From positions 1 through 64,000 of the forward strand of contig JAITVK010000026.1 of NCBI GenBank assembly GCA_031285845.1: 64,000 bases of DNA. The letters run 5' to 3'. The DNA is from Propionibacteriaceae bacterium. Lineage in GTDB: Bacteria > Actinomycetota > Actinomycetes > Propionibacteriales > Propionibacteriaceae. The translations under genes and the position numbers were made by a program. Positions 1 to 64,000 of the stretch are shown in pieces. The notes beneath the pieces are model-generated. The model saw nothing but the letters and a program-made list of their open reading frames with translations. It was not told the origin of the DNA and made no database searches. Position 1 is the stretch's first letter, and the number at the start of each line of letters is the position of its first letter.

Positions 1-288
1 ATGAATATTCGCCATCACACACACTCCTTGTCAAAACTGGAATGAACACCATGCCATCCCGACAACACCAAAGCATCCCACCCACCACACCACACCACAA
101 TGGGGAGAACTCCCCACACCAGGGCACAGAGCGATGCAGTGCGGAGCGAACGCTACGCGAGGGAGCGCGGCGACCCGACTCCCGATGCGCTCAACGATGC
201 GCGCCTCCGATCGCAGCGCGCTGTCTCAAATGGCCAGTAAACATAGCCAAGCCAGGCGCAGCGAAGGTAGCATCAACCATGTCGGGGT
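1..288. other. left edge, no gene supported
   Basis: I see no gene here. An open frame on the plus strand from 42 to 380 is rich in Pro, Arg and Ser, has no recognisable domain, and runs into the 3' end of the convergent DUF4143 ATPase gene, so I take it as spurious. Confidence 0.5.
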
Positions 289-1626
289 CTAACGAGATCG
301 GAGCACGTCAGGAAGACAGAACGCGGAATACAGCGGCAGTGACACCAGCCCGTCCTCTTGTCCGACGTTCTTCATGCTGAGCCGGATGGCGCGAGGTGGG
401 TGATAATGCTGGCGGTAACTGTCCAGGCTGCGTGAGCGAATGGTGTCGGCGGACTTCACCTCCATCGGTACGACAACCATTGTGTCGTCCACCGTGAGGA
501 AATCAATCTCAGCGGCATTCCCACTGCTCCAGTACATCGAGTTCAGTCCTGCGCAAGTGAGAGCCTGCTTGACGTAATTCTCCGCAATCCCGCCACAAAA
601 GGAACTCGCGATGCGCGTATAGCCCTGGTCACTACAAAACACCTGCGCTGACATGCCAAGTTGAGTCGCGAGGATACCCGTGTCAAAGAGGTAGACCTTG
701 AAGAAGGTGCCGTCGTCCCGGGCTCGCAACGGCGCGAAGGGCACTTCGGCCTGATAGTGCCGCTGGACGAGCCCGGCGGCCTCAAGCCAGGCGAAGCCCG
801 CGTCGTACTGGTGGAAACGCGCGCCAGATTTCATGTCGGCCAGCTTAAACTTGCGGCTCGTGTCGCGGGCCAACTGGCGCGGGGCCGACTCCCAGATCGC
901 GCGAGTCCTCACGGAATCGACCGGATCTGCGTACAGCGCCATATCGGCGGCGTACAACAACGCCAGATCACGCTGCACTCGTCGCGTCTCGGACCAATCC
1001 TTTGTCTCGATGTACGTGGTCACGACTCTGGGTAGTCCACCGGTCATCATGTAACGCCGTACTTGACGCACCATGTCATCGTGGGCGGCGAAGCGCTCAC
1101 AGCGCTCAACAGCGCGGCGAATTCCCTCGGCGTGGAGTTCCATGCCCTGCGCCCAGAGGTACTCCTCAAAATCCAGCGGGTGCATCTGGAGCGTGTCAAC
1201 CTTGCCGACCGGGAAGGTGTAATGCTCTTCACGGTGGATCGAGACGCCAAACAAGCTTCCGGTGGCGATGATGGCGTACTGCGGAGCGCGTTCCGCGAAG
1301 TACTTCAAGGCAGTCAACGCTGGTGGACAGAGTTGGATCTCATCAAAGATGATCAACGTGTCCTGCGCCGTGATCGCAGTTTCAGTGAGATAACCGAGAT
1401 CTTCGATGATGCGGTCTGGTTCGAGGGAGGCGTCGAACAGAGGGCGAAGCCGCGCCAAATCGGCTTGAAAGTTGGCCGTGACGAGCTTGGCGAAGTGTTG
1501 GCGTCCGAAGTGATGAGCAGTGAAGGTCTTCCCCACTTGGCGGGCACCGAGCAAGAGAAGGGGCTGGCGCGACGGGCGCTTCTTCCAAGCGAGAAGCTCG
1601 TCTTCTACCTTGCGCCGGATTTCCAT
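289..1626 (-). CDS. DUF4143-type AAA ATPase
   Basis: A 445-residue P-loop ATPase of the ATP-binding/DUF4143 family, a group of solitary or accessory-region ATPases with no settled function. Walker A is GARQVGKT at residues 27-34 and Walker B is LIIFDEIQ at about 91-98; the C-terminal third is the DUF4143 domain, which carries a restriction-endonuclease-like signature (AEIDFL at about 385, then VPMEVKS about 12 residues on). Length and domain order are normal, so it looks intact. It has no operon partner. Its start lies about 50 bp from a 44-bp perfect palindrome that probably marks its control region. The next 2 kb hold the broken remains of a second gene of the same family, which suggests an unstable, horizontally acquired locus. 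Family assignment is secure; the cellular role is unknown. Confidence 0.85.
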   Translation of the reverse strand: MEIRRKVEDELLAWKKRPSRQPLLLLGARQVGKTFTAHHFGRQHFAKLVTANFQADLARLRPLFDASLEPDRIIEDLGYLTETAITAQDTLIIFDEIQLCPPALTALKYFAERAPQYAIIATGSLFGVSIHREEHYTFPVGKVDTLQMHPLDFEEYLWAQGMELHAEGIRRAVERCERFAAHDDMVRQVRRYMMTGGLPRVVTTYIETKDWSETRRVQRDLALLYAADMALYADPVDSVRTRAIWESAPRQLARDTSRKFKLADMKSGARFHQYDAGFAWLEAAGLVQRHYQAEVPFAPLRARDDGTFFKVYLFDTGILATQLGMSAQVFCSDQGYTRIASSFCGGIAENYVKQALTCAGLNSMYWSSGNAAEIDFLTVDDTMVVVPMEVKSADTIRSRSLDSYRQHYHPPRAIRLSMKNVGQEDGLVSLPLYSAFCLPDVLRSR

Positions 1627-1676
1627 AACGAGAGTCTACCCCGTTATCTGCCATTTTGTGTATGATTGATGCACTT

Positions 1677-1720
1677 TTATCTATGTTTTTGTGTCACATG
1701 TGACACAAAAACATAGATAA
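1677..1720. promoter_or_regulatory. 44-bp perfect palindrome upstream of DUF4143 ATPase
   Basis: Both 22-base arms are exactly complementary with no spacer; the centre CACATGTG lies at 1695-1702. The right arm ends in TGACACAAAAACATAGATAA. It is AT-rich compared with its surroundings and lies 50 bp upstream of the ATPase start at 1626. It has no adjoining T-run and follows no gene 3' end closely, so an operator or a recombination site is more likely than a terminator. Confidence 0.75.
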
Positions 1721-1837
1721 CTCTGGCTCAGTCATCCAAGCACACCGCGCCCCAACAGGTGAGGACGCTGATTGGCCCCCTTGATTTGCTGGCCTGCGAA
1801 GAACCTCATCGCAAGCAGGCCAGGCGCTCGCCCCAGC

Positions 1838-2398
1838 TCACTTTCCGAGAAGACCGAGTGGGACCACGACCACTCCATCCTGGCGACGATAGGCGTACTC
1901 ACCACTGGTGATGACCATCCCGTCGAGACAATCGTCGCCGAGCCGTTCGCGCAGCCACAGGATGTGGCGAACATCGACGTCCACGACGATCCGGGCAAGC
2001 TTCACTTCGATCAGCAGCACGGGCCCGTCGTCGGCCTGAACGATCATGTCGACCTCGTGGTTGCCACCGTAGGTCCGAATGTGGAAGATCTCGGCTCCGG
2101 CGGCCTGCGCCGCGACCCGAACGCACAACGTGGCTAGATGCTCGAACAACGCGCCAAGGAGGGTACCCGGCCGAAGATCACTCTTGTCCCCTTGACTGCC
2201 CGCGAGGAGTTGACTGGCGCTGACATGCAGAAGTCGGCAAGCCCGCGCCGGGTCGTCCAGAAAAAGCTTGGGCCCCTGCACGAGCCGTTCGAGACGATTG
2301 TGGGTGGGCAGCCAGGCCAGAAGCGGGTCGAGCATCCACAGCCCCCACAAGGCATCACGGTACGAGGTTGTGGGGAGCCCGGCCCATTTCGCAGGTTC
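1838..2398 (-). pseudogene. C-terminal remnant of a second DUF4143 ATPase
   Basis: The frame reads through a typical DUF4143 segment: it begins ...GLPTTSYRDALWGLW, followed by LDPLLAWLP, PKLFLDDPA and, near the end, a nuclease-like core (EVDMIVQ, then LLIEVKLA). It finishes at a natural stop at 1838. The whole N-terminal AAA module with Walker motifs is missing: a TAG at 2399-2401 closes the frame and the sequence beyond it does not resemble the family. The only start codons inside are alternative ones (TTG at 2350). It is therefore a decayed paralogue or relative of the gene at 289-1626. Confidence 0.7.
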
Positions 2399-2443
2399 CT
2401 ACCAGCCCATCCCGCAGCACTCCATCGACCCATTTCGCAGCGA

Positions 2444-3220
2444 CTACCGGCCGAGCCATCCCCCGTCAGCACAAAGAACAGTGCCATGGACATAGCTGGC
2501 GGCCGGTGAGCACAGGTACATCACCGCGTCGGCGATCTGGGACGGTGTGGCCCAGACCCCACTGGGAATGCGTTCGCTGATCTGGCGCAGGCGGGTGGGG
2601 TCGTTCTTCAGCGCGGTGTTCATGTCGGAGTCGACGTAGCCTGGAGCGACCGCGTTGACGTTGACGCCCAAGCGCGCCCACTCATTAGCGAAAGACTTCG
2701 TGACTTGGGCGATCCCACCCTTGCTCGCCGCGTACGCCGGAATGGTCAAACCGCCCTGGAACGACAGCATCGAGGCCAGGAAGACGACCTTCCCGCTGCC
2801 CCGAGCCACCATCCCGCGCCCCAGCTCACGGGTCAAAATGAACGGCGCGGTCAGATTGACCGCCAAGACCTCATCCCAATCGTCGTCGGGGAATTCACCG
2901 ACCGGCGATCTCCGGTTGATGCCAGCGGCGTGGACGAGCGCGTCCGGGACATGGTCGCAAAGGTCAGCCAAGACGCGATACACCTCACACCGTACGCCCA
3001 AATGAGCGGCCAATCCGGTGAATCGGCGACCCAACCCTTCGACCACAGCCCGAGTCTGAGCCAAGGACTCCGTCGACGTCGCCAGTCCGATGATGTCGGC
3101 CCCAGCTTCGGCGAAACGTCGGGCGCAGGCCGCTCCGATGCCGCGGCTGGCCCCGGTGACCATCACCGAGGCGCCGCGAAAATCGAACGGGTTGACCGGT
3201 GACACCCCACGCGCGGACAT
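2444..3220 (-). CDS. kduD: SDR oxidoreductase, probable 2-deoxy-gluconate / DKII dehydrogenase (KduD-like)
   Basis: A classical short-chain dehydrogenase of 258 residues. The NAD(P) motif TGASRGIG is near residue 22, the active-site YAASK near 162, and the protein ends in DGGWLGR, the ending typical of KduD (2-dehydro-3-deoxy-D-gluconate 5-dehydrogenase). KduD reduces 2,5-diketo-3-deoxygluconate to KDG in unsaturated-uronate breakdown. It is the last gene of a minus-strand operon and overlaps the stop of the upstream dehydrogenase gene by one base. A kduI gene is present at 14244-15074 and kdgK/eda at 42.5-44.5 kb, which supports the assignment. A different sugar alcohol or sugar acid substrate remains possible, because SDR specificity is hard to read from sequence. 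Confidence 0.7.
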   Translation of the reverse strand: MSARGVSPVNPFDFRGASVMVTGASRGIGAACARRFAEAGADIIGLATSTESLAQTRAVVEGLGRRFTGLAAHLGVRCEVYRVLADLCDHVPDALVHAAGINRRSPVGEFPDDDWDEVLAVNLTAPFILTRELGRGMVARGSGKVVFLASMLSFQGGLTIPAYAASKGGIAQVTKSFANEWARLGVNVNAVAPGYVDSDMNTALKNDPTRLRQISERIPSGVWATPSQIADAVMYLCSPAASYVHGTVLCADGGWLGR

Positions 3221-4188
3221 CAGCGTGCCTTCTCCGCAGTGGTCAACCGGGCAGCCAAACCGGCCCGGTTGACCACCGACGGAGCGTCGACCCCGACCAG
3301 CATTCCGGCACAGCGCGACGCCAGGAGAGAGCGCAGACGCGGTTCGGAACGGGCTGAGTACCAGGCCAGATGGTTGGTGACCGTCAGACGCGGCGCGCTC
3401 AACAGCGGATCATCTGGGCTCGGGGGCTCGCACTCCAACACATCGACGGCAGCCCCGCCCAAGGCGTTGGCGCGCAGAGCGGCGGCCAGGGCGACCGAAT
3501 CGACCAAGCCGCCCCGCGAGACGTTGACCAGGTGGGCGTGGGGTTTCATCATCGCCAAGCGGTCGGCGTTGATGATGTGGTGAGTGTCCGGGGTCAGCGG
3601 GCAATGCAGACTGATGACATCGCCCACTTTCACTGCGGTGTCGAGGTCGACCATTTCGACGCCGTCGATCGGCTGGGCGTATGGATCGTAGGCCACGACG
3701 CGCCCGAAGAACGCCCGCAGCAGATTGATCGTCTTGCGCCCGATGCGGCCGACGCCGATCAGCGACAATGTCGCCTCAGACAGCGCTGGCACGGGCAGCA
3801 GGTCATGCCAATTCGGCCAACCCCCCGCCCGTGTCAGAGTGTCGGCTTCGCGGATCCGGCGTACCGAGGCCAGAACCAGCGCGGCCGCATGCGTGGCCAC
3901 CTCTTCCTCGCAGTAATCCGGAACGTTGACCACCGCCACCCCGCGTTCGGTCGCCGCGGCGACGTCGATCGTGTCGTAGCCGACGCCATAGCGGCCGACC
4001 ACTGCCCACGTCGGATGAGCGTCCAGAGTCTCGCCGGTGATCTGGGCGTACTGCACCAAGACGCCGTCGGCCTGAACGCTGGTGTCGTCGCGATCGACCA
4101 CGTCGACGCCGTGGGCCTTGGCGGCTTCCAGTTCGACGGTGATGTCGCCGTACGAAGTGTCGAGCACCTGCAAGATGGGGTGTGTCAT
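3220..4188 (-). CDS. D-isomer-specific 2-hydroxyacid dehydrogenase
   Basis: A 322-residue NAD-dependent oxidoreductase of the D-3-phosphoglycerate/C-terminal-binding-protein family. The nucleotide-binding LIGVGRIGR lies near residue 145; the catalytic Arg is in VSRGGL, the Glu in VLECEPP, and the His in VTNHLAW near the C-terminus. I start at the ATG at 4188, which has GGAGAC just upstream; a longer frame to 4308 overlaps the cupin gene and has no family similarity. It lies between the cupin gene and the kduD-like gene in one operon, so it probably interconverts a keto acid and a hydroxy acid in the same sugar-acid pathway. The substrate is not determined. Confidence 0.82.
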   Translation of the reverse strand: MTHPILQVLDTSYGDITVELEAAKAHGVDVVDRDDTSVQADGVLVQYAQITGETLDAHPTWAVVGRYGVGYDTIDVAAATERGVAVVNVPDYCEEEVATHAAALVLASVRRIREADTLTRAGGWPNWHDLLPVPALSEATLSLIGVGRIGRKTINLLRAFFGRVVAYDPYAQPIDGVEMVDLDTAVKVGDVISLHCPLTPDTHHIINADRLAMMKPHAHLVNVSRGGLVDSVALAAALRANALGGAAVDVLECEPPSPDDPLLSAPRLTVTNHLAWYSARSEPRLRSLLASRCAGMLVGVDAPSVVNRAGLAARLTTAEKAR

Positions 4189-4207
4189 GATCCGGTCTCC
4201 TTTGTGA

Positions 4208-4606
4208 CTAGGCCTGAAAGTTCTCGAAGCGCTGGAAGGCGAAGAACTTGCGGACCTTGGCGTGGATGTCCCAGGAGCCGCGCCAGCCTTCAGGCAGGAC
4301 GAGAACATCGCCTGGCCCGATCTTTTCGACCGCGCCGCCTTCGGTGGTGATGGTGGCCGAGCCTTCGATGATGTAGCAGATCTCCGCCCACCCGACTCGA
4401 CGCCCGTTGAGATGACCGGGGCAGGCTTCCCACACTCCGGCCATCATCATGCCTTTGAGGCCGCGCGGCCACATCAGCAGCGACGACTCGTAGACGTCGG
4501 CGTCAGGCGCGCTGGCCGACAGCGTGGCCTGGGGCATCTCGATGGTCGCGACACCGTGGTAGACGATCGCCGGAGTCGCCGACGCGGTGGATTCGGTGGC
4601 GCTCAT
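4208..4606 (-). CDS. cupin-domain protein (DUF861-like)
   Basis: A 132-residue single-domain cupin. The conserved core ICYIIEGSATITTEGG and PGDVLVLPEGWRGSWDI matches the cupin_3/DUF861 group, which includes ureidoglycine aminohydrolase-like and EutQ-like proteins. Only part of the usual metal-binding His set is visible, so catalysis is uncertain; it may be a sugar-acid isomerase, epimerase or binding protein. It overlaps the upstream Dabb gene by 4 bases and precedes the hydroxyacid dehydrogenase gene by 19 bases, so it is co-translated with a sugar-acid operon. Confidence 0.75.
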   Translation of the reverse strand: MSATESTASATPAIVYHGVATIEMPQATLSASAPDADVYESSLLMWPRGLKGMMMAGVWEACPGHLNGRRVGWAEICYIIEGSATITTEGGAVEKIGPGDVLVLPEGWRGSWDIHAKVRKFFAFQRFENFQA

Positions 4607-4917
4607 GCTTGAATCTCCTTGCCAGCCTCAGGAGCCTGGAAGGCGATGCCGAGACCGTGTTCTTCCATGGCGTCGACCTGCTGGGAGAAGGCTTTGCGGC
4701 GCGGATCGGCTTTCAACGCGGCCATTCCGGCGTCGTCGCGAACCCGGATGTAGATGACGTGGGTGTAGCCACGAGCCCACGGGGAAGTGTTCTCAGCGGT
4801 GGTGACGTCGAGAACACCCTCGATGTCGTTCAGTTGAGAATATTGCGCCAGGGTCTGGTCGATCTGTTCGGCCGTCAGTTCTGGCTTCCATTTGAGTAGT
4901 GCGATCTGTACGTACAT
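4603..4917 (-). CDS. Dabb (stress-responsive A/B barrel) protein
   Basis: A 104-residue dimeric alpha-beta barrel protein of the Dabb family. The typical pattern is visible: MYVQIALLKWKPE at the N-terminus, then GYTHVIYIRVRDDAGMAAL and DPRRKAF. Such proteins are common in sugar and secondary-metabolite operons, where some act as isomerases or cyclases; no specific activity can be assigned. It is the first gene of the minus-strand operon that runs down to 2444. A 25-bp motif shared with other sugar-acid operons (5004-5028) lies about 90 bp upstream in the orientation that would drive this gene. Confidence 0.8.
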   Translation of the reverse strand: MYVQIALLKWKPELTAEQIDQTLAQYSQLNDIEGVLDVTTAENTSPWARGYTHVIYIRVRDDAGMAALKADPRRKAFSQQVDAMEEHGLGIAFQAPEAGKEIQA

Positions 4918-5003
4918 TGTGATTCCTCATTCTGTTTGTCGCCTCGTTCGCCTTCATGGCGATCGAAGTTCATGTCGTCGAGGTCTTGCCCTCGGGTCTA
5001 TAG

Positions 5004-5028
5004 TATAATGATCGAGTGTGTTAAATAA
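5004..5028 (-). promoter_or_regulatory. shared 25-bp promoter/operator motif, site E
   Basis: On the minus strand this reads TTATTTAA, CACAC, TCGAT, CATTATA, the same 8+5+5+7 layout as four other sites in the window. It lies in the 162-bp divergent region between the Dabb operon and the PfkB operon and is oriented toward the Dabb operon. The run TATACT just beyond it could be the -10 element. Confidence 0.45.
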
Positions 5029-5079
5029 AAAGTCAAAAGCGGATCAACACCCCGCTTCGACAAGGTAGAAAGGTCACCG

Positions 5080-6072
5080 ATGAATACTCACACCGGCGGC
5101 AAGCCCGTCGTCCTCAGCGTGGGGATATATATCCTGGACATTCTGGGTCGTCCCATCACCCAAGTCACGCCCGGCGGAGCGCTGATCGACCAGATCACCA
5201 TCACCGCCGCAGGAACCGCCGGCGGCACAGCCCACGACTTGGCGGCTCTCGGGATGACCACACTGGCTGTCGGCACCATCGGTGACGACCCCGCCGGAGC
5301 CTTCCTCACGCAGCTGCTCAACGACGGCGGAGTCGACACCACCAGTTTGACCGTGATGGCAGGTCTACCCACCTCGGCCTCCATTCTGCCGATCCACCCC
5401 GACGGTTCGCGCCCCGCCTGGCACTGCCCCGGCGCCAGCCACCGTTTCACCAGCGCCCACATGCCACGCCACCTGCTCGACACCGCCGATGGCATGCATC
5501 TGGGCGGGCTGGCCTCACTGCCCGGGCTCGACGGACCCGACATGACCGCGCTGCTGCGTGACGCTCGTACAGCTGGTTTGGTCGTCACCGCAGACTGCTT
5601 GGGAGTACGCCGTCCCGACGTCATGAGCCTCATGGCCGACTACTTGCCCCATGTCGACGCGTTCATGCCCAATGACTCCGAAGCGCTAGCCATGACCGGT
5701 CAGCCCAGCGTCATCGAAGCGGCGCGCGCCCTCCACGCGCTCGGCGCTCAAGCCGTCCTCGTGACCTGCGGGGCCGACGGCATGGTCGGTGTGGATGCCG
5801 ACGGCGAATTCAGCCTGCCCGCCCACCACGTCCCCGTCGTCGACTCCACCGGCTGCGGCGACGCGTTCTCCGCTGGAGTGCTCACCAGCCTGGTCACGGG
5901 ACACCAGATCCGTGAAGCGGCCGCGTACGGCATCGCCGCGGCGGCGTTGACTTTGGGCGGACTCGGCTCCAACGGTGGTGGACTGAGCGCAGAAGCGGTG
6001 GTGGCGCGACTGAGTGAAGAGAGTGAGCACATGGGTGAAACTTCGCGTTCCACAAGCCAAGCAGCGGCCTGA
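5080..6072 (+). CDS. PfkB-family carbohydrate kinase
   Basis: A 330-residue ribokinase-like kinase that should phosphorylate a sugar or sugar acid with ATP. The N-terminal GTAGGTAHDLAALG segment is the substrate-side signature and DSTGCGDAFSAG at about 255-266 is the PfkB anion-hole and catalytic-base motif. The start is supported by AAGG and GAAAGG runs upstream. It heads a plus-strand operon with a TetR regulator, an SDR and a lactonase, and is transcribed away from the Dabb/kduD operon. It differs from the KDG kinase at 42549-43652, so it probably acts on another intermediate. Confidence 0.82.
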   Translation: MNTHTGGKPVVLSVGIYILDILGRPITQVTPGGALIDQITITAAGTAGGTAHDLAALGMTTLAVGTIGDDPAGAFLTQLLNDGGVDTTSLTVMAGLPTSASILPIHPDGSRPAWHCPGASHRFTSAHMPRHLLDTADGMHLGGLASLPGLDGPDMTALLRDARTAGLVVTADCLGVRRPDVMSLMADYLPHVDAFMPNDSEALAMTGQPSVIEAARALHALGAQAVLVTCGADGMVGVDADGEFSLPAHHVPVVDSTGCGDAFSAGVLTSLVTGHQIREAAAYGIAAAALTLGGLGSNGGGLSAEAVVARLSEESEHMGETSRSTSQAAA

Positions 6073-6136
6073 AAGGGACAGGAGAACCCTGTTATTGTGT
6101 TGACATATCAACCCACCGAAACGAAGGTGACCTATA

Positions 6137-6730
6137 ATGCCGAAAATCGTTGACCACGACAAACGTCGCGAAGAACTGCTCGAAGCCGTCATCCGTGTCA
6201 TTTCCCGTAATGGCGTCGAAGGGACGACCATGCGTGTCATCGCCGAGGAGTCCGGATGGTCCACGGGTTCCCTGGCCCACTATTTCTCCGACCGTGACGA
6301 TATCGTGGCTTCAGCCTTGCGCTATTCCCACACCACGATCCGCAAACGCTGGACCCGCAAGCTGAAAAACAAGACCGGGCTGGCCGCGGTGCGTGAGCTC
6401 ATGGTCGACAACCTGCCTTTAGACAAGACTCGTGCGACCGAGACCCGCCTCGAAGTGGTGTTCTGGGGCCAAGCCGCCAATCAGCCGCGCCTGCTGGCCG
6501 TTCAACGAAACAACGACGGCACCCTGTTCGAAGCCATGAAACGGTACGTCGACCAGGCCCATGAGGCGGGCGAGCTGACCGCAGACACCAACACCGAACT
6601 CGTCACTCAGCGTCTGTTGGCGCTCATTGACGGGCTCAGCGTGCGACACATGCTGAGCGAAACACAAATCACCCAAGCCGACATGCTTCAGATTGTCGAC
6701 GAAGAAATCGAAAGGTTGTCCCACACATGA
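6137..6730 (+). CDS. TetR/AcrR-family transcriptional regulator
   Basis: A 197-residue TetR regulator. The HTH is within residues 10-55, where GVEGTTMRVIAEESGWSTGS and LAHYFSDRD are typical; the BetI-like C-terminal domain follows. It overlaps the next SDR gene by 4 bases and follows the PfkB gene by 64 bases, so it probably controls this divergent sugar-acid cluster. The spacer upstream has GTTGA, four bases, TCAAC at about 6099-6112, a possible self-operator. The ligand is unknown, presumably a sugar-acid intermediate. Confidence 0.85.
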   Translation: MPKIVDHDKRREELLEAVIRVISRNGVEGTTMRVIAEESGWSTGSLAHYFSDRDDIVASALRYSHTTIRKRWTRKLKNKTGLAAVRELMVDNLPLDKTRATETRLEVVFWGQAANQPRLLAVQRNNDGTLFEAMKRYVDQAHEAGELTADTNTELVTQRLLALIDGLSVRHMLSETQITQADMLQIVDEEIERLSHT

Positions 6731-7578
6731 CCCCATCCCCAACGCCGGGGGCTATCGTCACCGGCGGAAACCGTGGCATCGGAGCCGGCATCGTCGCCCG
6801 GCTCGTCGCCGACGGATACGACGTCGTCTTCTCCCACCTAGGTCAGCAGGACTTGGCCGACGAAGTCGTCGCGTCCTGCCCCAGTGGCAAAGTCACCGCC
6901 GTCGACATCGACTTCCGCAGCCCCACCGCCGCCGCTGAGCTGGTTGAGCGGGCTTGGCAGGTGTTGGATCGCGTCGACGCGCTCGTCTGCAACGCCGGAA
7001 GAGGCTATTCCGAACGTATTCAAGACCTCGAAGTCGCCGACATCGACTCGGTCTACGCGATCAACTTCCGCGGTCCGCTGCTGATGGCCAAAGAGGTCGC
7101 CAACCGTTGGATCAGCCAAGGCCAATCGGGAGCGATCGTCAACATCGGATCGGTTCGTGGGCTTCGCCCCGACCCGGTCGACGCGATCTACGGCGGCCTG
7201 AAAGCCGGATTGCATCGCGCCACTCAGTCGCTGGCGCTCGAATTCTCCCAGTACGGCATCCGCGTCAACGCCGTCTCACCTGGGACGATCGAAGTCTTCG
7301 ACCGCCCCGACGTCTACCGTCGGTTGGCGGTCGACATCCCGCTTGGACGAACCGGAACCCCGGCCGACATCGCGGCCGCGGTCGCTTTCCTACTGTCAAA
7401 TCAGGCGTCTTACATCACAGGCGTCACTCTGCCGGTCGACGGCGGGATGCCGCTGCCGATCACCTATGGCGGGGAAGACATCGGCCAAGGCAATCGTTGG
7501 GGTCAGATCCAGGCCACGCGTCGTACACCCGAATTCCAGCGCGAACCCGGTGGATACCAGGGCGCGCCGCGGGTCTGA
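6727..7578 (+). CDS. SDR-family oxidoreductase
   Basis: A 283-residue classical short-chain dehydrogenase. The cofactor motif TGGNRGIGAGI lies at about residues 12-22, the NAG motif at about 88, and the catalytic Tyr and Lys are in YGGLK at about 155-159. The last 40 residues extend past the usual DGG ending. Translation is coupled to the TetR gene (4-base overlap) and the lactonase gene starts 1 base after its stop. A sugar dehydrogenase producing a lactone for the next enzyme is a reasonable inference. Confidence 0.8.
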   Translation: MTPSPTPGAIVTGGNRGIGAGIVARLVADGYDVVFSHLGQQDLADEVVASCPSGKVTAVDIDFRSPTAAAELVERAWQVLDRVDALVCNAGRGYSERIQDLEVADIDSVYAINFRGPLLMAKEVANRWISQGQSGAIVNIGSVRGLRPDPVDAIYGGLKAGLHRATQSLALEFSQYGIRVNAVSPGTIEVFDRPDVYRRLAVDIPLGRTGTPADIAAAVAFLLSNQASYITGVTLPVDGGMPLPITYGGEDIGQGNRWGQIQATRRTPEFQREPGGYQGAPRV

Positions 7579-7579
7579 C

Positions 7580-8806
7580 ATGGCGACGACCGTGAACTCG
7601 GCGTCCGAGCACGACGCCGAGTCGGGCGTGGCACGGCGGTGCGACGATGGGTCGTTCGGCTGGGCCAAACCCTCAGTCTGCGGTGTCACCGCCGAATCGA
7701 CATCGCCGGTCGGGCAGCTCAATCCGCCCGACGACGAATACTGGATGGTCGTCGCGGGAACGACCTCCGACGGCCGCCACCGACTGAGCGTTCACCGCGT
7801 GACAGCGCTCGGCGACGGTTTCGCCGAGCAGGAGGTCGCAGGGCTCGACCTGGAGTCAGCGCCCCAATGCCTGATGCCCGATCGACACCGCGGCGTCCTG
7901 CTCGGACGAGCCTCCCGCAATCCCGACGGACACGCGCTGGACAGTTTCGCCCTGCGGTCGAACACGAATGGGGGCGTCGACCTCGTGCGTACACACACTG
8001 TCGCGACGTTCCCCATCCCAGTGCATCTGGCGCGCAGTGCGAGGCGACCCGCGTCCACCGACTCGACTGCCCAGATCGCCGATCCGGCTCAGAGCACGGC
8101 CACAGATCCCTTGATCGCGGTGTCGCACTTCTGGGAAGGCCAGGTCGGACTTCATCGGTGGCAGGTCGACGGGTCGCTATGCCCGGTCGGCGTCATCGAA
8201 GGTTTCGGTTCGAGCGTTCACGAGCGCCAGAAGACCAGCCACGCCCATTCGAGCCTGATCATCGGCGACGACCTTTACGTGGCCGACTTCGGCGCGGACG
8301 TCGTACGCCGCTATCGCCACGGGTCATTGGCGGCGACCTGGGTCGCTCCGCCGGGATCTGGACCGCGGCACTTGGCCGACGTCACAGGTGGGGTGATCGC
8401 CGTCAACACCGAGCTGACCAACCGGCTTCACCTGCTCGACGCTCACAGTCTGGTCGAATTCGGCGGGGCCGACGCGCACGGTTGGAGTTCGCTGCCACCC
8501 TGGCACGTAGGCCACAATCAGGCCTCCGATCTGACCTACATCGCCGATGGTTCGATCGCGCTGGTCGGCCATCGCGGATTGAACGGCCTCGCCGTCCACC
8601 AGATCCGCGACGGTGAGGCCCGGGCGACCGACTGGATCCCGCTGCGCGGAGCCCCGCGCGTCATCGCGCCTGGACCCGCCGGAATGTTGGCCGTCGCCGC
8701 CGAAGGCAACGGTTGGGTGCAGATCCTAAGACCCGACACCAGCCGGTACGTCGAAGCGTTCGCGTTTCAGCCGTACGCCACCACGACGTCGGTCAGCTTT
8801 TGGTGA
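7580..8806 (+). CDS. beta-propeller lactonase-family protein (COG2706-like)
   Basis: A 408-residue protein of the seven-bladed lactonase family related to 6-phosphogluconolactonase Pgl. The conserved block around HAHSSLIIGDDLYVADFGAD and the downstream PPGSGPRHL are the family hallmarks. I start at the ATG at 7580, directly after the stop of the SDR gene; the open frame continues upstream but only as a shadow of that gene. It has no signal peptide, so it should act in the cytoplasm, opening a sugar lactone made by a dehydrogenase in the same operon. It is the last gene of the operon. Confidence 0.75.
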   Translation: MATTVNSASEHDAESGVARRCDDGSFGWAKPSVCGVTAESTSPVGQLNPPDDEYWMVVAGTTSDGRHRLSVHRVTALGDGFAEQEVAGLDLESAPQCLMPDRHRGVLLGRASRNPDGHALDSFALRSNTNGGVDLVRTHTVATFPIPVHLARSARRPASTDSTAQIADPAQSTATDPLIAVSHFWEGQVGLHRWQVDGSLCPVGVIEGFGSSVHERQKTSHAHSSLIIGDDLYVADFGADVVRRYRHGSLAATWVAPPGSGPRHLADVTGGVIAVNTELTNRLHLLDAHSLVEFGGADAHGWSSLPPWHVGHNQASDLTYIADGSIALVGHRGLNGLAVHQIRDGEARATDWIPLRGAPRVIAPGPAGMLAVAAEGNGWVQILRPDTSRYVEAFAFQPYATTTSVSFW

Positions 8807-8879
8807 CAGGTGGGTCGCTTCACTCATCCAGAGCGGCCCGAAGGGGACACAGCCGCAGGCCGCGGCTCCTCATCGTCGG

Positions 8880-9140
8880 TCAGCCGTACAGCTGTGAACG
8901 ACTGCCGACGAACTGATAGACGATGACCTGACCGTCGACGATCTCGTAGAGGGCACGAACGTCGCCGGTGATGTCAATGCTCCACAGATGACGTAGCGCA
9001 CCTTTCAATCGGCGCCGACGAAGGATCGGATCATCTGGATTCACCATCATCAACTCGATACGGGCGTACGTGCTCGCCTGGACGCTGCGGGGAAGCTTGG
9101 CGAGCTGTTTGACGAACCGACGAAAGAAACGGACGTTCAC
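8880..9140 (-). CDS. RelE/YafQ-type toxin (mRNA interferase)
   Basis: An 86-residue toxin of the RelE/ParE superfamily, YafQ subgroup. It begins VNVRFFRRFVKQLAKLP and ends VYQFVGSRSQLYG, an ending typical of this subgroup, with basic residues (RRRRLKG) in the middle. I start at the GTG at 9140 because it overlaps the antitoxin stop (GTGA), although the frame is open further upstream. It should cleave mRNA on the ribosome when freed from its antitoxin. Confidence 0.8.
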   Translation of the reverse strand: MNVRFFRRFVKQLAKLPRSVQASTYARIELMMVNPDDPILRRRRLKGALRHLWSIDITGDVRALYEIVDGQVIVYQFVGSRSQLYG

Positions 9141-9448
9141 GCGTCGGCCTCGGACTCCACGGCGGCTTTCAGCCAATCCGCGGCCTCGGCAGCGGTGGTG
9201 AAACTGGGTGAGAAACCCTCCCACCGCCCTGCTCCGGCGTCGGCTGACAAGCGGAGCAACTCGGCTTCGACCGTCGGATTGAGGTGCTCGTCTTCACAGA
9301 ACGTGACCTCGCGCGCGGCCACAAACGCTTTGAGCGCGCTCGACACCACAGCGCTCAGCGGGATCCCGAGACTCTTCGCCAGCGCTTGGGCGTCACGCTT
9401 GAGGCCGTCATCCACTTTGACGTTCATCACTGTCGTTGTCACAACCAC
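9137..9448 (-). CDS. RelB/DinJ-type antitoxin
   Basis: A 103-residue antitoxin with an N-terminal ribbon-helix-helix (MNVKVDDGLKRDAQALAKSL) and an acidic C-terminal half that should wrap the toxin. The first possible start is a GTG at 9448; an ATG at 9427 would give 96 residues. Its stop overlaps the toxin start, the normal order for this module. Autoregulation is likely; a small GTATAC palindrome lies just upstream of the start. Confidence 0.8.
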   Translation of the reverse strand: MVVTTTVMNVKVDDGLKRDAQALAKSLGIPLSAVVSSALKAFVAAREVTFCEDEHLNPTVEAELLRLSADAGAGRWEGFSPSFTTAAEAADWLKAAVESEADA

Positions 9449-9657
9449 AGTGTATACCTGGGTTAGCGGAGAGGTTCAAGGCACCCACTGCTCCGTCGCC
9501 TGAGAACACTCCGACAGGACTCATTGCACGATGGGGTCTGACACACTATTGTGACCTTCGTGAATTCACCAAGACTGTCATTGGGATCAGCCAGACGCGT
9601 CACCACGTCGGCCTGCCGCAGGACAGCGCGACGTCCACGCGGCAAGGGTGGCCAGCG

Positions 9658-10002
9658 ATGAAAGACCGCGACTTCCTCGACATGCTCGAGCCGATGCTTG
9701 ATGACGATGACTACGTGGTTTATGGGTTGCGTGTGCGCCACCACGAGCCGAGCGCCGCCCGCCGTGTGTTGGAGGATCTCACCCCGCACATTCCGACGGT
9801 CGCGCAGATGGCGCACCCGATGATCCAGTGGTATCTTCTCGCATTCCGCGACCACGGCACGATCATCCAAACCGACCTCGCCGACGGCACCGTTCATCAG
9901 GTCATCCGCGTGCCTGGTTGGCACTCCGATTGGCATCGCCACTTCGCCTGCGTCACCATCGACACCACCGACTACATCAAGTTCTCACGCGAACGCATTT
10001 GA
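9658..10002 (+). CDS. hypothetical protein
   Basis: A 114-residue protein that I do not recognise. The ATG at 9658 is preceded by AAGGGTGG, a fair ribosome-binding site; the frame is open further upstream but that part looks non-coding. It has an acidic N-terminus (DMLEPMLDDDDY) and a Trp/His-rich C-terminal half (PGWHSDWHRHFACVTIDTTDYIKF), and no signal peptide or membrane segment. It lies alone between the toxin-antitoxin pair and the convergent exporter genes. Confidence 0.5.
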   Translation: MKDRDFLDMLEPMLDDDDYVVYGLRVRHHEPSAARRVLEDLTPHIPTVAQMAHPMIQWYLLAFRDHGTIIQTDLADGTVHQVIRVPGWHSDWHRHFACVTIDTTDYIKFSRERI

Positions 10003-10022
10003 TCGCGCGGTGACAGGTGCGT

Positions 10023-11762
10023 TCACTGTCCCGGTTTCACGGCGCCGCGACTGCGATTCCACGCCGCCCACAGCCCCGCGTACAATCCCGGAGCCTCAAG
10101 CAAACTGGTGTGCGTGCCCTCCTGGGTGATTCGGCCGCCGTCGACGACGAGGATCCGATCGGCCGCCTGGACGGTGTGGAGCCGGTGGGCGATCGCCACC
10201 ACGACAGCTCGGGAAAGCCGGCGGCGTACGGCCTGCTCGACACGAATCGCCTGATCAACTGGCAGAGCAGCCGTCGCCTCGTCCATCACCACAATGTCGG
10301 GGCGCGCCAACCAGACCCGCGCCAGGGCCAACTGCTGCGACTGTGCCAAGGTCAGCGGCTCGCCGCCCATCCCGACCGTCGTCGCGGTCGTGTCGTCGAG
10401 ATCGGCGACCCACCCGTCAGCCTCCACGGCCGTCAAAGCCTCCTGAATGTCGTCGTCGGTGGCGCTCGGATCAGCCAAACGGAGATTGTCCGAGATCGAC
10501 CCGGCGAAAACGTACCCCTCCTGTGACACGTAGAGAACCCGTGCCTGCCCCGACTCTTCGCCGACGATCTCGACACGGCCCTCCACCGGCGGAACCAGGT
10601 TGGCGACCAGCAGGCCCAGACTGGATTTGCCAGCGCCCGACGGCCCTACCACCCCGACCCAAGTCCCTGGTTCGAACCGCTCCGTGACATCGCGGATTCC
10701 ATGATGTCCGCCTGGATACTCCAGGCTCGCGTCGTCGATGATCACTTGCGCGGCCACCCGCTTCGGTTCGCCCGGCCCGTCGGCCGCCCTCGACCGAGCG
10801 AAACCGCGACTGCGCCGGAAAGCGCGCGACGCCATCTGGAACTGGTCAGTCCAGTAGAGCAGGTCATCCAGCGGGTTGACGATCATCTGGCTGTACAGCG
10901 CCAACGCCACCACATCGGCGACGCTGGCCAGATCCCGCGCCACCAGAAACCCGCCCCAACCGAGCACCAGCGCCGAGGGCAGATAGTACGCCGCCTGTGC
11001 GGCTGGGAACCACCGTCGCTGAAGGAACAGCGTGTGATATTCCGCCGCCCGAACCGCGTCGGCTCGACGAGAGATTCTGGTCGCCAGCCACGAACCCAGG
11101 TTGAGTTGTCGCACGGTTCGTGCGCCTCGCACCGCCGACAACACCGCGCCATTGTGATCGGCATGAGCCCGAAGCTCGGCGTCGTACGCCGGGGTCGAAC
11201 GTTTGACGTACCACACGGTCGCGGCGACCAACCAGACATAGCCGAGAACGAACGCCGGAGCCAAGCGCCAGTTGATGACGAAGGCCGCGCTGGTGGCGAA
11301 CACGAGCGTGACGGTGGCGACCAGTGCCTCTGGAAACCCCACTTTGACAGCGTCGGACACGTCGTCGACGTCGTCGGCCACCCGACTGGTCAACTCGCCA
11401 ACCGTGGCCGATTCCATATCCAGCAGCGGTTGCTCCAACAAGCCGGTGACCGATTCGTCCCGCAGTTGATGGAACAGGCCCTCGCCAAGGCGGAACCCCG
11501 CCGATTCGGCAGCGACCGTGAACAAGGCCTGCCCGAGCACGCAGACGGCGACCACGATCACCGATCGCCAAGCGGCGTCCCAGGCCGCGCGAGTCGACTC
11601 GTCCACCACGATCCCGAACAACGTCACCGCGACGACTCCCATCGCCACGGCCAGACCGTGCCATATCAGCAGAGGAACGAGGTGACGCCAGTGCTGGCGA
11701 ACCAAACCGCGCACATCAGCGCGGAAGGCGGGCCCGGATTGAATGGGCAGAGCGTACGTCAT
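10023..11762 (-). CDS. ABC exporter half-transporter, catalytic Walker A/B subunit
   Basis: A 579-residue fused membrane and ATPase protein of the ABC exporter type. The N-terminal half has about six hydrophobic spans; the C-terminal half has an intact Walker A (GPSGAGKS), an intact Walker B with catalytic Glu (IVVMDEATAAL) and an H-loop (AIAHRL). The signature motif, normally LSGGQ, is replaced by LTLAQSQQ. Its partner overlaps it by 4 bases upstream and has the reverse pattern, so the pair should make a heterodimer with a single working ATP site. The substrate is unknown; there is no biosynthetic neighbour to suggest one. Confidence 0.85.
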   Translation of the reverse strand: MTYALPIQSGPAFRADVRGLVRQHWRHLVPLLIWHGLAVAMGVVAVTLFGIVVDESTRAAWDAAWRSVIVVAVCVLGQALFTVAAESAGFRLGEGLFHQLRDESVTGLLEQPLLDMESATVGELTSRVADDVDDVSDAVKVGFPEALVATVTLVFATSAAFVINWRLAPAFVLGYVWLVAATVWYVKRSTPAYDAELRAHADHNGAVLSAVRGARTVRQLNLGSWLATRISRRADAVRAAEYHTLFLQRRWFPAAQAAYYLPSALVLGWGGFLVARDLASVADVVALALYSQMIVNPLDDLLYWTDQFQMASRAFRRSRGFARSRAADGPGEPKRVAAQVIIDDASLEYPGGHHGIRDVTERFEPGTWVGVVGPSGAGKSSLGLLVANLVPPVEGRVEIVGEESGQARVLYVSQEGYVFAGSISDNLRLADPSATDDDIQEALTAVEADGWVADLDDTTATTVGMGGEPLTLAQSQQLALARVWLARPDIVVMDEATAALPVDQAIRVEQAVRRRLSRAVVVAIAHRLHTVQAADRILVVDGGRITQEGTHTSLLEAPGLYAGLWAAWNRSRGAVKPGQ

Positions 11763-13630
11763 GGCATCACCTGCTCGGCGGTGTCTTGGTCAGGGCGCGA
11801 GCGGTCGGGGTCATCGCGGCGCGAGTTGGGCCCCGAGCCGTCATCCCCGCTTGGCTTCGGTCTCGGGTCAGCGGCGGCCTGCTCCGGTGACAGGGACGAC
11901 GGCGAGCGCGACTCCCTCTCCGGTTCGCGCGGAGTGTGTCCGGCGACTTGCTCAGGTGACGCCGCCCGCGGCCGTACGATCGCGTCCGCCACTACCGCGA
12001 AGGCTGGAGAGTCGCTGATGACGATCGTCGTCTTCCCGCGACGGGCATGGGACACTGCGGCGGCGATGGCGGCTTCGGTGGCCACATCCACGGCGGTCGT
12101 CGGCCGAACCAACGCTAGGTAGGAGGGGCTTCCCGCCAATGCGCGAGCCAAACCCAAGCGTTGCCGCTGACCGCCGGACAGGTTCTTCCCGCCATCGAGG
12201 ACGACCCGGTTCTCGCCCTCGGTCGACGAGTCGACGATGTCAGTGGCGCAGGCTGCGCCCAGCGCGGCCGCCACGTCCACCCCAGGGCGGTCGAGCCCGA
12301 CCACGCTGGCCACAGTGCCGTCGAACAGATCGTCGTCACCCATCGCGACCACCACATCAGCGCGCCACTGCTGACTCCCCAACGGACTGAGTCGCGTCGC
12401 GCCAATGCTCGACGTCGGCCCCAGCAGGGATCCCAGATCGAGCGCGATCTGGTCGTCACGCCCCTCGGCGCCACAGACCACCGTGAACTGGCCCGGCGTA
12501 GCACTCAACCCCCAGGCTTCACACACCCACGGGCCGGACAACCGTTCTGCGGTGGGGGTGTCAGCGGACGCCGACGAGGGCCTACCACCGCGTTCGCCGC
12601 CAGGTCGCGACCTCGCCAACGCTGGGTCGGGCGTAGCACTGTCCTTCTCAGACGACCGGCTGCCGTGGACGACCTCGGCCACGCGGGTGGCGGCGACGCG
12701 CAATTCGGCCACTTCAGCCAGTGAGGCGACGAGGGTGTCCATCGGTTCGACCAGGTAGAGCGACAGCCCATAGAACGCCACCAGGGCCGCCACGTCGATG
12801 ACGCCGGCCTGCAGCTGCGCCACACCGATGAGGACGATCACCAGCGTGGTCGTCGCGGGGAGCAGCACGCGTGCTCCTTCAACCAGCGCGTGCATCCGCC
12901 CGAGAGCCAGACCCGAATCCCGCAGCCGATCCGACGCGTCATAGTAGCGCCGCCGGAACACTCCGATCGCGTTCAAACCGCGCAGGGTACGAAGGCCCAT
13001 CGCGATGTCGACGGCGTACGAATCTACCGCGTCCGCGTCCTCACGATGCGGGGTCAACCGCTCGGTCAACGCGTCGGTCAGCTTCGGCACGCCGATCGAC
13101 AGGACTGCGGCCGAAGCCAAACAGACCAGACCGAGCACCCACGACATGGTCAACACGTAAACGCCGACAATGAGATAGACGATCGAGGCGACGATGATCG
13201 AGACCACGATGCGCGGCACGTTGGCCACCGTCGACGCGTCATCGTCCATCGTTTCCAGCCACCGACCGGCTGCGGTCGACATCACACCGAGATCCTTCGA
13301 CAGCGCGACCGAGGCGATCGAGGCCTGCAACTCCAACTGAGTTTCGACCTCGATCCGTTTCGACAACGTGTGCGACCCCAAACTGACGAGAATGCGCAGT
13401 GCGACCAGGCCCACCATCGCGGCCACAGCCGAAGCGCACCGCGTCCAATCCCCAACAGTGATCGCGGCGACACCCCAGCCGAGCGCGATTGACACCGCCG
13501 CCTCAGCCAACCCTAAGATCGTACGCGACATCGCCAGCAGAACCATGCCCGCACGTCGTCGCCGCAAAATCGGGGCCAAGGTTTTCAGCAGGCGAGGGCG
13601 AACCACGACGGTGTTGCCAGTATCGTCCAT
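11759..13630 (-). CDS. ABC exporter half-transporter with degenerate ATPase site
   Basis: A 623-residue half-transporter, starting at the ATG at 13630; the longer frame to 13771 has no family similarity. Six membrane segments are followed by a nucleotide-binding domain in which Walker A is lost (VVCGAEGRDDQ in place of GxxGxGKS), Walker B has lost its acidic pair (LALVRPTTAVD) and the H-loop His is gone (VISDSPAF), yet the signature LSGGQRQR is perfect. A Pro/Ser/Arg-rich, probably disordered segment joins the domains and another follows the ATPase. It should supply only the signature half of the active site for the partner at 10023-11762, to which it is translationally coupled. Confidence 0.83.
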   Translation of the reverse strand: MDDTGNTVVVRPRLLKTLAPILRRRRAGMVLLAMSRTILGLAEAAVSIALGWGVAAITVGDWTRCASAVAAMVGLVALRILVSLGSHTLSKRIEVETQLELQASIASVALSKDLGVMSTAAGRWLETMDDDASTVANVPRIVVSIIVASIVYLIVGVYVLTMSWVLGLVCLASAAVLSIGVPKLTDALTERLTPHREDADAVDSYAVDIAMGLRTLRGLNAIGVFRRRYYDASDRLRDSGLALGRMHALVEGARVLLPATTTLVIVLIGVAQLQAGVIDVAALVAFYGLSLYLVEPMDTLVASLAEVAELRVAATRVAEVVHGSRSSEKDSATPDPALARSRPGGERGGRPSSASADTPTAERLSGPWVCEAWGLSATPGQFTVVCGAEGRDDQIALDLGSLLGPTSSIGATRLSPLGSQQWRADVVVAMGDDDLFDGTVASVVGLDRPGVDVAAALGAACATDIVDSSTEGENRVVLDGGKNLSGGQRQRLGLARALAGSPSYLALVRPTTAVDVATEAAIAAAVSHARRGKTTIVISDSPAFAVVADAIVRPRAASPEQVAGHTPREPERESRSPSSLSPEQAAADPRPKPSGDDGSGPNSRRDDPDRSRPDQDTAEQVMP

Positions 13631-14243
13631 GCTGTTCCCCAAAGAGTCGGCCCCCACGATGACACTATGCGGAAAGCCTAGTCGCTCCGGTATTCGTACG
13701 CCAATGAAGGGGCGGGGTGGACGCGCGGGAGCGCCCGAGGTGGGGGTGCGCGGTGGAGGTACGGGACCCACCCCGGGGTCGCCGGAGCGCAGCGCAGGGA
13801 GCGCGGAGGCGCGAGCGCGGTGTCAGTCCCCGGCATCAAAACAGCGCAAAATCGAACTCCGACAGCCCGTCTCAACGGTTTTGCCCCGATTTCGACGCGA
13901 ATCGGCCTCAGAATGCTCCATAGCAGGGCAAAACCGCTCTGTCACCCGCGAATCCTCCGATTTTGCCCCGTTTCGACTCGCCCGTACGGCACCAGCACCC
14001 AACTCCACTTGGAGCGTACGACCGTGACGAATTCTGAAGGTTCCGGCAAAACCGAGACATCGCCCATGATGCGCCGGGGGTGCCCGACGCGCTCGAGCCG
14101 AGACCGACCACAGACATGCCAAAGCGACGTCGCAGGGACAAGAAACCCGCGGCGCCGCTTCGCATGACCGTCCATCGCACACCGGCCTCGAACGGGCGAC
14201 CCACTGCGCGCCGAACGTACGACCCGCTGGCCGTACGCCCTAC
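13631..14243. other. intergenic, 613 bp, with inverted-repeat element
   Basis: Between the exporter start and the end of kduI. It holds a member of the dispersed repeat family at 13838-13978 and otherwise GC-rich sequence in which I see no gene. The open frames here on both strands lack recognisable domains. Confidence 0.5.
13838..13978. repeat. dispersed intergenic inverted repeat, locus 1
   Basis: Contains AAAACAGCGCAAAATCGA (13838-13855), GGTTTTGCCCCGATTTCGAC (13878-13897), CAGGGCAAAACCG (13924-13936) and CGATTTTGCCCCGTTTCGAC (13959-13978). The outer pair and the inner pair are each inverted relative to one another, so the locus can fold into nested hairpins. The same motifs recur at three other intergenic loci in the window. 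Confidence 0.65.
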
Positions 14244-15074
14244 TCAGCGCAGGTTTGTGGTGTCCACGACCTGCATGTCGGAGAACTCCTGGTTCTCACC
14301 GGCCATCGCCCAGATGAAGGCGTAGTTCTTGGTGCCGACACCGGTGTGGATCGACCACGCCGGCGAGATGACGACCTGGTTCTCGGCCATGATGAGGTCG
14401 CGCGTCTGATCGGGCCGACCCATCAGATGGACGACACGGTCCGCGTCGCCGAGCCCAAAGTAGAGATAGATCTCGGTACGCCGAATGTGAGTGTGACATG
14501 GCATGGTGTTCCACACGCTGCCCGGTTCCAGGCTGGTGATCCCCAACACGATCTGGTCGCTGCGCGCGCCATCCATGTGGACGTATTTGCGGATCATGCG
14601 GTGATTGGCGGACACGTCCGCCCCAGCCTCTGTCGTCATCGCGTCCTCGCGGCGTACGACGGTGGTCGGATGGACCGAATGCGCTGTCGCCGAGAAAACA
14701 TAGAGCAGTGCGGGGTTGCTCGGGTCGACCGACGCCAACTGGATTTCGCGCGAACCCATCGCGATGTAGATGACGTCTTCGCGGCCCAAGTCGTGCGCCA
14801 CGCCGTCGACTGTGATGACGGCGGCCCCGCCCAAATTGGTCAGAGTCAACTCGCGGCGCTGGCAGAAATAGTCGGCGTAGAGGCCAGCCGGCGCGGTCAG
14901 TTCCAGCGGCTGATCGAGCGGAACGGCTCCACCCAGGACGATGCGATCCTCCAAGGTGTACGACAGCGTGATTTCGCCGGGAATGAAGATGTTCTCCAAC
15001 AGGAAACGCTGACGCAGCGCCTCGGTGTCGAAACCGGTGTAATCGACCGATGCGGTCGCGTCCCGGAATTCCAT
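14244..15074 (-). CDS. kduI: 5-dehydro-4-deoxy-D-glucuronate isomerase
   Basis: A 276-residue cupin-fold isomerase converting 5-keto-4-deoxyuronate to 2,5-diketo-3-deoxygluconate in pectin or glycosaminoglycan uronate breakdown. The zinc site HTHIRRTEIYLYF at about 195-207 and the terminal segment SDMQVVDTTNLR are characteristic, and the length matches the family. I start at the ATG at 15074, which has AAAGGA upstream. It is the last gene of a minus-strand operon that begins with the aminotransferase at 21523, and is separated from the binding-protein gene by a large hairpin. The product should pass to the KduD-like enzyme at 2444-3220. Confidence 0.9.
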   Translation of the reverse strand: MEFRDATASVDYTGFDTEALRQRFLLENIFIPGEITLSYTLEDRIVLGGAVPLDQPLELTAPAGLYADYFCQRRELTLTNLGGAAVITVDGVAHDLGREDVIYIAMGSREIQLASVDPSNPALLYVFSATAHSVHPTTVVRREDAMTTEAGADVSANHRMIRKYVHMDGARSDQIVLGITSLEPGSVWNTMPCHTHIRRTEIYLYFGLGDADRVVHLMGRPDQTRDLIMAENQVVISPAWSIHTGVGTKNYAFIWAMAGENQEFSDMQVVDTTNLR

Positions 15075-15264
15075 GATTGTCCTTTCGTGATCCGATGCGG
15101 ATCGATTGAGGGAGCCACGCTCCCGATGTGGTCGAAGGGGCCGCCCCCTCACGCGTCGCGCGAGCAGGTCCACGGCCCCGGTGGGTGGGGGCGAGGAACT
15201 CCCACCCTGATGTGGTCGAAGAGTGGGGTCGACGCCAGTAGGCACGACGTCGACCCCACCGGGG

Positions 15265-15324
15265 CCTGATCAGCGGGTTCGTCCGCCAGAGACGGAGGTC
15301 GAACCGCCGAACCCGCTGATCAGG
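15265..15324 (-). terminator. 17-bp hairpin between binding-protein gene and kduI
   Basis: CCTGATCAGCGGGTTCG at 15265-15281 pairs perfectly with 15308-15324, with a 26-base loop. It starts 6 bases after the stop of the solute-binding-protein gene. There is no clear T-run. It may terminate transcription partly or protect the 3' end of the abundant binding-protein mRNA from decay. Confidence 0.55.
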
Positions 15325-15330
15325 ATCGTC

Positions 15331-16467
15331 CTAACTGGCGACAAACCGGTTGAACCGGTCAGTGATCTCGTCGCGATGCTCCAGCCACCAAGCCGAACCG
15401 CGCTTGGTGCAGTCTTTGATGTTGTCCGAATACGGCAGGTAGTGCAGAACAGACTGGTCCTTGATCGAAGAGTAGTCAAAGTTCTTCAAACCGGTCGGAA
15501 TCGGGGACGCCACAGCCTCGGTGTAGAGGTTCTGACCAGCAGTGTCGGTCAGAATGGCTTTCAGCAAGTACTGGGCCGCCTCAGGGTTCGGCGCGCCGAG
15601 CGGGATGCCCCACGCGGAGCTGGCATAGCCACCCTGGTTCCAGTTGATGGCGGCTTCGAAGCCGTCCTGTTCGATCATGCCCAAGGCAGCGCCAGTGGAC
15701 ATGATGCCCATCGCGCAGGAACCGTTCTCGAAGTTCTGAACCAACACGGCCGGGGAAGACGCCCACACCGTCTGATCTTTGATCGTGGCGAGCTTGTTGA
15801 ACGCCCGATCCAGGTCGATCGGGTAGATGTCTTTGCCAGCCACGCCGTCAGCCTGAACAGCGGCTTCCAGCACCCAGCCGACGCGGATGTCTTCCATGAA
15901 GCAGCGCTTGCCAGGGAACTTGGCGGTGTCGAACAGATCAGACATCTTCGACGGTTGTGGACCACCGTTGGGGAAGTCATGCAACGAATAGGTCAGAGCC
16001 AGGCCGAAGGCCCCGTACTCGATCGTGTACTCGTCATAGCTTCCTTCTTGGAGCAAATCCAACGGAACGATCGACGGATCGAGCTTCTCCAACAGTACGG
16101 ACTTGTCCTGAGTCGGCAGGAAGCCGACCTGGGCCAGCGACCACGGAACCTGCTTGGCTTCGACGGCGGCACGCAGCTTGGCTTGCTGCTGGCCGAAGTC
16201 GGGCTTGACAGGAACGCCGGTCTCTTTCGTGAAGTTGGCGAAGATGCCTTTGGACAACGCCTCGATGGCTGTGCCGCCACTGAGGTCGAAATAGACGAGC
16301 TCGCCGCTCGGACCGGCGGCCGCTGAGGACGCCCCGGCATTGGCTGCTGGAGTGGTCTTGTCGGCTGCAGGCGTGGGGGTCGAGCCGCACGCGGCCAGAC
16401 TCACCGCCATTCCGACTGCGACGAACCCAAGCAGCGTCGCCCGGCTCGCCTTACGAATGATACCCAT
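15331..16467 (-). CDS. ABC importer solute-binding lipoprotein (Pot/Fbp-type)
   Basis: A 378-residue extracellular substrate-binding protein. It has a lipoprotein signal with lipobox LAAC at about residue 27 and a Thr/Ala/Pro linker, then a PotD/spermidine-putrescine-like fold (VYFDLSGGTAIEALSKGIF, GALGMIEQDGFEAAINWNQGG). The ribosome-binding site CAGGAGG is strong. It belongs with the ATPase and fused permease just upstream. Family members bind polyamines, ferric iron, phosphonates or small organic acids; here the aminotransferase, aldolase and kduI neighbours suggest an amino- or carboxy-sugar. Confidence 0.82.
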   Translation of the reverse strand: MGIIRKASRATLLGFVAVGMAVSLAACGSTPTPAADKTTPAANAGASSAAAGPSGELVYFDLSGGTAIEALSKGIFANFTKETGVPVKPDFGQQQAKLRAAVEAKQVPWSLAQVGFLPTQDKSVLLEKLDPSIVPLDLLQEGSYDEYTIEYGAFGLALTYSLHDFPNGGPQPSKMSDLFDTAKFPGKRCFMEDIRVGWVLEAAVQADGVAGKDIYPIDLDRAFNKLATIKDQTVWASSPAVLVQNFENGSCAMGIMSTGAALGMIEQDGFEAAINWNQGGYASSAWGIPLGAPNPEAAQYLLKAILTDTAGQNLYTEAVASPIPTGLKNFDYSSIKDQSVLHYLPYSDNIKDCTKRGSAWWLEHRDEITDRFNRFVAS

Positions 16468-16514
16468 GGAATACCTCCTGGTTTTTATCTGGTTATTGTT
16501 GGTGTGCCAGCCAT

Positions 16515-17627
16515 TCAGCTGCGCACGAGTGACGCGACGCCCTGATGGACGCCGACTTTCACCATCTCGCCGACAGAAGGCAGGTAGCCTTCCGTGTCAA
16601 TGTCGGCGGTGATGTCTTTTTGGGACCAGCTCAATTGGACCCGATAGGACTGACCGAGGAAGTAGGCGTCCTCGATCTTGGCAGAGGTCAGGTACGACGC
16701 ATTCTCCGGCAGCGGACCGCTGGCCGGGCGCAGAATCAAATGTTCTGGCCTGACGATGACCGCGATCGACTCTCCGGCCGACAAGTCTTCGCGTCTGACA
16801 CAGGTCAGCGCCGACCCTTCGACTTCGACCACCCCGGGGGTGGTCGAGACCACGCCCTGCAGAATGTTGACGTCGCCGAGGAAGGAGGCGACGAACAGGT
16901 TCGCCGGATGGCGATACAACTCCAGCGGGGAATCCAACTGGGCGAGCACGCCATCGGACATGATGCCGACCCGATCAGACAAGACGAAAGCTTCCTCCTG
17001 ATCATGGGTGACATAGATTGCGGTCGTCAACGTCTCGCGTTGGATCCGGCGCAGTTCACGGCCGAGTTGCTGGCGCAGCCGACGGTCCAAAGCGCCCAGC
17101 GGCTCATCCAACAGCAGCACCTGGGGATTGTGGACCAATGCCCGGGCCAGCGCGACCCGCTGCTGCTGACCACCGGACATCTGCGCCGGATACCGCGACC
17201 CGAAACCGGTCAACTCGACCAGTTCGAGGATCTCTTGGACTCGGGCGCGACGCTTGTCGGCGGCGATCTTGCGGATCTTCAGCGGATAGGCCAAGTTCTG
17301 TTCGACGGTCATATGCGGAAACAGGGCGTAGTTTTGGAACACGAATCCGAGGTCGCGATCCTGAGCTGGCAATTTGGTGATGTCGCGCCCGTCGACGTAG
17401 ACGTGTCCGCGCTCTGGGTCGATCAGACCGGCGATGACGCGCAACAGCGTGGTCTTGCCGGAGCCCGATGGGCCCAGCAGGGTCAGAAACTCCCCCGGGT
17501 TGATGCTCAGATCCAAGTCCTTCAACACGGTGTTGCCATCGAATCCGCAAGCCACAGACTCAATCTGGACTTGGGCCGACGTACGTTCGGTGGTGGAAGA
17601 CGCCTTCGAGGTGGAAGTCTTTGTCAT
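16515..17627 (-). CDS. ABC importer ATP-binding protein (PotA-type)
   Basis: A 370-residue ATPase. It has Walker A GPSGSGKT at about 53-60, the Q-loop VFQNYALFPHMTV, signature MSGGQQQR, Walker B LLLDEPLGALD and H-loop VTHDQEEA, followed by a C-terminal TOBE regulatory domain (VRPEHLIL). All catalytic residues are present and the length is normal. It lies 3 bases after the fused permease gene and before the binding-protein gene, so the importer is self-contained. Confidence 0.9.
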   Translation of the reverse strand: MTKTSTSKASSTTERTSAQVQIESVACGFDGNTVLKDLDLSINPGEFLTLLGPSGSGKTTLLRVIAGLIDPERGHVYVDGRDITKLPAQDRDLGFVFQNYALFPHMTVEQNLAYPLKIRKIAADKRRARVQEILELVELTGFGSRYPAQMSGGQQQRVALARALVHNPQVLLLDEPLGALDRRLRQQLGRELRRIQRETLTTAIYVTHDQEEAFVLSDRVGIMSDGVLAQLDSPLELYRHPANLFVASFLGDVNILQGVVSTTPGVVEVEGSALTCVRREDLSAGESIAVIVRPEHLILRPASGPLPENASYLTSAKIEDAYFLGQSYRVQLSWSQKDITADIDTEGYLPSVGEMVKVGVHQGVASLVRS

Positions 17628-17630
17628 GAT

Positions 17631-19454
17631 TCAGTTCCTTTCTTGTGCCGGGGTGGACGTCGACGCGGCCACTGGCTTGGCGCGGCGCTCGGCCCGACGG
17701 GTGAAGATGAGCCAGATGGCCATGCCCGCCAACACCATGAGGACGAGCAGGCTGGAAATAGCTGGGACCTGAGGAACGACCCCAGTTTCCAGGTAGCGGT
17801 AGATGGTGACCGGCAGGGTTTTCTGCAGTCCGGTTTGGAACAACGCGATGATGACGTCATCCCATGAGCACATGAAGGCGATCACGCCCGCCCCGATGAT
17901 CGACCCCATCTTGGAGCGGACCACGATGTCCCAGAAGGTACGGACACGTGAGGCGCCCAACGTCCAGGCGGCGTGTTCGAGGTTGACGTCTGAACCGGCC
18001 AATGCCGAGTTGATGACGGCGAAGCACAGCGGCAGAGCGATCACGGTGTGGGCCAAGATCAGGCCGATGCCATGGCCGAGCAGCCCCAGCTGGGCCTGCA
18101 CGTCGTACAACCCGATAGCCAGCAGGATCCCTGGGGTCACCATCGGAGCGAACACCAACCCGAGGACGAGGGAACGGATGGCCGGTTTGGTGATGCGTTG
18201 CAGGAAACGGGCGACTGACAAGGCGATGCCGACCGCCAGCAGGGCGACCGCGAAGCCGGTGCCGAGGCTTTTCAGCAGCGGAGGAATCCAGTCGTTGGTC
18301 GTCAGAACAGAGGCGAACCAATCCCAGGTGAAGCCTCGAGGAGGGAAGATGACTCGGGGGGATTTGCCGAAGGCCAGCGGGAAGACGAGCAGGACAGGAA
18401 CCAGCAGCAGGATCAAGCCGATGATCGACATGAACGCGCAGAGCCAGGTGGCCGGCGTGCCGTGCAGTTTCTCGCGGTCGGTGATGCCCTTGGTGCTGAT
18501 CGCGCCAGCCAGAGACACCGACGCGCCACCGCCCAACCGCATCGACAGGATATAGCCGGTCAACGTGGTGAACAGTAGAACGATGCCCATCGTGGCGGCT
18601 TGACCCCATTGGAAGTATTCGACCCGTTGTCGGATGAACACCGACATGGTCGCGTTGTCGCCGCCGCCGAGGATCGATGGGACGAGGAAGAAGCTCAGCG
18701 ACAAGACGAAGATCAGCAGCATCGACGACAGCATCACCGGCCAGGCCAGCGGCAGATAGATCGTGAAGAACGCTTTCGACGGACGGGCTCCGAGCGTACG
18801 CGCGGCCACCATCAGGTTGGTGTCGATGCGCGACAAGCCGGAATAGAGCAGCAAGGTCATCATCGGCAACTGGTAGACCACCATGCCGAGCAGAGTGGCT
18901 TGGGTGTTGAACAGCAGATCGAACTTGCCCCAGCCCAACGCTTGGGTGATCGAGTTGATCAGACCGAACGGACTGAGAGTGACCGTGAGGGAGAATAGCC
19001 TCACGACTGTGGGGACGAAATACGGGATGAGGACCAGCAGGAGGAGCATGACCGCGATCTTCGGCTTCATCCGCGACAGGAGGTACGCCATGGGGAAACC
19101 GATCGCCATCGTCAACACGGTGGTGAACAAGGCCAGACGCAGAGTCCGCAACTCGATTTTGAGCAGCAGGTCGTCGGTCAAGATTTGGGCATAGTTCTGT
19201 AAGGTGAAGTTGTCGAAACTGGCCAAGCCGTCGGCGTTCAGACTGCGCATCAGCATGGACGCGATCGGCCAGAACAAAAAGATGGCGAACAAGGCCAAGA
19301 AGGGCAGGATCACCAAGACGGACGGACCGACTCGTCGCAAGTGCGACTCGTGGAAGCGCTGAATCCAACTGGTGGTGGCCGGTTCAGCGCCTGGCCGGTC
19401 GATCGTCGACTCGGGAGCGCGCGCCGCCGGGGATGCTACGGCTGTCATGATCAT
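17631..19454 (-). CDS. fused ABC importer permease (PotB-PotC-like)
   Basis: A 607-residue protein in which the two membrane subunits of a Pot-type importer are joined. Each half has about six hydrophobic spans and its own EAA loop: RTLGARPSKAFFTIYLPLAW in the first half and WTLGASRVRTFWDIVV in the second. The ATG at 19454 overlaps the stop of the aldolase gene (ATGA), which fixes the start; a second ATG lies two codons on. Fused permeases are known in ferric-iron and some polyamine-type systems but are less common than separate subunits. Confidence 0.85.
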   Translation of the reverse strand: MIMTAVASPAARAPESTIDRPGAEPATTSWIQRFHESHLRRVGPSVLVILPFLALFAIFLFWPIASMLMRSLNADGLASFDNFTLQNYAQILTDDLLLKIELRTLRLALFTTVLTMAIGFPMAYLLSRMKPKIAVMLLLLVLIPYFVPTVVRLFSLTVTLSPFGLINSITQALGWGKFDLLFNTQATLLGMVVYQLPMMTLLLYSGLSRIDTNLMVAARTLGARPSKAFFTIYLPLAWPVMLSSMLLIFVLSLSFFLVPSILGGGDNATMSVFIRQRVEYFQWGQAATMGIVLLFTTLTGYILSMRLGGGASVSLAGAISTKGITDREKLHGTPATWLCAFMSIIGLILLLVPVLLVFPLAFGKSPRVIFPPRGFTWDWFASVLTTNDWIPPLLKSLGTGFAVALLAVGIALSVARFLQRITKPAIRSLVLGLVFAPMVTPGILLAIGLYDVQAQLGLLGHGIGLILAHTVIALPLCFAVINSALAGSDVNLEHAAWTLGASRVRTFWDIVVRSKMGSIIGAGVIAFMCSWDDVIIALFQTGLQKTLPVTIYRYLETGVVPQVPAISSLLVLMVLAGMAIWLIFTRRAERRAKPVAASTSTPAQERN

Positions 19455-20209
19455 TCTTTCGGTGAGTAGTCGGGGGTGATCCGCTGAAGCGGAGAAGATT
19501 GGCCCGCCGGTGAGGATTGGGCCGAGGTGGGCGTGGGGGCGGCCATCGGAACGCTCGGGTCTGCGACCGCCCGGGCGCCGTACTTCAACCGCGCGCTCTG
19601 GTCGCGGACCTGACCGAGTTGGCTCGCAGTCAAGATGGCCGGCGCGCCGACCAATGTCGAGCGCCACCACACTTCGCACAGCCACTCCAACACTAAAGTC
19701 CGCTCAACCGCCGTGGCCAGATCGTCGGCCCACACGACCGCGCCGTGGTTGCGCAGCAGAACCGCCGATCGGCCGCCTGTGGCTTCACGACCGACCGCGT
19801 CGGCCAGATCCCGCGAGCCGAACAGGTGATAGTCGACCACCGGAACCGATCCGCCGAGCGCGCAGATGTAATAGTGGATGGCGGGAAGATGGTCGGTCAC
19901 CGCAGCGACCGCGTTCGAGTAGATCCCGTGATAGTGGACGATCGCGCCAGCGTCCGTACGACCGTAGAGACCGCGATGCAATTCCGTCTCCGAGGAGGGG
20001 CGAGGCCCCGAATGGGCCCCGCTGGCCAGGTCAACCTCGGTGATGTCTGCCCGCGTGGCCTCGGCGAAGCGTACCCCTGACCGGGTGATCAGGATCGTAG
20101 GCCCGTCGACCACGCTCACATTGCCCGCACCGGCGACCACCAGACGATGGGCATCCAACGTACGAGCGCCCTCGACCAGTGCGTCGATCAGGTCGTCGCG
20201 GCTTGTCAT
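19451..20209 (-). CDS. class II aldolase/adducin-family protein
   Basis: A 252-residue zinc-dependent aldolase related to fuculose-phosphate and ribulose-phosphate aldolases. The zinc ligands are in HYHGIYSN at about residues 92-99 and in the later NHGAVVWA segment; SSETELHRGLY supplies the catalytic Glu region. The last 40 residues are Pro/Ser/Thr-rich and lie outside the fold. The gene follows the aminotransferase gene by 3 bases and overlaps the permease start, so it belongs to the same pathway. It should cleave or form a C-C bond in a short sugar-acid phosphate or a related compound. Confidence 0.82.
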   Translation of the reverse strand: MTSRDDLIDALVEGARTLDAHRLVVAGAGNVSVVDGPTILITRSGVRFAEATRADITEVDLASGAHSGPRPSSETELHRGLYGRTDAGAIVHYHGIYSNAVAAVTDHLPAIHYYICALGGSVPVVDYHLFGSRDLADAVGREATGGRSAVLLRNHGAVVWADDLATAVERTLVLEWLCEVWWRSTLVGAPAILTASQLGQVRDQSARLKYGARAVADPSVPMAAPTPTSAQSSPAGQSSPLQRITPDYSPKE

Positions 20210-20212
20210 CGG

Positions 20213-21523
20213 TCAGCCCAGCTTGCTCGTCTTGGCATTGTCGGCATCCTGGCTGGTCGCGACCGGGGTCCAGCCTTCAGCCTGGGGACTCATGGCCAAG
20301 TCCTCGAAAGCGACCGCTGTGCGCTGCAGGATCTGATCGATGATCTGAGGGGTGTGGGCTTTGCCGATGAAACAGTTGTGGGTGTGGTGGAGGAAGACAC
20401 CACGGCGCACAGCGCAGGTGGCGAAGGCCGCTCCCAAAGCCCGATCTGGGTCGTTGGCGAAAGTCAGCATGGGAAGTGCGGGCGGACCGGACACGTCGAG
20501 GGCGAATCCTTGGGCGGCGGCCTGTTGGGTCAGCCCTGCGGCCAGCCGGGCCCCGGCGGCGTTGAGGTTCTGAATGAACGACGGTTGAGCGACCTGCTCG
20601 ATCGTCGCCAGGGAGGCTGCCATCGAGTTGGCGGAGAACCAGAACGAGCCGGTGGTGTAGATCGATCCTGCGGCTTTTTTCAGGAAGTCAGCGCCCAACA
20701 CGGCAGCCAGAGCGTACCCGTTGGCGATCGCTTTCGACATCGCCGTCAGGTCGGGGCGGACCCCGTACTGCTCCCACGCGCCGTGTGGGTCGATCCTGAA
20801 GCCGGTACGAACCTCATCGATCGCCAAAACGGCCCCGATCTCGTCGCAGAGTTGACGTACGCCGCGGGCGAACTCGGGGGTGGCGGTCTCTTCGGCGCGG
20901 TGGCTGTCGTGACGGATCGGGCAGACGAGGATCGCGGCCACCCGAGACTCATTGCCACGGATCGCGTCCCGGACACTGTCGAGGTCGTTGTATTCGAAGT
21001 GACCGAGGTTGACACGGTCGGCGGCGGTCACGCCAGCCGGATGAGGGGTGCACCACGGAGCGGCCCCGTGATAAGCCCCACGCGCGACATAGATCATGTC
21101 GCGCCCCGTGTGGGCCCGAGCGATGGTGCAGAGCAGAGTGGTCACGTCGGTGCCGTTCTTGGCGAACATCGCCCAATCGGCGTGAGGGACCAGGTCGGTG
21201 AACCGCTCGGCCAACTCCACCATGCGCGGAGAGTAACCGCTCATGCAGTCACCCCGCTGGTTCTGTTCAGCGACCGCTGCTTCGACCGCCGGGTTGTGAT
21301 GACCGAGCAGGATCGGCCCCCAGCTGCACATCAGGTCGAGATACTCGTTGCCGTCGACGTCCCAGATTCGCGCCCCTTCGGCGTGATCCATGAATTGCGG
21401 GAACTGCGGAGCCTGAAAACGAGCCGCCATGTGGCCGTACATTCCGCCAGGCAGCACCTGGCGCGCGCGGTCGCGCAATGCCTGGTCGAGTGTGTGGGTG
21501 GGGTCAGTGGTGCTGGTGAACAT
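20213..21523 (-). CDS. class III PLP aminotransferase (GSA-aminomutase-like)
   Basis: A 436-residue fold-type I aminotransferase of class III, close to glutamate-1-semialdehyde 2,1-aminomutase-like enzymes. The PLP Lys is in TAMSKAIANGYALAAVLG at about residue 271, and the cofactor Asp in AIDEVRTGFR at about 235. I start at the ATG at 21523 with AGAAAGG upstream. It is the first gene of the operon that ends at kduI. A separate hemL would be expected in a haem locus, which this is not, so a catabolic transaminase acting on an amino-sugar acid or an aldehyde is more likely. The substrate is unknown. Confidence 0.8.
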   Translation of the reverse strand: MFTSTTDPTHTLDQALRDRARQVLPGGMYGHMAARFQAPQFPQFMDHAEGARIWDVDGNEYLDLMCSWGPILLGHHNPAVEAAVAEQNQRGDCMSGYSPRMVELAERFTDLVPHADWAMFAKNGTDVTTLLCTIARAHTGRDMIYVARGAYHGAAPWCTPHPAGVTAADRVNLGHFEYNDLDSVRDAIRGNESRVAAILVCPIRHDSHRAEETATPEFARGVRQLCDEIGAVLAIDEVRTGFRIDPHGAWEQYGVRPDLTAMSKAIANGYALAAVLGADFLKKAAGSIYTTGSFWFSANSMAASLATIEQVAQPSFIQNLNAAGARLAAGLTQQAAAQGFALDVSGPPALPMLTFANDPDRALGAAFATCAVRRGVFLHHTHNCFIGKAHTPQIIDQILQRTAVAFEDLAMSPQAEGWTPVATSQDADNAKTSKLG

Positions 21524-21607
21524 TGATCTGCCTTTCTCTGCCAAATGACAGCGTGGGTACGGCCTGAGGAGGTGGATTCGAAGCGTCGAACGAGGCGACT
21601 CTGCGAC

Positions 21608-21687
21608 ATCCATGGGTGGACATCCCGTGGTTCATGGACTCCCAACACCGGGTCATCCATGGCTCACGAACTGCGCCATCCATGGAT
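21608..21687. promoter_or_regulatory. three ATCCATGG sites upstream of aminotransferase
   Basis: ATCCATGG occurs at 21608-21615, 21655-21662 and 21678-21685; the last is the full palindrome ATCCATGGAT (21678-21687). They lie between the aminotransferase start (21523) and its likely promoter at 21688-21712. They may be operator half-sites for a repressor; the spacings of 47 and 23 bp are not whole helical turns. Confidence 0.4.
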
Positions 21688-21712
21688 AATAATAAACACA
21701 CGTCCGAAATAC
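21688..21712 (-). promoter_or_regulatory. shared 25-bp promoter/operator motif, site C
   Basis: On the minus strand this reads GTATTTCG, GACGT, GTGTT, TATTATT, the 8+5+5+7 layout found at five places. It points toward the aminotransferase-to-kduI operon and probably includes its -10 element (TATTAT). Confidence 0.5.
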
Positions 21713-21848
21713 ATGCAACTCGATCCTGGGGGATCATTCAAGGATGATCGCCGTGTGCCAACGATGTGATGGCGGTGTGGTTCCTGGTGCGGATCCTGTA
21801 CGTTCCTACGCACTCCTGGCGCGCGCTCGCCAGGGAGTGCTGCCGTAG

Positions 21849-21918
21849 GTGCCGCCCTGGGCGTCACCGTGAGCGCCGACGGGGAGTGCCGCCCTGGGCA
21901 TCGCTGTAAGTGCCGACG
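21849..21918. repeat. 33-bp tandem duplication
   Basis: Two copies, 21849-21881 and 21886-21918, start GTGCCGCCCTGGGC and end GCCGACG; by eye about 27 of 33 bases agree. No function is evident. Confidence 0.6.
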
Positions 21919-21920
21919 AT

Positions 21921-21945
21921 TTATTTCGTACGCCTGTTTATAATA
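21921..21945 (+). promoter_or_regulatory. shared 25-bp promoter/operator motif, site B
   Basis: Reads TTATTTCG, TACGC, CTGTT, TATAATA on the plus strand. No plus-strand gene follows within this intergenic region, so it may be a second operator for the divergent aminotransferase operon or drive an unannotated RNA. Confidence 0.4.
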
Positions 21946-22165
21946 ACCCTGCCGACGGTTGTACGGAAGTGCTGTGGCGCCACTCACCCTCGCTCAATCC
22001 CCACCGAGGCGCTTCGCCTACGCGCCAACGTCCCTCACGTGCTCGGTCATCACTGACGCACTTCGCGGGGTGGGAGCGTGGGGTGAATTCGACCGAGCGT
22101 CCAGCCGAGCGTCCAGCGCGGGGCGTGATGTTCGGGGATGCCACCGCCGAGGCGGGCCGCACGAA

Positions 22166-22324
22166 TGACACAACCCTCCCCAAGATGGCCTCCGCTTACC
22201 CCACTCATCATCTTAGGGAGGGTTCTGTCGCGATTTCGGCCCAAATTCGCCCTTTTCGGCGACACAACCCTCCCTAAGCTCACACCAGGGCCCTCCGTAC
22301 CCCCAATCGGGGAGGGTTATGTCA
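22166..22324. repeat. two related hairpins with CCCTCCC stems
   Basis: The first hairpin pairs 22166-22187 with 22209-22230 (about 19 of 22 positions); the second pairs about 22259-22274 with 22309-22324. Both left arms contain GACACAACCCTCCC, and the two units are 93 bp apart. They resemble small mobile-element or attenuator hairpins; no ORF lies inside. Confidence 0.55.
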
Positions 22325-22556
22325 TCAAGGGGCGGCCCTCTGACTCAGGGGTCGTGAGCCCGCACCGTACCCCCGTGTCGCCGACCAACTCGAACCGCTG
22401 CGGACAAGGGCCGGCGAGAACGGGGGTCGGCTATCGCCGATACCACCGCCAACTCGGGCTGCGGACAGGGGCCGGTCGGCACCAGGCCGTACGAACATGG
22501 GACCAAGAACCCAGGTCGCAAGATCGAGGACTGACGTAGGCTCCAAACCACCACTC

Positions 22557-22692
22557 AAAACAGCGCAATATCGTCGATTTCCCAGTCGGCGTGACGATCT
22601 GGGATGGGTTATGGGCCCGAAACAGCCCCGCCGGGCCTCATAACAGGGCAAAACCGCTCATCACCTCTCACAAGTGACGATATTGCGCTGTT
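22557..22692. repeat. dispersed intergenic inverted repeat, locus 2
   Basis: AACAGCGCAATATCGTC at 22559-22575 is perfectly inverted at 22676-22692. AACAGGGCAAAACCGC lies between them at about 22641. This is the cleanest member of the four-locus family and can form a 17-bp stem around a loop of about 100 bases. Confidence 0.7.
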
Positions 22693-22899
22693 GTGCGCCG
22701 CGCCGAGCCGTACGATGCGAGCCGAGGCACGGGAGCATGAATCGTGCATGGTTCGTGGCCGTTGGCTGAGGCGCGGGCCCGATGGGAACCGTGCACGACG
22801 CAGCCAAGGCATCGGCGGTACGGTCCACGGGCGCGGTCAGCCATCATCCCAACCAGGAGCCCGGGCTCGGGAAAGCCACTGTCCGCCGGGCAGTACCCG

Positions 22900-23111
22900 C
22901 GATCCCTCTAACCCAGGGAGGGTCGAGGGCAGCTCGAACGGGTTTCTCTGCCATATTGCCGCGATCCCTCTAACCCAGGGAGGGTCGGCCTGTCGAACAG
23001 CCTCCGACACACCATTCGGGGCCCGATCCCTCTAACCCGGGGGGGGTCGGGACCGTCAGAAGCCATCGATCAGTTTAGTCAGGCCCGATCCCTCCGACCC
23101 GAGGGCCGGTG
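22900..23111. CRISPR. CRISPR-like array, 4 repeats, 62-bp period, no cas genes
   Basis: Four partly palindromic 26-bp repeats start at 22900, 22962, 23024 and 23086, exactly 62 bp apart. Copies 1 and 2 are identical (CGATCCCTC at the left, GAGGGTCG at the right); copy 3 differs at two positions; copy 4 diverges at its 3' end, as terminal CRISPR repeats often do. The three 36-base spacers (22926-22961, 22988-23023, 23050-23085) are unlike one another. No cas gene is in the window, so this may be an orphan or decayed array, or a set of regularly spaced hairpins with another role. Confidence 0.45.
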
Positions 23112-23172
23112 CTCGGCCACCCCATCACAGGGGACCATGCCGACCCCATCGCCGTACCCCAAAACATTCTGC

Positions 23173-24057
23173 TCAGCGGTGCGCCTGCAATGCCTCTCTG
23201 GTCGTGGCCAATGCCGCCTGAGCGTCGTCGAATCGAGCTTGAACCAGGCGTACGAACAGGAAGTCCACCACCGCCAACTGTGCGATTCGGCTAGCCAGAG
23301 CACCAGCGCGGAACCGCGACTCGCTGGCGGCAGTCGCCAACACGATGTCCGCCAGGCCTGCCAGCGGGGAGTTCGGAACATTCGTGATGACGATGACGGT
23401 CGCGCCCTTGCCTTTGGCCAGCGTCGCGACTTCGATCGCTTCGGCGGTCGCACCACCGTAGGAGACGACCACCGCCACCGTCCGCGAACTAGCCAGACTG
23501 GCTGAAACCAGTTGCAGGTGGAAGTCGGCCGGGGCGACACAGGGCAGCCCGATTCGTACCAATTTCTGAGCCAAGTCTTGAGCCGTCACCGCACTGGCGC
23601 CATAGCCGACCGCCAACACGTGATCGGCGTGATCGACTGCGGCCACGGCGCGCTCCAACTCGGTCAAAGAGACAGTACGGGCGGTGTCCTCGATGCTCCG
23701 CGCCTCCTGATAGGCCAGCCGGGCGACCACCTCGGCGACCCCATCGGTCGGGTCGATGTCCCCAGCCGTCAGGCCGGAACGTTCCAATTCGGCTTCCTGC
23801 CGCGAAGTCGCCTGCGCCAAGCCGATGCGGAACTCGGCGTAGCCGTCGTACCCCAGATGACGGCAGAACCTGACCACTGAGGCTTGTGAAGCCCCTGATC
23901 GCGTCGCCAAAGCAGTGATCGTCTCATTCACCGCCGCGCCCGGATTGTCGACGATCGTACGGGCGACCCGGGCTTCGGCCCGGCTGAGCAGCGGCAGTTC
24001 CTGGCGGATGCGGACCAACACGTCGGTGGCGGTGTCTTGAGGTCGTGGATCTTTCAT
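23173..24057 (-). CDS. RpiR/MurR-family transcriptional regulator
   Basis: A 294-residue regulator with an N-terminal RpiR HTH (GASQASVVRFCRHLGYDGYAEFR at about 55-77) and a C-terminal SIS sugar-phosphate isomerase domain (about 130-270; SYGGATAEAIEVA). SIS-domain regulators sense sugar phosphates; in a locus with MurQ, NagZ and AnmK the likely ligand is MurNAc-6-phosphate or GlcNAc-6-phosphate. It overlaps the kinase gene by 4 bases and is probably co-transcribed with it. A GTGAAA, 5 bases, TTTCAC site in the divergent promoter fits the RpiR operator type. Confidence 0.85.
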   Translation of the reverse strand: MKDPRPQDTATDVLVRIRQELPLLSRAEARVARTIVDNPGAAVNETITALATRSGASQASVVRFCRHLGYDGYAEFRIGLAQATSRQEAELERSGLTAGDIDPTDGVAEVVARLAYQEARSIEDTARTVSLTELERAVAAVDHADHVLAVGYGASAVTAQDLAQKLVRIGLPCVAPADFHLQLVSASLASSRTVAVVVSYGGATAEAIEVATLAKGKGATVIVITNVPNSPLAGLADIVLATAASESRFRAGALASRIAQLAVVDFLFVRLVQARFDDAQAALATTREALQAHR

Positions 24058-25439
24058 GCTGGGCCTCCTGTCGCGTGGCAGTCCGAGGTCGAGGCGGGAC
24101 GCGACCCGATAGGTTGGGCCGGTTTTGGGCAGCGCGAGGTCGACGCGACCTCATCGACCGACCCGGTCGGATCGTGACGACGCCAGGTGATCCACGGAGC
24201 GTGTTGGGCGCTCCAGCGACCCTCGGCCAACGCGCGGGCGAGGAAGATCGCGCCATCCAGCGGGGATCCGACAGCGGGCACAACCGTCACATCTGGTCGG
24301 ATTTCACGTACCTGAGCGGTCATCTTCTCCCACAGGCGCTCGTCGAGGTTCAACACGCCGCCAGTGACCGACGCCACCGCGGGAAGCGTGACAGCCTCGG
24401 AGTCGCGCTCGGAACCCCCCATGACGCTCGGCGACACCGTCGCACAAACCGCTTCGGCGATGTGCCGGATGGCCTGACGTAGGATGCGACGGGCCGGACC
24501 GTCGCCGCTCTTCGCGGCTGCGCCGACCAGCGGAGCGACTTTGGCCAGGAGGCTCGCTCGATCGGGTCGGGTCTGCATCATGGCTGGCCAACCGGTCGGT
24601 GGACCGTACAATCGCGTGGCCGCCTCCAAAACCAACGCCGACGCCCCCGGTCGTCCATCGACGGCGGCGAGCGCGGCTTGCAGGCCCTGCCGTCCGATCC
24701 ATGCGCCCGAGCCGAGGTCGCCGAGGATGTGGCCCCAACCGTCGACGCGATGCCAGATGGTGTCGAAGTCGGTGCCCAATCCGACCAGGCCGGTGCCGAC
24801 CGCGACCACGCCGCCAGCCCGTCCGCCGAGCGCGCCCAGATGGGCGGTGACAGCGTCTGAGGCGACTGCTGTCACAGGGACGCAAAAGTGAGTCGCCAGC
24901 GCGGCGTGGATCGTGTCATGGCGGGGATCCCGCTCAGGCGCAGCTTGACGGGAGTCACGATTGGTCGTGGCGTCGCCTGGCGGTCGCACCACTGCGTCAC
25001 CCTCGAACTGCGGAGCGCCAGGCTCGACCCGAGGGTCGTACCCCCCGACCACACTCGAACCCACGGCCGGGACCAGACTCATCACCCCGGACGCGCCGAC
25101 GGCGACTGCGGCGATCTGAGCAGTCGACTGGCCCGCCGCACTCAGGGGGGTCGACGCGCTCAGCGCACCCGACCAGCGCTGGCCCGACCCGCCCAGTCCA
25201 CCCGCTCGACCGGCGTCCAGTGACGACCCGCGCTCCACCGCGCTCGTACCACATTCACACCCACGCGCCTGGTCGAATCGTCGGGCGACTTCGCCGATCA
25301 GGTCGGCGGCGGTCGATCCAGCGGAGTTCACCTGTAGTGGGGTCGAGGACGCGACCTCGATCACGTCAGAACTGGTCAGTGAGCAGGCACGCAACCGCGC
25401 GCCACCGCCGCCGATGTCGATTCCTATCACCCAGACCAC
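24054..25439 (-). CDS. BadF/BadG/BcrA/BcrD-family sugar kinase (possible GlcNAc/MurNAc kinase)
   Basis: An ASKHA-fold kinase of about 460 residues. The phosphate-1 motif is GIDIGGGGARLRA at the N-terminus, and GTGLVGLGTD and GHILGDLGSGAWIG follow, as in N-acetylglucosamine kinases of this family. MurK of Clostridium, which phosphorylates GlcNAc and MurNAc, is of the same family. No ATG fits; I use the GTG at 25439, with a GTG at 25430 as an alternative. Two Gly/Ser-rich stretches make it longer than usual. It should generate MurNAc-6-P for MurQ. Confidence 0.75.
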   Translation of the reverse strand: MVWVIGIDIGGGGARLRACSLTSSDVIEVASSTPLQVNSAGSTAADLIGEVARRFDQARGCECGTSAVERGSSLDAGRAGGLGGSGQRWSGALSASTPLSAAGQSTAQIAAVAVGASGVMSLVPAVGSSVVGGYDPRVEPGAPQFEGDAVVRPPGDATTNRDSRQAAPERDPRHDTIHAALATHFCVPVTAVASDAVTAHLGALGGRAGGVVAVGTGLVGLGTDFDTIWHRVDGWGHILGDLGSGAWIGRQGLQAALAAVDGRPGASALVLEAATRLYGPPTGWPAMMQTRPDRASLLAKVAPLVGAAAKSGDGPARRILRQAIRHIAEAVCATVSPSVMGGSERDSEAVTLPAVASVTGGVLNLDERLWEKMTAQVREIRPDVTVVPAVGSPLDGAIFLARALAEGRWSAQHAPWITWRRHDPTGSVDEVASTSRCPKPAQPIGSRPASTSDCHATGGPA

Positions 25440-25729
25440 AGCCCAAGTGTGCCATGATCTTTGGGCTAGTGACTCGGATCGGCGAGGAAAGACTCGCCCG
25501 TGGTCAACGATTTGCACGAGCGCGAATTGACGCTAGGATTTCATACCAAGAGCCACATGTGAAAGTTATTTTCACCGTGGGACGGCGAATCGAGCTCAGT
25601 GAGGAATCGACCTCAGGCAGACGAGGAACCGTGCTCAAGTCCTCCGTCAGGCTTGAGACCCACAGACTCTGACTCGTCGGTGAAGACGCCGACGAGAACA
25701 ACGGCGGTCCGACCGCCAGAAAGGACATC
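25440..25729. promoter_or_regulatory. divergent promoter of the MurNAc locus
   Basis: A 290-bp gap between the kinase gene (minus) and the importer operon (plus). It holds the inverted repeat at 25559-25575 and GAAAGGAC before the binding-protein start. I see no further gene. Confidence 0.6.
25559..25575. promoter_or_regulatory. probable RpiR operator
   Basis: GTGAAA at 25559-25564 is inverted at 25570-25575 (TTTCAC) around GTTAT. TGAAA and TTTCA half-sites are typical of RpiR-family operators, and the RpiR gene is next door. Confidence 0.55.
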
Positions 25730-27046
25730 ATGAAATCCATCCCCTGGATGAAAGGCGTGACACTCGCCGCTGTGGCAAGCCTCGCCCTGACCGGATGCAG
25801 CGGCGGTCAGCCCAACGCGGATCCCGCCTCGTCGAATCCCTCAACCCCGGCCAACGCCGCCGGACAGACCTTGACTGTGTGGATCATGCAAGGCACCAAT
25901 CCGAAGGCCGACGACTTCCTGGCCGACGTCACGAGCGCCTTCAAGCAGAAGACTGGCGCCGACCTGAAGGTCGAGCTTGTCGCCTGGTCGGATGCTCATG
26001 ACCGTTTCACCACCGCCATGGCCGGTGGTACCACCCCCGATGTGGCCGAGACGGGCAACACCTGGACTCCTGAGTTCGCTGGCGCGGGCGCACTGGTTCC
26101 GATCGACGACTACATCAAGGCGTCCAATCTCGGCTCTGACCTCGTCAAAGGCCTGACCGACGCTGGACAGTTGGACGGCAAGCAGTACGGCATGCCGTGG
26201 TACGCCGGGGTTCGCGCCCTGATGTACAACACCGAGATGTTCACCGCGCTGAACCTCAAACCCCCGACCACATGGGCTGAGATCGAATCCGCTGCCGCCG
26301 CCATCAAGGCCGCCTACCCGGACAAGATCGCCATCGCGGTTCCCGGCTCGGCCGAGATGACCGTCTACCCCTGGGTGTGGGGCGCGGGCGGCCAAGTCGC
26401 TTCGGAGTCGGGTGGAAAGTGGAAGTCGGAACTCGACTCCACCGCCTCCCAGGAAGGCCTGTCCTTCTGGACCGGTCTGGCCGCGAAGGGCTATTCCTCC
26501 GCCAGCGCGACCACTTGGACTGAGGCCAACGTGTTGGAGTCCTTCGCCGCCGGCAACATCGGCATGGCGCTGATGGGCTCGTGGACACCGAAGACGATCG
26601 TGCAAAAGGGCCCGGAGATGGAAGGCAAGTTCGCTGCCACTCCGATCCCGGCCAAGACCGGCGGCATCGCGCCGTCCGTTCTCGGCGGTTCGCACCTGTC
26701 GATGTTCTCCACCGCGAAGAACAAGGATCTGGCTTGGGAATTCATGAAGATGATGACCACCGGGACTTTCGCTGAGCAGTGGGGCGCTCAGGCGGGTTAC
26801 TTCCCCGGCCAGAAGTCTTTGCTGGAGGCGTCCCTGAAGAGCTCCGACCCGCTGGTCGCGCCCTTCGTGAAACAGTTCGTCGACGGTGGCGGCTCGGTTC
26901 CGGTGTCCCCCGCCTTCGGCGCCGTTCAGGCCAAGAAGACCACGGTGACGATGATGCAGTCGATCCTGTCAGAGAAACAGGACGTCGCCGCGGCTTCCAA
27001 GGCCGCAGCCGACGAGATGACCAGCGTCTTGAACGCCGGCAACTAG
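25730..27046 (+). CDS. ABC importer sugar-binding lipoprotein
   Basis: A 438-residue family 1 solute-binding protein. The lipoprotein signal ends in LALTGC at about residue 22, and a Ser/Pro/Asn linker follows. The mature part has the usual sugar-binder pattern (TLTVWIMQGTNPKADDFL, GMPWYAGVRALMYNTEMF, NIGMALMGSWTP). It heads the operon of two permeases, NagZ, AnmK and MurQ, so it should capture amino sugars or muropeptide fragments such as GlcNAc, MurNAc or GlcNAc-anhMurNAc. The exact ligand is inference. Confidence 0.85.
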   Translation: MKSIPWMKGVTLAAVASLALTGCSGGQPNADPASSNPSTPANAAGQTLTVWIMQGTNPKADDFLADVTSAFKQKTGADLKVELVAWSDAHDRFTTAMAGGTTPDVAETGNTWTPEFAGAGALVPIDDYIKASNLGSDLVKGLTDAGQLDGKQYGMPWYAGVRALMYNTEMFTALNLKPPTTWAEIESAAAAIKAAYPDKIAIAVPGSAEMTVYPWVWGAGGQVASESGGKWKSELDSTASQEGLSFWTGLAAKGYSSASATTWTEANVLESFAAGNIGMALMGSWTPKTIVQKGPEMEGKFAATPIPAKTGGIAPSVLGGSHLSMFSTAKNKDLAWEFMKMMTTGTFAEQWGAQAGYFPGQKSLLEASLKSSDPLVAPFVKQFVDGGGSVPVSPAFGAVQAKKTTVTMMQSILSEKQDVAAASKAAADEMTSVLNAGN

Positions 27047-27056
27047 TCCCAGATCC

Positions 27057-28076
27057 ATGACTGAGTCGACACTGAAGAACGTGGGGGCGGGCCAATCGCC
27101 TGCCCCCACGGGCTCCGCGCCGCGACCCGCTGAAGCGACCAGCGGGTCACCGCGCCGAGGAGCAGCCCAAGCCAGACGCCGCCGTACGTCCAAACTGATC
27201 CGACCATGGGCACTGCTCGCCCCCGGCTTGATCGTCATCGGGGCACTGCTCGGGTGGCCGATCATCAAGGTGGTCCTGCTGTCATTCCAAAACTACGGAC
27301 TGCGCCAGATCGTGTCGGGGACATGGAACTTCAACGGCGGCGCGAACTACGCCGACGTGTTGGGCTCGGCCCAACTGTGGCAGGTGGTTCTGCCCAACAC
27401 AGTAGTTTTCGCCATCCTGGCCGTGACTGCCACGGTGGTGCTGGGAACCTTGGTGGCTCTGCTGCTCGCCAAGCTGGGCCCGATCCTTCGCGGGATCGTC
27501 TCCAGTGTCATCATGATCGCGTGGGCGATGCCGGCTGTGACCGGAACCTATGTCTGGTCGTGGATCTTCGACGCCGACGCGGGCATCGCCAACCAACTGC
27601 TGATGTCGATGGGCTGGATGGATCAACCGTTCAACTGGTTCACCAACCGGTTCACGTTCTACGCCATCGTCTTGCTCAATGTCGTCCACCACGGCTTCCC
27701 GTTCGTCGCGATCACCGTGTTGGCGGCCTTCCTCGGAGTCCCGCGCGAACACATCGAAGCGGCCGAGATGGACGGCGCCGGACCGTGGCGAGTCTTCTGG
27801 CTGATCGTCATACCTCAATTGCGGCAAGTGTTCGCCATCGTGATCATCTTGTCGACGATTTGGGATTTCAAAGTCTTCACCCAGGTCTACCTCATGCCGG
27901 GCGGCGATGGCGCCAACCGTGACGTGTTGAACCTCGGCGTGTGGTCGTACACCGAGTCTTTCGGTCAGAACAAATTCGGGTACGGCTCGACGATCGCCGT
28001 GCTGTTGACCGTCGTCTTGCTAATCGTCACCGTGATCTACGCCCGAACCATTCTCAGTCAGGAGGACGGATCGTGA
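27057..28076 (+). CDS. ABC sugar importer permease (MalF/UgpA-type)
   Basis: A 339-residue membrane protein with six hydrophobic spans after a 45-residue hydrophilic N-terminus. The EAA loop EHIEAAEMDGAGPWRVFWLIVIP lies near residue 230. It starts 10 bases after the binding-protein stop and its own stop overlaps the GTG of the second permease. No ATPase gene is in this operon, so the importer probably shares a MsiK/UgpC-type ATPase encoded elsewhere. Confidence 0.87.
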   Translation: MTESTLKNVGAGQSPAPTGSAPRPAEATSGSPRRGAAQARRRRTSKLIRPWALLAPGLIVIGALLGWPIIKVVLLSFQNYGLRQIVSGTWNFNGGANYADVLGSAQLWQVVLPNTVVFAILAVTATVVLGTLVALLLAKLGPILRGIVSSVIMIAWAMPAVTGTYVWSWIFDADAGIANQLLMSMGWMDQPFNWFTNRFTFYAIVLLNVVHHGFPFVAITVLAAFLGVPREHIEAAEMDGAGPWRVFWLIVIPQLRQVFAIVIILSTIWDFKVFTQVYLMPGGDGANRDVLNLGVWSYTESFGQNKFGYGSTIAVLLTVVLLIVTVIYARTILSQEDGS

Positions 28077-28915
28077 GTGCTCTGTCGTCAAAGCGGCCCA
28101 CCGTGGTCGGGCGGATCGTCACCGCCGTTCTCACTATCGCGTTGTGCCTGTTCGCCTTGTTCCCGTTCTATTGGATGGTCGCCTCCGCGTTCGACAAGTA
28201 CGTCGGAACGACCGGGGCGCTGTGGCCCAGCCAGGTGACATTGGCTCATTTCGCGTACGTCATGACTGAAGGCAAATTCGGACTCTACCTGCGCAACTCG
28301 CTGCTGGTGGCCCTCGTGGTCGTCGTGGCCTCCAGTTTCATCGCTCTGCTCGCCTCGGTGGCGGTGGCCCGCTTCCGGTTCGCCGGGCGACGCGCCATCC
28401 TGCTGCTCGTCTTGGTGATTCAGATGGTTCCGATGGAAGCGCTGGTCATCCCACTGTTCCTGCAAGCCAAGCAGTTGGATCTGCTCGGCAAGCTGACCGG
28501 TTTGATGGTGGTCTACACCGCGCTGGCGCTGCCGTTCGGGGTGTGGATGCTGCGCGGTTTCGTCGCCGCTGTTCCCATCGACCTGGAAGAGGCGGCCTAT
28601 CTGGACGGCGCGACCTGGTGGAAGATGTTCTTCCACGTCCTGTTCCCCCTGGTCGTGCCAGGTTTGGTCGCCACATCGGTGTTCAGTTTCATCACGGCCT
28701 GGAACGAATTCGTCTTCGCGATGACGATGTTGGGCCCACAGATCGACAAATACACCGTGTCGATCGGGTTGCGCGCCTTCTTCGGCCTGCACGCCAACGA
28801 TTGGGGTGCGATCATGGCCGGATCGACCATCATCACCATCCCAGTGATGATCTTCTTCATCGCCGTCCAAAAGCGCCTGGCGGGCGGACTGACTTCGGGA
28901 GCGGTGAAAGGATGA
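28073..28915 (+). CDS. ABC sugar importer permease (MalG/UgpE-type)
   Basis: A 280-residue membrane protein with six spans and the EAA loop IDLEEAAYLDGATWWKMFFH near residue 175. The GTG at 28073 is the start because it overlaps the preceding stop (GTGA); the frame is open upstream only as a shadow. Its own stop overlaps the NagZ start (ATGA). It pairs with the permease at 27057-28076. Confidence 0.87.
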   Translation: MSALSSKRPTVVGRIVTAVLTIALCLFALFPFYWMVASAFDKYVGTTGALWPSQVTLAHFAYVMTEGKFGLYLRNSLLVALVVVVASSFIALLASVAVARFRFAGRRAILLLVLVIQMVPMEALVIPLFLQAKQLDLLGKLTGLMVVYTALALPFGVWMLRGFVAAVPIDLEEAAYLDGATWWKMFFHVLFPLVVPGLVATSVFSFITAWNEFVFAMTMLGPQIDKYTVSIGLRAFFGLHANDWGAIMAGSTIITIPVMIFFIAVQKRLAGGLTSGAVKG

Positions 28916-30543
28916 GCGCCCCAGATCATGAGGCCGTACGACGCGCTGTCCTGTCGGTGATGCTGCCCGGTTTCAGCGGGGTCGGCGTCGTGCCGCCATG
29001 GTTGGCCGAGGTGGTCGCCGACGGCCTGGCCGGGGTGGTGCTGTTCGGGCACAACACTCCAGATTTGGCTGAGACCGCCCGGTTGACGTCGGCGCTGCAT
29101 CACATCCGTGGAAACTGCCTGGTCGCGATCGACGAGGAGGGCGGCGACGTCTCCCGTTTGGAGGCGCGATTGGGCTCGTCTCTGCCTGGCGCCTGGGCGA
29201 TCGGGCTAGCCGGGAGCCAAGAAGCTGGTTATCAAGCCGGACGAAGCTTGGGACGCCTGCTGCGCGGGGTCGGGATCGATCTGGACTTCGCGCCCGTGCT
29301 CGATGTGGCCTCCAATCCGTGGAATCCGGTGATCGGCCCGCGCAGTTTCGGCTCCACGCCTGAAGCGGTGGTCAGCGCAGGCGGCGCTTTCACCCGTGGC
29401 CTGCGCGACGGCGGGGTCGCGACCTGTGGGAAGCACTTTCCCGGCCATGGCGACACCACGACCGACTCTCACCTAGGGCTGCCCCGACTCGATGTCAACG
29501 CCAAACTACTCGAGCAACGCGATGTGGCCCCGTTCATGGCGCTGGCCGACGAGTTGGATTGTGTCATGATGGCCCATCTGCTCGTGCCCGCGATCGGCCC
29601 GGCTCCAACCTCGCTGGAGCCCGCGGCGTACGCTTTGGCACGCGACTGTGGGTTGAACGGTCCGCTGGTGACCGACGCGTTGGACATGGCGGCGATCTCA
29701 AACGGGCGTGACATCGGCGAGGTGGCGGTGACCGCGATCGAGGCCGGAGCGGATCTGCTCTGCCTGGGCACGACCATCGGGCGCGACGATCATCGGCTGT
29801 TCATGACCGCCCACGACGCGCTGAGCACCGCCGTACGACAAGGGAGAATCTCGCTAGAGCGGTTGGGGTCCAGTCGCAGTCGGATCAACGTGCTGCGGGA
29901 GAATCTGGCGGCACGCCGCGCCACACTGACGCCGGTTGGCGTGGTGACCGCTCAGGCTGAGTTGGCTCGGGTCGGACAGCAGGTCTGCCATCGAGCGATG
30001 GCGGCGTGGCTGGGCCCGAACCTGCCCGCGGCCGAAGCTCGAGCGGCTCTGAACGCCGCCGGAGTGGATCGAGCGGGCTACCCGCGACTGATCGATTTGC
30101 GCACCGTGGTCGACCATGCGGCGGGCAGCGTCTCCCCCGCGATGATCAGGGCGGTACGACGCGTGTGGCGTGACACACCAGTGATCCGCGACGAGGAGGT
30201 CGACGCGCCGGGCAGCCTGTTGTTGGCGATCACACGACAGCCTTTCCCCGGCACAATCGAGTTGGACCGCCTGATCACGTTGTGTCGCGTGCGACCCGAT
30301 GTGGTCGTGCTCCACACCGGACGTCCGGACGCTTTCCCGTTCGACGCCCTGCCCGACGGCGGACCAACAGTCATCATGGCTTGTGGGACCGGTCGCGTCA
30401 ACGCCGCCTGCGCCATGGCGGCCTTGGGGACGCTGCTCGAAGTCGTCAGCCGTACGCCGACGCCTATCGCACCACACTGGATGGATTTGCGCCACATGAG
30501 CGGTCGCGACTGCCCAGCTTTTACGCCGAACGAGGTGGCGTGA
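28912..30543 (+). CDS. nagZ: GH3 beta-N-acetylhexosaminidase
   Basis: A 543-residue glycoside hydrolase family 3 enzyme. The NagZ hallmark KHFPGHGDTTTDSH, including the catalytic His loop, is at about residues 175-188, and the Asp nucleophile is in VTDALDM near 250. It releases GlcNAc from muropeptides. At 543 residues it has an extra C-terminal domain, as in the two-domain Firmicute NagZ, but it has no signal peptide, so it should act in the cytoplasm on imported disaccharides. Coupled translation with the permease and AnmK genes places it in the recycling operon. Confidence 0.88.
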   Translation: MSAPDHEAVRRAVLSVMLPGFSGVGVVPPWLAEVVADGLAGVVLFGHNTPDLAETARLTSALHHIRGNCLVAIDEEGGDVSRLEARLGSSLPGAWAIGLAGSQEAGYQAGRSLGRLLRGVGIDLDFAPVLDVASNPWNPVIGPRSFGSTPEAVVSAGGAFTRGLRDGGVATCGKHFPGHGDTTTDSHLGLPRLDVNAKLLEQRDVAPFMALADELDCVMMAHLLVPAIGPAPTSLEPAAYALARDCGLNGPLVTDALDMAAISNGRDIGEVAVTAIEAGADLLCLGTTIGRDDHRLFMTAHDALSTAVRQGRISLERLGSSRSRINVLRENLAARRATLTPVGVVTAQAELARVGQQVCHRAMAAWLGPNLPAAEARAALNAAGVDRAGYPRLIDLRTVVDHAAGSVSPAMIRAVRRVWRDTPVIRDEEVDAPGSLLLAITRQPFPGTIELDRLITLCRVRPDVVVLHTGRPDAFPFDALPDGGPTVIMACGTGRVNAACAMAALGTLLEVVSRTPTPIAPHWMDLRHMSGRDCPAFTPNEVA

Positions 30544-32162
30544 TGATCGTCCTCGGTCTGAATTCGGGAACAAGCGTCGACTCGATCGACGTCGCGGCCG
30601 CGCGCCTGACCACTGACGCCGACGGCGTGGTGAACCTGGAACCACTGGGTTTCCTCAGTCATCCGTGGACCTCCTCGGAGCGTGAAGCGCTGTTGGCCGC
30701 CTTGCCCGGGCGGATGGAACAGGACGCGGGCTCGCGGTCGTCGGTCGCCGCGTGTGGCGCGGCTGAGTGCGGCGGTGGCGACGGCACCACCTCTGCGACC
30801 GTCGACACAAATCCCGTCGCGCCCTCCGACGCAGAACGCTCGGCCCCGCACCCGGCCACCCCCGCTTTTGGCGCGGCCCAATGGTGTCAGTTGGACACGA
30901 TGGTCGGCCAGGCCCTCGCCCGCGCTGCGGCCTGCGGAGCCCAGCGCCTCGTACCCCATGACACCGTCGACCTGGTCGCCAGTCACGGTCAGACCATCTA
31001 CCACTGGGTTGACAACGGTCACGTGCACGGCACACTCCAGATCGGACAACCCGCCTGGGTGGCCGCCGCGGTGGGCTGCCCAGTGGTCTCCGACTTGCGC
31101 AGCGCCGACATCGCCGCAGGCGGTCAAGGCGCGCCGCTCATCGGCCTGCTCGACGGCTTGTGGCTCGGGCCGATGGCCTCCCCACAAGCCCCGATGATCG
31201 CGCTGAACATCGGCGGAATCTCGAACATCAGCGTCATCACTGGCGTCGACCAGCCTGTCATAGCGTGGGACACCGGCCCGGGCAATTGCCTGATCGACGC
31301 CACCGCCCAGCGTCTGACCGGGCAGTCCTGTGACCGTGACGGAGCCCTGGCCGCGCAAGGCGAAGTCGACCAGGTCGCTGTGGAGCGGCTGCTCGCCGAC
31401 CCCTATTACGCCGCCCCCGCTCCGAAATCGACCGGCCGCGAACTGTTCACCGAGTCGTACGTCGCACGGCTGGTCGGACCAAACCTTGATGGCGTCGATT
31501 TGATGGCGACCCTGACCCAGTTGACGGCGACCACGATCGCAGACGCGATCGCGACCGTCGGTCGCCCCCGTAGCGTCGTCGTCTCTGGTGGCGGGGCCCA
31601 CAACCCGGTGTTGATGGCCCGACTGCGCGCCCTGCTCGACGCACCCGTGGTCACCGCCGATGACTTCGGGTTGCCGGTCGACGCCAAAGAGGCCTACCTG
31701 TTCGCCTTGCTCGGATATCTCAGCGTCCACGGAAGCGTCGGCACGGCCTGCGGCGTCAACGGTCGATCGGCGACTGGGGCGGCCCATCGGGTCGTCCTGG
31801 GCAGTCTGACCCCGCCGACACCATTGGCGTTGAACCCGTTGCCGCCACTGCGGGCGCTGCGCGTCGTCCAGCGGGAGAGTTCGCCCACACCCATTCCTAG
31901 CCCGATGGACGATCTGCGGAGTGTAGGCCCGACCGGCGACCCCAGTGCCGCTGATCGGTCCGACGAGAGCCACGCGTCAGCATTGGGAATCCCAGCTCCA
32001 CCGACCAGTGCTGGGGTCGCGTCGGGCGGAAACCCGCCTTCGCCTGACGCGACCCCAGCACAATCCCCTGGAAGTTCAGATCCTCCCCACGTGAGCGGCG
32101 TACCCCACACTGAGCCACCGACCCCATATCCATACTTCGACCCAAAGGATTCCCGTGACTGA
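30543..32162 (+). CDS. anmK: anhydro-N-acetylmuramic acid kinase with low-complexity extensions
   Basis: A 539-residue kinase; canonical AnmK is about 370. The family motifs are present: GLNSGTSVDSID at the N-terminus, SHGQTIYHW, LNIGGISN, WDTGPGNCLIDA and VSGGGAHNPVL. It opens the 1,6-anhydro ring and phosphorylates to MurNAc-6-P. Two parts are unusual: a roughly 55-residue Ala/Ser/Thr-rich insert at about 57-112 and a roughly 119-residue Pro/Ser tail from about 421. The ATG shares one base with the NagZ stop; the 3' end overlaps the murQ start by 8 bases. Confidence 0.87.
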   Translation: MIVLGLNSGTSVDSIDVAAARLTTDADGVVNLEPLGFLSHPWTSSEREALLAALPGRMEQDAGSRSSVAACGAAECGGGDGTTSATVDTNPVAPSDAERSAPHPATPAFGAAQWCQLDTMVGQALARAAACGAQRLVPHDTVDLVASHGQTIYHWVDNGHVHGTLQIGQPAWVAAAVGCPVVSDLRSADIAAGGQGAPLIGLLDGLWLGPMASPQAPMIALNIGGISNISVITGVDQPVIAWDTGPGNCLIDATAQRLTGQSCDRDGALAAQGEVDQVAVERLLADPYYAAPAPKSTGRELFTESYVARLVGPNLDGVDLMATLTQLTATTIADAIATVGRPRSVVVSGGGAHNPVLMARLRALLDAPVVTADDFGLPVDAKEAYLFALLGYLSVHGSVGTACGVNGRSATGAAHRVVLGSLTPPTPLALNPLPPLRALRVVQRESSPTPIPSPMDDLRSVGPTGDPSAADRSDESHASALGIPAPPTSAGVASGGNPPSPDATPAQSPGSSDPPHVSGVPHTEPPTPYPYFDPKDSRD

Positions 32163-33066
32163 CACCAGCGAAGACCGGGTCATCGTCGACGCTCCGACGG
32201 AGCGACGCAACCCCCGTACTGCCATGATCGACCAGGTCGACACCAGCGAAGTGGTCGCACTCCTGTTGGCCGAGGAAGCCTTGGTCCCGAACGCCGTCGC
32301 CGCTCAGGCCGACGCGATCACCCAGGCCGCGCAACTGATGGTAACCTCGATCGCTCGGGGTGGACGGGTCCACTACGCCGGAGCCGGAACATCCGGGCGA
32401 CTAGGAGTTTTAGACGCGGTGGAACTGGGACCGACCTATTCGGTCGGCCCGGAGTGGATCGAGGCTCACATCGCCGGCGGCATGGGCGCACTCTACGTCG
32501 CCCGTGAGAACTCGGAAGACGACGAGACCGCCGCCCGAACCGATTTGGACTCGGTCCGCCCCGGAGACACCGTCGTTGGCCTAGCCGCCTCTGGCCGTAC
32601 GCCTTATGTGGCCGGAGCACTCCACGTGGCTCGCGAGCGCGGCGCGTCAACTGTCCTTGTCAGCGCAAATCCGGCGGCGTCACTGGCCCCGCTGGCGGAC
32701 GTGGCGATCCTGGTCGACACCGGACCGGAGGCGATCACCGGGTCGACCAGGATGAAAGCGGCGACTGCGCAGAAGATCGTCCTCAACACGTTGTCAACCA
32801 CAGCGATGGTACGACTAGGCCGAACCTACTCCAACCTGATGGTTCGAATGCGCGCCACCAACTCGAAACTGCGCGGCCGGTTGCTGACTATGTTGACCCA
32901 AGCCACCGGACTATCTCTGACCGTCTGTGACGAGGCCCTACATCAAGCCGACGGGCAACTACCGGTCGCCTTGGTGATGCTCCTGGCCGATTGCGACGCA
33001 GCCGAAGCCCGAGAAGCCCTCAGCGGCGGAGTCAGCGTACGAGAAGCCCTACGCCGGCGAAACTGA
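32155..33066 (+). CDS. murQ: N-acetylmuramic acid 6-phosphate etherase
   Basis: A 303-residue SIS-domain lyase that removes D-lactate from MurNAc-6-P to give GlcNAc-6-P. The signature GAGTSGRLGVLDAVELGPTY is at about residues 78-97 and TGSTRMKAATAQKIVLNTLS at about 195-214. It starts with a GTG inside the anmK 3' end. It is the last gene of the recycling operon. Its final 84 coding bases (32980-33063) have an imperfect copy 1.5 kb downstream at 34534-34619. Confidence 0.92.
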   Translation: MTDTSEDRVIVDAPTERRNPRTAMIDQVDTSEVVALLLAEEALVPNAVAAQADAITQAAQLMVTSIARGGRVHYAGAGTSGRLGVLDAVELGPTYSVGPEWIEAHIAGGMGALYVARENSEDDETAARTDLDSVRPGDTVVGLAASGRTPYVAGALHVARERGASTVLVSANPAASLAPLADVAILVDTGPEAITGSTRMKAATAQKIVLNTLSTTAMVRLGRTYSNLMVRMRATNSKLRGRLLTMLTQATGLSLTVCDEALHQADGQLPVALVMLLADCDAAEAREALSGGVSVREALRRRN

Positions 33067-33303
33067 AATAAGGGTCAAGGCTTCCTGGCTAAACTGAAGT
33101 GGGTCAGGCAGGCTTTGAAGTACCCCACCGCCCAAATGGCCACGGCCTGCGAGCCGTGTTCTGACAGTCGTGGCGCGCACTCGCCAACGTTCATCTGCGC
33201 GCCGAAACTACTTAGCGATCCTCTGGAAGGTAACATCCCAACAACGCGTTGGTTAGAGCTACCGAGTGCCACCTTGTCCGCGTCGTATGATCCAGACCCT
33301 ACC

Positions 33304-33332
33304 TGGGCCTTGCGAGCGGCTCGCAAGGCCCA
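33304..33332. terminator. 14-bp hairpin downstream of murQ
   Basis: TGGGCCTTGCGAGC at 33304-33317 is perfectly inverted at 33319-33332, with only one base between. There is no T-run, and it lies 238 bp beyond murQ. It could be a bidirectional terminator or a recombination palindrome. Confidence 0.45.
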
Positions 33333-33394
33333 CCGGAGAGCCGGATCGACGCATGCCCCGAATCAGAGGCCGTAAACCAGAAGACCGGGCCTCC

Positions 33395-33460
33395 GCCGGT
33401 GTGTATCGGTGATGAGAATGACACATTGTTGACTAACTCTCACCACCGATACACACCGGC
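33395..33460. repeat. 66-bp hairpin, 17-bp perfect outer stem
   Basis: GCCGGTGTGTATCGGTG (33395-33411) pairs with 33444-33460; after one mismatch TGAGA (33413-33417) pairs with 33438-33442. The loop is about 20 bases. It ends 4 bases from the stop of the small minus-strand ORF, so it is probably that gene's terminator. Confidence 0.6.
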
Positions 33461-33463
33461 CAG

Positions 33464-33628
33464 CTAGCGCTCATCTCGTTCGTCGCGATGACGTTGACCG
33501 GATCCATCCGTGGAGGAGGTCTTCAGAACTCTCCCGGCCCGGACCAAGAACCAGACCAGAAGAACACAAAGGGCCACCTGAAACACCAGCGAGACGACAC
33601 CGATCAGTGCTAGCAAATTCGGACTCAT
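33464..33628 (-). CDS. small single-pass membrane protein, 54 aa
   Basis: A short ORF with a strong ribosome-binding site (AGGGGAGGTG) 6 bases before its ATG. It encodes MSPNLLALIGVVSLVFQVAL at the start, continues as one long hydrophobic helix to about residue 29, and ends in a charged tail rich in Arg, Asp and Glu. It lies 19 bases downstream of the secreted-protein gene at 33648-34373 and is probably co-transcribed with it. The function is unknown; small TM peptides of this kind can be toxins, regulators or complex subunits. Confidence 0.5.
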   Translation of the reverse strand: MSPNLLALIGVVSLVFQVALCVLLVWFLVRAGRVLKTSSTDGSGQRHRDERDER

Positions 33629-33647
33629 GATGCGACACCTCCCCTAA

Positions 33648-34373
33648 CTACGACAGGCTGTAGGACTGCGCTGCGCTGTTGACGATCTTCACCCCAATAG
33701 TCAGAGTGTCAGAGACAGGAATGGGCATGGGAAAAACTGGATGCCCAGTGAGGCGCACGTCAGCCCTATTGACTCGGCTGAACTGCAAACCGCCAATCGT
33801 GCAGCCGACGCAGAACTGCCCGGCCGTGCCGTAATTGGTGATCTCTGGAGACGACCCCCGAATACTCTCCCAATCAAAACGGAAGTCGAGCCCGAAAAGC
33901 ACCCAGTGCTCCGCGACGTGGCAGTCCCTTGCCCAGTATCCGTAGCTTGTCGCGTTAGTCACTATGCATTCGCTCACACCCCTGGGCTCAACGCCACCAC
34001 CGGACTGCGGCACTGACACAGTGGACGCCTTCACTGAGCCATCTGCATATCGCATCAGTGTGGTCACTCGCCTGGTGTCAGTGACGGTCGTCTCATCAAT
34101 GGGCGACGCCCCTGGTTTCAGCGAATCCCAAACCTCGCCGACTCGGAGTTTCTCAACCAAAGCCACCTGAACCTCGGGATCAACACCGAAACGGCTGAGC
34201 TCCGCGCGGATTTCGACGACATCTGTCTCGGTGGGCCACGACTGGCCAGCTTCAATCACCGGGGTTTCCCCTGGACGCCAACTGCGCTATCCGCCTGAGC
34301 GACGGATGCCAAGCTCAGAGTCAAGACACAGCCGAGAGCGACCGCTCCCCCCCCGGATCACTTTTCTCAACAT
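33648..34373 (-). pseudogene. secreted hypothetical protein, signal peptide apparently frameshifted
   Basis: The ATG at 34373 has a strong AAGGAG site 7 bases upstream. Reading on, one base too many in a run of eight G (plus-strand C at 34347-34354) breaks a textbook Sec signal peptide (basic start, then ALGCVLTLSLASVAQA). A second, compensating shift is needed near 34257-34272 to enter the long frame, which otherwise begins with GTG at 34259 and encodes 203 residues ending at 33648. The mature part has four Cys but no family that I recognise. It is either a pseudogene, a phase-variable gene or a sequencing error. Confidence 0.55.
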
Positions 34374-34487
34374 GTTCAACTCCTTATGCCACACCCCAAA
34401 GGCGAGTCCTTCAGGGCATTTCCAGACTAGTACGAAATCAACCGTCTAGAGGGAATGCGTACAGGAAATTATGGACTTGACAAGCAC

Positions 34488-34514
34488 TTATATAGATGTG
34501 ACATCATTATATAG
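34488..34514. promoter_or_regulatory. AT-rich repeat, possible promoter/operator
   Basis: TTATATAG occurs at 34488-34495 and 34507-34514, flanking the palindrome GATGTGACATC (34495-34505). TTGACA lies at 34477-34482. No plus-strand gene follows, so its target is unclear. Confidence 0.35.
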
Positions 34515-34533
34515 GCTCTTCACTTTGATGGTA

Positions 34534-34619
34534 CTCCTGGCCAACTGCGGACCCAGCCCAAGCCCGAGAGGCCCTACGGCGGCGGAGTCAGCGTACGAGA
34601 AGCCCTACGACGGCGAAAC
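34534..34619 (+). repeat. duplicated 3' end of murQ
   Basis: These 86 bases match murQ 32980-33063 with scattered mismatches and two 1-base indels; the last 40 or so bases have only one mismatch (GGCGGAGTCAGCGTACGAGA and onward). The copy is not in a usable frame. It has the form of an attachment-site or segmental duplication flanking 33064-34533. Confidence 0.75.
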
Positions 34620-34691
34620 CATACGCCCTGCGACGGGTTCTGAAATCCGCCTCAAACTGCGAGAAACTGAGCGGCCACATCCCCGCTCCAT

Positions 34692-35927
34692 CTAGGACAA
34701 CCCCGCGAACTCCTTTGTCGCACCATCCATCACACCGCTGAACACCTCGATTTCCGAAGCGCTGGCGCCATGACTCCGGGCGACCGTGCGCCATTGGCTG
34801 ACAGCGTCGACCACATCGACCCGAATCGCCCGAGAAGTCACCGAAGACAGCCCAAGCACACGCGCTGCCGCATCCCACACTCCACTCGCATCGGACCTCG
34901 AGACCACGCCGCGGATCGAGGTCGCATGGTTTGCGTACGGATCGGGGTTGGGATTGAGGTCGAAGGCTGGTGACAGACGCCACCCGGAAGCAGTCCGCAG
35001 CAGACCGTGATTACGCAAGTGATCGTCGGTGTTGTTGATCGCATAAGAGAAAACAATTCGACGATACAGTTCCTCCAGGTCGGCCCCTGGCTGGGCGCTG
35101 ATGGCGGCCAACCGTTCACCGATTTCCACATAGTCACGACGGTCACCGTCGGCAGCCGCGCAGAGGGTGAGCGCACTGATATAACCCAGCCGACCACCGC
35201 CATCCGTTCGATCGAAGCGCTCCACGAGAAGGACGGGATGCTCCTCAATATCCAACAGCCGACTGACTGGCACACAGACTCCTGCGCATTTGGCTAGATC
35301 AAGCGCAGTCTTCTCCCATGCCATAACATTCCAGCGGTCTCGGAAATGACCGAACTTGGCGATCAACAGTCGCCCACTATCGCGGACAGAAGCCTTTGGC
35401 CGAGCGCCCCCTAGGGAGGCGCTGCCCAAATCGAGGAGCACCTTGACTGCGTCTTCGCTATGTGAGACGTCACTGACGACGCGCTGGCTTGCCGCGGCCA
35501 AAGTTGGCAGCCTGAGGAGGGGTGGAATGTCGTCGACCGGGTGCTGATACGGGCCATCAGGCTCAGTTTGAAAACGAATCGCGCTTTGTCGAGCGATGTC
35601 GCTGACACCCAACAGATAGTCGATGTCAGTCAGTGCGCGTGGAGCACGGCCCAGGCGATGACTGTCATGATTGTGGCGGTGATCGATCAGATCACGACCC
35701 CACCGATTCGGCGCGGCGTCGAGGAAGCAGCGTGGCAGTGTTCCGTAGACCGGCCACATCCCCGCCATGAGAGGCAAATCCGGTTCAAGAGCGTACGCGT
35801 GCGCCCGCTCCAGATAGGTGTCATCGTAGGAAAAAGTGCTGGTCACACGACTGCGGCGCTGCAAACCGTACGCTTGTCCCACTCGTACGGTTGGCCCGCC
35901 AAGATCCAGTGCCGTCCAGAGTCTTAT
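34692..35927 (-). CDS. hipA: HipA-family toxin kinase
   Basis: A Ser/Thr kinase of the HipA family, about 410 residues. The kinase core is visible: AKFGHFRDRWNVMAWEKTAL with the ATP Lys, NTDDHLRNHGLL as catalytic loop and LSPAFDLNPNP as the Mg-binding loop. The frame is open from the stop of the HipB-like gene at 35940. No ATG fits; an ATA at 35925-35927 lies just after GAGGAG and gives the N-terminus RLWTALDLGGPTVRVGQAYG expected for the family, and the first conventional start is a GTG at 35882. Toxins of this kind phosphorylate aminoacyl-tRNA synthetases. Confidence 0.8.
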   Translation of the reverse strand: MRLWTALDLGGPTVRVGQAYGLQRRSRVTSTFSYDDTYLERAHAYALEPDLPLMAGMWPVYGTLPRCFLDAAPNRWGRDLIDHRHNHDSHRLGRAPRALTDIDYLLGVSDIARQSAIRFQTEPDGPYQHPVDDIPPLLRLPTLAAASQRVVSDVSHSEDAVKVLLDLGSASLGGARPKASVRDSGRLLIAKFGHFRDRWNVMAWEKTALDLAKCAGVCVPVSRLLDIEEHPVLLVERFDRTDGGGRLGYISALTLCAAADGDRRDYVEIGERLAAISAQPGADLEELYRRIVFSYAINNTDDHLRNHGLLRTASGWRLSPAFDLNPNPDPYANHATSIRGVVSRSDASGVWDAAARVLGLSSVTSRAIRVDVVDAVSQWRTVARSHGASASEIEVFSGVMDGATKEFAGLS

Positions 35928-35939
35928 CTCGCTCCTCGC

Positions 35940-36242
35940 CTACGAGCGGACCCGTTGAGGAAGGATCTGGTCGACGCGCGCCCGGCCCAGATCAGTCTCG
36001 TACGGGTCTGTGGCATCGACCAAGCGATTCAGTTGCCCCAACGCGTTCACCACCGAGCAGAAAGCGTTGAGGCTGGCCCCACCGTCACCGTGTTCGATTC
36101 GAGCCAGAGTCCCTCGGGCGATGCCGGCTCGATCAGCGACCTGCTCAGCGGTCAGGCCAAGCAGCTTGCGCCAAGCAACCAGTTGCTCGCCGATCATGCC
36201 GACGGCTTCGGTCACCATGCGGCTGGTCGGACGAGACGACAT
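35940..36242 (-). CDS. hipB: HipB-like Xre-family antitoxin
   Basis: A 100-residue HTH_3 protein. The helix-turn-helix GLTAEQVADRAGIARGTLARIEHGDG lies at about residues 29-54, and a linker and short tail follow. It is directly upstream of and in the same frame as HipA, the usual antitoxin-toxin order. It should repress its own promoter; GTAGATCTAC at 36267-36276 is a good operator candidate. Confidence 0.8.
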   Translation of the reverse strand: MSSRPTSRMVTEAVGMIGEQLVAWRKLLGLTAEQVADRAGIARGTLARIEHGDGGASLNAFCSVVNALGQLNRLVDATDPYETDLGRARVDQILPQRVRS

Positions 36243-36266
36243 AACTACCCCTTTACGTTCGCGATT

Positions 36267-36276
36267 GTAGATCTAC
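36267..36276. promoter_or_regulatory. palindrome upstream of hipB
   Basis: GTAGATCTAC, a perfect 10-bp palindrome 25 bp before the hipB start in an AT-rich stretch. A likely operator for the antitoxin. Confidence 0.4.
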
Positions 36277-36392
36277 TCTAGGTTAATGTCCATGATTATG
36301 TCAGTAAAGATGAGTCAGCGAACACGGCTGCCCGCGCGGCGACACCGGGCAGTGCGCACTTGCGGTTGGACCGCCGACCCAGTCCAGCCGGT

Positions 36393-36809
36393 TCAGACTG
36401 AATCACCACCGAAATCCCAGGCGGTCCTCAACCCGGGGACGCCGCAAAAGACCGGGTCTTTACTAACGAGAGTGGCATCTTCCAGCATGGCTTGGGCAGC
36501 TAGCATTCGGTCGAAAGGGTCCTTGTGGGTCCAGTCCAGCCGCCCCGCGAGAATCGCATGGCGATCACTGATTGTCAGGCCGGTTGCCGACAGGCGAGCC
36601 ATGATCGAATCCCACTGAGCGAGGACCGGCGCTGCTTTGGGTAGTTTGCCCATCCAGTGCTTGAGACTGATTTCCCACGGCGTCACAGCCGAAACCAGAA
36701 TGTCGTGACGCTGCTGAGCCAATGCGTCAAGAATCGGCCCCGGGATCGCGGCAGCTGGGTTCTCGTCGACGAGCCAGAGAAGAACATGCGTGTCGATGAG
36801 GTACTTCAT
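36393..36809 (-). CDS. PIN-domain toxin (VapC-like)
   Basis: A 138-residue PIN-domain RNase toxin. Acidic residues expected at the metal site are in LIDTHVLLWLVDE (Asp6), SAVTPWEISLKHWMGKL (Glu) and HKDPFDRMLAAQA (Asp). It begins one base inside the antitoxin stop (TGATG), so the two are translationally coupled. It should cleave tRNA or rRNA when the antitoxin is degraded. Confidence 0.85.
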   Translation of the reverse strand: MKYLIDTHVLLWLVDENPAAAIPGPILDALAQQRHDILVSAVTPWEISLKHWMGKLPKAAPVLAQWDSIMARLSATGLTISDRHAILAGRLDWTHKDPFDRMLAAQAMLEDATLVSKDPVFCGVPGLRTAWDFGGDSV

Positions 36810-37054
36810 CAGGCGTCCATCCAGACGGGAAGATCCGCGCTGTCCAGCGCAGTCATGGCTTCCTCGATGTCTTCCTCAGTCAAGTGAAGGGGCATGAAGC
36901 CGAACTCGCGGCGAGGCGCTTCCTCGATTGCGACCAAGCGCGCGACCGGTCTCGAATGACGGGTGATGACAACGTCGACCCCACTCGCACAAGCGTCAAG
37001 CAGCTTGGACAGTTGAGTCTTGGCCTCGTAAGTGCTCACGATGATGTCTGCCAT
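36809..37054 (-). CDS. Phd/YefM-family antitoxin
   Basis: An 81-residue antitoxin. MADIIVSTYEAKTQLSKLLD followed by ITRHSRPVARLVAI is the Phd/YefM N-terminal DNA-binding domain; the C-terminal part is acidic and should block the PIN toxin. I start at the ATG at 37054; the frame is open further upstream but that part overlaps the operator region. Confidence 0.85.
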   Translation of the reverse strand: MADIIVSTYEAKTQLSKLLDACASGVDVVITRHSRPVARLVAIEEAPRREFGFMPLHLTEEDIEEAMTALDSADLPVWMDA

Positions 37055-37082
37055 GTTGGTTAGTCTAACATGGTTAACCAAC
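37055..37082. promoter_or_regulatory. operator region of the Phd-PIN module
   Basis: GTTGGTTA at 37055-37062 is inverted at 37075-37082. Nested inside are GTTA-GTC-TAAC (37059-37069) and the palindrome GGTTAACC (37072-37079). It abuts the antitoxin start, as expected for an autorepressed toxin-antitoxin operon. Confidence 0.6.
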
Positions 37083-37254
37083 AACGGACGAGGCGGCCAA
37101 TCTGGTGGCGGAAGATAATGAACAGTCATACTTCAACCATGGCGCTGAAGCACGGCGTTTTGTCGCCGAACTTGGCTGAGCGAAACGACCTCGCTGCTTG
37201 AGAATGAGGGCTCCCTGTTCCCCAGGTGAACGCGAGACCTCACAAAGCTCGCCA

Positions 37255-38367
37255 TCACCACTCCTGGGCCGCTGCAACCAATCGATCCAACTCAGCCCGA
37301 TGCTTGGCAATGAACTCGTTATCCAACGCGATCTGAATCTGGGCGTAACGACTCATGTAATCCGTTTCCACACGACAGTCGAAATCCGCCACAGCGACCG
37401 TACGCTCCGACTCCGTACCCAGAAGACTCTTCTCCTCCACCGGGATTTCGGCCGTCCAAATGAACTCCTGATGGACTGGCCCGACCACGCCATCGGGATG
37501 AGTCCTCTCTGCCTGGAAAAAGGCCAGTTCTGGGCCGTGCATCGAATCCAACCCCTCAAAACCGAACCCCTTCTTCGCCATGCACGCCCCCCACTCGGCG
37601 TCCAGCCTGAGGACGCGAGGGTCCTCCACCTCAGCGTGGAAAACCTCCCTTCCATTGAACCTAGCCGCATAAACAAGGTCACCGAACTCGACCTCGAAGC
37701 GTCCCTGCCTGTCTGGCTCGGGCCGCTCAGGATACTGGGCCAACGCCCGGCCCGAACAAGAATTCCCCGACGTGCCCGCAGGATCATCAGGGTCACCAAA
37801 CCGCGCCTTCTGGTACGCAGCGAACTCCTCCGGACTCAACGTCTGAGTGTAGGTGACATTCGGATCTTCAACCTCGCCATTCTCGAAGTCCTGCTCCTCA
37901 GGAGTCGGCATCACACCATAGCCGACCCGAACCACCTCATCACGATCATTCGACAGCATTGGAATCGGCAGATACCGTAGAGAAACGCTCAGTTTCGGCA
38001 GCACGAAAGCATCTCGCTGGGGCGCCGGAACGTATCGGAAACCCTGACCACTCATACACGCCGCGACCGTCTCCTCAATGGCAGTTTGGCGACGCGTTCT
38101 AGCAGCGACGGTGGCAGCATCCTCTCCTGGACCATCAAAATAGACGCCATACTGAGCCAAAGGGGGCGGAGGATCCATCTCCGTGTCCCGACTCGCCCGC
38201 GGAAAGCCATCCACTGCGATAGTCCAAGCGGGCGATTCGACATCACCCACCTGACCAGCCTCTTCGGGCGCTGACGTATCCGCCTGATTCGGCACAGAAA
38301 TCACAGTGCATCCACTCAGAGCCAGACTCAGACACACTACGGCGACGCCAAGGACGCGATCATCCAC
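37255..38367 (-). CDS. hypothetical lipoprotein
   Basis: A 370-residue protein. The GTG at 38367 gives VDDRVLGVAVVCLSLALSGC, a clear lipoprotein signal with the Cys at residue 20. The mature part is acidic and Trp/Tyr-rich, with VEETVAACMSGQGFRYVP near the middle and AEWGACMAKKGFGFEG later; these two CM..(K/G)GF segments look like an internal repeat. I do not recognise the family, though similar CMxxxGF lipoproteins are common in actinobacteria. It starts one base after the stop of the peptidoglycan-binding-like gene, so the two form an operon. Confidence 0.65.
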   Translation of the reverse strand: MDDRVLGVAVVCLSLALSGCTVISVPNQADTSAPEEAGQVGDVESPAWTIAVDGFPRASRDTEMDPPPPLAQYGVYFDGPGEDAATVAARTRRQTAIEETVAACMSGQGFRYVPAPQRDAFVLPKLSVSLRYLPIPMLSNDRDEVVRVGYGVMPTPEEQDFENGEVEDPNVTYTQTLSPEEFAAYQKARFGDPDDPAGTSGNSCSGRALAQYPERPEPDRQGRFEVEFGDLVYAARFNGREVFHAEVEDPRVLRLDAEWGACMAKKGFGFEGLDSMHGPELAFFQAERTHPDGVVGPVHQEFIWTAEIPVEEKSLLGTESERTVAVADFDCRVETDYMSRYAQIQIALDNEFIAKHRAELDRLVAAAQEW

Positions 38368-38368
38368 T

Positions 38369-38842
38369 TTAGACGGCCCCGTCCTGACCACATATGCCCC
38401 TACCAGTGCTGTTGAGATTGAGCCACAACATCGCGTTGTGCGTCGCGGGACCGTACCAAGCATCGGCAACCAAACCGTGACCGTACTGGAAGCTCCGCAC
38501 CACTGAGGTCGTGGCCGGACCCCAATCTCCGTCAATCCCGTCATACGTGCCCAGATGGTGACAGCTAAACAGAGCGCTCTGCATCGCCTTCACTCCCTCA
38601 CTGACCGATCCCTGATTCATCAGACAATTCCGGGAACCTCCAACACCGATAGTTGGAACGCGAGCCCGTACGCCTCCCCAAGTCCCGGATGTGGCGGTGT
38701 CGCACCATCCATGAGCGGCCGGCATCACCGTGGTCGCCTGCGACGGCTGAGGTGACGCCGCCAATAGGCCGACCATCAACAGCGCGGTCGCCGCGAACAC
38801 CGCCGCCGTACGACGCAACTTCTTCAACAGCTGCACCTTCAT
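38369..38842 (-). CDS. secreted peptidoglycan-binding-like protein
   Basis: A 157-residue exported protein. The signal peptide (KKLRRTAAVFAATALLMVGL to about residue 36) is cleaved after QPSQA. The mature part carries a PG_binding_1-like repeat (VKAMQSALFSCHHLGTYDG, DGDWGPATTSVVRSFQYGHG) with four Cys. It should bind the cell wall; no hydrolase domain is present. It is followed at once by the lipoprotein gene. Confidence 0.75.
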   Translation of the reverse strand: MKVQLLKKLRRTAAVFAATALLMVGLLAASPQPSQATTVMPAAHGWCDTATSGTWGGVRARVPTIGVGGSRNCLMNQGSVSEGVKAMQSALFSCHHLGTYDGIDGDWGPATTSVVRSFQYGHGLVADAWYGPATHNAMLWLNLNSTGRGICGQDGAV

Positions 38843-39244
38843 GTGCTTCTCCTGTTCTTCCTTGAAACGGATACTTCACCCCGACATCACCCCAGCGAGT
38901 GAACAACCACTCGATGACGCGTCGACCCGGTTGATCTCATGTTCGCACCCCCGAAACAAACCTGAACAGAAAGGAAGAACAAACAGCCAACTGGCGACAG
39001 AAAAGAGCCAGTCGGCGCGCAAACCTGCTCCCCGCCTAACCACGACCGCGCATCGTCACTTCTCAACGTGCGTGATTCCCCCTTTCAGTGCTAGTCTGCG
39101 AGAAGACATCCTGCTCAAAACACAGGCGTCTGGGATTGTCGAACGGGTCACAGTGGGGTACGCCTCAACGACGATCAGGCAACGATCAATCGGCTGCGTC
39201 GCCGGTGGCGCAGTCGGTCGTATTCACGTTCGACAGGAGTCGCG
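38843..39244. other. divergent intergenic, 402 bp
   Basis: Between the peptidoglycan-binding-like gene and the response regulator. AGGAGA lies just before 38842 on the minus strand. I see no other gene or repeat. Confidence 0.4.
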
Positions 39245-40051
39245 ATGGTCACTTCACAGCCCGGGTCACAATCACGCTCGTACGCCATGAGTCGAACCAT
39301 CACCAGGGCCACACCCGGAGAAGAGCATCCGGCCATCACTACACCCACGCGAAGGGCAGAGAATCCGCCCCCCACCAGACCCACGTCGGGAACAGCGCAT
39401 CCGTCTGTCGATCGCGACATCGCGCGCCGCGCGCCGTACCACAAGATCTCCGTCATCTCGGTGGACGATGATCCGATGACTCGGCAGGCGATCGGGCAGT
39501 CGCTGTCTCGCCATCCAAACATCACACTCGATGGAACCCTGTCCAGCGGAGCGGAGGCGCTGGAGGCCATCGACGACAGGCTGCCCAACGTGATGGTGGT
39601 GGATGTCCACATGCCGCGCATGAGCGGAGTCGAACTCGCGCGCCTGGCCAGACAATCGCATCCCGAGTTGCCTGTCATCGCCTACACCGCCCACACTGAC
39701 CACCGTACGCTGCTCGACTTGCTCGCCGTCGGCGCGCGCGGCGTCGTTCACAAAGACACCGACCACAGTCTTCTGCTCCACGCCATCCATTCCGTCATGC
39801 TGGACATCATGGTCCTGTCACCCGAATTCGCCACGGGTTTCGAAGATCCCGCCGAGCTCTCGACTTTGAGCAGTGAGGGCCGCGCCGTCCTCCACCTCAT
39901 CGCCGAAGGGTTGTCGAATCAAGAGATCGCCGCCGCGACCTATTCCAGCCTCCCCGCCGTCAAGGCCCGCGTCGCTGAACTGATCAAGCTATTCGAGGCA
40001 CGCAATCGTACCCACCTGGTCTTCGCCGCCCTCCAACGCGGCCTGGTGTGA
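39245..40051 (+). CDS. orphan response regulator, NarL/LuxR-type output
   Basis: A receiver domain begins at about residue 67 (ISVISVDDDPMTRQAIG); the phosphorylated Asp is in VMVVDVHMP, and Thr and Lys follow in AYTAHTD and VVHKDTD. The C-terminal 60 residues form a LuxR-like HTH (LSSEGRAVLHLIAEGLSNQEIAAATYSSLPAVKARVAEL). No histidine kinase is nearby. The first 65 residues are Pro/Thr/Arg-rich and unusual for the family, so a later start such as the ATG at 39287 is possible. Target genes are unknown. Confidence 0.75.
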   Translation: MVTSQPGSQSRSYAMSRTITRATPGEEHPAITTPTRRAENPPPTRPTSGTAHPSVDRDIARRAPYHKISVISVDDDPMTRQAIGQSLSRHPNITLDGTLSSGAEALEAIDDRLPNVMVVDVHMPRMSGVELARLARQSHPELPVIAYTAHTDHRTLLDLLAVGARGVVHKDTDHSLLLHAIHSVMLDIMVLSPEFATGFEDPAELSTLSSEGRAVLHLIAEGLSNQEIAAATYSSLPAVKARVAELIKLFEARNRTHLVFAALQRGLV

Positions 40052-40112
40052 CGATGTCCTGATCTGCCTGGTCGGCCTTTCGAAACCAGGCGCCTTCTCC
40101 CCCGGTTCCGCT

Positions 40113-40137
40113 TGTTTTCGTACGCATGTGTATAATA
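40113..40137 (+). promoter_or_regulatory. shared 25-bp motif, site A; leaderless promoter
   Basis: Reads TGTTTTCG, TACGC, ATGTG, TATAATA. A perfect TATAAT at 40131-40136 lies only 6 bases before the ATG at 40143, so transcription would begin at or next to the start codon and the mRNA would be leaderless. Confidence 0.6.
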
Positions 40138-40142
40138 AAATC

Positions 40143-40856
40143 ATGACAATCGACGTCTCACTCCCCGCCCCGACCGCCGCCGACGACCGCGGACTCGTAG
40201 CCCAAACCGTGCCGCCCAACTACGCCAGCGTCACCGTCGACGTCGACCTCACCGGCGTCCAGCGACTCTGCGACCGCGTCCAGGCCGACTTCCGACGGAC
40301 CCATGATGCGCCGATCGATCACCTGCCGTTCGTGTTTCGCGCAGTCATGGTTGGTTTCGCCGCCTATCCACAGCTGGCCGCCACCATCGACGACGCCGGG
40401 ATCGCCCAGATCGCCGCTGACCCTCACCTCCAGATCGGCGTGAAATCCCCCGACGGCCCGAAGTTCCCTGTCGTACGCTCCGCCGCCAACCTGAGCGTGA
40501 CCGACCTGGCACTCGAACTGGCCCGATACGCCAAACTCGCCATCGAATCCCGCCTGGCTAGCGAAGATTTGCGCGGCGGCAGTTTCAGCGTCCTCGACTA
40601 TGGCGCGCGCGGCATCCTGTTCGGATCGCCCTGCGTCGTGCGCCCCCAAGTCGCCATCCTCGGCGTTGGTCAGCTGCTTCGCCGCCCGAGCGTGATCGGG
40701 GATCGCGGCCTCGACACCATCACGATTCGCGACCGAGCCTACCTCAGCCTGGGGTACGACACCCGCCACGTCGACGGCCCCATCGCCACACGCTTCCTCG
40801 ACGACCTTCGTACCTGGCTAGAGAACACTGGTCCCAACGTCGAATTGCACTACTAG
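40143..40856 (+). CDS. stand-alone 2-oxoacid dehydrogenase E2-like acyltransferase domain
   Basis: A 237-residue protein matching only the catalytic domain of dihydrolipoamide acyltransferases (VPPNYASVTVDVDLTGV, later ISVTD-like core, SFSVLDYGARGILFGSPCVV and QVAILGVGQLLRRP). The lipoyl and E1/E3-binding domains are absent. The active-site motif, normally DHRxxDG, reads YDTRHVDG: the catalytic His is Thr. It may be a scaffold, a regulator or an acyltransferase of altered chemistry. It is monocistronic, probably leaderless, and carries motif A shared with sugar-acid operons. Confidence 0.75.
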   Translation: MTIDVSLPAPTAADDRGLVAQTVPPNYASVTVDVDLTGVQRLCDRVQADFRRTHDAPIDHLPFVFRAVMVGFAAYPQLAATIDDAGIAQIAADPHLQIGVKSPDGPKFPVVRSAANLSVTDLALELARYAKLAIESRLASEDLRGGSFSVLDYGARGILFGSPCVVRPQVAILGVGQLLRRPSVIGDRGLDTITIRDRAYLSLGYDTRHVDGPIATRFLDDLRTWLENTGPNVELHY

Positions 40857-41322
40857 AGTTGTTCTATCGTGGGCGATTTTGGCAGGCGGCTGCTGCTGAT
40901 CACGCCCGGGTCGTACCGGTCGCCGAGCCTCGGATGTCCGTGCCACTGGCTCTGATCACGGCGCGTATCGGCGCAAAATCGACGCCCACGAGGAATCCCG
41001 ATCGATCCGGTATGGGAAACAAGCCGACCTGAGCCTCTTCCCGCAGCATAGCCGAGCAAAATCGACTGTGCCGACTCAAATCGATCGATTTTGCGCTGTT
41101 TCGACCCTGAGACAATCCCGGCGACGCTATGCGCGCCTCACAACGGTGGTGATCCACCTCGCGAACTCCGCGATGACGGCCCCCAAAACCCGTCGGGATA
41201 CGACAGGTTTGTGGCGGCCACAAGCACCATTGTGACCGCCACAAACCTACAGCAGACGCATCCGCCGAGCTTGTCGAGGGCGAAGAATCCGAACGACCGC
41301 CACTTCACGTACGCCAACCGCA
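40857..41322. other. intergenic, 466 bp, with dispersed repeat
   Basis: Convergent region between the E2-like gene and alanine dehydrogenase. Apart from the repeat locus at 40970-41105 I see no gene. Confidence 0.5.
40970..41105. repeat. dispersed intergenic inverted repeat, locus 3
   Basis: GGCGCAAAATCGACG (40970-40984) and GAGCAAAATCGAC (41054-41066) face the inverted CGATTTTGCGCTGTTTCGAC (41086-41105). The element length of about 136 bp is the same as locus 2. Confidence 0.65.
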
Positions 41323-42423
41323 CTACGCCGCGACGTACTCCATCTGATGGGCAGCCGCGACGGCGGCGTTCATCAGCTTGCCGCCTTGGGTGTTCAGGCC
41401 CTTCGCGAGCGCCGTGTCAGCCGCCAGCGCGGCCGTGGCGCCCTTGTCAGCCAAAGCCAGAGCGTACGGCGCGACAGCGTTGGTCAGCGAGATCGTCGAG
41501 GTCCGCGGCACAGCGCCAGGAATGTTAGCCACGCAGTAGTACGTCGACTGGCTGACGGTGAAGGTCGGATCGTCGTGCGTCGTCGGCCGGGAACCTTCGA
41601 AGCAACCACCCTGGTCGATCGCGATGTCGACGAGAACAGATCCGCTCCGCATCCCGGCGACCATGTCAAGGGTCACCAGTTTGGGCGCGGCCGCGCCGGG
41701 GATCAAAACCGAACCGATGACCAGGTCAGCCCCAGCCAGGGCCTCCGTGATCGTGTGAGGGTTGGACCGCAGCGTCGTGACACGTCCTTCGAACCGCTCG
41801 TCAAGAGCGCGCAGACGCGGCAGCGAGATGTCGAGAATCGTCACCTCGGCGCCGAGCCCCAGCGCCATCGTCGCGGCGTGTTCGCCCGCCACACCGCCGC
41901 CGATCACGACCACGTGTCCGCGCGGAGCGCCCGGCACTCCACCGAGCAGCAGGCCGCGACCGCCATTGGTGCGCATCAGTTGGTAGGCCCCGACCTGAAC
42001 GGACACCCGTCCAGCGACTTCCGACATCGGGGTCAGCAGCGGCAACGTGCGATCAGGCAGTTGCACAGTCTCGTACGCGATCCCGGTGCAGCCGGAGTTC
42101 AGTAGCGCCTCGGTCAGCGGGCGATCGGCCGCCAAATGCAGGTAGGTGAACAGGGTCAGGTCTTCGCGCAAGAAGCCGTACTCCGACTCGATCGGCTCTT
42201 TCACTTTCAGCACCATCGCGGACCGGCCCCAGACGTCACTGGCCTGGTCGACCATCTCGGCCCCGGCGGCGGCGTACTCCTCGTCGGTGAACGCGCTGCC
42301 CAAGCCTGCCCCGGCCTGAACGAGGACGGTATGGCCATGGGCGACCATCTCGGCCACGCCAGCCGGTGTCGCGGAGACACGATATTCATTGTTCTTGATT
42401 TCTGTGGGGATTCCGATCAGCAT
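41323..42423 (-). CDS. ald: alanine dehydrogenase
   Basis: A 366-residue NAD-dependent enzyme interconverting L-alanine and pyruvate plus ammonia. The N-terminal [20 protein letters not shown] and [10 protein letters not shown], and the NAD motif [13 protein letters not shown] at about 170-182, are diagnostic. All expected segments are present and the length is normal (about 370). It is downstream of the KDG kinase gene, 125 bp away on the same strand, and links pyruvate from KDPG cleavage with nitrogen metabolism. Confidence 0.93.
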
Positions 42424-42548
42424 CGGTGCTCACCTTTCTGTTGGGGGTTCTTTCATCTGGTTTCGTCCGTCATCCCAAGTGGGAGGACAGTTCGTTTGTG
42501 TTCGCCCGGCAGTTCGAGGTACGGCCTGCAGGGGTTGGGTTCCTTGCC

Positions 42549-43652
42549 TCAGCGTTGGACTCGCGCCCCGGCTCCAGCCACCAGCCGGGAGACTTCGGCT
42601 TTCGTCGCCATCGTGGTGTCACCCGGAGTAGTCATCGCCAACGCGCCGTGGGCCGCGCCGTATTCCACAGCCATTGCGAGGTCGCCGAGTTCCATCAGCC
42701 CGTAGATCAGCCCGGAGGCGAACGAGTCGCCGCCGCCGACCCGGTCGAAGATCTCCAACCCGTCGCGCTGGGTGGCTCGAACGAAACCGTCGCCGCGACT
42801 CCACGCCAACGCGCCCCAGTCGTTGACCGTGGCCGAACGGACCGACCGCAGCGTGGTCGCGATGACCGAGAAGTTAGGGTACGCCTGCGCTGCGGTCTCG
42901 ATCATCGCCTCAAAGGCGGCGGTGTCCAAGTCGGTCAGCGTCTCATCGACCCCGGCGACATCGAAGCCGAGCGCGGCGGTGAAGTCTTCCTCGTTGCCGA
43001 TCATGACGTCGACCTGCTCCGCGATCCGTCGGTTGACTTCCTGCGCTTTGGCTTGTCCGCCAATGGAACGCCACAGTGACGGACGATAATTCAGATCGTA
43101 CGACACGACGGTGCCGTACTTCCGCGCGGCGGTGACCGCCTCAATCGCGACTTGCGAGGTCGACTCGCTGAGCGCGGCGAAAATGCCACCGGTGTGCAGC
43201 CACCGTACCCCTTGCTCGCCGAACAGCGAGTCCCAGTCGATGTCACCAGGTTTGAGCTGCGCGATGGCGGTGTTCGCTCGATCGGAGACGCCGACCGCCC
43301 CGCGAACGCCGAAACCGCGCTCGGTGAAGTTCAGCCCGTTGCGGACCGTTCGCCCGACCCCGTCGAAGTCGCGCCAGATGACGCGCGAGGTGTCCAGCCC
43401 GCCGGTGAGCATGAAGTCTTCCACTAACCGACCGATCTCATTGTCGGCCAGCGCGGTGACGATCCCGCCGCGCAACCCGAAACAGCGCCTCAGCCCACGG
43501 GCGACGTTGTATTCGCCGCCGCCTTCCCAGACGTCGAATTGCCGGGCCGTACGGATGCGGCGATCACCCGGGTCGAGGCGCAGCATGACTTCGCCGAGGG
43601 CGACGATGTCGTACGCGCAGTCAGCGGCGGGTTTGACAATAACTGGTGCCAT
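42549..43652 (-). CDS. kdgK: 2-keto-3-deoxygluconate kinase (PfkB family)
   Basis: A 367-residue PfkB kinase close to KDG kinases. It begins with DIVALGEVMLRLDPGDRRIR, has GGGEYNVARGLRRCFG as substrate signature, and RVGGGDSFASGLIYG near 315 as the PfkB base motif. It phosphorylates KDG to KDPG, the substrate of the aldolase encoded just upstream at 43864-44490. Together with KduI and KduD-like enzymes encoded elsewhere in the window it completes uronate breakdown. Confidence 0.87.
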   Translation of the reverse strand: MAPVIVKPAADCAYDIVALGEVMLRLDPGDRRIRTARQFDVWEGGGEYNVARGLRRCFGLRGGIVTALADNEIGRLVEDFMLTGGLDTSRVIWRDFDGVGRTVRNGLNFTERGFGVRGAVGVSDRANTAIAQLKPGDIDWDSLFGEQGVRWLHTGGIFAALSESTSQVAIEAVTAARKYGTVVSYDLNYRPSLWRSIGGQAKAQEVNRRIAEQVDVMIGNEEDFTAALGFDVAGVDETLTDLDTAAFEAMIETAAQAYPNFSVIATTLRSVRSATVNDWGALAWSRGDGFVRATQRDGLEIFDRVGGGDSFASGLIYGLMELGDLAMAVEYGAAHGALAMTTPGDTTMATKAEVSRLVAGAGARVQR

Positions 43653-43863
43653 TTCTGGTCTCCTTCATCAGGGGCGGATCATTCGACGATCCACGCGAGT
43701 GGTGCGGTCACTGTTCGGATAGTACGGCCTGCGGCTGGCTTGATCGGGATGATCGCGCGTGGGGTTGGACCGTGTCGTGCGACGCTCGCGTCAGATTGGT
43801 CCGTGCGGACCAGATGGCGCGCGCCGACATGGAGGGGTCGCGGGGCTTCATGGTCGGTCGCGC

Positions 43864-44490
43864 TCAGGCCGATTGGGCTTCGCTGACGGCCTGCGCGGCC
43901 AAGCTGGTGATCTGATCCCAGGCCTTGGCCCGAACCAGAGGCTTGCCGACCATCCAGGTTCCGCCGACAGCGACCACGGATGACAACCCCAGATAGGCGG
44001 TGAGGTTGGCCTCGTTCACTCCGCCGGTCGGAATGAACCGTACTTGCGGGAATGGCCCCGACAGCGCTTTGATCGCCTTGACGCCACCGGCGATCTCAGC
44101 CGGGAAGAACTTGACGACGTCCAGCCCGAGGTCGAGCGCGGTCATGATCTCGGTCGCGCTGGTCGCGCCTGGGAAGATCGGCAGTTCAGCGGCGGCCGCG
44201 GCCTGGACGACACTGGGCAGAATCCCCGGTGACACGAGGAATTGCGCGCCCGCCCGGCGAGCCGCCTCCACTTGGGCGGTGTTGATCACTGTTCCCGCGC
44301 CTGGAACCGCGTCAGGGACCTCAGCCGCGATGGCCGCGATGGAGTCCGCTGCGGCAGCCGTACGAAATGTCACCTCGATCAGGGGCAATCCGCCCGCGAC
44401 CAAAGCGCGAGCCAACGGCACGGCGTCTGCGGCGTCGTCGAGTACGACGACGGGGATGATCCTGGTGCGCTCCATCGTGGAGATGTCCAT
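43864..44490 (-). CDS. eda: KDPG/KHG aldolase
   Basis: A 208-residue class I aldolase cleaving KDPG to pyruvate and glyceraldehyde 3-phosphate. The Glu of LIEVTFRT, the Schiff-base Lys of VKFFPAE and the FIPTGGVN phosphate loop are all present. I use the ATG at 44490; a GTG sits one codon upstream, and GAGAGGA lies 8 bases before the ATG. It precedes kdgK by 211 bp on the same strand. Confidence 0.92.
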   Translation of the reverse strand: MDISTMERTRIIPVVVLDDAADAVPLARALVAGGLPLIEVTFRTAAAADSIAAIAAEVPDAVPGAGTVINTAQVEAARRAGAQFLVSPGILPSVVQAAAAAELPIFPGATSATEIMTALDLGLDVVKFFPAEIAGGVKAIKALSGPFPQVRFIPTGGVNEANLTAYLGLSSVVAVGGTWMVGKPLVRAKAWDQITSLAAQAVSEAQSA

Positions 44491-44671
44491 CACTTAATCC
44501 TCTCGTGTTCACCGGCGCTGGTTCACCGCGCTGGTCGGGCCGCGCCCGGTGTGGTCGAACAGTCGGCGGGGCTTCGTCGCCTAGGTGTGCGTCCTAGAGT
44601 CCCGCGTCCTTCGAGTTCGCGCTGATCGGCGGATGATCGACGAGTGATCACCCGATGATCGGCGGAACCTT

Positions 44672-44696
44672 TTATTTCGCACACTCAAGTTATATA
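44672..44696 (+). promoter_or_regulatory. shared 25-bp promoter/operator motif, site D
   Basis: Reads TTATTTCG, CACAC, TCAAG, TTATATA. It lies between eda and glycerate kinase and could act on either; the orientation favours the kinase. Confidence 0.45.
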
Positions 44697-44778
44697 CGAT
44701 GTACGGCGTTCTGTCCACACGAGAATTCGAACGCGGCCCGCGGGGCTCGGGCATCCAGACCGTGGTCGCCAACGGAAG

Positions 44779-44928
44779 GTTCGACCCTCACGCTCGCGGC
44801 TCGGGGGAGCTCGACCTCAGCCCAGCGACCCACGAGACCGTTCGACCCTCACGCGCGCGGCTCGGGGCTCCTGCCACCCATCATCGACACGGTCGACGCG
44901 GTTCGACCCTCACGCGCGCGGCTCGGGG
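44779..44928. CRISPR. CRISPR-like array, 3 repeats, 61-bp period, no cas genes
   Basis: Three 28-bp repeats start at 44779, 44840 and 44901; copies 2 and 3 are identical and copy 1 has one change. They begin GTTCGACCCTCACGC and end GCGGCTCGGGG. The two 33-base spacers (44807-44839, 44868-44900) differ. A 28/33 layout is that of type I-E arrays. With only three repeats and no cas genes nearby it is either a remnant or another kind of regular repeat. Confidence 0.4.
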
Positions 44929-45082
44929 GGACGACCGCCGCCACACCTTCCTCGCCACCGCCCACCGTCTGACCAGTTCCCGCCGCCTCCTTTCTCCCGC
45001 CTGCTTGCCGCGCGCCTCGCAGGCGACAACCGCTGGCCTGATTCTGCCCCAAGGATTCGCTCGACGTGGCAGACTGGATGCT

Positions 45083-46333
45083 ATGAGGATCGTTGTGGCT
45101 CCCGACTCGTTCAAAGAATCGATGACATCAGTTCAGGCATGCGCCGCGATGGCGCGCGGAATCGCACGGGTGATCCCCGACGCCGAAATCGACCAGGCTC
45201 CGATGGCGGACGGTGGCGAAGGAACGATGTCGGTCTTGAGCGCCGCGCTGGGCGCGGAACCCCGGATCGCTGTCGCCCGTTCACCGTTGGGCGACCCGAT
45301 CAACGCGCCGTACTCGATCACCAGTGACGGCTGCGCCATCATCGACATCGCCTCAGTCGTCGGCATGGCGCTGGTCCCGCCGACCGAACGCGACGTCATG
45401 GCTTCGGCTACGTGGGGCGTGGGCGCTGTCATCCGAGCCGCACTCGACGACGGCGCCGAGCGACTGCTGATCGGTCTAGGTGGATCAGCCACCAACGACG
45501 GTGGAGCGGGGATGGTGGTCGCACTCGGCGCGAGGCTGCTCGACGACGAAGGCGAGCCAGTCGAACCCACGCCAGAAGGCTTGAGCCGAGTGTCGACAGT
45601 GGACCTCGCCGAGCTCGATCCCCGCTTGTCACAGACCAGAATCGAAGCTGCCTGCGACGTGGCCAACCCTCTGCTCGGATCGGACGGCGCCACGGCGGTG
45701 TTCTCACCCCAGAAGGGCGGAACTGCTGAGACCATGCCCGTGATGGAGGCCGCGATCACCCGCTGGGCGGCGGCGCTGAGCGACGCTCTGGGCCGGGATT
45801 GTCGTCAAGCTCCGGGAGCCGGAGCCGCCGGCGGTTTGGGTTTCGCACTGCTGATGCTCGGTGGCGTCACCCGTTCCGGCATCGACGTGGTCATCAGCGC
45901 CACCGGCCTGGACAAGCGGATCGCCGCCGCCGACCTCGTCCTGACCGGCGAAGGCTCTCTCGACAGTCAAACCGCTTCTGGCAAGGCCCCTTGGGGAATC
46001 GCTCGTGTCGCCCGTCGCCATGGCGTCCCCGTCATCGCGTTCGCTGGACGGGTGCTCGGCGGCGAACAGTCGTACGACGCGGTGATGCCGATCGTACCCG
46101 GCCCTATCGACCTCGCCACCGCGATGCGTGACGGTCAGACGAATCTTGAACACGCCGTCGTACGAGCCCTGCGCCTGGTGACCCTGGCGCACCGAGATCC
46201 ACCTGGCGCATGCGATGACCCGTGTCTCGACCCGACCAGTCTGGCCGTCCTTCTGCCCTCGATCGCTGAGGCGGATCACGGTGACTTCGCCGCGACAACC
46301 ACAATTGATCGACTGGATGAGTCAGAGGCATGA
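45083..46333 (+). CDS. glycerate 2-kinase (GlxK/GarK family)
   Basis: A 416-residue kinase of the glycerate kinase type I family. The N-terminal MRIVVAPDSFKESMTSVQA, PMADGGEGTM, GLGGSATNDGGAGM and VLTGEGSLDSQTASGKAPWG are its signatures. It makes 2-phosphoglycerate from D-glycerate, feeding sugar-acid breakdown products into glycolysis. The ATG at 45083 matches the family N-terminus exactly. The last 50 residues extend beyond the conserved fold. Confidence 0.9.
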   Translation: MRIVVAPDSFKESMTSVQACAAMARGIARVIPDAEIDQAPMADGGEGTMSVLSAALGAEPRIAVARSPLGDPINAPYSITSDGCAIIDIASVVGMALVPPTERDVMASATWGVGAVIRAALDDGAERLLIGLGGSATNDGGAGMVVALGARLLDDEGEPVEPTPEGLSRVSTVDLAELDPRLSQTRIEAACDVANPLLGSDGATAVFSPQKGGTAETMPVMEAAITRWAAALSDALGRDCRQAPGAGAAGGLGFALLMLGGVTRSGIDVVISATGLDKRIAAADLVLTGEGSLDSQTASGKAPWGIARVARRHGVPVIAFAGRVLGGEQSYDAVMPIVPGPIDLATAMRDGQTNLEHAVVRALRLVTLAHRDPPGACDDPCLDPTSLAVLLPSIAEADHGDFAATTTIDRLDESEA

Positions 46334-46653
46334 ACCTTGCCCTCACGCCTGATGGATGGGTCGACCCATCAGGCGACCGATCGGCAGCGCCCAGATTCCG
46401 TCGGCCAGGCGGACCACACGATCACCGAGGTATACCACGTAACCCCTCGTCATCGGGAGACGACGAGCCATGGCTTGAAGACCGACGGCGTCGGCCAGAC
46501 CCGACAACGGACCACGGGCTAATCTAGCCTTGCGCCGTACGAAGGGCCGCGGCCAAGTCGAGGCCACACCAGATCGCTAGCCGCTTTGACGAATCAGACA
46601 GGACTACGTTCACTGACACTTGGTCACCTCGGGTCTCGACGCGCCTGACAGGA
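46334..46653. other. convergent intergenic, 320 bp
   Basis: Between glycerate kinase and cutC. It holds the hairpin at 46355-46370. A 74-codon minus-strand frame (46343-46567) overlaps that hairpin and has no recognisable domain; I do not call it. Confidence 0.4.
46355..46370. terminator. palindromic hairpin after glycerate kinase
   Basis: GATGGGTCGACCCATC, 22 bp after the glycerate kinase stop, flanked by CCTGATG and AGG that could extend the stem with a bulge. No T-run. Confidence 0.45.
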
Positions 46654-47343
46654 TCAACCGGGTCTGGTCGCGACGATCCGGGTGCCGTGAACCTCAATCG
46701 CGCCCGTGGCTGCGACCACCTCTGCCAGATTCTCCGAGGTCACACCACCGCCGACGACGACGCCGATCCTCCCGCCCGCGTATTCCACAATCCGACGAAC
46801 ATGCTCCATGTTGTCCGCGATCGGTCGCCGGTCAGGCGAACCGTGAGTCAGAACCCGGTCCACTCCCAATTCGATCAGCAGGTCGAGTGCCTCGAATTGT
46901 CGCGGCGCGCGAACATGGTCGTACGCCATGTGAAAGGTCACGTCGAGTCGTTGCGGGCCGACCATGGCGTCAGTGCCCGACCGAGTCGCCGTCTGGCAGA
47001 TCCCCATCAGCCACTTCATGGCCGCCTCGTCGATCCAACCATCGACAGTCAGAGCGCCCAACACGACACCGTCGACCCCGAACTCTGCTGCGGCGAGAAT
47101 GTCGTTCCCCATGATCTCCAGCTCGACGTCGTCATAGACGAACCCACCACCGCGCGGACGAATCATCACAAGCAGCGGCGTCTGCGCCGACTGCGCGAAT
47201 CGCGTGGCGACCCGCATCACCCCAAGACTCGGCGTGGTACCGCCAACGGCCAGGTTGTCACACAGCTCGATCCGATTCGCCCCGGCCGCGACAGCCGCCG
47301 GAATCTCAGTGAAATTCTCAGCACAAAACTCACGGATGATCAT
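46654..47343 (-). CDS. cutC: CutC-family protein
   Basis: A 229-residue TIM-barrel protein of the CutC family, linked to copper homeostasis in some organisms, although its biochemical role is unsettled. REFCAENFTEIPAAVAAGANR, RIELCDNLAVGGTTPSLGVM, MIRPRGGGFVYDD and DRVLTHGS are characteristic. I start at the ATG at 47343; the long upstream extension of the frame lies in the repeat-bearing intergenic region and is not conserved. Length is normal for the family. Confidence 0.9.
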   Translation of the reverse strand: MIIREFCAENFTEIPAAVAAGANRIELCDNLAVGGTTPSLGVMRVATRFAQSAQTPLLVMIRPRGGGFVYDDVELEIMGNDILAAAEFGVDGVVLGALTVDGWIDEAAMKWLMGICQTATRSGTDAMVGPQRLDVTFHMAYDHVRAPRQFEALDLLIELGVDRVLTHGSPDRRPIADNMEHVRRIVEYAGGRIGVVVGGGVTSENLAEVVAATGAIEVHGTRIVATRPG

Positions 47344-48096
47344 GACGGTCCTCCTCGACCTCCATCGTACGGCGAAACCTGGGGGCGCGGAGTGATTCCG
47401 GACGGGCCTGTGGCGACCGTTCCCCCTGTGACTCCCGACGCTCCGGCGGCGACTCCTCCTCGCGCCAGACCAGCATTTTCTCGCCCGACGGTCGCCCGCC
47501 GCGAGACGGAACTCCTCGGCTGACTCGAACGAGCGGCAAGTGACGGCGGAACTCCCCACCGACAGATCAGCGCCAGCGGAGTATGCGCCCGTGCGAGACA
47601 CAGACCGGACCGAACGCGTACCAGAACCCCGCAAAATCGACCGACTCGGGCAGCCGCCTGCGATATTGCGCCGTTATCGACCGAATCTGGGCCACTACGG
47701 ATCAAGAACGGAGCAAAGTCGACGTTCTCGCCGAAATCCAGCCGGTTTTGCCCCAGTTCGCCCTCCGCTCATCAAAACCCGTCACAAGACGTACCTCACC
47801 ACAAGCAACAGACGGCCCGTACCGGATTTGTCGCCCGATCCGCGACAAACAGGGCCACAAATCCGTACGCACCCAGCACTCGGCCCCCGGGACGTACGGC
47901 AAATGACGGATTCCGAACGGGCCACGGCGGCACGCGCACAAGCTCGACCCCTGAGCCAAACCCCTCACGCGGATCGACGGGGATCCGAAGGTACGAGAGC
48001 CCCGGGCCGTGCGAGACCTGAATCGACGGAGATCCGATGGCATCTCGAGCACGTCCGACGACATCACGAGTACGAAGGCCCCAAGCCGAGGGCTCG
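47344..48096. other. intergenic, 753 bp, with dispersed repeat
   Basis: Between cutC and the GNAT gene. It contains repeat locus 4 (about 47629-47760) and a short direct repeat (ATCGACGGGGATCCGAAGG near 47973, with a related copy near 48022). I see no gene. Confidence 0.5.
47629..47760. repeat. dispersed intergenic inverted repeat, locus 4
   Basis: CCGCAAAATCGACCGAC near 47629, GCGATATTGCGCCGTTATCG at about 47660, GGAGCAAAGTCGACG near 47710 and GCCGGTTTTGCCCCAGTTCG at 47741-47760. The same alternation of direct and inverted motifs as in the other three loci, but more diverged. Confidence 0.55.
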
Positions 48097-48789
48097 TCAG
48101 CCGTACAACCCAGCCAACTCGACCAACTCGATCGCACGACGACCGTCCATGTCGGACAGACTGCGCGTCAACTCGGGGCTCGACTTGCCCTCATGATAGG
48201 CCAGCTCGAATTCGCGGACCTGATCGGCGGCGATCGGACCCAACCCGTCCACGCCCGTTGGGATCGCGATCAGCGTCAGCTGAACCGGCGGATAGTCGGG
48301 CGCTGTCGGCGGCTGCCAATGCTCGACCTTCAACGCCCTCGCCCCTGCGCGGGCATAAAACCGGGCCCGGCGACGCGGATCCCCATGATCGACATGGAGC
48401 GGTTTCGACTGCGGTAATTCGATCTCCGCCAAGACGTACGCGCGGCCACGGTCGCGGCCCCAGGCGCGGACAGCGGCGAGCAGCGCAGAGCCATACCCAC
48501 CAGAACGCCCATCGGAGCGTACGGCCAAGTAGCTCAGCAAATCGACCTGCTCGGTCACGGCGTCCACGATCGCCACCGCATGAAAAGTGTCAGCACTGCG
48601 TGACGCCAGAATCACGCCATCCGGTTGGGCGACGGGGTCGCCACCCACTGCCGCGCCCGATCGCGTCAACCCGATCAGATGATCCAACGGCGCCAACTCC
48701 TCAGGCGGGAAGTTCGGCTCCAAAAGTTGCTCATAGAGTGCGCGAACACTGGGTTCGTCAACAATCGTCTCGACGCGGGGAATAGGCAC
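48097..48789 (-). CDS. GNAT-family N-acetyltransferase
   Basis: A 230-residue protein whose central part fits the GNAT fold: VDLLSYLAVRSDGRSGGYGSALLAAVRAW is the acetyl-CoA-binding motif (about 80-108), and VLAEIELP and RARFYARAGARAL follow. The substrate cannot be predicted. An N-terminal 60-residue and a C-terminal 50-residue extension flank the core. It is transcribed away from cutC's upstream region and ends a minus-strand run after the RloAB pair. Confidence 0.75.
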   Translation of the reverse strand: MPIPRVETIVDEPSVRALYEQLLEPNFPPEELAPLDHLIGLTRSGAAVGGDPVAQPDGVILASRSADTFHAVAIVDAVTEQVDLLSYLAVRSDGRSGGYGSALLAAVRAWGRDRGRAYVLAEIELPQSKPLHVDHGDPRRRARFYARAGARALKVEHWQPPTAPDYPPVQLTLIAIPTGVDGLGPIAADQVREFELAYHEGKSSPELTRSLSDMDGRRAIELVELAGLYG

Positions 48790-48882
48790 TCATCCACTCT
48801 ACAGCGAATCATGATGTCATCATCGGCGAGAAACCGGAGCGCCACGCCCGTCGCGAGACACCCTTCGGGCCGCTCCACTATG

Positions 48883-49575
48883 TCAGAACGGAAGCGGAGC
48901 GTTGGCGTCAAGCCCTCGGAAACCTCGGTACTGCACCGCGAGCGACTCCATGAGTTCGTCAACACCAGTTGACGGCCTGTCCTCGGGATAAGCCCGCACG
49001 CCGTCATGAGATCGCCGCGCGCTAGCCGCCCGCCGAACCGCCTGCTCATATCCGCCAACGTCGAGCATGCCGACCGGAACAGCCGACTTGGCGTACTCCG
49101 GACACTGGGTTTTCCACGCTCTTTGAACTTGTTCCTTCGTACACCCCGGTTTCATGTAATCGCAGACGTGCCAGAGATACCACAGTTCGAAGCAGGGGTT
49201 CGACAGGGCGCACCGAAAGCATGTCGGAATCGAAGGGTCTCTTCGCTCTTCGTCAGCCTGCCGCATCATTTCCATCGCCTCACGGACACGATCAGTATGG
49301 CCATCCCAGTCAAACACAGCCCAAACTTCGTCGAACTGTTGATCGAGACCGTGCTTGGGGTCAGCGCTCGACAAATTCAGGGCCGTGCGCACCACAGCTC
49401 TCGGATCCGAGGACTTGCCTAGCTCAACTCGCAGGACGAGTCGGCGATCGCCTATCTGCTGCTTAACCCAGCCGAAATATGCCCTCTCGGACTCCCCCTC
49501 ACAGACGATCAAGTAACGCCGAGCGGGCTCACGAGAGGGAGGTCGGCGATGAACTCGGGTGAGTTCGCGCCTCAC
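48883..49575 (-). CDS. rloB: RloB-family protein (AbiLii-like), predicted Toprim-type nuclease
   Basis: A 230-residue RloB-like protein. YLIVCEGESERAYFGWVKQ at about 21-39 is the family hallmark, and VWAVFDWDGHTDRV at about 85-98 supplies a DxD pair; Glu plus DxD is the pattern of Toprim metal sites, so nuclease activity is a reasonable inference. FELWYLWH follows, as in other members. The gene overlaps the RloA-like ATPase gene by 4 bases. RloA/RloB pairs are found with restriction loci and match the AbiL abortive-infection type of phage defence. Confidence 0.8.
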   Translation of the reverse strand: MRRELTRVHRRPPSREPARRYLIVCEGESERAYFGWVKQQIGDRRLVLRVELGKSSDPRAVVRTALNLSSADPKHGLDQQFDEVWAVFDWDGHTDRVREAMEMMRQADEERRDPSIPTCFRCALSNPCFELWYLWHVCDYMKPGCTKEQVQRAWKTQCPEYAKSAVPVGMLDVGGYEQAVRRAASARRSHDGVRAYPEDRPSTGVDELMESLAVQYRGFRGLDANAPLPF

Positions 49576-50849
49576 CCGATGACCTCTTCGATCTCGTCAA
49601 GAACCGGCAAGCCCCCAAAACGGCCTTGAAGATACGCTTTCTCGATGTCTTCGGTGTTTCGTGGGTGAAAGTCGCTCAGTGGGTAGAGTTCCGTCACGCC
49701 CTCCTGATCCTTCTCGGCAAGCCAGATCTGATCACGATCAAGCAGATATCCACGACCGGCGTGGCTCCCCAGCAGACCCGAGTCGTGGGTGGTGAAAACA
49801 AGCTGAGCCCCGTGGGAATTGGTCCGACGAGATTGAAACAACATGATGATCTCTCGCACGAGCAGTGGGTGAAGACCCGACAACTCGTCGATCAGCACAA
49901 TCTGCCCTTTCTCAAGCGCTCGCAGCGCTCCAACTAACAGGGGGAAAAAAAGCTGAGTACCGCGTGACTCCTGCGACCAGCGTAGCGGATAGGATCGATC
50001 GCCCATACCCCTATGCCGGAGAAGCGGCCGCTTGTTCGCTTCTATGAGTCTTCGGCGGGCTCGGTCTAGGGCCTCTTGGGACTCATCATCGGCTAATTCC
50101 CGTACCCAATCCTCAGGTGGGTCACCTTCAGGCAGAACGATCGCCAACTCGCAGACCCCAAGATCAGCCACTTGAAGGATCTCGGCGACGTGACCGCGCA
50201 ATTCGGCGTCTGTCTCCAGAACGCGCGAGGCTTCGGACAACGAGCCCATCGTGGCGTCAGCGAAGGAAAGAAACCATTCGTAAACACCGAGTAGCTGACT
50301 GTTGTTGTCTTGGGCCGCGGTAGACAAGAACAGCGAATTGTCTCGCGTGCGCCGGATGATTGAGGCCTTTGCCCCAGTGAGAGTTGGGCCAGTCTTGATC
50401 AAACTGCCGTCACGCCAAAACAGGCGGCTGACAGATCGCCTACCGACCAGCGGACTACGATTGAGATGCTCCTCCATGACTCGACCTTGACGGAGCTCAA
50501 ACCCGTAGTCGTACTCGAACTCATCAAGACGGAAAACGACTCGACACGCGAAGGAACGACTCACGGACTCCTCGTCCAGAAGGAATGGTTCCATCTGAAG
50601 TGGCACGCCCGCTTCCCGGCGAGCCGAACTGCGCACGATCCGCTGCACATAATCCATCGCCTCCAGCATCGTGGTCTTGCCGGCCGCGTTGGCGCCATAG
50701 ATCGCGGCGACCGTCACCGCCGGAAAGGCCGCGACGTCTTCCTCCTTGATTGCCACTCGGGACTGCATCCCAGCGCCGGCGCGCGTCAGATCCAGCGCTT
50801 GTCGGCCCCTAATTGAGCGGAAGTTTTCCACCTCGAATCGAATGAGCAT
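49572..50849 (-). CDS. rloA: RloA-like AAA ATPase (AbiLi-like)
   Basis: A 425-residue SMC/ABC-like ATPase of the AAA_21 group. It begins MLIRFEVENFRSIRGRQALD; Walker A is IYGANAAGKTTMLEAMDYV near 50, and the late motifs are KGQIVLIDELSGLHPLLV (Walker B) and FTTHDSGLLGS (H-loop). I start at the ATG at 50849 with AGGAGGAG directly upstream; the frame extends to 50909 without support. It should act with the RloB-like nuclease in a two-gene defence system. No restriction enzyme is adjacent. Confidence 0.85.
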   Translation of the reverse strand: MLIRFEVENFRSIRGRQALDLTRAGAGMQSRVAIKEEDVAAFPAVTVAAIYGANAAGKTTMLEAMDYVQRIVRSSARREAGVPLQMEPFLLDEESVSRSFACRVVFRLDEFEYDYGFELRQGRVMEEHLNRSPLVGRRSVSRLFWRDGSLIKTGPTLTGAKASIIRRTRDNSLFLSTAAQDNNSQLLGVYEWFLSFADATMGSLSEASRVLETDAELRGHVAEILQVADLGVCELAIVLPEGDPPEDWVRELADDESQEALDRARRRLIEANKRPLLRHRGMGDRSYPLRWSQESRGTQLFFPLLVGALRALEKGQIVLIDELSGLHPLLVREIIMLFQSRRTNSHGAQLVFTTHDSGLLGSHAGRGYLLDRDQIWLAEKDQEGVTELYPLSDFHPRNTEDIEKAYLQGRFGGLPVLDEIEEVIG

Positions 50850-50966
50850 AGTCTCCTCCTGGGATGGAGCGTACCATCTTATGGCAATCACTGCATGATT
50901 CCTGCTCAAATCTCCGTAACTCTAGAGCATCGGTCAACTGTGTGGCTCTGGCGGCCCGTACGGCCT

Positions 50967-51716
50967 CTACCCGCGCCCCACCACTTTCGACAGGTCCCAC
51001 CGAAAACCGCGTGTGAACGCGGCGACGATCACGACCAGAATCACCGCGCAACCGACGACGACAAACAGGTCGATGGGGGTGGCGAGCAGCGGCTCGACTC
51101 CGACGAGTCGGGTTCTGAGCGCGTCGACGACGTACGTGACGGGATTGGCACGCGCGACCACCTGAACCCAGGTCGGCAGCAGCGTGATCGGATAGTACGC
51201 TCCGCCGAGTGCCACCGCGATGCCGATCGAGAAGGACGCCAACGTGAACGTGCCGACGACCACTGTTCGCGCGCCAGCCAGGATCGCCAGACAGACGGCG
51301 ACCACCCAGGTGGCGATCAGCAGCACGACCACGTCGAGCAGCCGCGACACGTCGAAGGTGATCGTCCAGCCGAAAATCAGCCAGATCGGAACGGTTTGGG
51401 CGACCGCGAAACCGCATTGGACGTACGCCTGACTGCGCAGATACTTCCACAATCCGCCCGGCGCGAGCGCCATCACCTCGAGTTGGCCAGCGGACACATC
51501 GTTGCGAACCTCGTACGCGGTCCCGATCACACCGTTCACCAGGATGTTCACAATGATGACCGAGGCGACCAGGAAAGCCAGCGACACCGAGGTGGTGAAG
51601 GCGGCGAAGACGACCATCAGCGCGGCCAGAATCACCGGACGCACAAACATCGACACTGTGTCCACTGGGCTTCGGAACAGTGTGCGCCGGTATCGATACC
51701 ACAATGTACGAGTCAT
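50967..51716 (-). CDS. ABC-2 type permease
   Basis: A 249-residue membrane protein with about six hydrophobic spans. YRYRRTLFRSPVDTVSMFVR at the N-terminus and GGAYYPITLLPTWVQVVARANPVTY near residue 190 are typical of ABC-2 exporters. It is the third gene of a minus-strand export operon (ATPase 52463-53377, permease 51717-52463) and starts at the base next to the preceding stop. Substrate unknown. Confidence 0.82.
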   Translation of the reverse strand: MTRTLWYRYRRTLFRSPVDTVSMFVRPVILAALMVVFAAFTTSVSLAFLVASVIIVNILVNGVIGTAYEVRNDVSAGQLEVMALAPGGLWKYLRSQAYVQCGFAVAQTVPIWLIFGWTITFDVSRLLDVVVLLIATWVVAVCLAILAGARTVVVGTFTLASFSIGIAVALGGAYYPITLLPTWVQVVARANPVTYVVDALRTRLVGVEPLLATPIDLFVVVGCAVILVVIVAAFTRGFRWDLSKVVGRG

Positions 51717-52463
51717 CTACCGGCTCCTTCCCATGTTTCCGAGCCGACGGTAACGGGCCACACAGCGACGCATCCACGCGAACGCCGCCACCAGCGCCAC
51801 CAGGCACAATCCAAGCGCCACCAGCAGAGTCCAGCCCTGGCCAGTCCACAAGTATTGGTTGACCCACATCAGCGGGGTGAGCACAGCGGCGGGTCGCAGA
51901 ATCGCCGGCAGCGCCGCGAGCGGATACATCACGCAGGCCAAAACTTGGAGGACGTCGAGCGTGGAATTCACTAGATGCAGGATCCGCGCCCACCGCAGGC
52001 ACAAGCCGAGCACGACGGCCATGAGGGCCAGCACCGCTGGAACGACCAACCCGATCGCGACCAGGAGCGCGGCAGGACTGACCGGATACCCCAGCCCCAG
52101 ACCCAGCAGCCCGCAGGAGACCGCGGCCGACGCCATGTAGACCAGACTGGTCATCCCACAGTAGCCGACCACCCACCCCGCCAAGCCGCCATCGGCCGCG
52201 ATCAGCAGGTCGAGCTTGGCCGACTGCGTGACACTCTGGAAAACATAGAGACATTGCATGATGACTGACGCGACAAAACACCAAGCCAAGTTGGTGAAGA
52301 GGAACGCCTGCAGTTGGTCGTACGACAAGAAAGCGCGACCAACCAACAGCAGCGGCAGCACTTCCGCCAATGGCAGCATTAGCAGGACTTTCAGCCACAT
52401 CGATTTGTCTTTCCAGACTTGCAGGAAAGCGAATCGGCCGTGAGTGAGAATCTGCGCGACCAT
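51717..52463 (-). CDS. ABC-2 type permease
   Basis: A 248-residue membrane protein with about six spans (AEVLPLLLVGRAFL, VIGLVVPAVLALMAVVLGLC and others). VMYPLAALPAILRPAAVLTPL near 185 matches ABC-2 proteins. It overlaps the ATPase stop by one base. With the next gene it forms an unequal pair of membrane subunits. Confidence 0.8.
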   Translation of the reverse strand: MVAQILTHGRFAFLQVWKDKSMWLKVLLMLPLAEVLPLLLVGRAFLSYDQLQAFLFTNLAWCFVASVIMQCLYVFQSVTQSAKLDLLIAADGGLAGWVVGYCGMTSLVYMASAAVSCGLLGLGLGYPVSPAALLVAIGLVVPAVLALMAVVLGLCLRWARILHLVNSTLDVLQVLACVMYPLAALPAILRPAAVLTPLMWVNQYLWTGQGWTLLVALGLCLVALVAAFAWMRRCVARYRRLGNMGRSR

Positions 52464-53377
52464 CAGTCCCCAGCCAAGACGAGAAACGCGTCACGCAGAT
52501 CGGCGGCCCGCCGCTCGAAGTCGAAACCCAGCGACTCCAGCACCCTCGAATCGGGACAATCCAACGCGGTCAGAAGAACCCCCTGCTCGTCGCGGCGTAC
52601 GACAGTGCGCTTGACTCCATGATCGAGCAGCTGGGCGCGGGTCTGGTCCAACCGATCTTGCGGCAGCCGGATCGTGTGGACCACTCGACCAACATGGGAC
52701 AGCAGCTCGGTAGGACTGCCATCGGCCACCACTTTGCCGTGGTTGATGAACAGGACCCGATCGCTCAGGTCAGAGACTTCGGCCATGATATGAGTGCAGG
52801 CCACGACCGTGATGCCCGCCCCCCGCAGCGCGAGGATCGTGTCGTAGACCTGCTCAGCGGAGACAGGATCCAACCCGCTCGTCGGCTCATCCAGAAGCAA
52901 CAGTCGTGGTTTCGTGACCAGTGCTCGGGCGATGTTCGCGCGCTGCTTCAACCCAGTCGACAACGTCCACGCCCGATCATGGGCCCGATCAGTGATGCCG
53001 CAAGCCTCAAGCGCAGCCCGTACGCGCTCCGCCCGGTCAGCTTTCGGAACATGGTAGAGCCGAGCCATGTAGTCGACATTCTCCTCCACCGTCAACATGC
53101 CGAACAATTGACTCGAATCGACCACGACCCCGACATTCGTGGTCGACCGTCGGCGTACGGACTGGTCGACCGGCTCATCGAACACGGTCAGAACCTTCGC
53201 CCGCGTGGGCGCCCAAATGCCCGAAATCAGCTTGACCAGCGTGGTTTTCCCGGCTCCATTAGGGCCGATGAACGCGGTCACCGTCCCTGGCTCAATCGTG
53301 AGCGCGTCGATGTCCAAGACCGTCACCGCGCCAAAGTCTTTCCTCAAATTCGAAATCCGAATCGCAGTGTCCACCAA
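52463..53377 (-). CDS. ABC exporter ATP-binding protein (DrrA/CcmA type)
   Basis: A 304-residue ATPase with Walker A GPNGAGKT near 36-43, Walker B LLLDEPTSGLD near 155 and H-loop ACTHIMAEVSDL. The signature region reads LSTGLKQR in place of LSGGQ, common in this subfamily. A C-terminal domain of about 80 residues follows. It is the first gene of the operon and is transcribed divergently from the MerR gene, with a 697-bp gap. Confidence 0.87.
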   Translation of the reverse strand: MVDTAIRISNLRKDFGAVTVLDIDALTIEPGTVTAFIGPNGAGKTTLVKLISGIWAPTRAKVLTVFDEPVDQSVRRRSTTNVGVVVDSSQLFGMLTVEENVDYMARLYHVPKADRAERVRAALEACGITDRAHDRAWTLSTGLKQRANIARALVTKPRLLLLDEPTSGLDPVSAEQVYDTILALRGAGITVVACTHIMAEVSDLSDRVLFINHGKVVADGSPTELLSHVGRVVHTIRLPQDRLDQTRAQLLDHGVKRTVVRRDEQGVLLTALDCPDSRVLESLGFDFERRAADLRDAFLVLAGD

Positions 53378-54074
53378 GTGTCTGTTCCCTCTTCATCGAT
53401 TCACAACAAAACACCGAACGTCACGCCCGCCCGATAACCTGAACACCCGCCGAGCTGGGAGCGCACGGTCGCCTGCCGGGCGCGGCCGGACGGTGACCCG
53501 ACACCCCCGTGAAATGGGAGCGCTCTTGCGACGCCATCCCAGTCAGGACCGGATTCGCCCTGTCGTCTGAACAGGAGCGCCACTAAACCGGGACGGCATC
53601 CTGATTCCTCAAACCTCGCACGCCGCCGCGTCGTTGATCGGCGATCCGAGTCGAACCTCGACACGTCACGCCGTTCTTCACAGCTAAGCACTGACACCAA
53701 CGCGAAGTCAATCGCCCCCCACACTCATTCCTCACGAGGGCACTTCGTTGATGGCTCGCCCCGCAGCCCCGTATCGACGACTGTGCTTCTGCCACTCTCC
53801 CATCCTCGTCACCCCCGGCGATCGCTCGTCTGTGACATGGAGGCACGCCGCGGGCCGATGGTCAGGGCGGCAGGAGTGATCGCCCGCTGCGACTTGGACC
53901 CGCCGGGGTTGGCGCGACGGAGCGTACGCCCCAAACCAGACCACCGAACCTACTCCGATATGATCAACCCATGACCAGTGCGCCGCCGGACCACGCCCAC
54001 GACCACTGTGCCGGGACCACGACCGGGGCCACGCCCACCACCATCCGACCGCACCACCGTCCAACCAGCCACCG
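53378..54074. other. divergent intergenic, 697 bp
   Basis: Between the ABC ATPase gene and the MerR gene. I see no supported gene. The last 100 bp are rich in CCAC/GACC runs. Promoters for both operons should be here but none stands out. Confidence 0.4.
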
Positions 54075-54839
54075 ATGACCGACACCACTGAAACGTCGCC
54101 CGTCTACCGTACTTCCCAGATCGCCGCGGCGGTCGGAGTCCACCCCAACACGGTTCGTTTGTACGAACGCCTCGGCTTCATCAGCCCGCCCGAGCGGCGG
54201 TCGAATCGTTATCGCGTCTTCACCAGGCGACATGTCGAACAAATGCTGCTGGCCCGTGCGATCTTGCGAACAGCGGTCCTGCAAGCTGACCTGAGGCGGC
54301 AGGCCTTCGCGATCATCGCCGCCGTTGGTGAGGGGGATCTCGATCACGCCGAAGAATTGACGCAGGGTTACCTCCAGACGGTGGGAAGTGAACAGCGGCG
54401 GGTCACCGAAGCCTTGGGGATCGTCCGTCAACTGCTGGCCCGCGAACCGATTCCGACTAACCAGATCCTGCTCAAGCGTCAACAAGCCGCCGACCATCTT
54501 GGCGTCACCATCGAGACTTTGCGGAACTGGGAGCGCAACAACCTGATCACCGTCGAGCGTGGCCCGAACGGCTACCGTGTCTACACTGACGAGGTGATTC
54601 GTCGCGCGAAAATCGTACGGACGTTGCGGTTGGCGCACTTTTCTTTGTCCGCTGTTCTACGCTTGATGAATCAACTCGACCGCGACCCTGACACGAATCT
54701 GGCTGCGGTCATCGACCAGCCACGCCCAGACGACGATATCGTGTCAGTTTGCGACCAGTTGCTGACGTCGTTGGACCAAGCGGCGGCGAACGCCGACGAG
54801 GTCTTGGCGAGGATCGGGCAGTTACGAGTTCTGCCCTGA
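54075..54839 (+). CDS. MerR-family regulator with two HTH domains
   Basis: A 254-residue protein with two MerR DNA-binding domains in tandem. The first is YRTSQIAAAVGVHPNTVRLY with RSNRYRVFTRRHVEQ at about 10-60; the second is LKRQQAADHLGVTIETLRNW with NGYRVYTDEVIRRAK at about 134-180. Each is followed by a helical stretch. Ordinary MerR proteins have one HTH and dimerise, so this may bind DNA as a pseudo-dimer or bridge two sites. It lies between two ABC export operons and probably controls one or both. Confidence 0.85.
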   Translation: MTDTTETSPVYRTSQIAAAVGVHPNTVRLYERLGFISPPERRSNRYRVFTRRHVEQMLLARAILRTAVLQADLRRQAFAIIAAVGEGDLDHAEELTQGYLQTVGSEQRRVTEALGIVRQLLAREPIPTNQILLKRQQAADHLGVTIETLRNWERNNLITVERGPNGYRVYTDEVIRRAKIVRTLRLAHFSLSAVLRLMNQLDRDPDTNLAAVIDQPRPDDDIVSVCDQLLTSLDQAAANADEVLARIGQLRVLP

Positions 54840-54857
54840 TCGGCCGCGACCGCCGAC

Positions 54858-54952
54858 CGAGTCGCCGCTGTGGACAGCGATCACTGGTCCGGTCGTGAGC
54901 GGCCCTCTCGCCACTCGAGTCGCCGCTGTCGGCAGCGATCTTCGGTCCGGTC
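54858..54952. promoter_or_regulatory. tandem 37-bp repeats with CGCTGT-ACAGCG palindromes
   Basis: Copies at 54858-54894 and 54916-54952 share 32 of 37 bases and start CGAGTCGCCGCTGT. Each is centred on CGCTGT-GG-ACAGCG (second copy CGCTGT-CG-GCAGCG). Spaced 58 bp apart, between the MerR gene and the ABC operon it may control; good operator candidates. Confidence 0.55.
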
Positions 54953-55048
54953 ACCCCCACCGCTCGTGCGCTCCGTGAAACCCTCCACTTGTACACCAGA
55001 GTTCCCACGCTTGGCTAATCTTCTGGGCGATCACAGAAGGAGAAAAGA

Positions 55049-55783
55049 ATGGAACCTGCCATCCACGTCCGTGGGCTCAGCAAATCATTCGGTGACCTCG
55101 CAGCTGTTCGCGACGTCAACCTCACGGTTCAGCCCGGGGAAGTCTTCGGGCTGCTCGGTGCGAACGGCGCCGGAAAGACCACCACCATCGAGTGCATTCT
55201 TGGTACGACCCAACCCGACACCGGAACTGTCACGATCTTGGGGATGGATCCGCGCGCTGAGCGGAAATCCCTCTTCCGACGGGTCGGAGTCCAATTCCAG
55301 GAGGCTCGCTACCCCGACAACATCACGGTGGCCGAACTCTGCCAGGAGACAGCCTGCCTCTACCCCTTCCCAGCGGACTATTCGGCACTGCTGCAGCGTT
55401 TCGGTTTGGCAGACACGGCCAGACAGCCGGTCGCCGAAATCTCTGGCGGTCAGCGCCAAAGACTGTTCGTCGTACTGGCTCTTCTGCCGAATCCAGAGGT
55501 CGTCTTCCTCGACGAGTTGACCACTGGCTTGGATATTCGAGCCCGCCGCGAGGTCTGGGACTGCCTGACCGAACTCAAAAGCCAAGGCTTGACCGTCTTC
55601 CTCAGCTCGCACTACATGGACGAGGTCGAAACGCTCTGCGACCGGATCATGATCTTGCGACAGGGGCAGACAGTCTTCGCGGGAACGGTGTCCGAGGCCA
55701 TTTCGTCCAGCGGGCTGGATCGTCTCGATGACGCCTACTTGGCGTACGCCGACGGAAAGGTGGCGCCCTATGCGAGCGTTTAG
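55049..55783 (+). CDS. ABC exporter ATP-binding protein
   Basis: A 244-residue ATPase with Walker A GANGAGKTTT near 37-46, signature ISGGQRQR near 133, Walker B VVFLDELTTGLD near 151 (ELT in place of EPT) and H-loop LSSHYMDEVE. It has AAGGAGAAAAG before its ATG. It pairs with the ABC-2 permease gene that overlaps its last 14 bases. Daunorubicin- or bacitracin-type drug export is typical for the subfamily; the substrate is not known. Confidence 0.88.
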   Translation: MEPAIHVRGLSKSFGDLAAVRDVNLTVQPGEVFGLLGANGAGKTTTIECILGTTQPDTGTVTILGMDPRAERKSLFRRVGVQFQEARYPDNITVAELCQETACLYPFPADYSALLQRFGLADTARQPVAEISGGQRQRLFVVLALLPNPEVVFLDELTTGLDIRARREVWDCLTELKSQGLTVFLSSHYMDEVETLCDRIMILRQGQTVFAGTVSEAISSSGLDRLDDAYLAYADGKVAPYASV

Positions 55784-56513
55784 CACGATGCTGCGTATCG
55801 AGTCCAAACTCTCCTTGCGTGACATGAACATGCCGATCTTCGCTCTCGCGATGCCCGTTGTCGTGATGGTCGTCATCGGCGCGGTCTTTGGTCAACAACC
55901 AGCCTACGACGGTGCGCCCTACAGTTTCGTGGCCCAATCGTTCCCCGCCGTCTCCACCATCGCGATCATCGCTGGCGGAGTGATGGGGCTGCCGATGCTG
56001 ATCGCGGAATACCGCCACCGGAAAGTGCTGAAACGTTACCAGGTCACACCGGTCACACCGGGTTTGATCCTCGGTGTTCAGTTGGTGGTCTACAGTGTGT
56101 ACGCGGTGGTCTCGCTTGGGCTGGTCTATGCGGTCGCCGCGCTCGGCTTCGGCTACCGATCACCCGGGTCATGGCTGGGCTTCCTGGGCGGTTTCGCCTT
56201 GGTGACGGTGGCGATGTTCAGTATCGGCCTGCTCGTCGGAGGGCTCGCCCCGAATCCGAAGATCGCCGGCGTGATCGCCTCTCTGCTCTATTTCCCGATG
56301 CTGTTGTTGTCGGGGTCAACGCTGCCATACGAAGTGATGCCACCGATGATGCGACAGGTGGCCGACTTCCTGCCTGCGACGCAGGGTGTCAAACTGCTGA
56401 AGGCGACTTCGCTGGGGCTGCCGGCCGCCGACATGCTGCTGCCTTGCCTGACGATGGCCGGGCTGGCGGTGATATGCACGGTTTTGGCCGTCCGCTTCTT
56501 CCGATGGGAATGA
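55770..56513 (+). CDS. ABC-2 type permease
   Basis: A 247-residue membrane protein with six spans. The ABC-2 signature segment LYFPMLLLSGSTLPYEVMPP lies near residue 172, with QVADFLPATQGVKLLKA after it. I start at the ATG at 55770 inside the ATPase 3' end; an earlier ATG at 55728 would add unrelated residues. It forms an exporter with the ATPase. Confidence 0.85.
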   Translation: MRAFSTMLRIESKLSLRDMNMPIFALAMPVVVMVVIGAVFGQQPAYDGAPYSFVAQSFPAVSTIAIIAGGVMGLPMLIAEYRHRKVLKRYQVTPVTPGLILGVQLVVYSVYAVVSLGLVYAVAALGFGYRSPGSWLGFLGGFALVTVAMFSIGLLVGGLAPNPKIAGVIASLLYFPMLLLSGSTLPYEVMPPMMRQVADFLPATQGVKLLKATSLGLPAADMLLPCLTMAGLAVICTVLAVRFFRWE

Positions 56514-56606
56514 CAACCGCGTCGAGCTGACCGCTGGGCCCGACGGACCTTCTGTCTGACGGACCGCCTGCCCGACGAGCGCTCCAACCTCGTACCCCCA
56601 AAAGCA

Positions 56607-56634
56607 GTGGACCCCGGGTCACCCCGGGGTCCAC
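56607..56634. terminator. bidirectional hairpin terminator
   Basis: GTGGACCCCGGG (56607-56618) pairs perfectly with 56623-56634 around TCAC. It sits between the convergent permease gene (ends 56513) and ppdK (ends 56662). Confidence 0.7.
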
Positions 56635-56661
56635 ATCTCAGTTCGAGGACGAACTACGCGT

Positions 56662-59289
56662 TCAGCGCAGCGCCGCCTGGGCCGCCGCCAAACGGGCGAT
56701 CGGCACACGGAACGGCGAGCAGGAGACGTAGTTCAGACCCACGCGGTGGCAGAACTCGACCGACGAAGGATCGCCGCCGTGCTCACCGCAGATGCCGAGC
56801 TTGATGTCGGGGCGCGTCTGCTTGCCCAACTCAGCCGCCATCTGGACCAACTTGCCCACGCCAACCTGATCCAGCTTGGCGAAGGGGTCGTTCTCGTAGA
56901 TCTTCTTCTCGTAGTAGGCGTCGAGGAAGTTGCCGGCGTCGTCACGAGAGAAACCGAAGGTCATCTGCGTCAGGTCGTTGGTTCCGAAGGAGAAGAACTC
57001 CGCCTCGGTCGCGATCGCGTCCGCCGTCAGCGCGGCGCGCGGGATCTCGATCATGGTGCCGACCTTGTAGTCCAGCTTGATGCCGGCGTCAGCGATGACC
57101 TGATCCGCGGTCGCGGTGATGATGGATTTGACGTACGCCAACTCTTTGACCTCGCCAACCAGCGGAACCATGATCTCGGGGACGACAGTCCACTCGGGGT
57201 GACGCTTCTGAACGGCGATCGCGGCCTCAATGATGGCCCGGGTCTGCATCTCGCCGATTTCGGGGTACGTGACGTCCAAACGGCAGCCACGGTGGCCCAT
57301 CATCGGGTTGAACTCATGCAGGGAGGCGATCTTCGCGGTCAGATCTTCAACCTTGATGCCCATGTCGGCGGCCAGGGCGGCGATGTCGTCCGGGTCGGTC
57401 GGCAGGAACTCGTGCAGCGGCGGGTCGAGCAGACGGACGGTGACAGGGAAGCCTTCCATCGCCTCGTAGATGCCTTCGAAGTCGCCACGCTGCATCGGCA
57501 GGAGCTTGGCCAGGGCGGCCTTGCGCTGCTCGACGGTGTCGGAGACGATCATCTCGCGGATGGCCGCGATCCGGTCGGTCTCGAAGAACATGTGCTCGGT
57601 CCGGGTCAGGCCGATGCCTTCAGCGCCGAATTCGCGGGCCTGACGAGCGTCAGCCGGAGTGTCAGCGTTGGTACGGACCTTCATCGTACGGAACTCGTCA
57701 GCCCAGCCCATGATGCGACCGAAGTCGCCGCCGATCTCAGCCGGAACGGTCTTGATCTGGACACCGTACACATTGCCGGTGGAACCATCCAGCGAAATCC
57801 AATCGCCCTCTTTGTATTCCTTGCCGCCCAGCGTGAACGACTTCTCGTCGGCGCCGAAGCGGATGTCACCCAGGCCGGACACGCAGCAGGTTCCCATGCC
57901 ACGGGCGACGACGGCGGCGTGCGAGGTCATGCCGCCGCGCGCGGTCAGAATGCCTTGCGCGTAGTGCATGCCTTCGATGTCTTCCGGAGAGGTCTCCAGA
58001 CGGACCAGAATGACGGCCTCGCCCTTGTCGCGCACCCAAGCGGTGGCGTCCTCAGCGGTGAACACGACCTTGCCGGTGGCCGCGCCCGGGGAAGCGGGCA
58101 GGCCCTTGCCGATGACCGTGGCGGCCTTCAACTCGGCGGGGTCGAACTGCGGGTGCAGCAGGGCGTCGATCTGCTTCGGATCGATGGACAGAACGGCCTG
58201 CTTCGAGTCGATCATGCCTTCGTCGACCAGGTCAGAAGCGATCTTGAACGCCGCGGCAGCCGTACGCTTGCCGTTACGGGTCTGCAGCATGTAGAGCTTG
58301 CCATCCTCGATGGTGAACTCCATGTCCTGCATGTCCTTGTAGTGGGCTTCGAGCTTCTCGACGATGCTGACGAACTGGTCGTAAACGGCCGCGTTCTGAT
58401 CCTGCAACTGCGAGATCGGCATCGGGGTGCGCACGCCGGCGACGACGTCTTCGCCTTGAGCGTTCATCAGGAATTCGCCGAACAGGCCCTTCTCGCCAGT
58501 GGCGGGGTTACGGGAGAACGCCACGCCCGTGCCGGAGGTGTCACCGAGATTGCCGAAGACCATGGACTGAACGTTGACGGCAGTGCCCCAGTCGCCGGGG
58601 ATGTCGTTCATCCGACGGTAGTAGATGGCGCGCGGATTGTTCCATGAACGGAACACGGCTTTGATAGCGCCGAACATCTGCTCGATCGGATCGGTCGGGA
58701 ACTCCTGGCCGATCTTATTCTTGTATTCGGCCTTGAACTGCTCGGCCAATTCGTGGAGATCCTCAGCGGTCAGCTCGACGTCCTGGGTGACACCGCGCTT
58801 CTCCTTCATGGCGTCGATCAGCTTCTCGAAGTAGGCCTTGCCCACCTCCATGACGACGTCGGAGTACATCTGGATGAAGCGGCGATACGAGTCCCAGGCC
58901 CAGCGGGCGTTGCCCGACTTCTTAATCAGGGTCTCGACGACGGTCTCGTTGATGCCCAGGTTGAGGATGGTGTCCATCATGCCAGGCATGGAGGCGCGGG
59001 CGCCGGAACGCACGGAGACGAGCAGCGGGTTCTCGGCGTCGCCGAACTTCTTGCCCTGCTGAGCCTCAAGCGTGGCGACGTGAGCCATGATCTCGGCCCG
59101 AATCGCTTCGGAGATCGTCTCGCCGTCGGTGTAGTACTGTGTGCAGGCCTCAGTGGTGATGGTGAAGCCTTGAGGAACGGGCATGCCGAGCTTGGTCATC
59201 TCAGCGACGTTCGCGCCCTTGCCGCCGAGGAGGTTCTTCATCGAGGCGTCGCCCTCGCTGAAATCATAGACGTATTTCTTGTCAGTCAT
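56662..59289 (-). CDS. ppdK: pyruvate, phosphate dikinase
   Basis: An 875-residue enzyme interconverting pyruvate, ATP and Pi with PEP, AMP and PPi. The N-terminal grasp domain begins YDFSEGDASMKNLLGGKGAN; the phosphorylated His is in GGMTSHAAVVARGMGTCCVS near 455; the C-terminal PEP domain has the family sequences GLTRTEHMFF and CGEHGGDPSS. I start at the ATG at 59289, preceded by AAGGAGACTC. The length is normal. In sugar-acid-fed cells it can balance PEP and pyruvate. It is monocistronic. Confidence 0.95.
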   Translation of the reverse strand: MTDKKYVYDFSEGDASMKNLLGGKGANVAEMTKLGMPVPQGFTITTEACTQYYTDGETISEAIRAEIMAHVATLEAQQGKKFGDAENPLLVSVRSGARASMPGMMDTILNLGINETVVETLIKKSGNARWAWDSYRRFIQMYSDVVMEVGKAYFEKLIDAMKEKRGVTQDVELTAEDLHELAEQFKAEYKNKIGQEFPTDPIEQMFGAIKAVFRSWNNPRAIYYRRMNDIPGDWGTAVNVQSMVFGNLGDTSGTGVAFSRNPATGEKGLFGEFLMNAQGEDVVAGVRTPMPISQLQDQNAAVYDQFVSIVEKLEAHYKDMQDMEFTIEDGKLYMLQTRNGKRTAAAAFKIASDLVDEGMIDSKQAVLSIDPKQIDALLHPQFDPAELKAATVIGKGLPASPGAATGKVVFTAEDATAWVRDKGEAVILVRLETSPEDIEGMHYAQGILTARGGMTSHAAVVARGMGTCCVSGLGDIRFGADEKSFTLGGKEYKEGDWISLDGSTGNVYGVQIKTVPAEIGGDFGRIMGWADEFRTMKVRTNADTPADARQAREFGAEGIGLTRTEHMFFETDRIAAIREMIVSDTVEQRKAALAKLLPMQRGDFEGIYEAMEGFPVTVRLLDPPLHEFLPTDPDDIAALAADMGIKVEDLTAKIASLHEFNPMMGHRGCRLDVTYPEIGEMQTRAIIEAAIAVQKRHPEWTVVPEIMVPLVGEVKELAYVKSIITATADQVIADAGIKLDYKVGTMIEIPRAALTADAIATEAEFFSFGTNDLTQMTFGFSRDDAGNFLDAYYEKKIYENDPFAKLDQVGVGKLVQMAAELGKQTRPDIKLGICGEHGGDPSSVEFCHRVGLNYVSCSPFRVPIARLAAAQAALR

Positions 59290-59482
59290 CGTGGCTGTGA
59301 GTCTCCTTGAGTTAGGCTCCACTGTGGTCGTGTCCGCTTTGGAGAACCCTCCGCGCCCAAGATGCCGCTGGAGCATACCGGCATCAACACATGCGCATCT
59401 TACTTTACTCCGTCCAGCCCCACCGCGCCTTCCCACCTGGGTGGGTTCTGCGGCGGTCGCCCGGCGCTTCGAGGCCGCGCGT

Positions 59483-60058
59483 TCACAGCCACACCGTCGG
59501 CTCGTACGATGCCGGCACAGTGTCCAGATCGATCTGCATCAGGTAGTCGCGATGCGCTCGCCCGCCGACCTCGTAGCGACGTGGCCCGATCGTGGAAAAA
59601 CCACAATTGCCGTAGAAAGCGATGGCGCGCGCGTTGTCGACGTTGACGCCGAGCCAGGCGCCTCGTGCTCCCAGACTCCGAGCCTGGTTGAGTGCGACAT
59701 TCATCAACTCCGACGCCATCCCCGACCCGTGGGCCTGAGATTCGACGTAGCATTTGGAGACTTCACAGGCTGGGCGCAAGGTCAACAGCGCGGCGACTTC
59801 CGGGGTCTCCTCCTCAGGCTCGAGACAGATCATCACGTAGCCCGCGATGTGGTCCGCCACCTCGGCGACGTGGATGATGGTCGCCGGATCAGCCAGCCAG
59901 GTCTGAAACCGGGTCGCCGACAGATGGTCGGCGATGTGAGCGGCCATCTCGGCCTGCGTGGCTTCGGTCGGGCAAGCCAGAGGAAAGGTTCGAGCGGCCA
60001 GGGCCGCCAGGGCGGGAGCGTCGGCGGATTCAGCTCGACGAATTGTCCAAGCAATCAT
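59483..60058 (-). CDS. GNAT-family N-acetyltransferase
   Basis: A 191-residue GNAT enzyme. The acetyl-CoA region is ECYVES-like: CEVSKCYVESQAHGSGMASEL near 118-138, then ALNQARSLGARGAWLGVN and AIAFYGNCGFSTIG. This is the usual motif A and B arrangement of small-molecule or protein acetyltransferases. The substrate is unknown. It is transcribed toward ppdK's start. Confidence 0.82.
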   Translation of the reverse strand: MIAWTIRRAESADAPALAALAARTFPLACPTEATQAEMAAHIADHLSATRFQTWLADPATIIHVAEVADHIAGYVMICLEPEEETPEVAALLTLRPACEVSKCYVESQAHGSGMASELMNVALNQARSLGARGAWLGVNVDNARAIAFYGNCGFSTIGPRRYEVGGRAHRDYLMQIDLDTVPASYEPTVWL

Positions 60059-60283
60059 GCCGGAATTGTAGTGATCGGTCGGCCAAGAATCGACTAAGGG
60101 GGCGTTTCACTGTGCGGCTGTCGTACGAGAATTCGCTTGTGAACAGCATGTTTCTTGACTAACCCGGGGGATTGGCCCATCGGCTCGCCCAGATTATGGA
60201 AATCGGTTTAATTGTTCTAGGATGACAAGTGCGCGATCATACAATCCAGATTGCGCGTTCACCACGTCGAGGGGGTCGACTAC

Positions 60284-63200
60284 ATGACAACCACATCCAA
60301 CGCCCACACCATCAGGCGCAGTTCCACTGTGTTCCTGGCGATGGTGGCGGCAATCATGCTCACCGTGTTCAGCGGTGTCTTCAACACACCGGCGGACGCC
60401 GATGACACAGTGACCACCGCAGCCACGGGATGCACCTTGAGCTTCGCCGTGACGCCGACCGGAGCCACCCCGGTGTTAGCCGATGGCACGGCCTCATGGA
60501 CCGGAACAGTCACGCCGACGAACTGCTCGAATCTGACCGCGACCCAGGTGTCTTTCACCCCGTCAGATCCCTCGGTGCGCGCCTCCGCGATCACCACGAC
60601 GTCCACTGGGGCGTACAAAGTGACCTTCACCTCGACCCAAGCAGGCAAGTTCACCGTCGAAGCGAAGTACGCCACCACGTCGTTGGGTGTGCAAGAGATC
60701 GTCTTCTTGACCAGCGGCCCTGACGCCGCGCACTCGTCTTTGGCGGTGACCCCGACCAGCGCCACGGTGCCCTGTGACGGAACGGTCCAGCTGACTGCCG
60801 CCGCGACAGTGCGTAGCACCCAAGACGAGCCGGTCGCCGGCGTCGAGGTCACCTTCACCCTCGGGGCCTCCCAGACTACGACCGCCAAGACGAATGCCGA
60901 CGGCGTGGCCACGCTGACCATCAACGCTGGCGCACAAGCCAAACCCCTGCCAGTGGCGGCATCGATCCTCCAATCAGGCACGGCCACCGCCATCACCGGC
61001 TCGCCGACCAATGTGACACTGACAGCGCAAGAGAACTGCGACTCGGTGGCCATGACCGTGGCTCCGACTGCCACGGGCACAGTCGCCGCCGACGGAAAGG
61101 CATCCTGGACGGCCACGATCACGCTGAAGAATCACGCTGGTGATCCGATCACCGACGCGCCCGCCACCGCCTTCGTCTTCCAGTTCGCCCGCGCTGGCGA
61201 GCCCACCGGATTGGTGACCGCGTCGGCAGTCTCACAGACCAGCCCCGGAACGTACACCGCGAAGCTGACGGCGATCTACCCCGGAGACTACGCAGTCACG
61301 GCGTACTACTACCAGACCCCATCGCAACCCCAGACGGTGACCTTCACCTCAGCGACCGTCGACACCCAAGGTTCGACGCTGACAGTCAGCCCGACCACGG
61401 TGACCATCCCTTGCGACGGCACAGATCCTCAGAAAGTTGAAGCCGTGGTCGCATTGGTCGACTCACAAGGCGCTCCGGCCGCCGGGGTTCAGGCCTCGGT
61501 CACGATCAACGACGGCACGCCGACTGTGGTCACGACTGGAACCGACGGCAAGGCGACCGTCACCATCACCACCCCGAAGAACGGGGCCGGTTCGACGATG
61601 ACCGTCAAAGCGACAGTTCAGGTCGGCGGCCAGACGGTGGAGTTGAAGAACTCGCCGACCAAAGTCACGCTGACTCCCGCACCCGGGTGCACACCCACGA
61701 TCGGTTCTTGGGGGCTGAAGTTGAGCCGCGCCTCGCAGTCGGTGAACATGCCGATCACAGTCACCGCGTCGTTCAAAGACAGTGACGGCCAACCGATCAC
61801 CAACCTCGACCCGGCCAAGTTGACCTTCGTCCCGTCGTCGAACAAGGTCAGCGTCGGCGAAGTGACCAACAATGGCGACGGGAACTACACGGCGACCCTC
61901 ACCTCCGCGACGGTCGGCGAATACACCTTGGCGATGAGCTACGACGGCAAAGACCTCACCGGCAGCAAGACAGTCGCTTTCAGCTACGTCGTCGGTTCGA
62001 CCTTCGCGGCTGATCCACAACGGGTCTGCGTGGGCGAATCCTCCGATCTGACACTGAAACTCCAAGACAGTGCTGGCAAGCCGTACGCCGCAATCGACGT
62101 GACGCTCAGCACATCGGGCTCCGCCACGCTCGGCCAGACGACCGTCACCACCGACAAAGATGGTGTCGCAAAGACGACATTGACCGACACGGTGGCTGAG
62201 ACGGTCACCATCCACGCCAAAGCGCTGACCACGAGCGGCAACGTCGAAGACCTCGTCACACCGATCGACGTCACCTTCGTCACCGGCTGCGGCACGACCC
62301 AACCCCCCGCTCCCGCGTTCACTGTCGCCGGGACGACCTCAGACACGGTCTGGGCCAACGGCCAAGACTCCTGGACCGGAACTGTGACCGTGACCGACGC
62401 CCAAGGCGCTCGGGTGTCCACCCTGACCGCGAGCGACTTCGACTTCACCGTGACGCCTTCGGGGGTCACCGTGTCTGAGGTCACCAACGCCGGCAACGGG
62501 GTCTACACCGCGAAGTTCACGTCTCGTACGGCGAGCACGTTCACCGTCGCCCCGTCGGTCAAGGGCTTCCCTGATCCGGCCACGCGTACGATCACGTTCA
62601 CGACGGCCGCGACCACACCGAACTCGATCGAGCGGTTGACCCTGACCCCGGATCAAGTCCAGGTGACCGAACCGGCAGAGGGCTGCTCCACCGGGCCGAC
62701 CACGATGGATCCGTCCACTGTGGCGGCGGTCGCCCATGTCACCGACGCCACCGGTCAGCCGGCCACAGGTGTGACCGTGACGTTCAGCACGTCCGGTCCG
62801 TTGGTCCTGTCGGCCAGCACCGCCGTGAGCGACTCGGCCGGCAACGCGCAGGTCAGACTGACCATGGGCGAGTCGTACGACGGCGCCACCGCGGTCGATG
62901 TCAAAGCCACCCTCGGTGACGGCCAGCCGACCCTGACCAGCCAGGTGAAGCTGAACGGGGCCCCGACCCAGCCGGGAACGGGCAGCACATTCACTGTCGC
63001 GCCGACCACCGGAACGACAGTGTTGGCCGACGGACGCCAATCCTGGACCGGGACGCTCACGCTGCGCGTTCCCTGCTCCGGAGCGACCTGGAGCCCAGCC
63101 GACTTCAGCTTCGCTTCGACTCCGGCTGGCGTCACGGCCTCAGCCGTGACCGCTGTCAGCGATGGGGTCTACGAAGTGAAGTTCACCTCGACGACCGCCG

Positions 63201-64000
63201 GATCCTTCGACGTGGCCGCCTCGTTGAAGGGTGAGCCAGTCAACACCGCGACAGTCAACTTCCTCCAAGCGAGCAGCCCGCAAGTCACGTTCACCACGCC
63301 CGCGAATGGTGCGGTGGTGTCCAGTGGTCTGCCGTTGATCGCTGGTACGAGCACGATCGCTCCCGTCGAAGTTCGCGAAGGCGCCACCACGCTGTGCACC
63401 ATCGACCAGCTCGACGAGAAGGGCGGTTGGGCTTGCGTGTTGACTTCACCGCTGAGCGAAGGCGCGCACACACTAACCGCCTCGGCGGGCCCCGACGGCG
63501 CCACAACCACTGAGGTCACGCTCACTGTGGACACGAAAGCTCCAGCCAAGCCGGTGATCACCAGCCCGACGAACGGCGCCACGCTGGCCGCGCCCGCCAC
63601 TGACCTCAAAGTCAGCGGCACGGCGGAGCCGAACGCCAACATCGTCGTCAAGACAGCTTCCGTGTCCCGAGCAGCCGCCCCTGGCAGCTGCGAGACCACG
63701 GCCAACGCTCAGGGCGATTGGTCCTGCACGCTGGCTCCGCTCGCCGCTGGCGCCCACACCTTGTCGGTGACCGCCACGGACGCGGCCGGACATGTGTCGC
63801 CCGCCGCCGAAGTGACCATCACTCAGGCGACGGCATCCACTAGCCCGAGCCCCAGCGGTACCCCGACAGGCCCGACCGAGACACCGACTGGACCGACGGG
63901 AACCCCGACCGGTCCGACCAGCACACCGACCGGACCAACTCAAACCCCAACGGGACCCACGGGAACACCCACCGGACCAACCGAAACACCAACCGGACCA
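60284..64000 (+). CDS. giant secreted Ig-like surface protein, 3' end outside window
   Basis: An open frame of 1,239 codons running off the right edge. The N-terminus has a signal peptide (STVFLAMVAAIMLTVFSGVF, cleavage likely near residue 41). About eight to ten bacterial Ig-like domains of roughly 100 residues follow, seen as repeated GVYTAKFTS/GNYTATLTS strands, Big_1-type TDKDGVAKTTLTDT turns and paired Cys at domain edges. From about residue 1186 a Thr/Pro stalk repeats TPTGPT plus one variable residue at least seven times. It is probably a wall-anchored or membrane-anchored adhesin; the anchor is not in the window. Thr content is very high, suiting O-glycosylation. Confidence 0.85.
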   Translation, partial: MTTTSNAHTIRRSSTVFLAMVAAIMLTVFSGVFNTPADADDTVTTAATGCTLSFAVTPTGATPVLADGTASWTGTVTPTNCSNLTATQVSFTPSDPSVRASAITTTSTGAYKVTFTSTQAGKFTVEAKYATTSLGVQEIVFLTSGPDAAHSSLAVTPTSATVPCDGTVQLTAAATVRSTQDEPVAGVEVTFTLGASQTTTAKTNADGVATLTINAGAQAKPLPVAASILQSGTATAITGSPTNVTLTAQENCDSVAMTVAPTATGTVAADGKASWTATITLKNHAGDPITDAPATAFVFQFARAGEPTGLVTASAVSQTSPGTYTAKLTAIYPGDYAVTAYYYQTPSQPQTVTFTSATVDTQGSTLTVSPTTVTIPCDGTDPQKVEAVVALVDSQGAPAAGVQASVTINDGTPTVVTTGTDGKATVTITTPKNGAGSTMTVKATVQVGGQTVELKNSPTKVTLTPAPGCTPTIGSWGLKLSRASQSVNMPITVTASFKDSDGQPITNLDPAKLTFVPSSNKVSVGEVTNNGDGNYTATLTSATVGEYTLAMSYDGKDLTGSKTVAFSYVVGSTFAADPQRVCVGESSDLTLKLQDSAGKPYAAIDVTLSTSGSATLGQTTVTTDKDGVAKTTLTDTVAETVTIHAKALTTSGNVEDLVTPIDVTFVTGCGTTQPPAPAFTVAGTTSDTVWANGQDSWTGTVTVTDAQGARVSTLTASDFDFTVTPSGVTVSEVTNAGNGVYTAKFTSRTASTFTVAPSVKGFPDPATRTITFTTAATTPNSIERLTLTPDQVQVTEPAEGCSTGPTTMDPSTVAAVAHVTDATGQPATGVTVTFSTSGPLVLSASTAVSDSAGNAQVRLTMGESYDGATAVDVKATLGDGQPTLTSQVKLNGAPTQPGTGSTFTVAPTTGTTVLADGRQSWTGTLTLRVPCSGATWSPADFSFASTPAGVTASAVTAVSDGVYEVKFTSTTAGSFDVAASLKGEPVNTATVNFLQASSPQVTFTTPANGAVVSSGLPLIAGTSTIAPVEVREGATTLCTIDQLDEKGGWACVLTSPLSEGAHTLTASAGPDGATTTEVTLTVDTKAPAKPVITSPTNGATLAAPATDLKVSGTAEPNANIVVKTASVSRAAAPGSCETTANAQGDWSCTLAPLAAGAHTLSVTATDAAGHVSPAAEVTITQATASTSPSPSGTPTGPTETPTGPTGTPTGPTSTPTGPTQTPTGPTGTPTGPTETPTGP

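Follow-up and report, generated by a model that had tools for sequence, protein, structure and literature searches.

Type I-E Cas1-Cas2 joins a prespacer of ~33 bp to both ends of a target of 28-29 bp, and gap repair duplicates the target. Nivala, Shipman and Church (2018, Nat Microbiol 3:310) reportedly overexpressed Cas1-Cas2 in Escherichia coli and described a few putative natural cases. On the basis of overexpression experiments, it has been proposed that new CRISPR arrays with new repeats can arise by off-target integration. Off-target chromosomal integration by overexpressed Cas1-Cas2 has been reported (Nivala et al., 2018, as referred to in PMC11788318 and in PMC9456107), and integration at repeat-like sequences outside arrays has been described in vitro (PMC8047081).

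Most of what is known of this process comes from laboratory work; here, a natural bacterium seems to bear many traces of it. The window, by which we mean the whole 64-kb stretch of DNA analysed, carries a short array of four repeats and three spacers (Table 1), which we interpret, at a probability of about 0.72, as a small neo-CRISPR array produced by off-target integration by the resident type I-E Cas1-Cas2. Like the neo-CRISPR loci of Nivala et al., it combines a spacer-length insert with a repeat-length target duplication at a non-CRISPR chromosomal site, and a type I-E Cas1-Cas2 is the proposed enzyme here as well; in contrast to them, a single natural genome here holds about a dozen apparent fixed events, of which three are multi-spacer. 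Such a genome, with apparent events of 28 + 33 geometry that each have a different target and that in three cases comprise two or three spacers, would make it possible to measure how neo-arrays choose their targets, grow and decay. It would also provide a simple test for annotation, as short orphan arrays with the period of a resident array may be integrase scars and not unknown systems.

Anatomy and setting of the array

Table 1. Coordinates of the array, of its neighbours and of the second short array in the window.
Feature	Start	End	Strand	Remarks
Repeat R1, CCGCGATCCCTCTAACCCAGGGAGGGTCG	22897	22925	+	29 nt, same as R2; putatively the youngest end
Spacer S1	22926	22958	+	33 nt; unlike S2 and S3
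Repeat R2	22959	22987	+	identical to R1 across all 29 nt
Spacer S2	22988	23020	+	33 nt
Repeat R3	23021	23049	+	2 mismatches in the 26-nt core; GGCC prefix common to R3 and R4
Spacer S3	23050	23082	+	33 nt; putatively the oldest
Repeat R4	23083	23111	+	terminal copy, degenerate; 17/26 core bases
RpiR-family regulator (HTH_6 + SIS)	23173	24057	-	array just past its 3' end
Class III aminotransferase	20213	21613	-	first identified gene across the intergenic region from RpiR
Family A dispersed double hairpin	22167	22323	.	neighbours array; GACACAACCCTCCCCAAG half-sites at 0+, 45-, 94+, 139-
Family B dispersed double hairpin	22560	22692	.	neighbours array; GCAAAATCG half-sites, 21-nt variable loop
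Second short array, repeat GTTCGACCCTCACGC[TG]CGCGGCTCGGGG	44779	44928	.	period 61 (28 + 33)

The starts of the four repeats (22897, 22959, 23021 and 23083) are separated by 62, 62 and 62 bp, and a 24-base repeat pattern with 3 mismatches allowed has 3 matches against 0.00 expected from shuffles; no fifth copy was seen at 62 bp to either side of the array. Identity to the core of R1 runs 26/26, 26/26, 24/26 and 17/26 from R1 to R4, a polar decay that leaves R4 with 9 differences, its degeneracy sitting in the 3' half. The initial annotation had described four repeats at exact 62-bp spacing with a last copy degenerate at its 3' end, and both points are confirmed; the three spacers that it gave as 36 bases long are indeed mutually unrelated (local alignment p 0.09-0.22), but they measure 33 nt, because the repeat is a little longer than given there, R1 and R2 being the same over 29 nt. 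The repeat itself is a partial palindrome with an asymmetric centre.

Judged by the features commonly asked of CRISPR arrays, the locus has near-identical repeats within the range of 21-47 bp at regular spacing, with R4 degenerate, and diverse spacers of similar size, all three being 33 nt long; it falls short of more than three spacers or a known repeat, having three spacers and a repeat seen nowhere else, and CRISPRCasFinder assigns arrays with fewer than four spacers to its lowest evidence level (PMC7145573). The array is not a coding repeat, since its period of 62 bp cannot be divided by three. An Rfam search of the array region found no RNA family, and RNA folding of the region gives a stability no greater than that of shuffles (z -0.43).

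The array occupies an intergenic region of ~1.5 kb, with an RpiR-type regulator on one side and an aminotransferase on the other. This region is not conserved in 18 congeners, and no empty, single-copy site was found in a relative. For spacers kept in relatives as ordinary intergenic sequence, one of the two observations named beforehand as adverse, the relatives offered no orthologous intergenic DNA, and a search for the orthologous locus by way of RpiR brought up only distant homologues (25-43% identical) with different flanks.

The repeat is absent from 199 genomes of the family with 3 mismatches allowed and, as an exact sequence, from a collection of 84,980 genomes and from IMG/VR, which agrees with the earlier remark that it matches no familiar array type. 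Irregularly dispersed copies, which had been named as an observation that would speak against a CRISPR array, were looked for throughout its own genome, and no copy was found outside the array. The proposed check of the spacers against phages and plasmids gave no match for S1-S3, and no source was found in IMG/VR or in ~97% of the own genome either. Searched by 16-mers, the spacers hit 107 stretches in IMG/VR, the best with a full-spacer identity of 25-26/36, which we judge to be chance level.

The resident type I-E system and loci of the same geometry

The array had been called Cas-less and, in line with this, no cas1, cas2 or RAMP gene was found within the 64-kb window. Genome-wide the label does not hold: a full type I-E system lies on another contig, C7, so that 'Cas-less' is true of the window only. 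Its operon (cas3-cse1-cse2-cas7-cas5-cas6-cas1-cas2) is complete, and C7 is the only contig with cas1 and cas2 matches among the genome's contigs searched; neither a second cas1 nor a RAMP gene was found in the genome. Cse1 is present in 5 of the 19 genomes of the genus. The operon is followed by a native array of at least 36 repeats of GTGCTCCCCGCTCAGGCGGGGATGATCC, spaced by 61 bp (twice by 62) and reaching near the contig end, with a repeat/spacer geometry of 28 + 33.

The window array resembles this native array in its 28-29 nt repeats, 33-nt spacers and period of 61-62 bp. It differs from it in the repeat itself (CCGCGATCCCTCTAACCCAGGGAGGGTCG against GTGCTCCCCGCTCAGGCGGGGATGATCC), in a lag of 62 where the native one is mostly 61, in having no adjacent cas genes, and in its three spacers as compared to at least 35. 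The two repeats show a weak likeness (best ungapped alignment 13/21, p 0.08), and no likeness was found between the flanks of the window array and the native leader.

This geometry recurs elsewhere in the genome, with other repeats. In a lag scan of 0.77 Mb, and leaving aside coding low-complexity repeats, we found three arrays of three copies or more, in the window at 22897 (62 bp) and 44779 (61 bp) and on contig C4 at position 108405 (61 bp), whose repeats all differ. The array at 44779 has copies at 44779-44806, 44840-44867 and 44901-44928, which enclose two unrelated 33-nt spacers, and is located upstream of the position where a glycerate-kinase-like gene probably has its true start; our coding mask, a crude and simple ORF heuristic, dropped it. 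The scan was widened to 2.3 and then to ~2.6 of 2.68 Mb (~97%), covering non-coding DNA with the native array removed. At identities of at least 22/24, it gave 9 loci with lags of 60-62 against 0.27 expected from the other lags (Poisson p 1.6e-11), where lag 60 was added after a first look and lags 61-62 alone give 7, leaving the conclusion unchanged. The corresponding figures are 11 against 0.47 at ≥21/24 and 14 against 1.25 at ≥20/24, where some of the two-copy loci, about 1 of the 14, must be due to chance. None of the other lags from 36 to 130 rose above two loci at any of the three thresholds. The inserts at the 60-62-lag loci are unlike and every locus has its own repeat sequence, while the medians of the listed loci, 28 for the best-segment repeat and 33 for the spacer, equal the native figures.

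The control for this excess is mainly internal, as it consists of the other lags of the same genome. Outside it, viral contigs showed no comparable excess at lags 60-62, and a Streptomyces plasmid, a small control that carries I-E arrays of its own, had no locus of lag 60-62 outside them. A coincidence with the periods of coding repeats was considered and excluded by the masking and by lags that are not multiples of three.

As a set, the pseudo-repeats are closer to the native repeat than their own shuffles are (13.1 of 28 on average, against 12.0; p 0.008), and closer also than random non-coding DNA is (p 0.0005). Examples are GGGGCGTGCGTACAGGCGGGGCGTCGGG (L227, contig C9), which has CAGGCGGGG in common with the native repeat and in register, and GACGGCCCCACTCACGCGGGACCGACCA (L305, contig C29), which matches it at 17/28 positions.

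When the spacers of all 60-62-lag loci were compared with phages and plasmids, nothing fell below E 0.8. Inside a phosphofructokinase-like gene of the same genome (C13:120893-120923), 29/31 nt match spacer 1 of the C4 array, GAGGCCCGCGTCGGTGTCATGCGTGCCGGTGGG (E 7e-7). The match ends at the spacer borders, outside of which the identities are 9/20 and 5/20, and a match bounded in this way was found for only 3 of 8000 random 34-mers, which for some 22 spacers amounts to an expected ~0.01. The capture of a ~33-bp prespacer would leave such a match behind.

Readings of the array

Two features of a neo-CRISPR locus, a resident Cas1-Cas2 of matching type and a repeat-length target duplication around a spacer-length insert, are both present. 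In the proposed course of events, the resident I-E Cas1-Cas2 would have put a ~33-bp fragment into ordinary intergenic sequence and not into the canonical array. This first insertion would have duplicated ~29 bp of the target, as at a real repeat, and the duplicated target could then have served as a pseudo-repeat for two further insertions at the same, left end, yielding four repeats and three spacers. The identity gradient, in which R1 equals R2 and both exceed R3 and R3 exceeds R4, suggests three such rounds from the left. We infer the enzyme, the order of insertion (S3, S2, S1) and the left end as the leader-like side from these features, and the same lag of 60-62 bp at loci with their own repeats, together with a complete I-E system, indicates ectopic integration by Cas1-Cas2 at unrelated chromosomal sites. 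Several observations count against this reading: no source was found for S1-S3 and no empty site in a relative, R4 is very degenerate, the window repeat taken singly is but weakly like the native one, and its lag is 62 where the native array mostly has 61; the chance loci at the loose threshold, the later addition of lag 60 and the crude coding mask also weigh on it.

The anatomy could also stem from another CRISPR-Cas system, since lost, whose orphan array with a true repeat of about 29 nt is now in decay, as conserved repeats, unrelated spacers of equal length and a degenerate terminal repeat would all be found in such a relic. We nevertheless regard this as unlikely, given that the repeat is absent from the family genomes, the large genome collection and IMG/VR, that no second cas1 or RAMP gene was found in the genome, and that a separate lost system would be needed for each of the other 60-62-lag loci, the explanation fitting the window locus alone. 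Of the initial annotation, 'CRISPR-like' is right as to the anatomy, but the orphan array of an unknown system that 'Cas-less' suggests fits poorly with about a dozen other loci of the same lag, each with its own repeat, in a genome with an I-E system.

Two further explanations do without CRISPR integration. Helically phased protein-binding sites, 62 bp being close to six turns of DNA, would be akin to the hairpin families A and B in the neighbourhood of the array, whose conserved motifs are exactly spaced and separated by variable sequence, and the partial palindrome of the window repeat would suit them. Yet each of these families repeats one motif 10-30 times whereas the window repeat is confined to a single locus, and R1 agrees with R2 at all 29 nt, the asymmetric centre included, which suggests copying; as phased sites would also leave unexplained the differing repeats at equal lag and the gene-fragment spacer of the sister array, we find them quite improbable. 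The array has still poorer prospects as an ordinary tandem duplication or a false-CRISPR repeat (VNTR, STAR-like), although orphan predictions often include false CRISPRs, 54% of them tandem repeats (PMC5294841), and although it shares with the false-CRISPR elements of that study (tandem repeats, STAR-like) that it is short, isolated and without nearby cas genes. Unlike them, it has diverse spacers without similarity to one another and a single-locus repeat that is not dispersed, and it is not called by Tandem Repeats Finder; the unlike spacers largely rule out tandem duplication.

The array probably plays no part in immunity: its hairpin differs from that of the native repeat, which makes it doubtful that Cas6e would process it or that Cascade would use it. 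A broader proposition, for which we see the chances as evenly balanced, is that the I-E integrase of this lineage regularly inserts spacers into ordinary intergenic DNA, with some sites growing one-endedly into multi-spacer arrays with new repeats; in that case, one could follow in a natural genome how new CRISPR arrays originate.

Hairpin families and a further repeat in the window

The hairpins of family A are each exactly 63 nt long, with a variable 27-nt loop, and are spaced 94-95 bp apart; there are about 10 copies, on contigs C2, C5, C12, C19, C25, C29, C34 and C37. A link between the window repeat and this family by way of the common word AGGGAGGGT was considered and, by our own estimate, judged to be chance.

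In family B, GCAAAATCG inverted repeats are paired around a loop that varies in sequence but always measures 21 nt, and two such hairpins lie 82-83 bp apart; the family numbers 32 hairpins genome-wide, congeners being at background level. In the window it is found at 22560-22692, 13846-13966, 41056-41094 and 47631-47751. The fixed loop length combined with variable loops suggests a protein-bound element or a structural constraint. Of the 16 ectopic-array loci listed, six have a hairpin of this family no more than 500 bp away (C4:108405, C4:48588, C5:4951, window 22897, C29:58093 and C9:39443), a proximity that apparently exceeds random intergenic placement and that could reflect permissive intergenic regions common to both or a link to target choice.

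At the right edge of the window, positions 63860-64000 hold a low-complexity repeat of 21/42 bp, which seems to run past the window end and probably encodes a threonine/proline-rich stretch.
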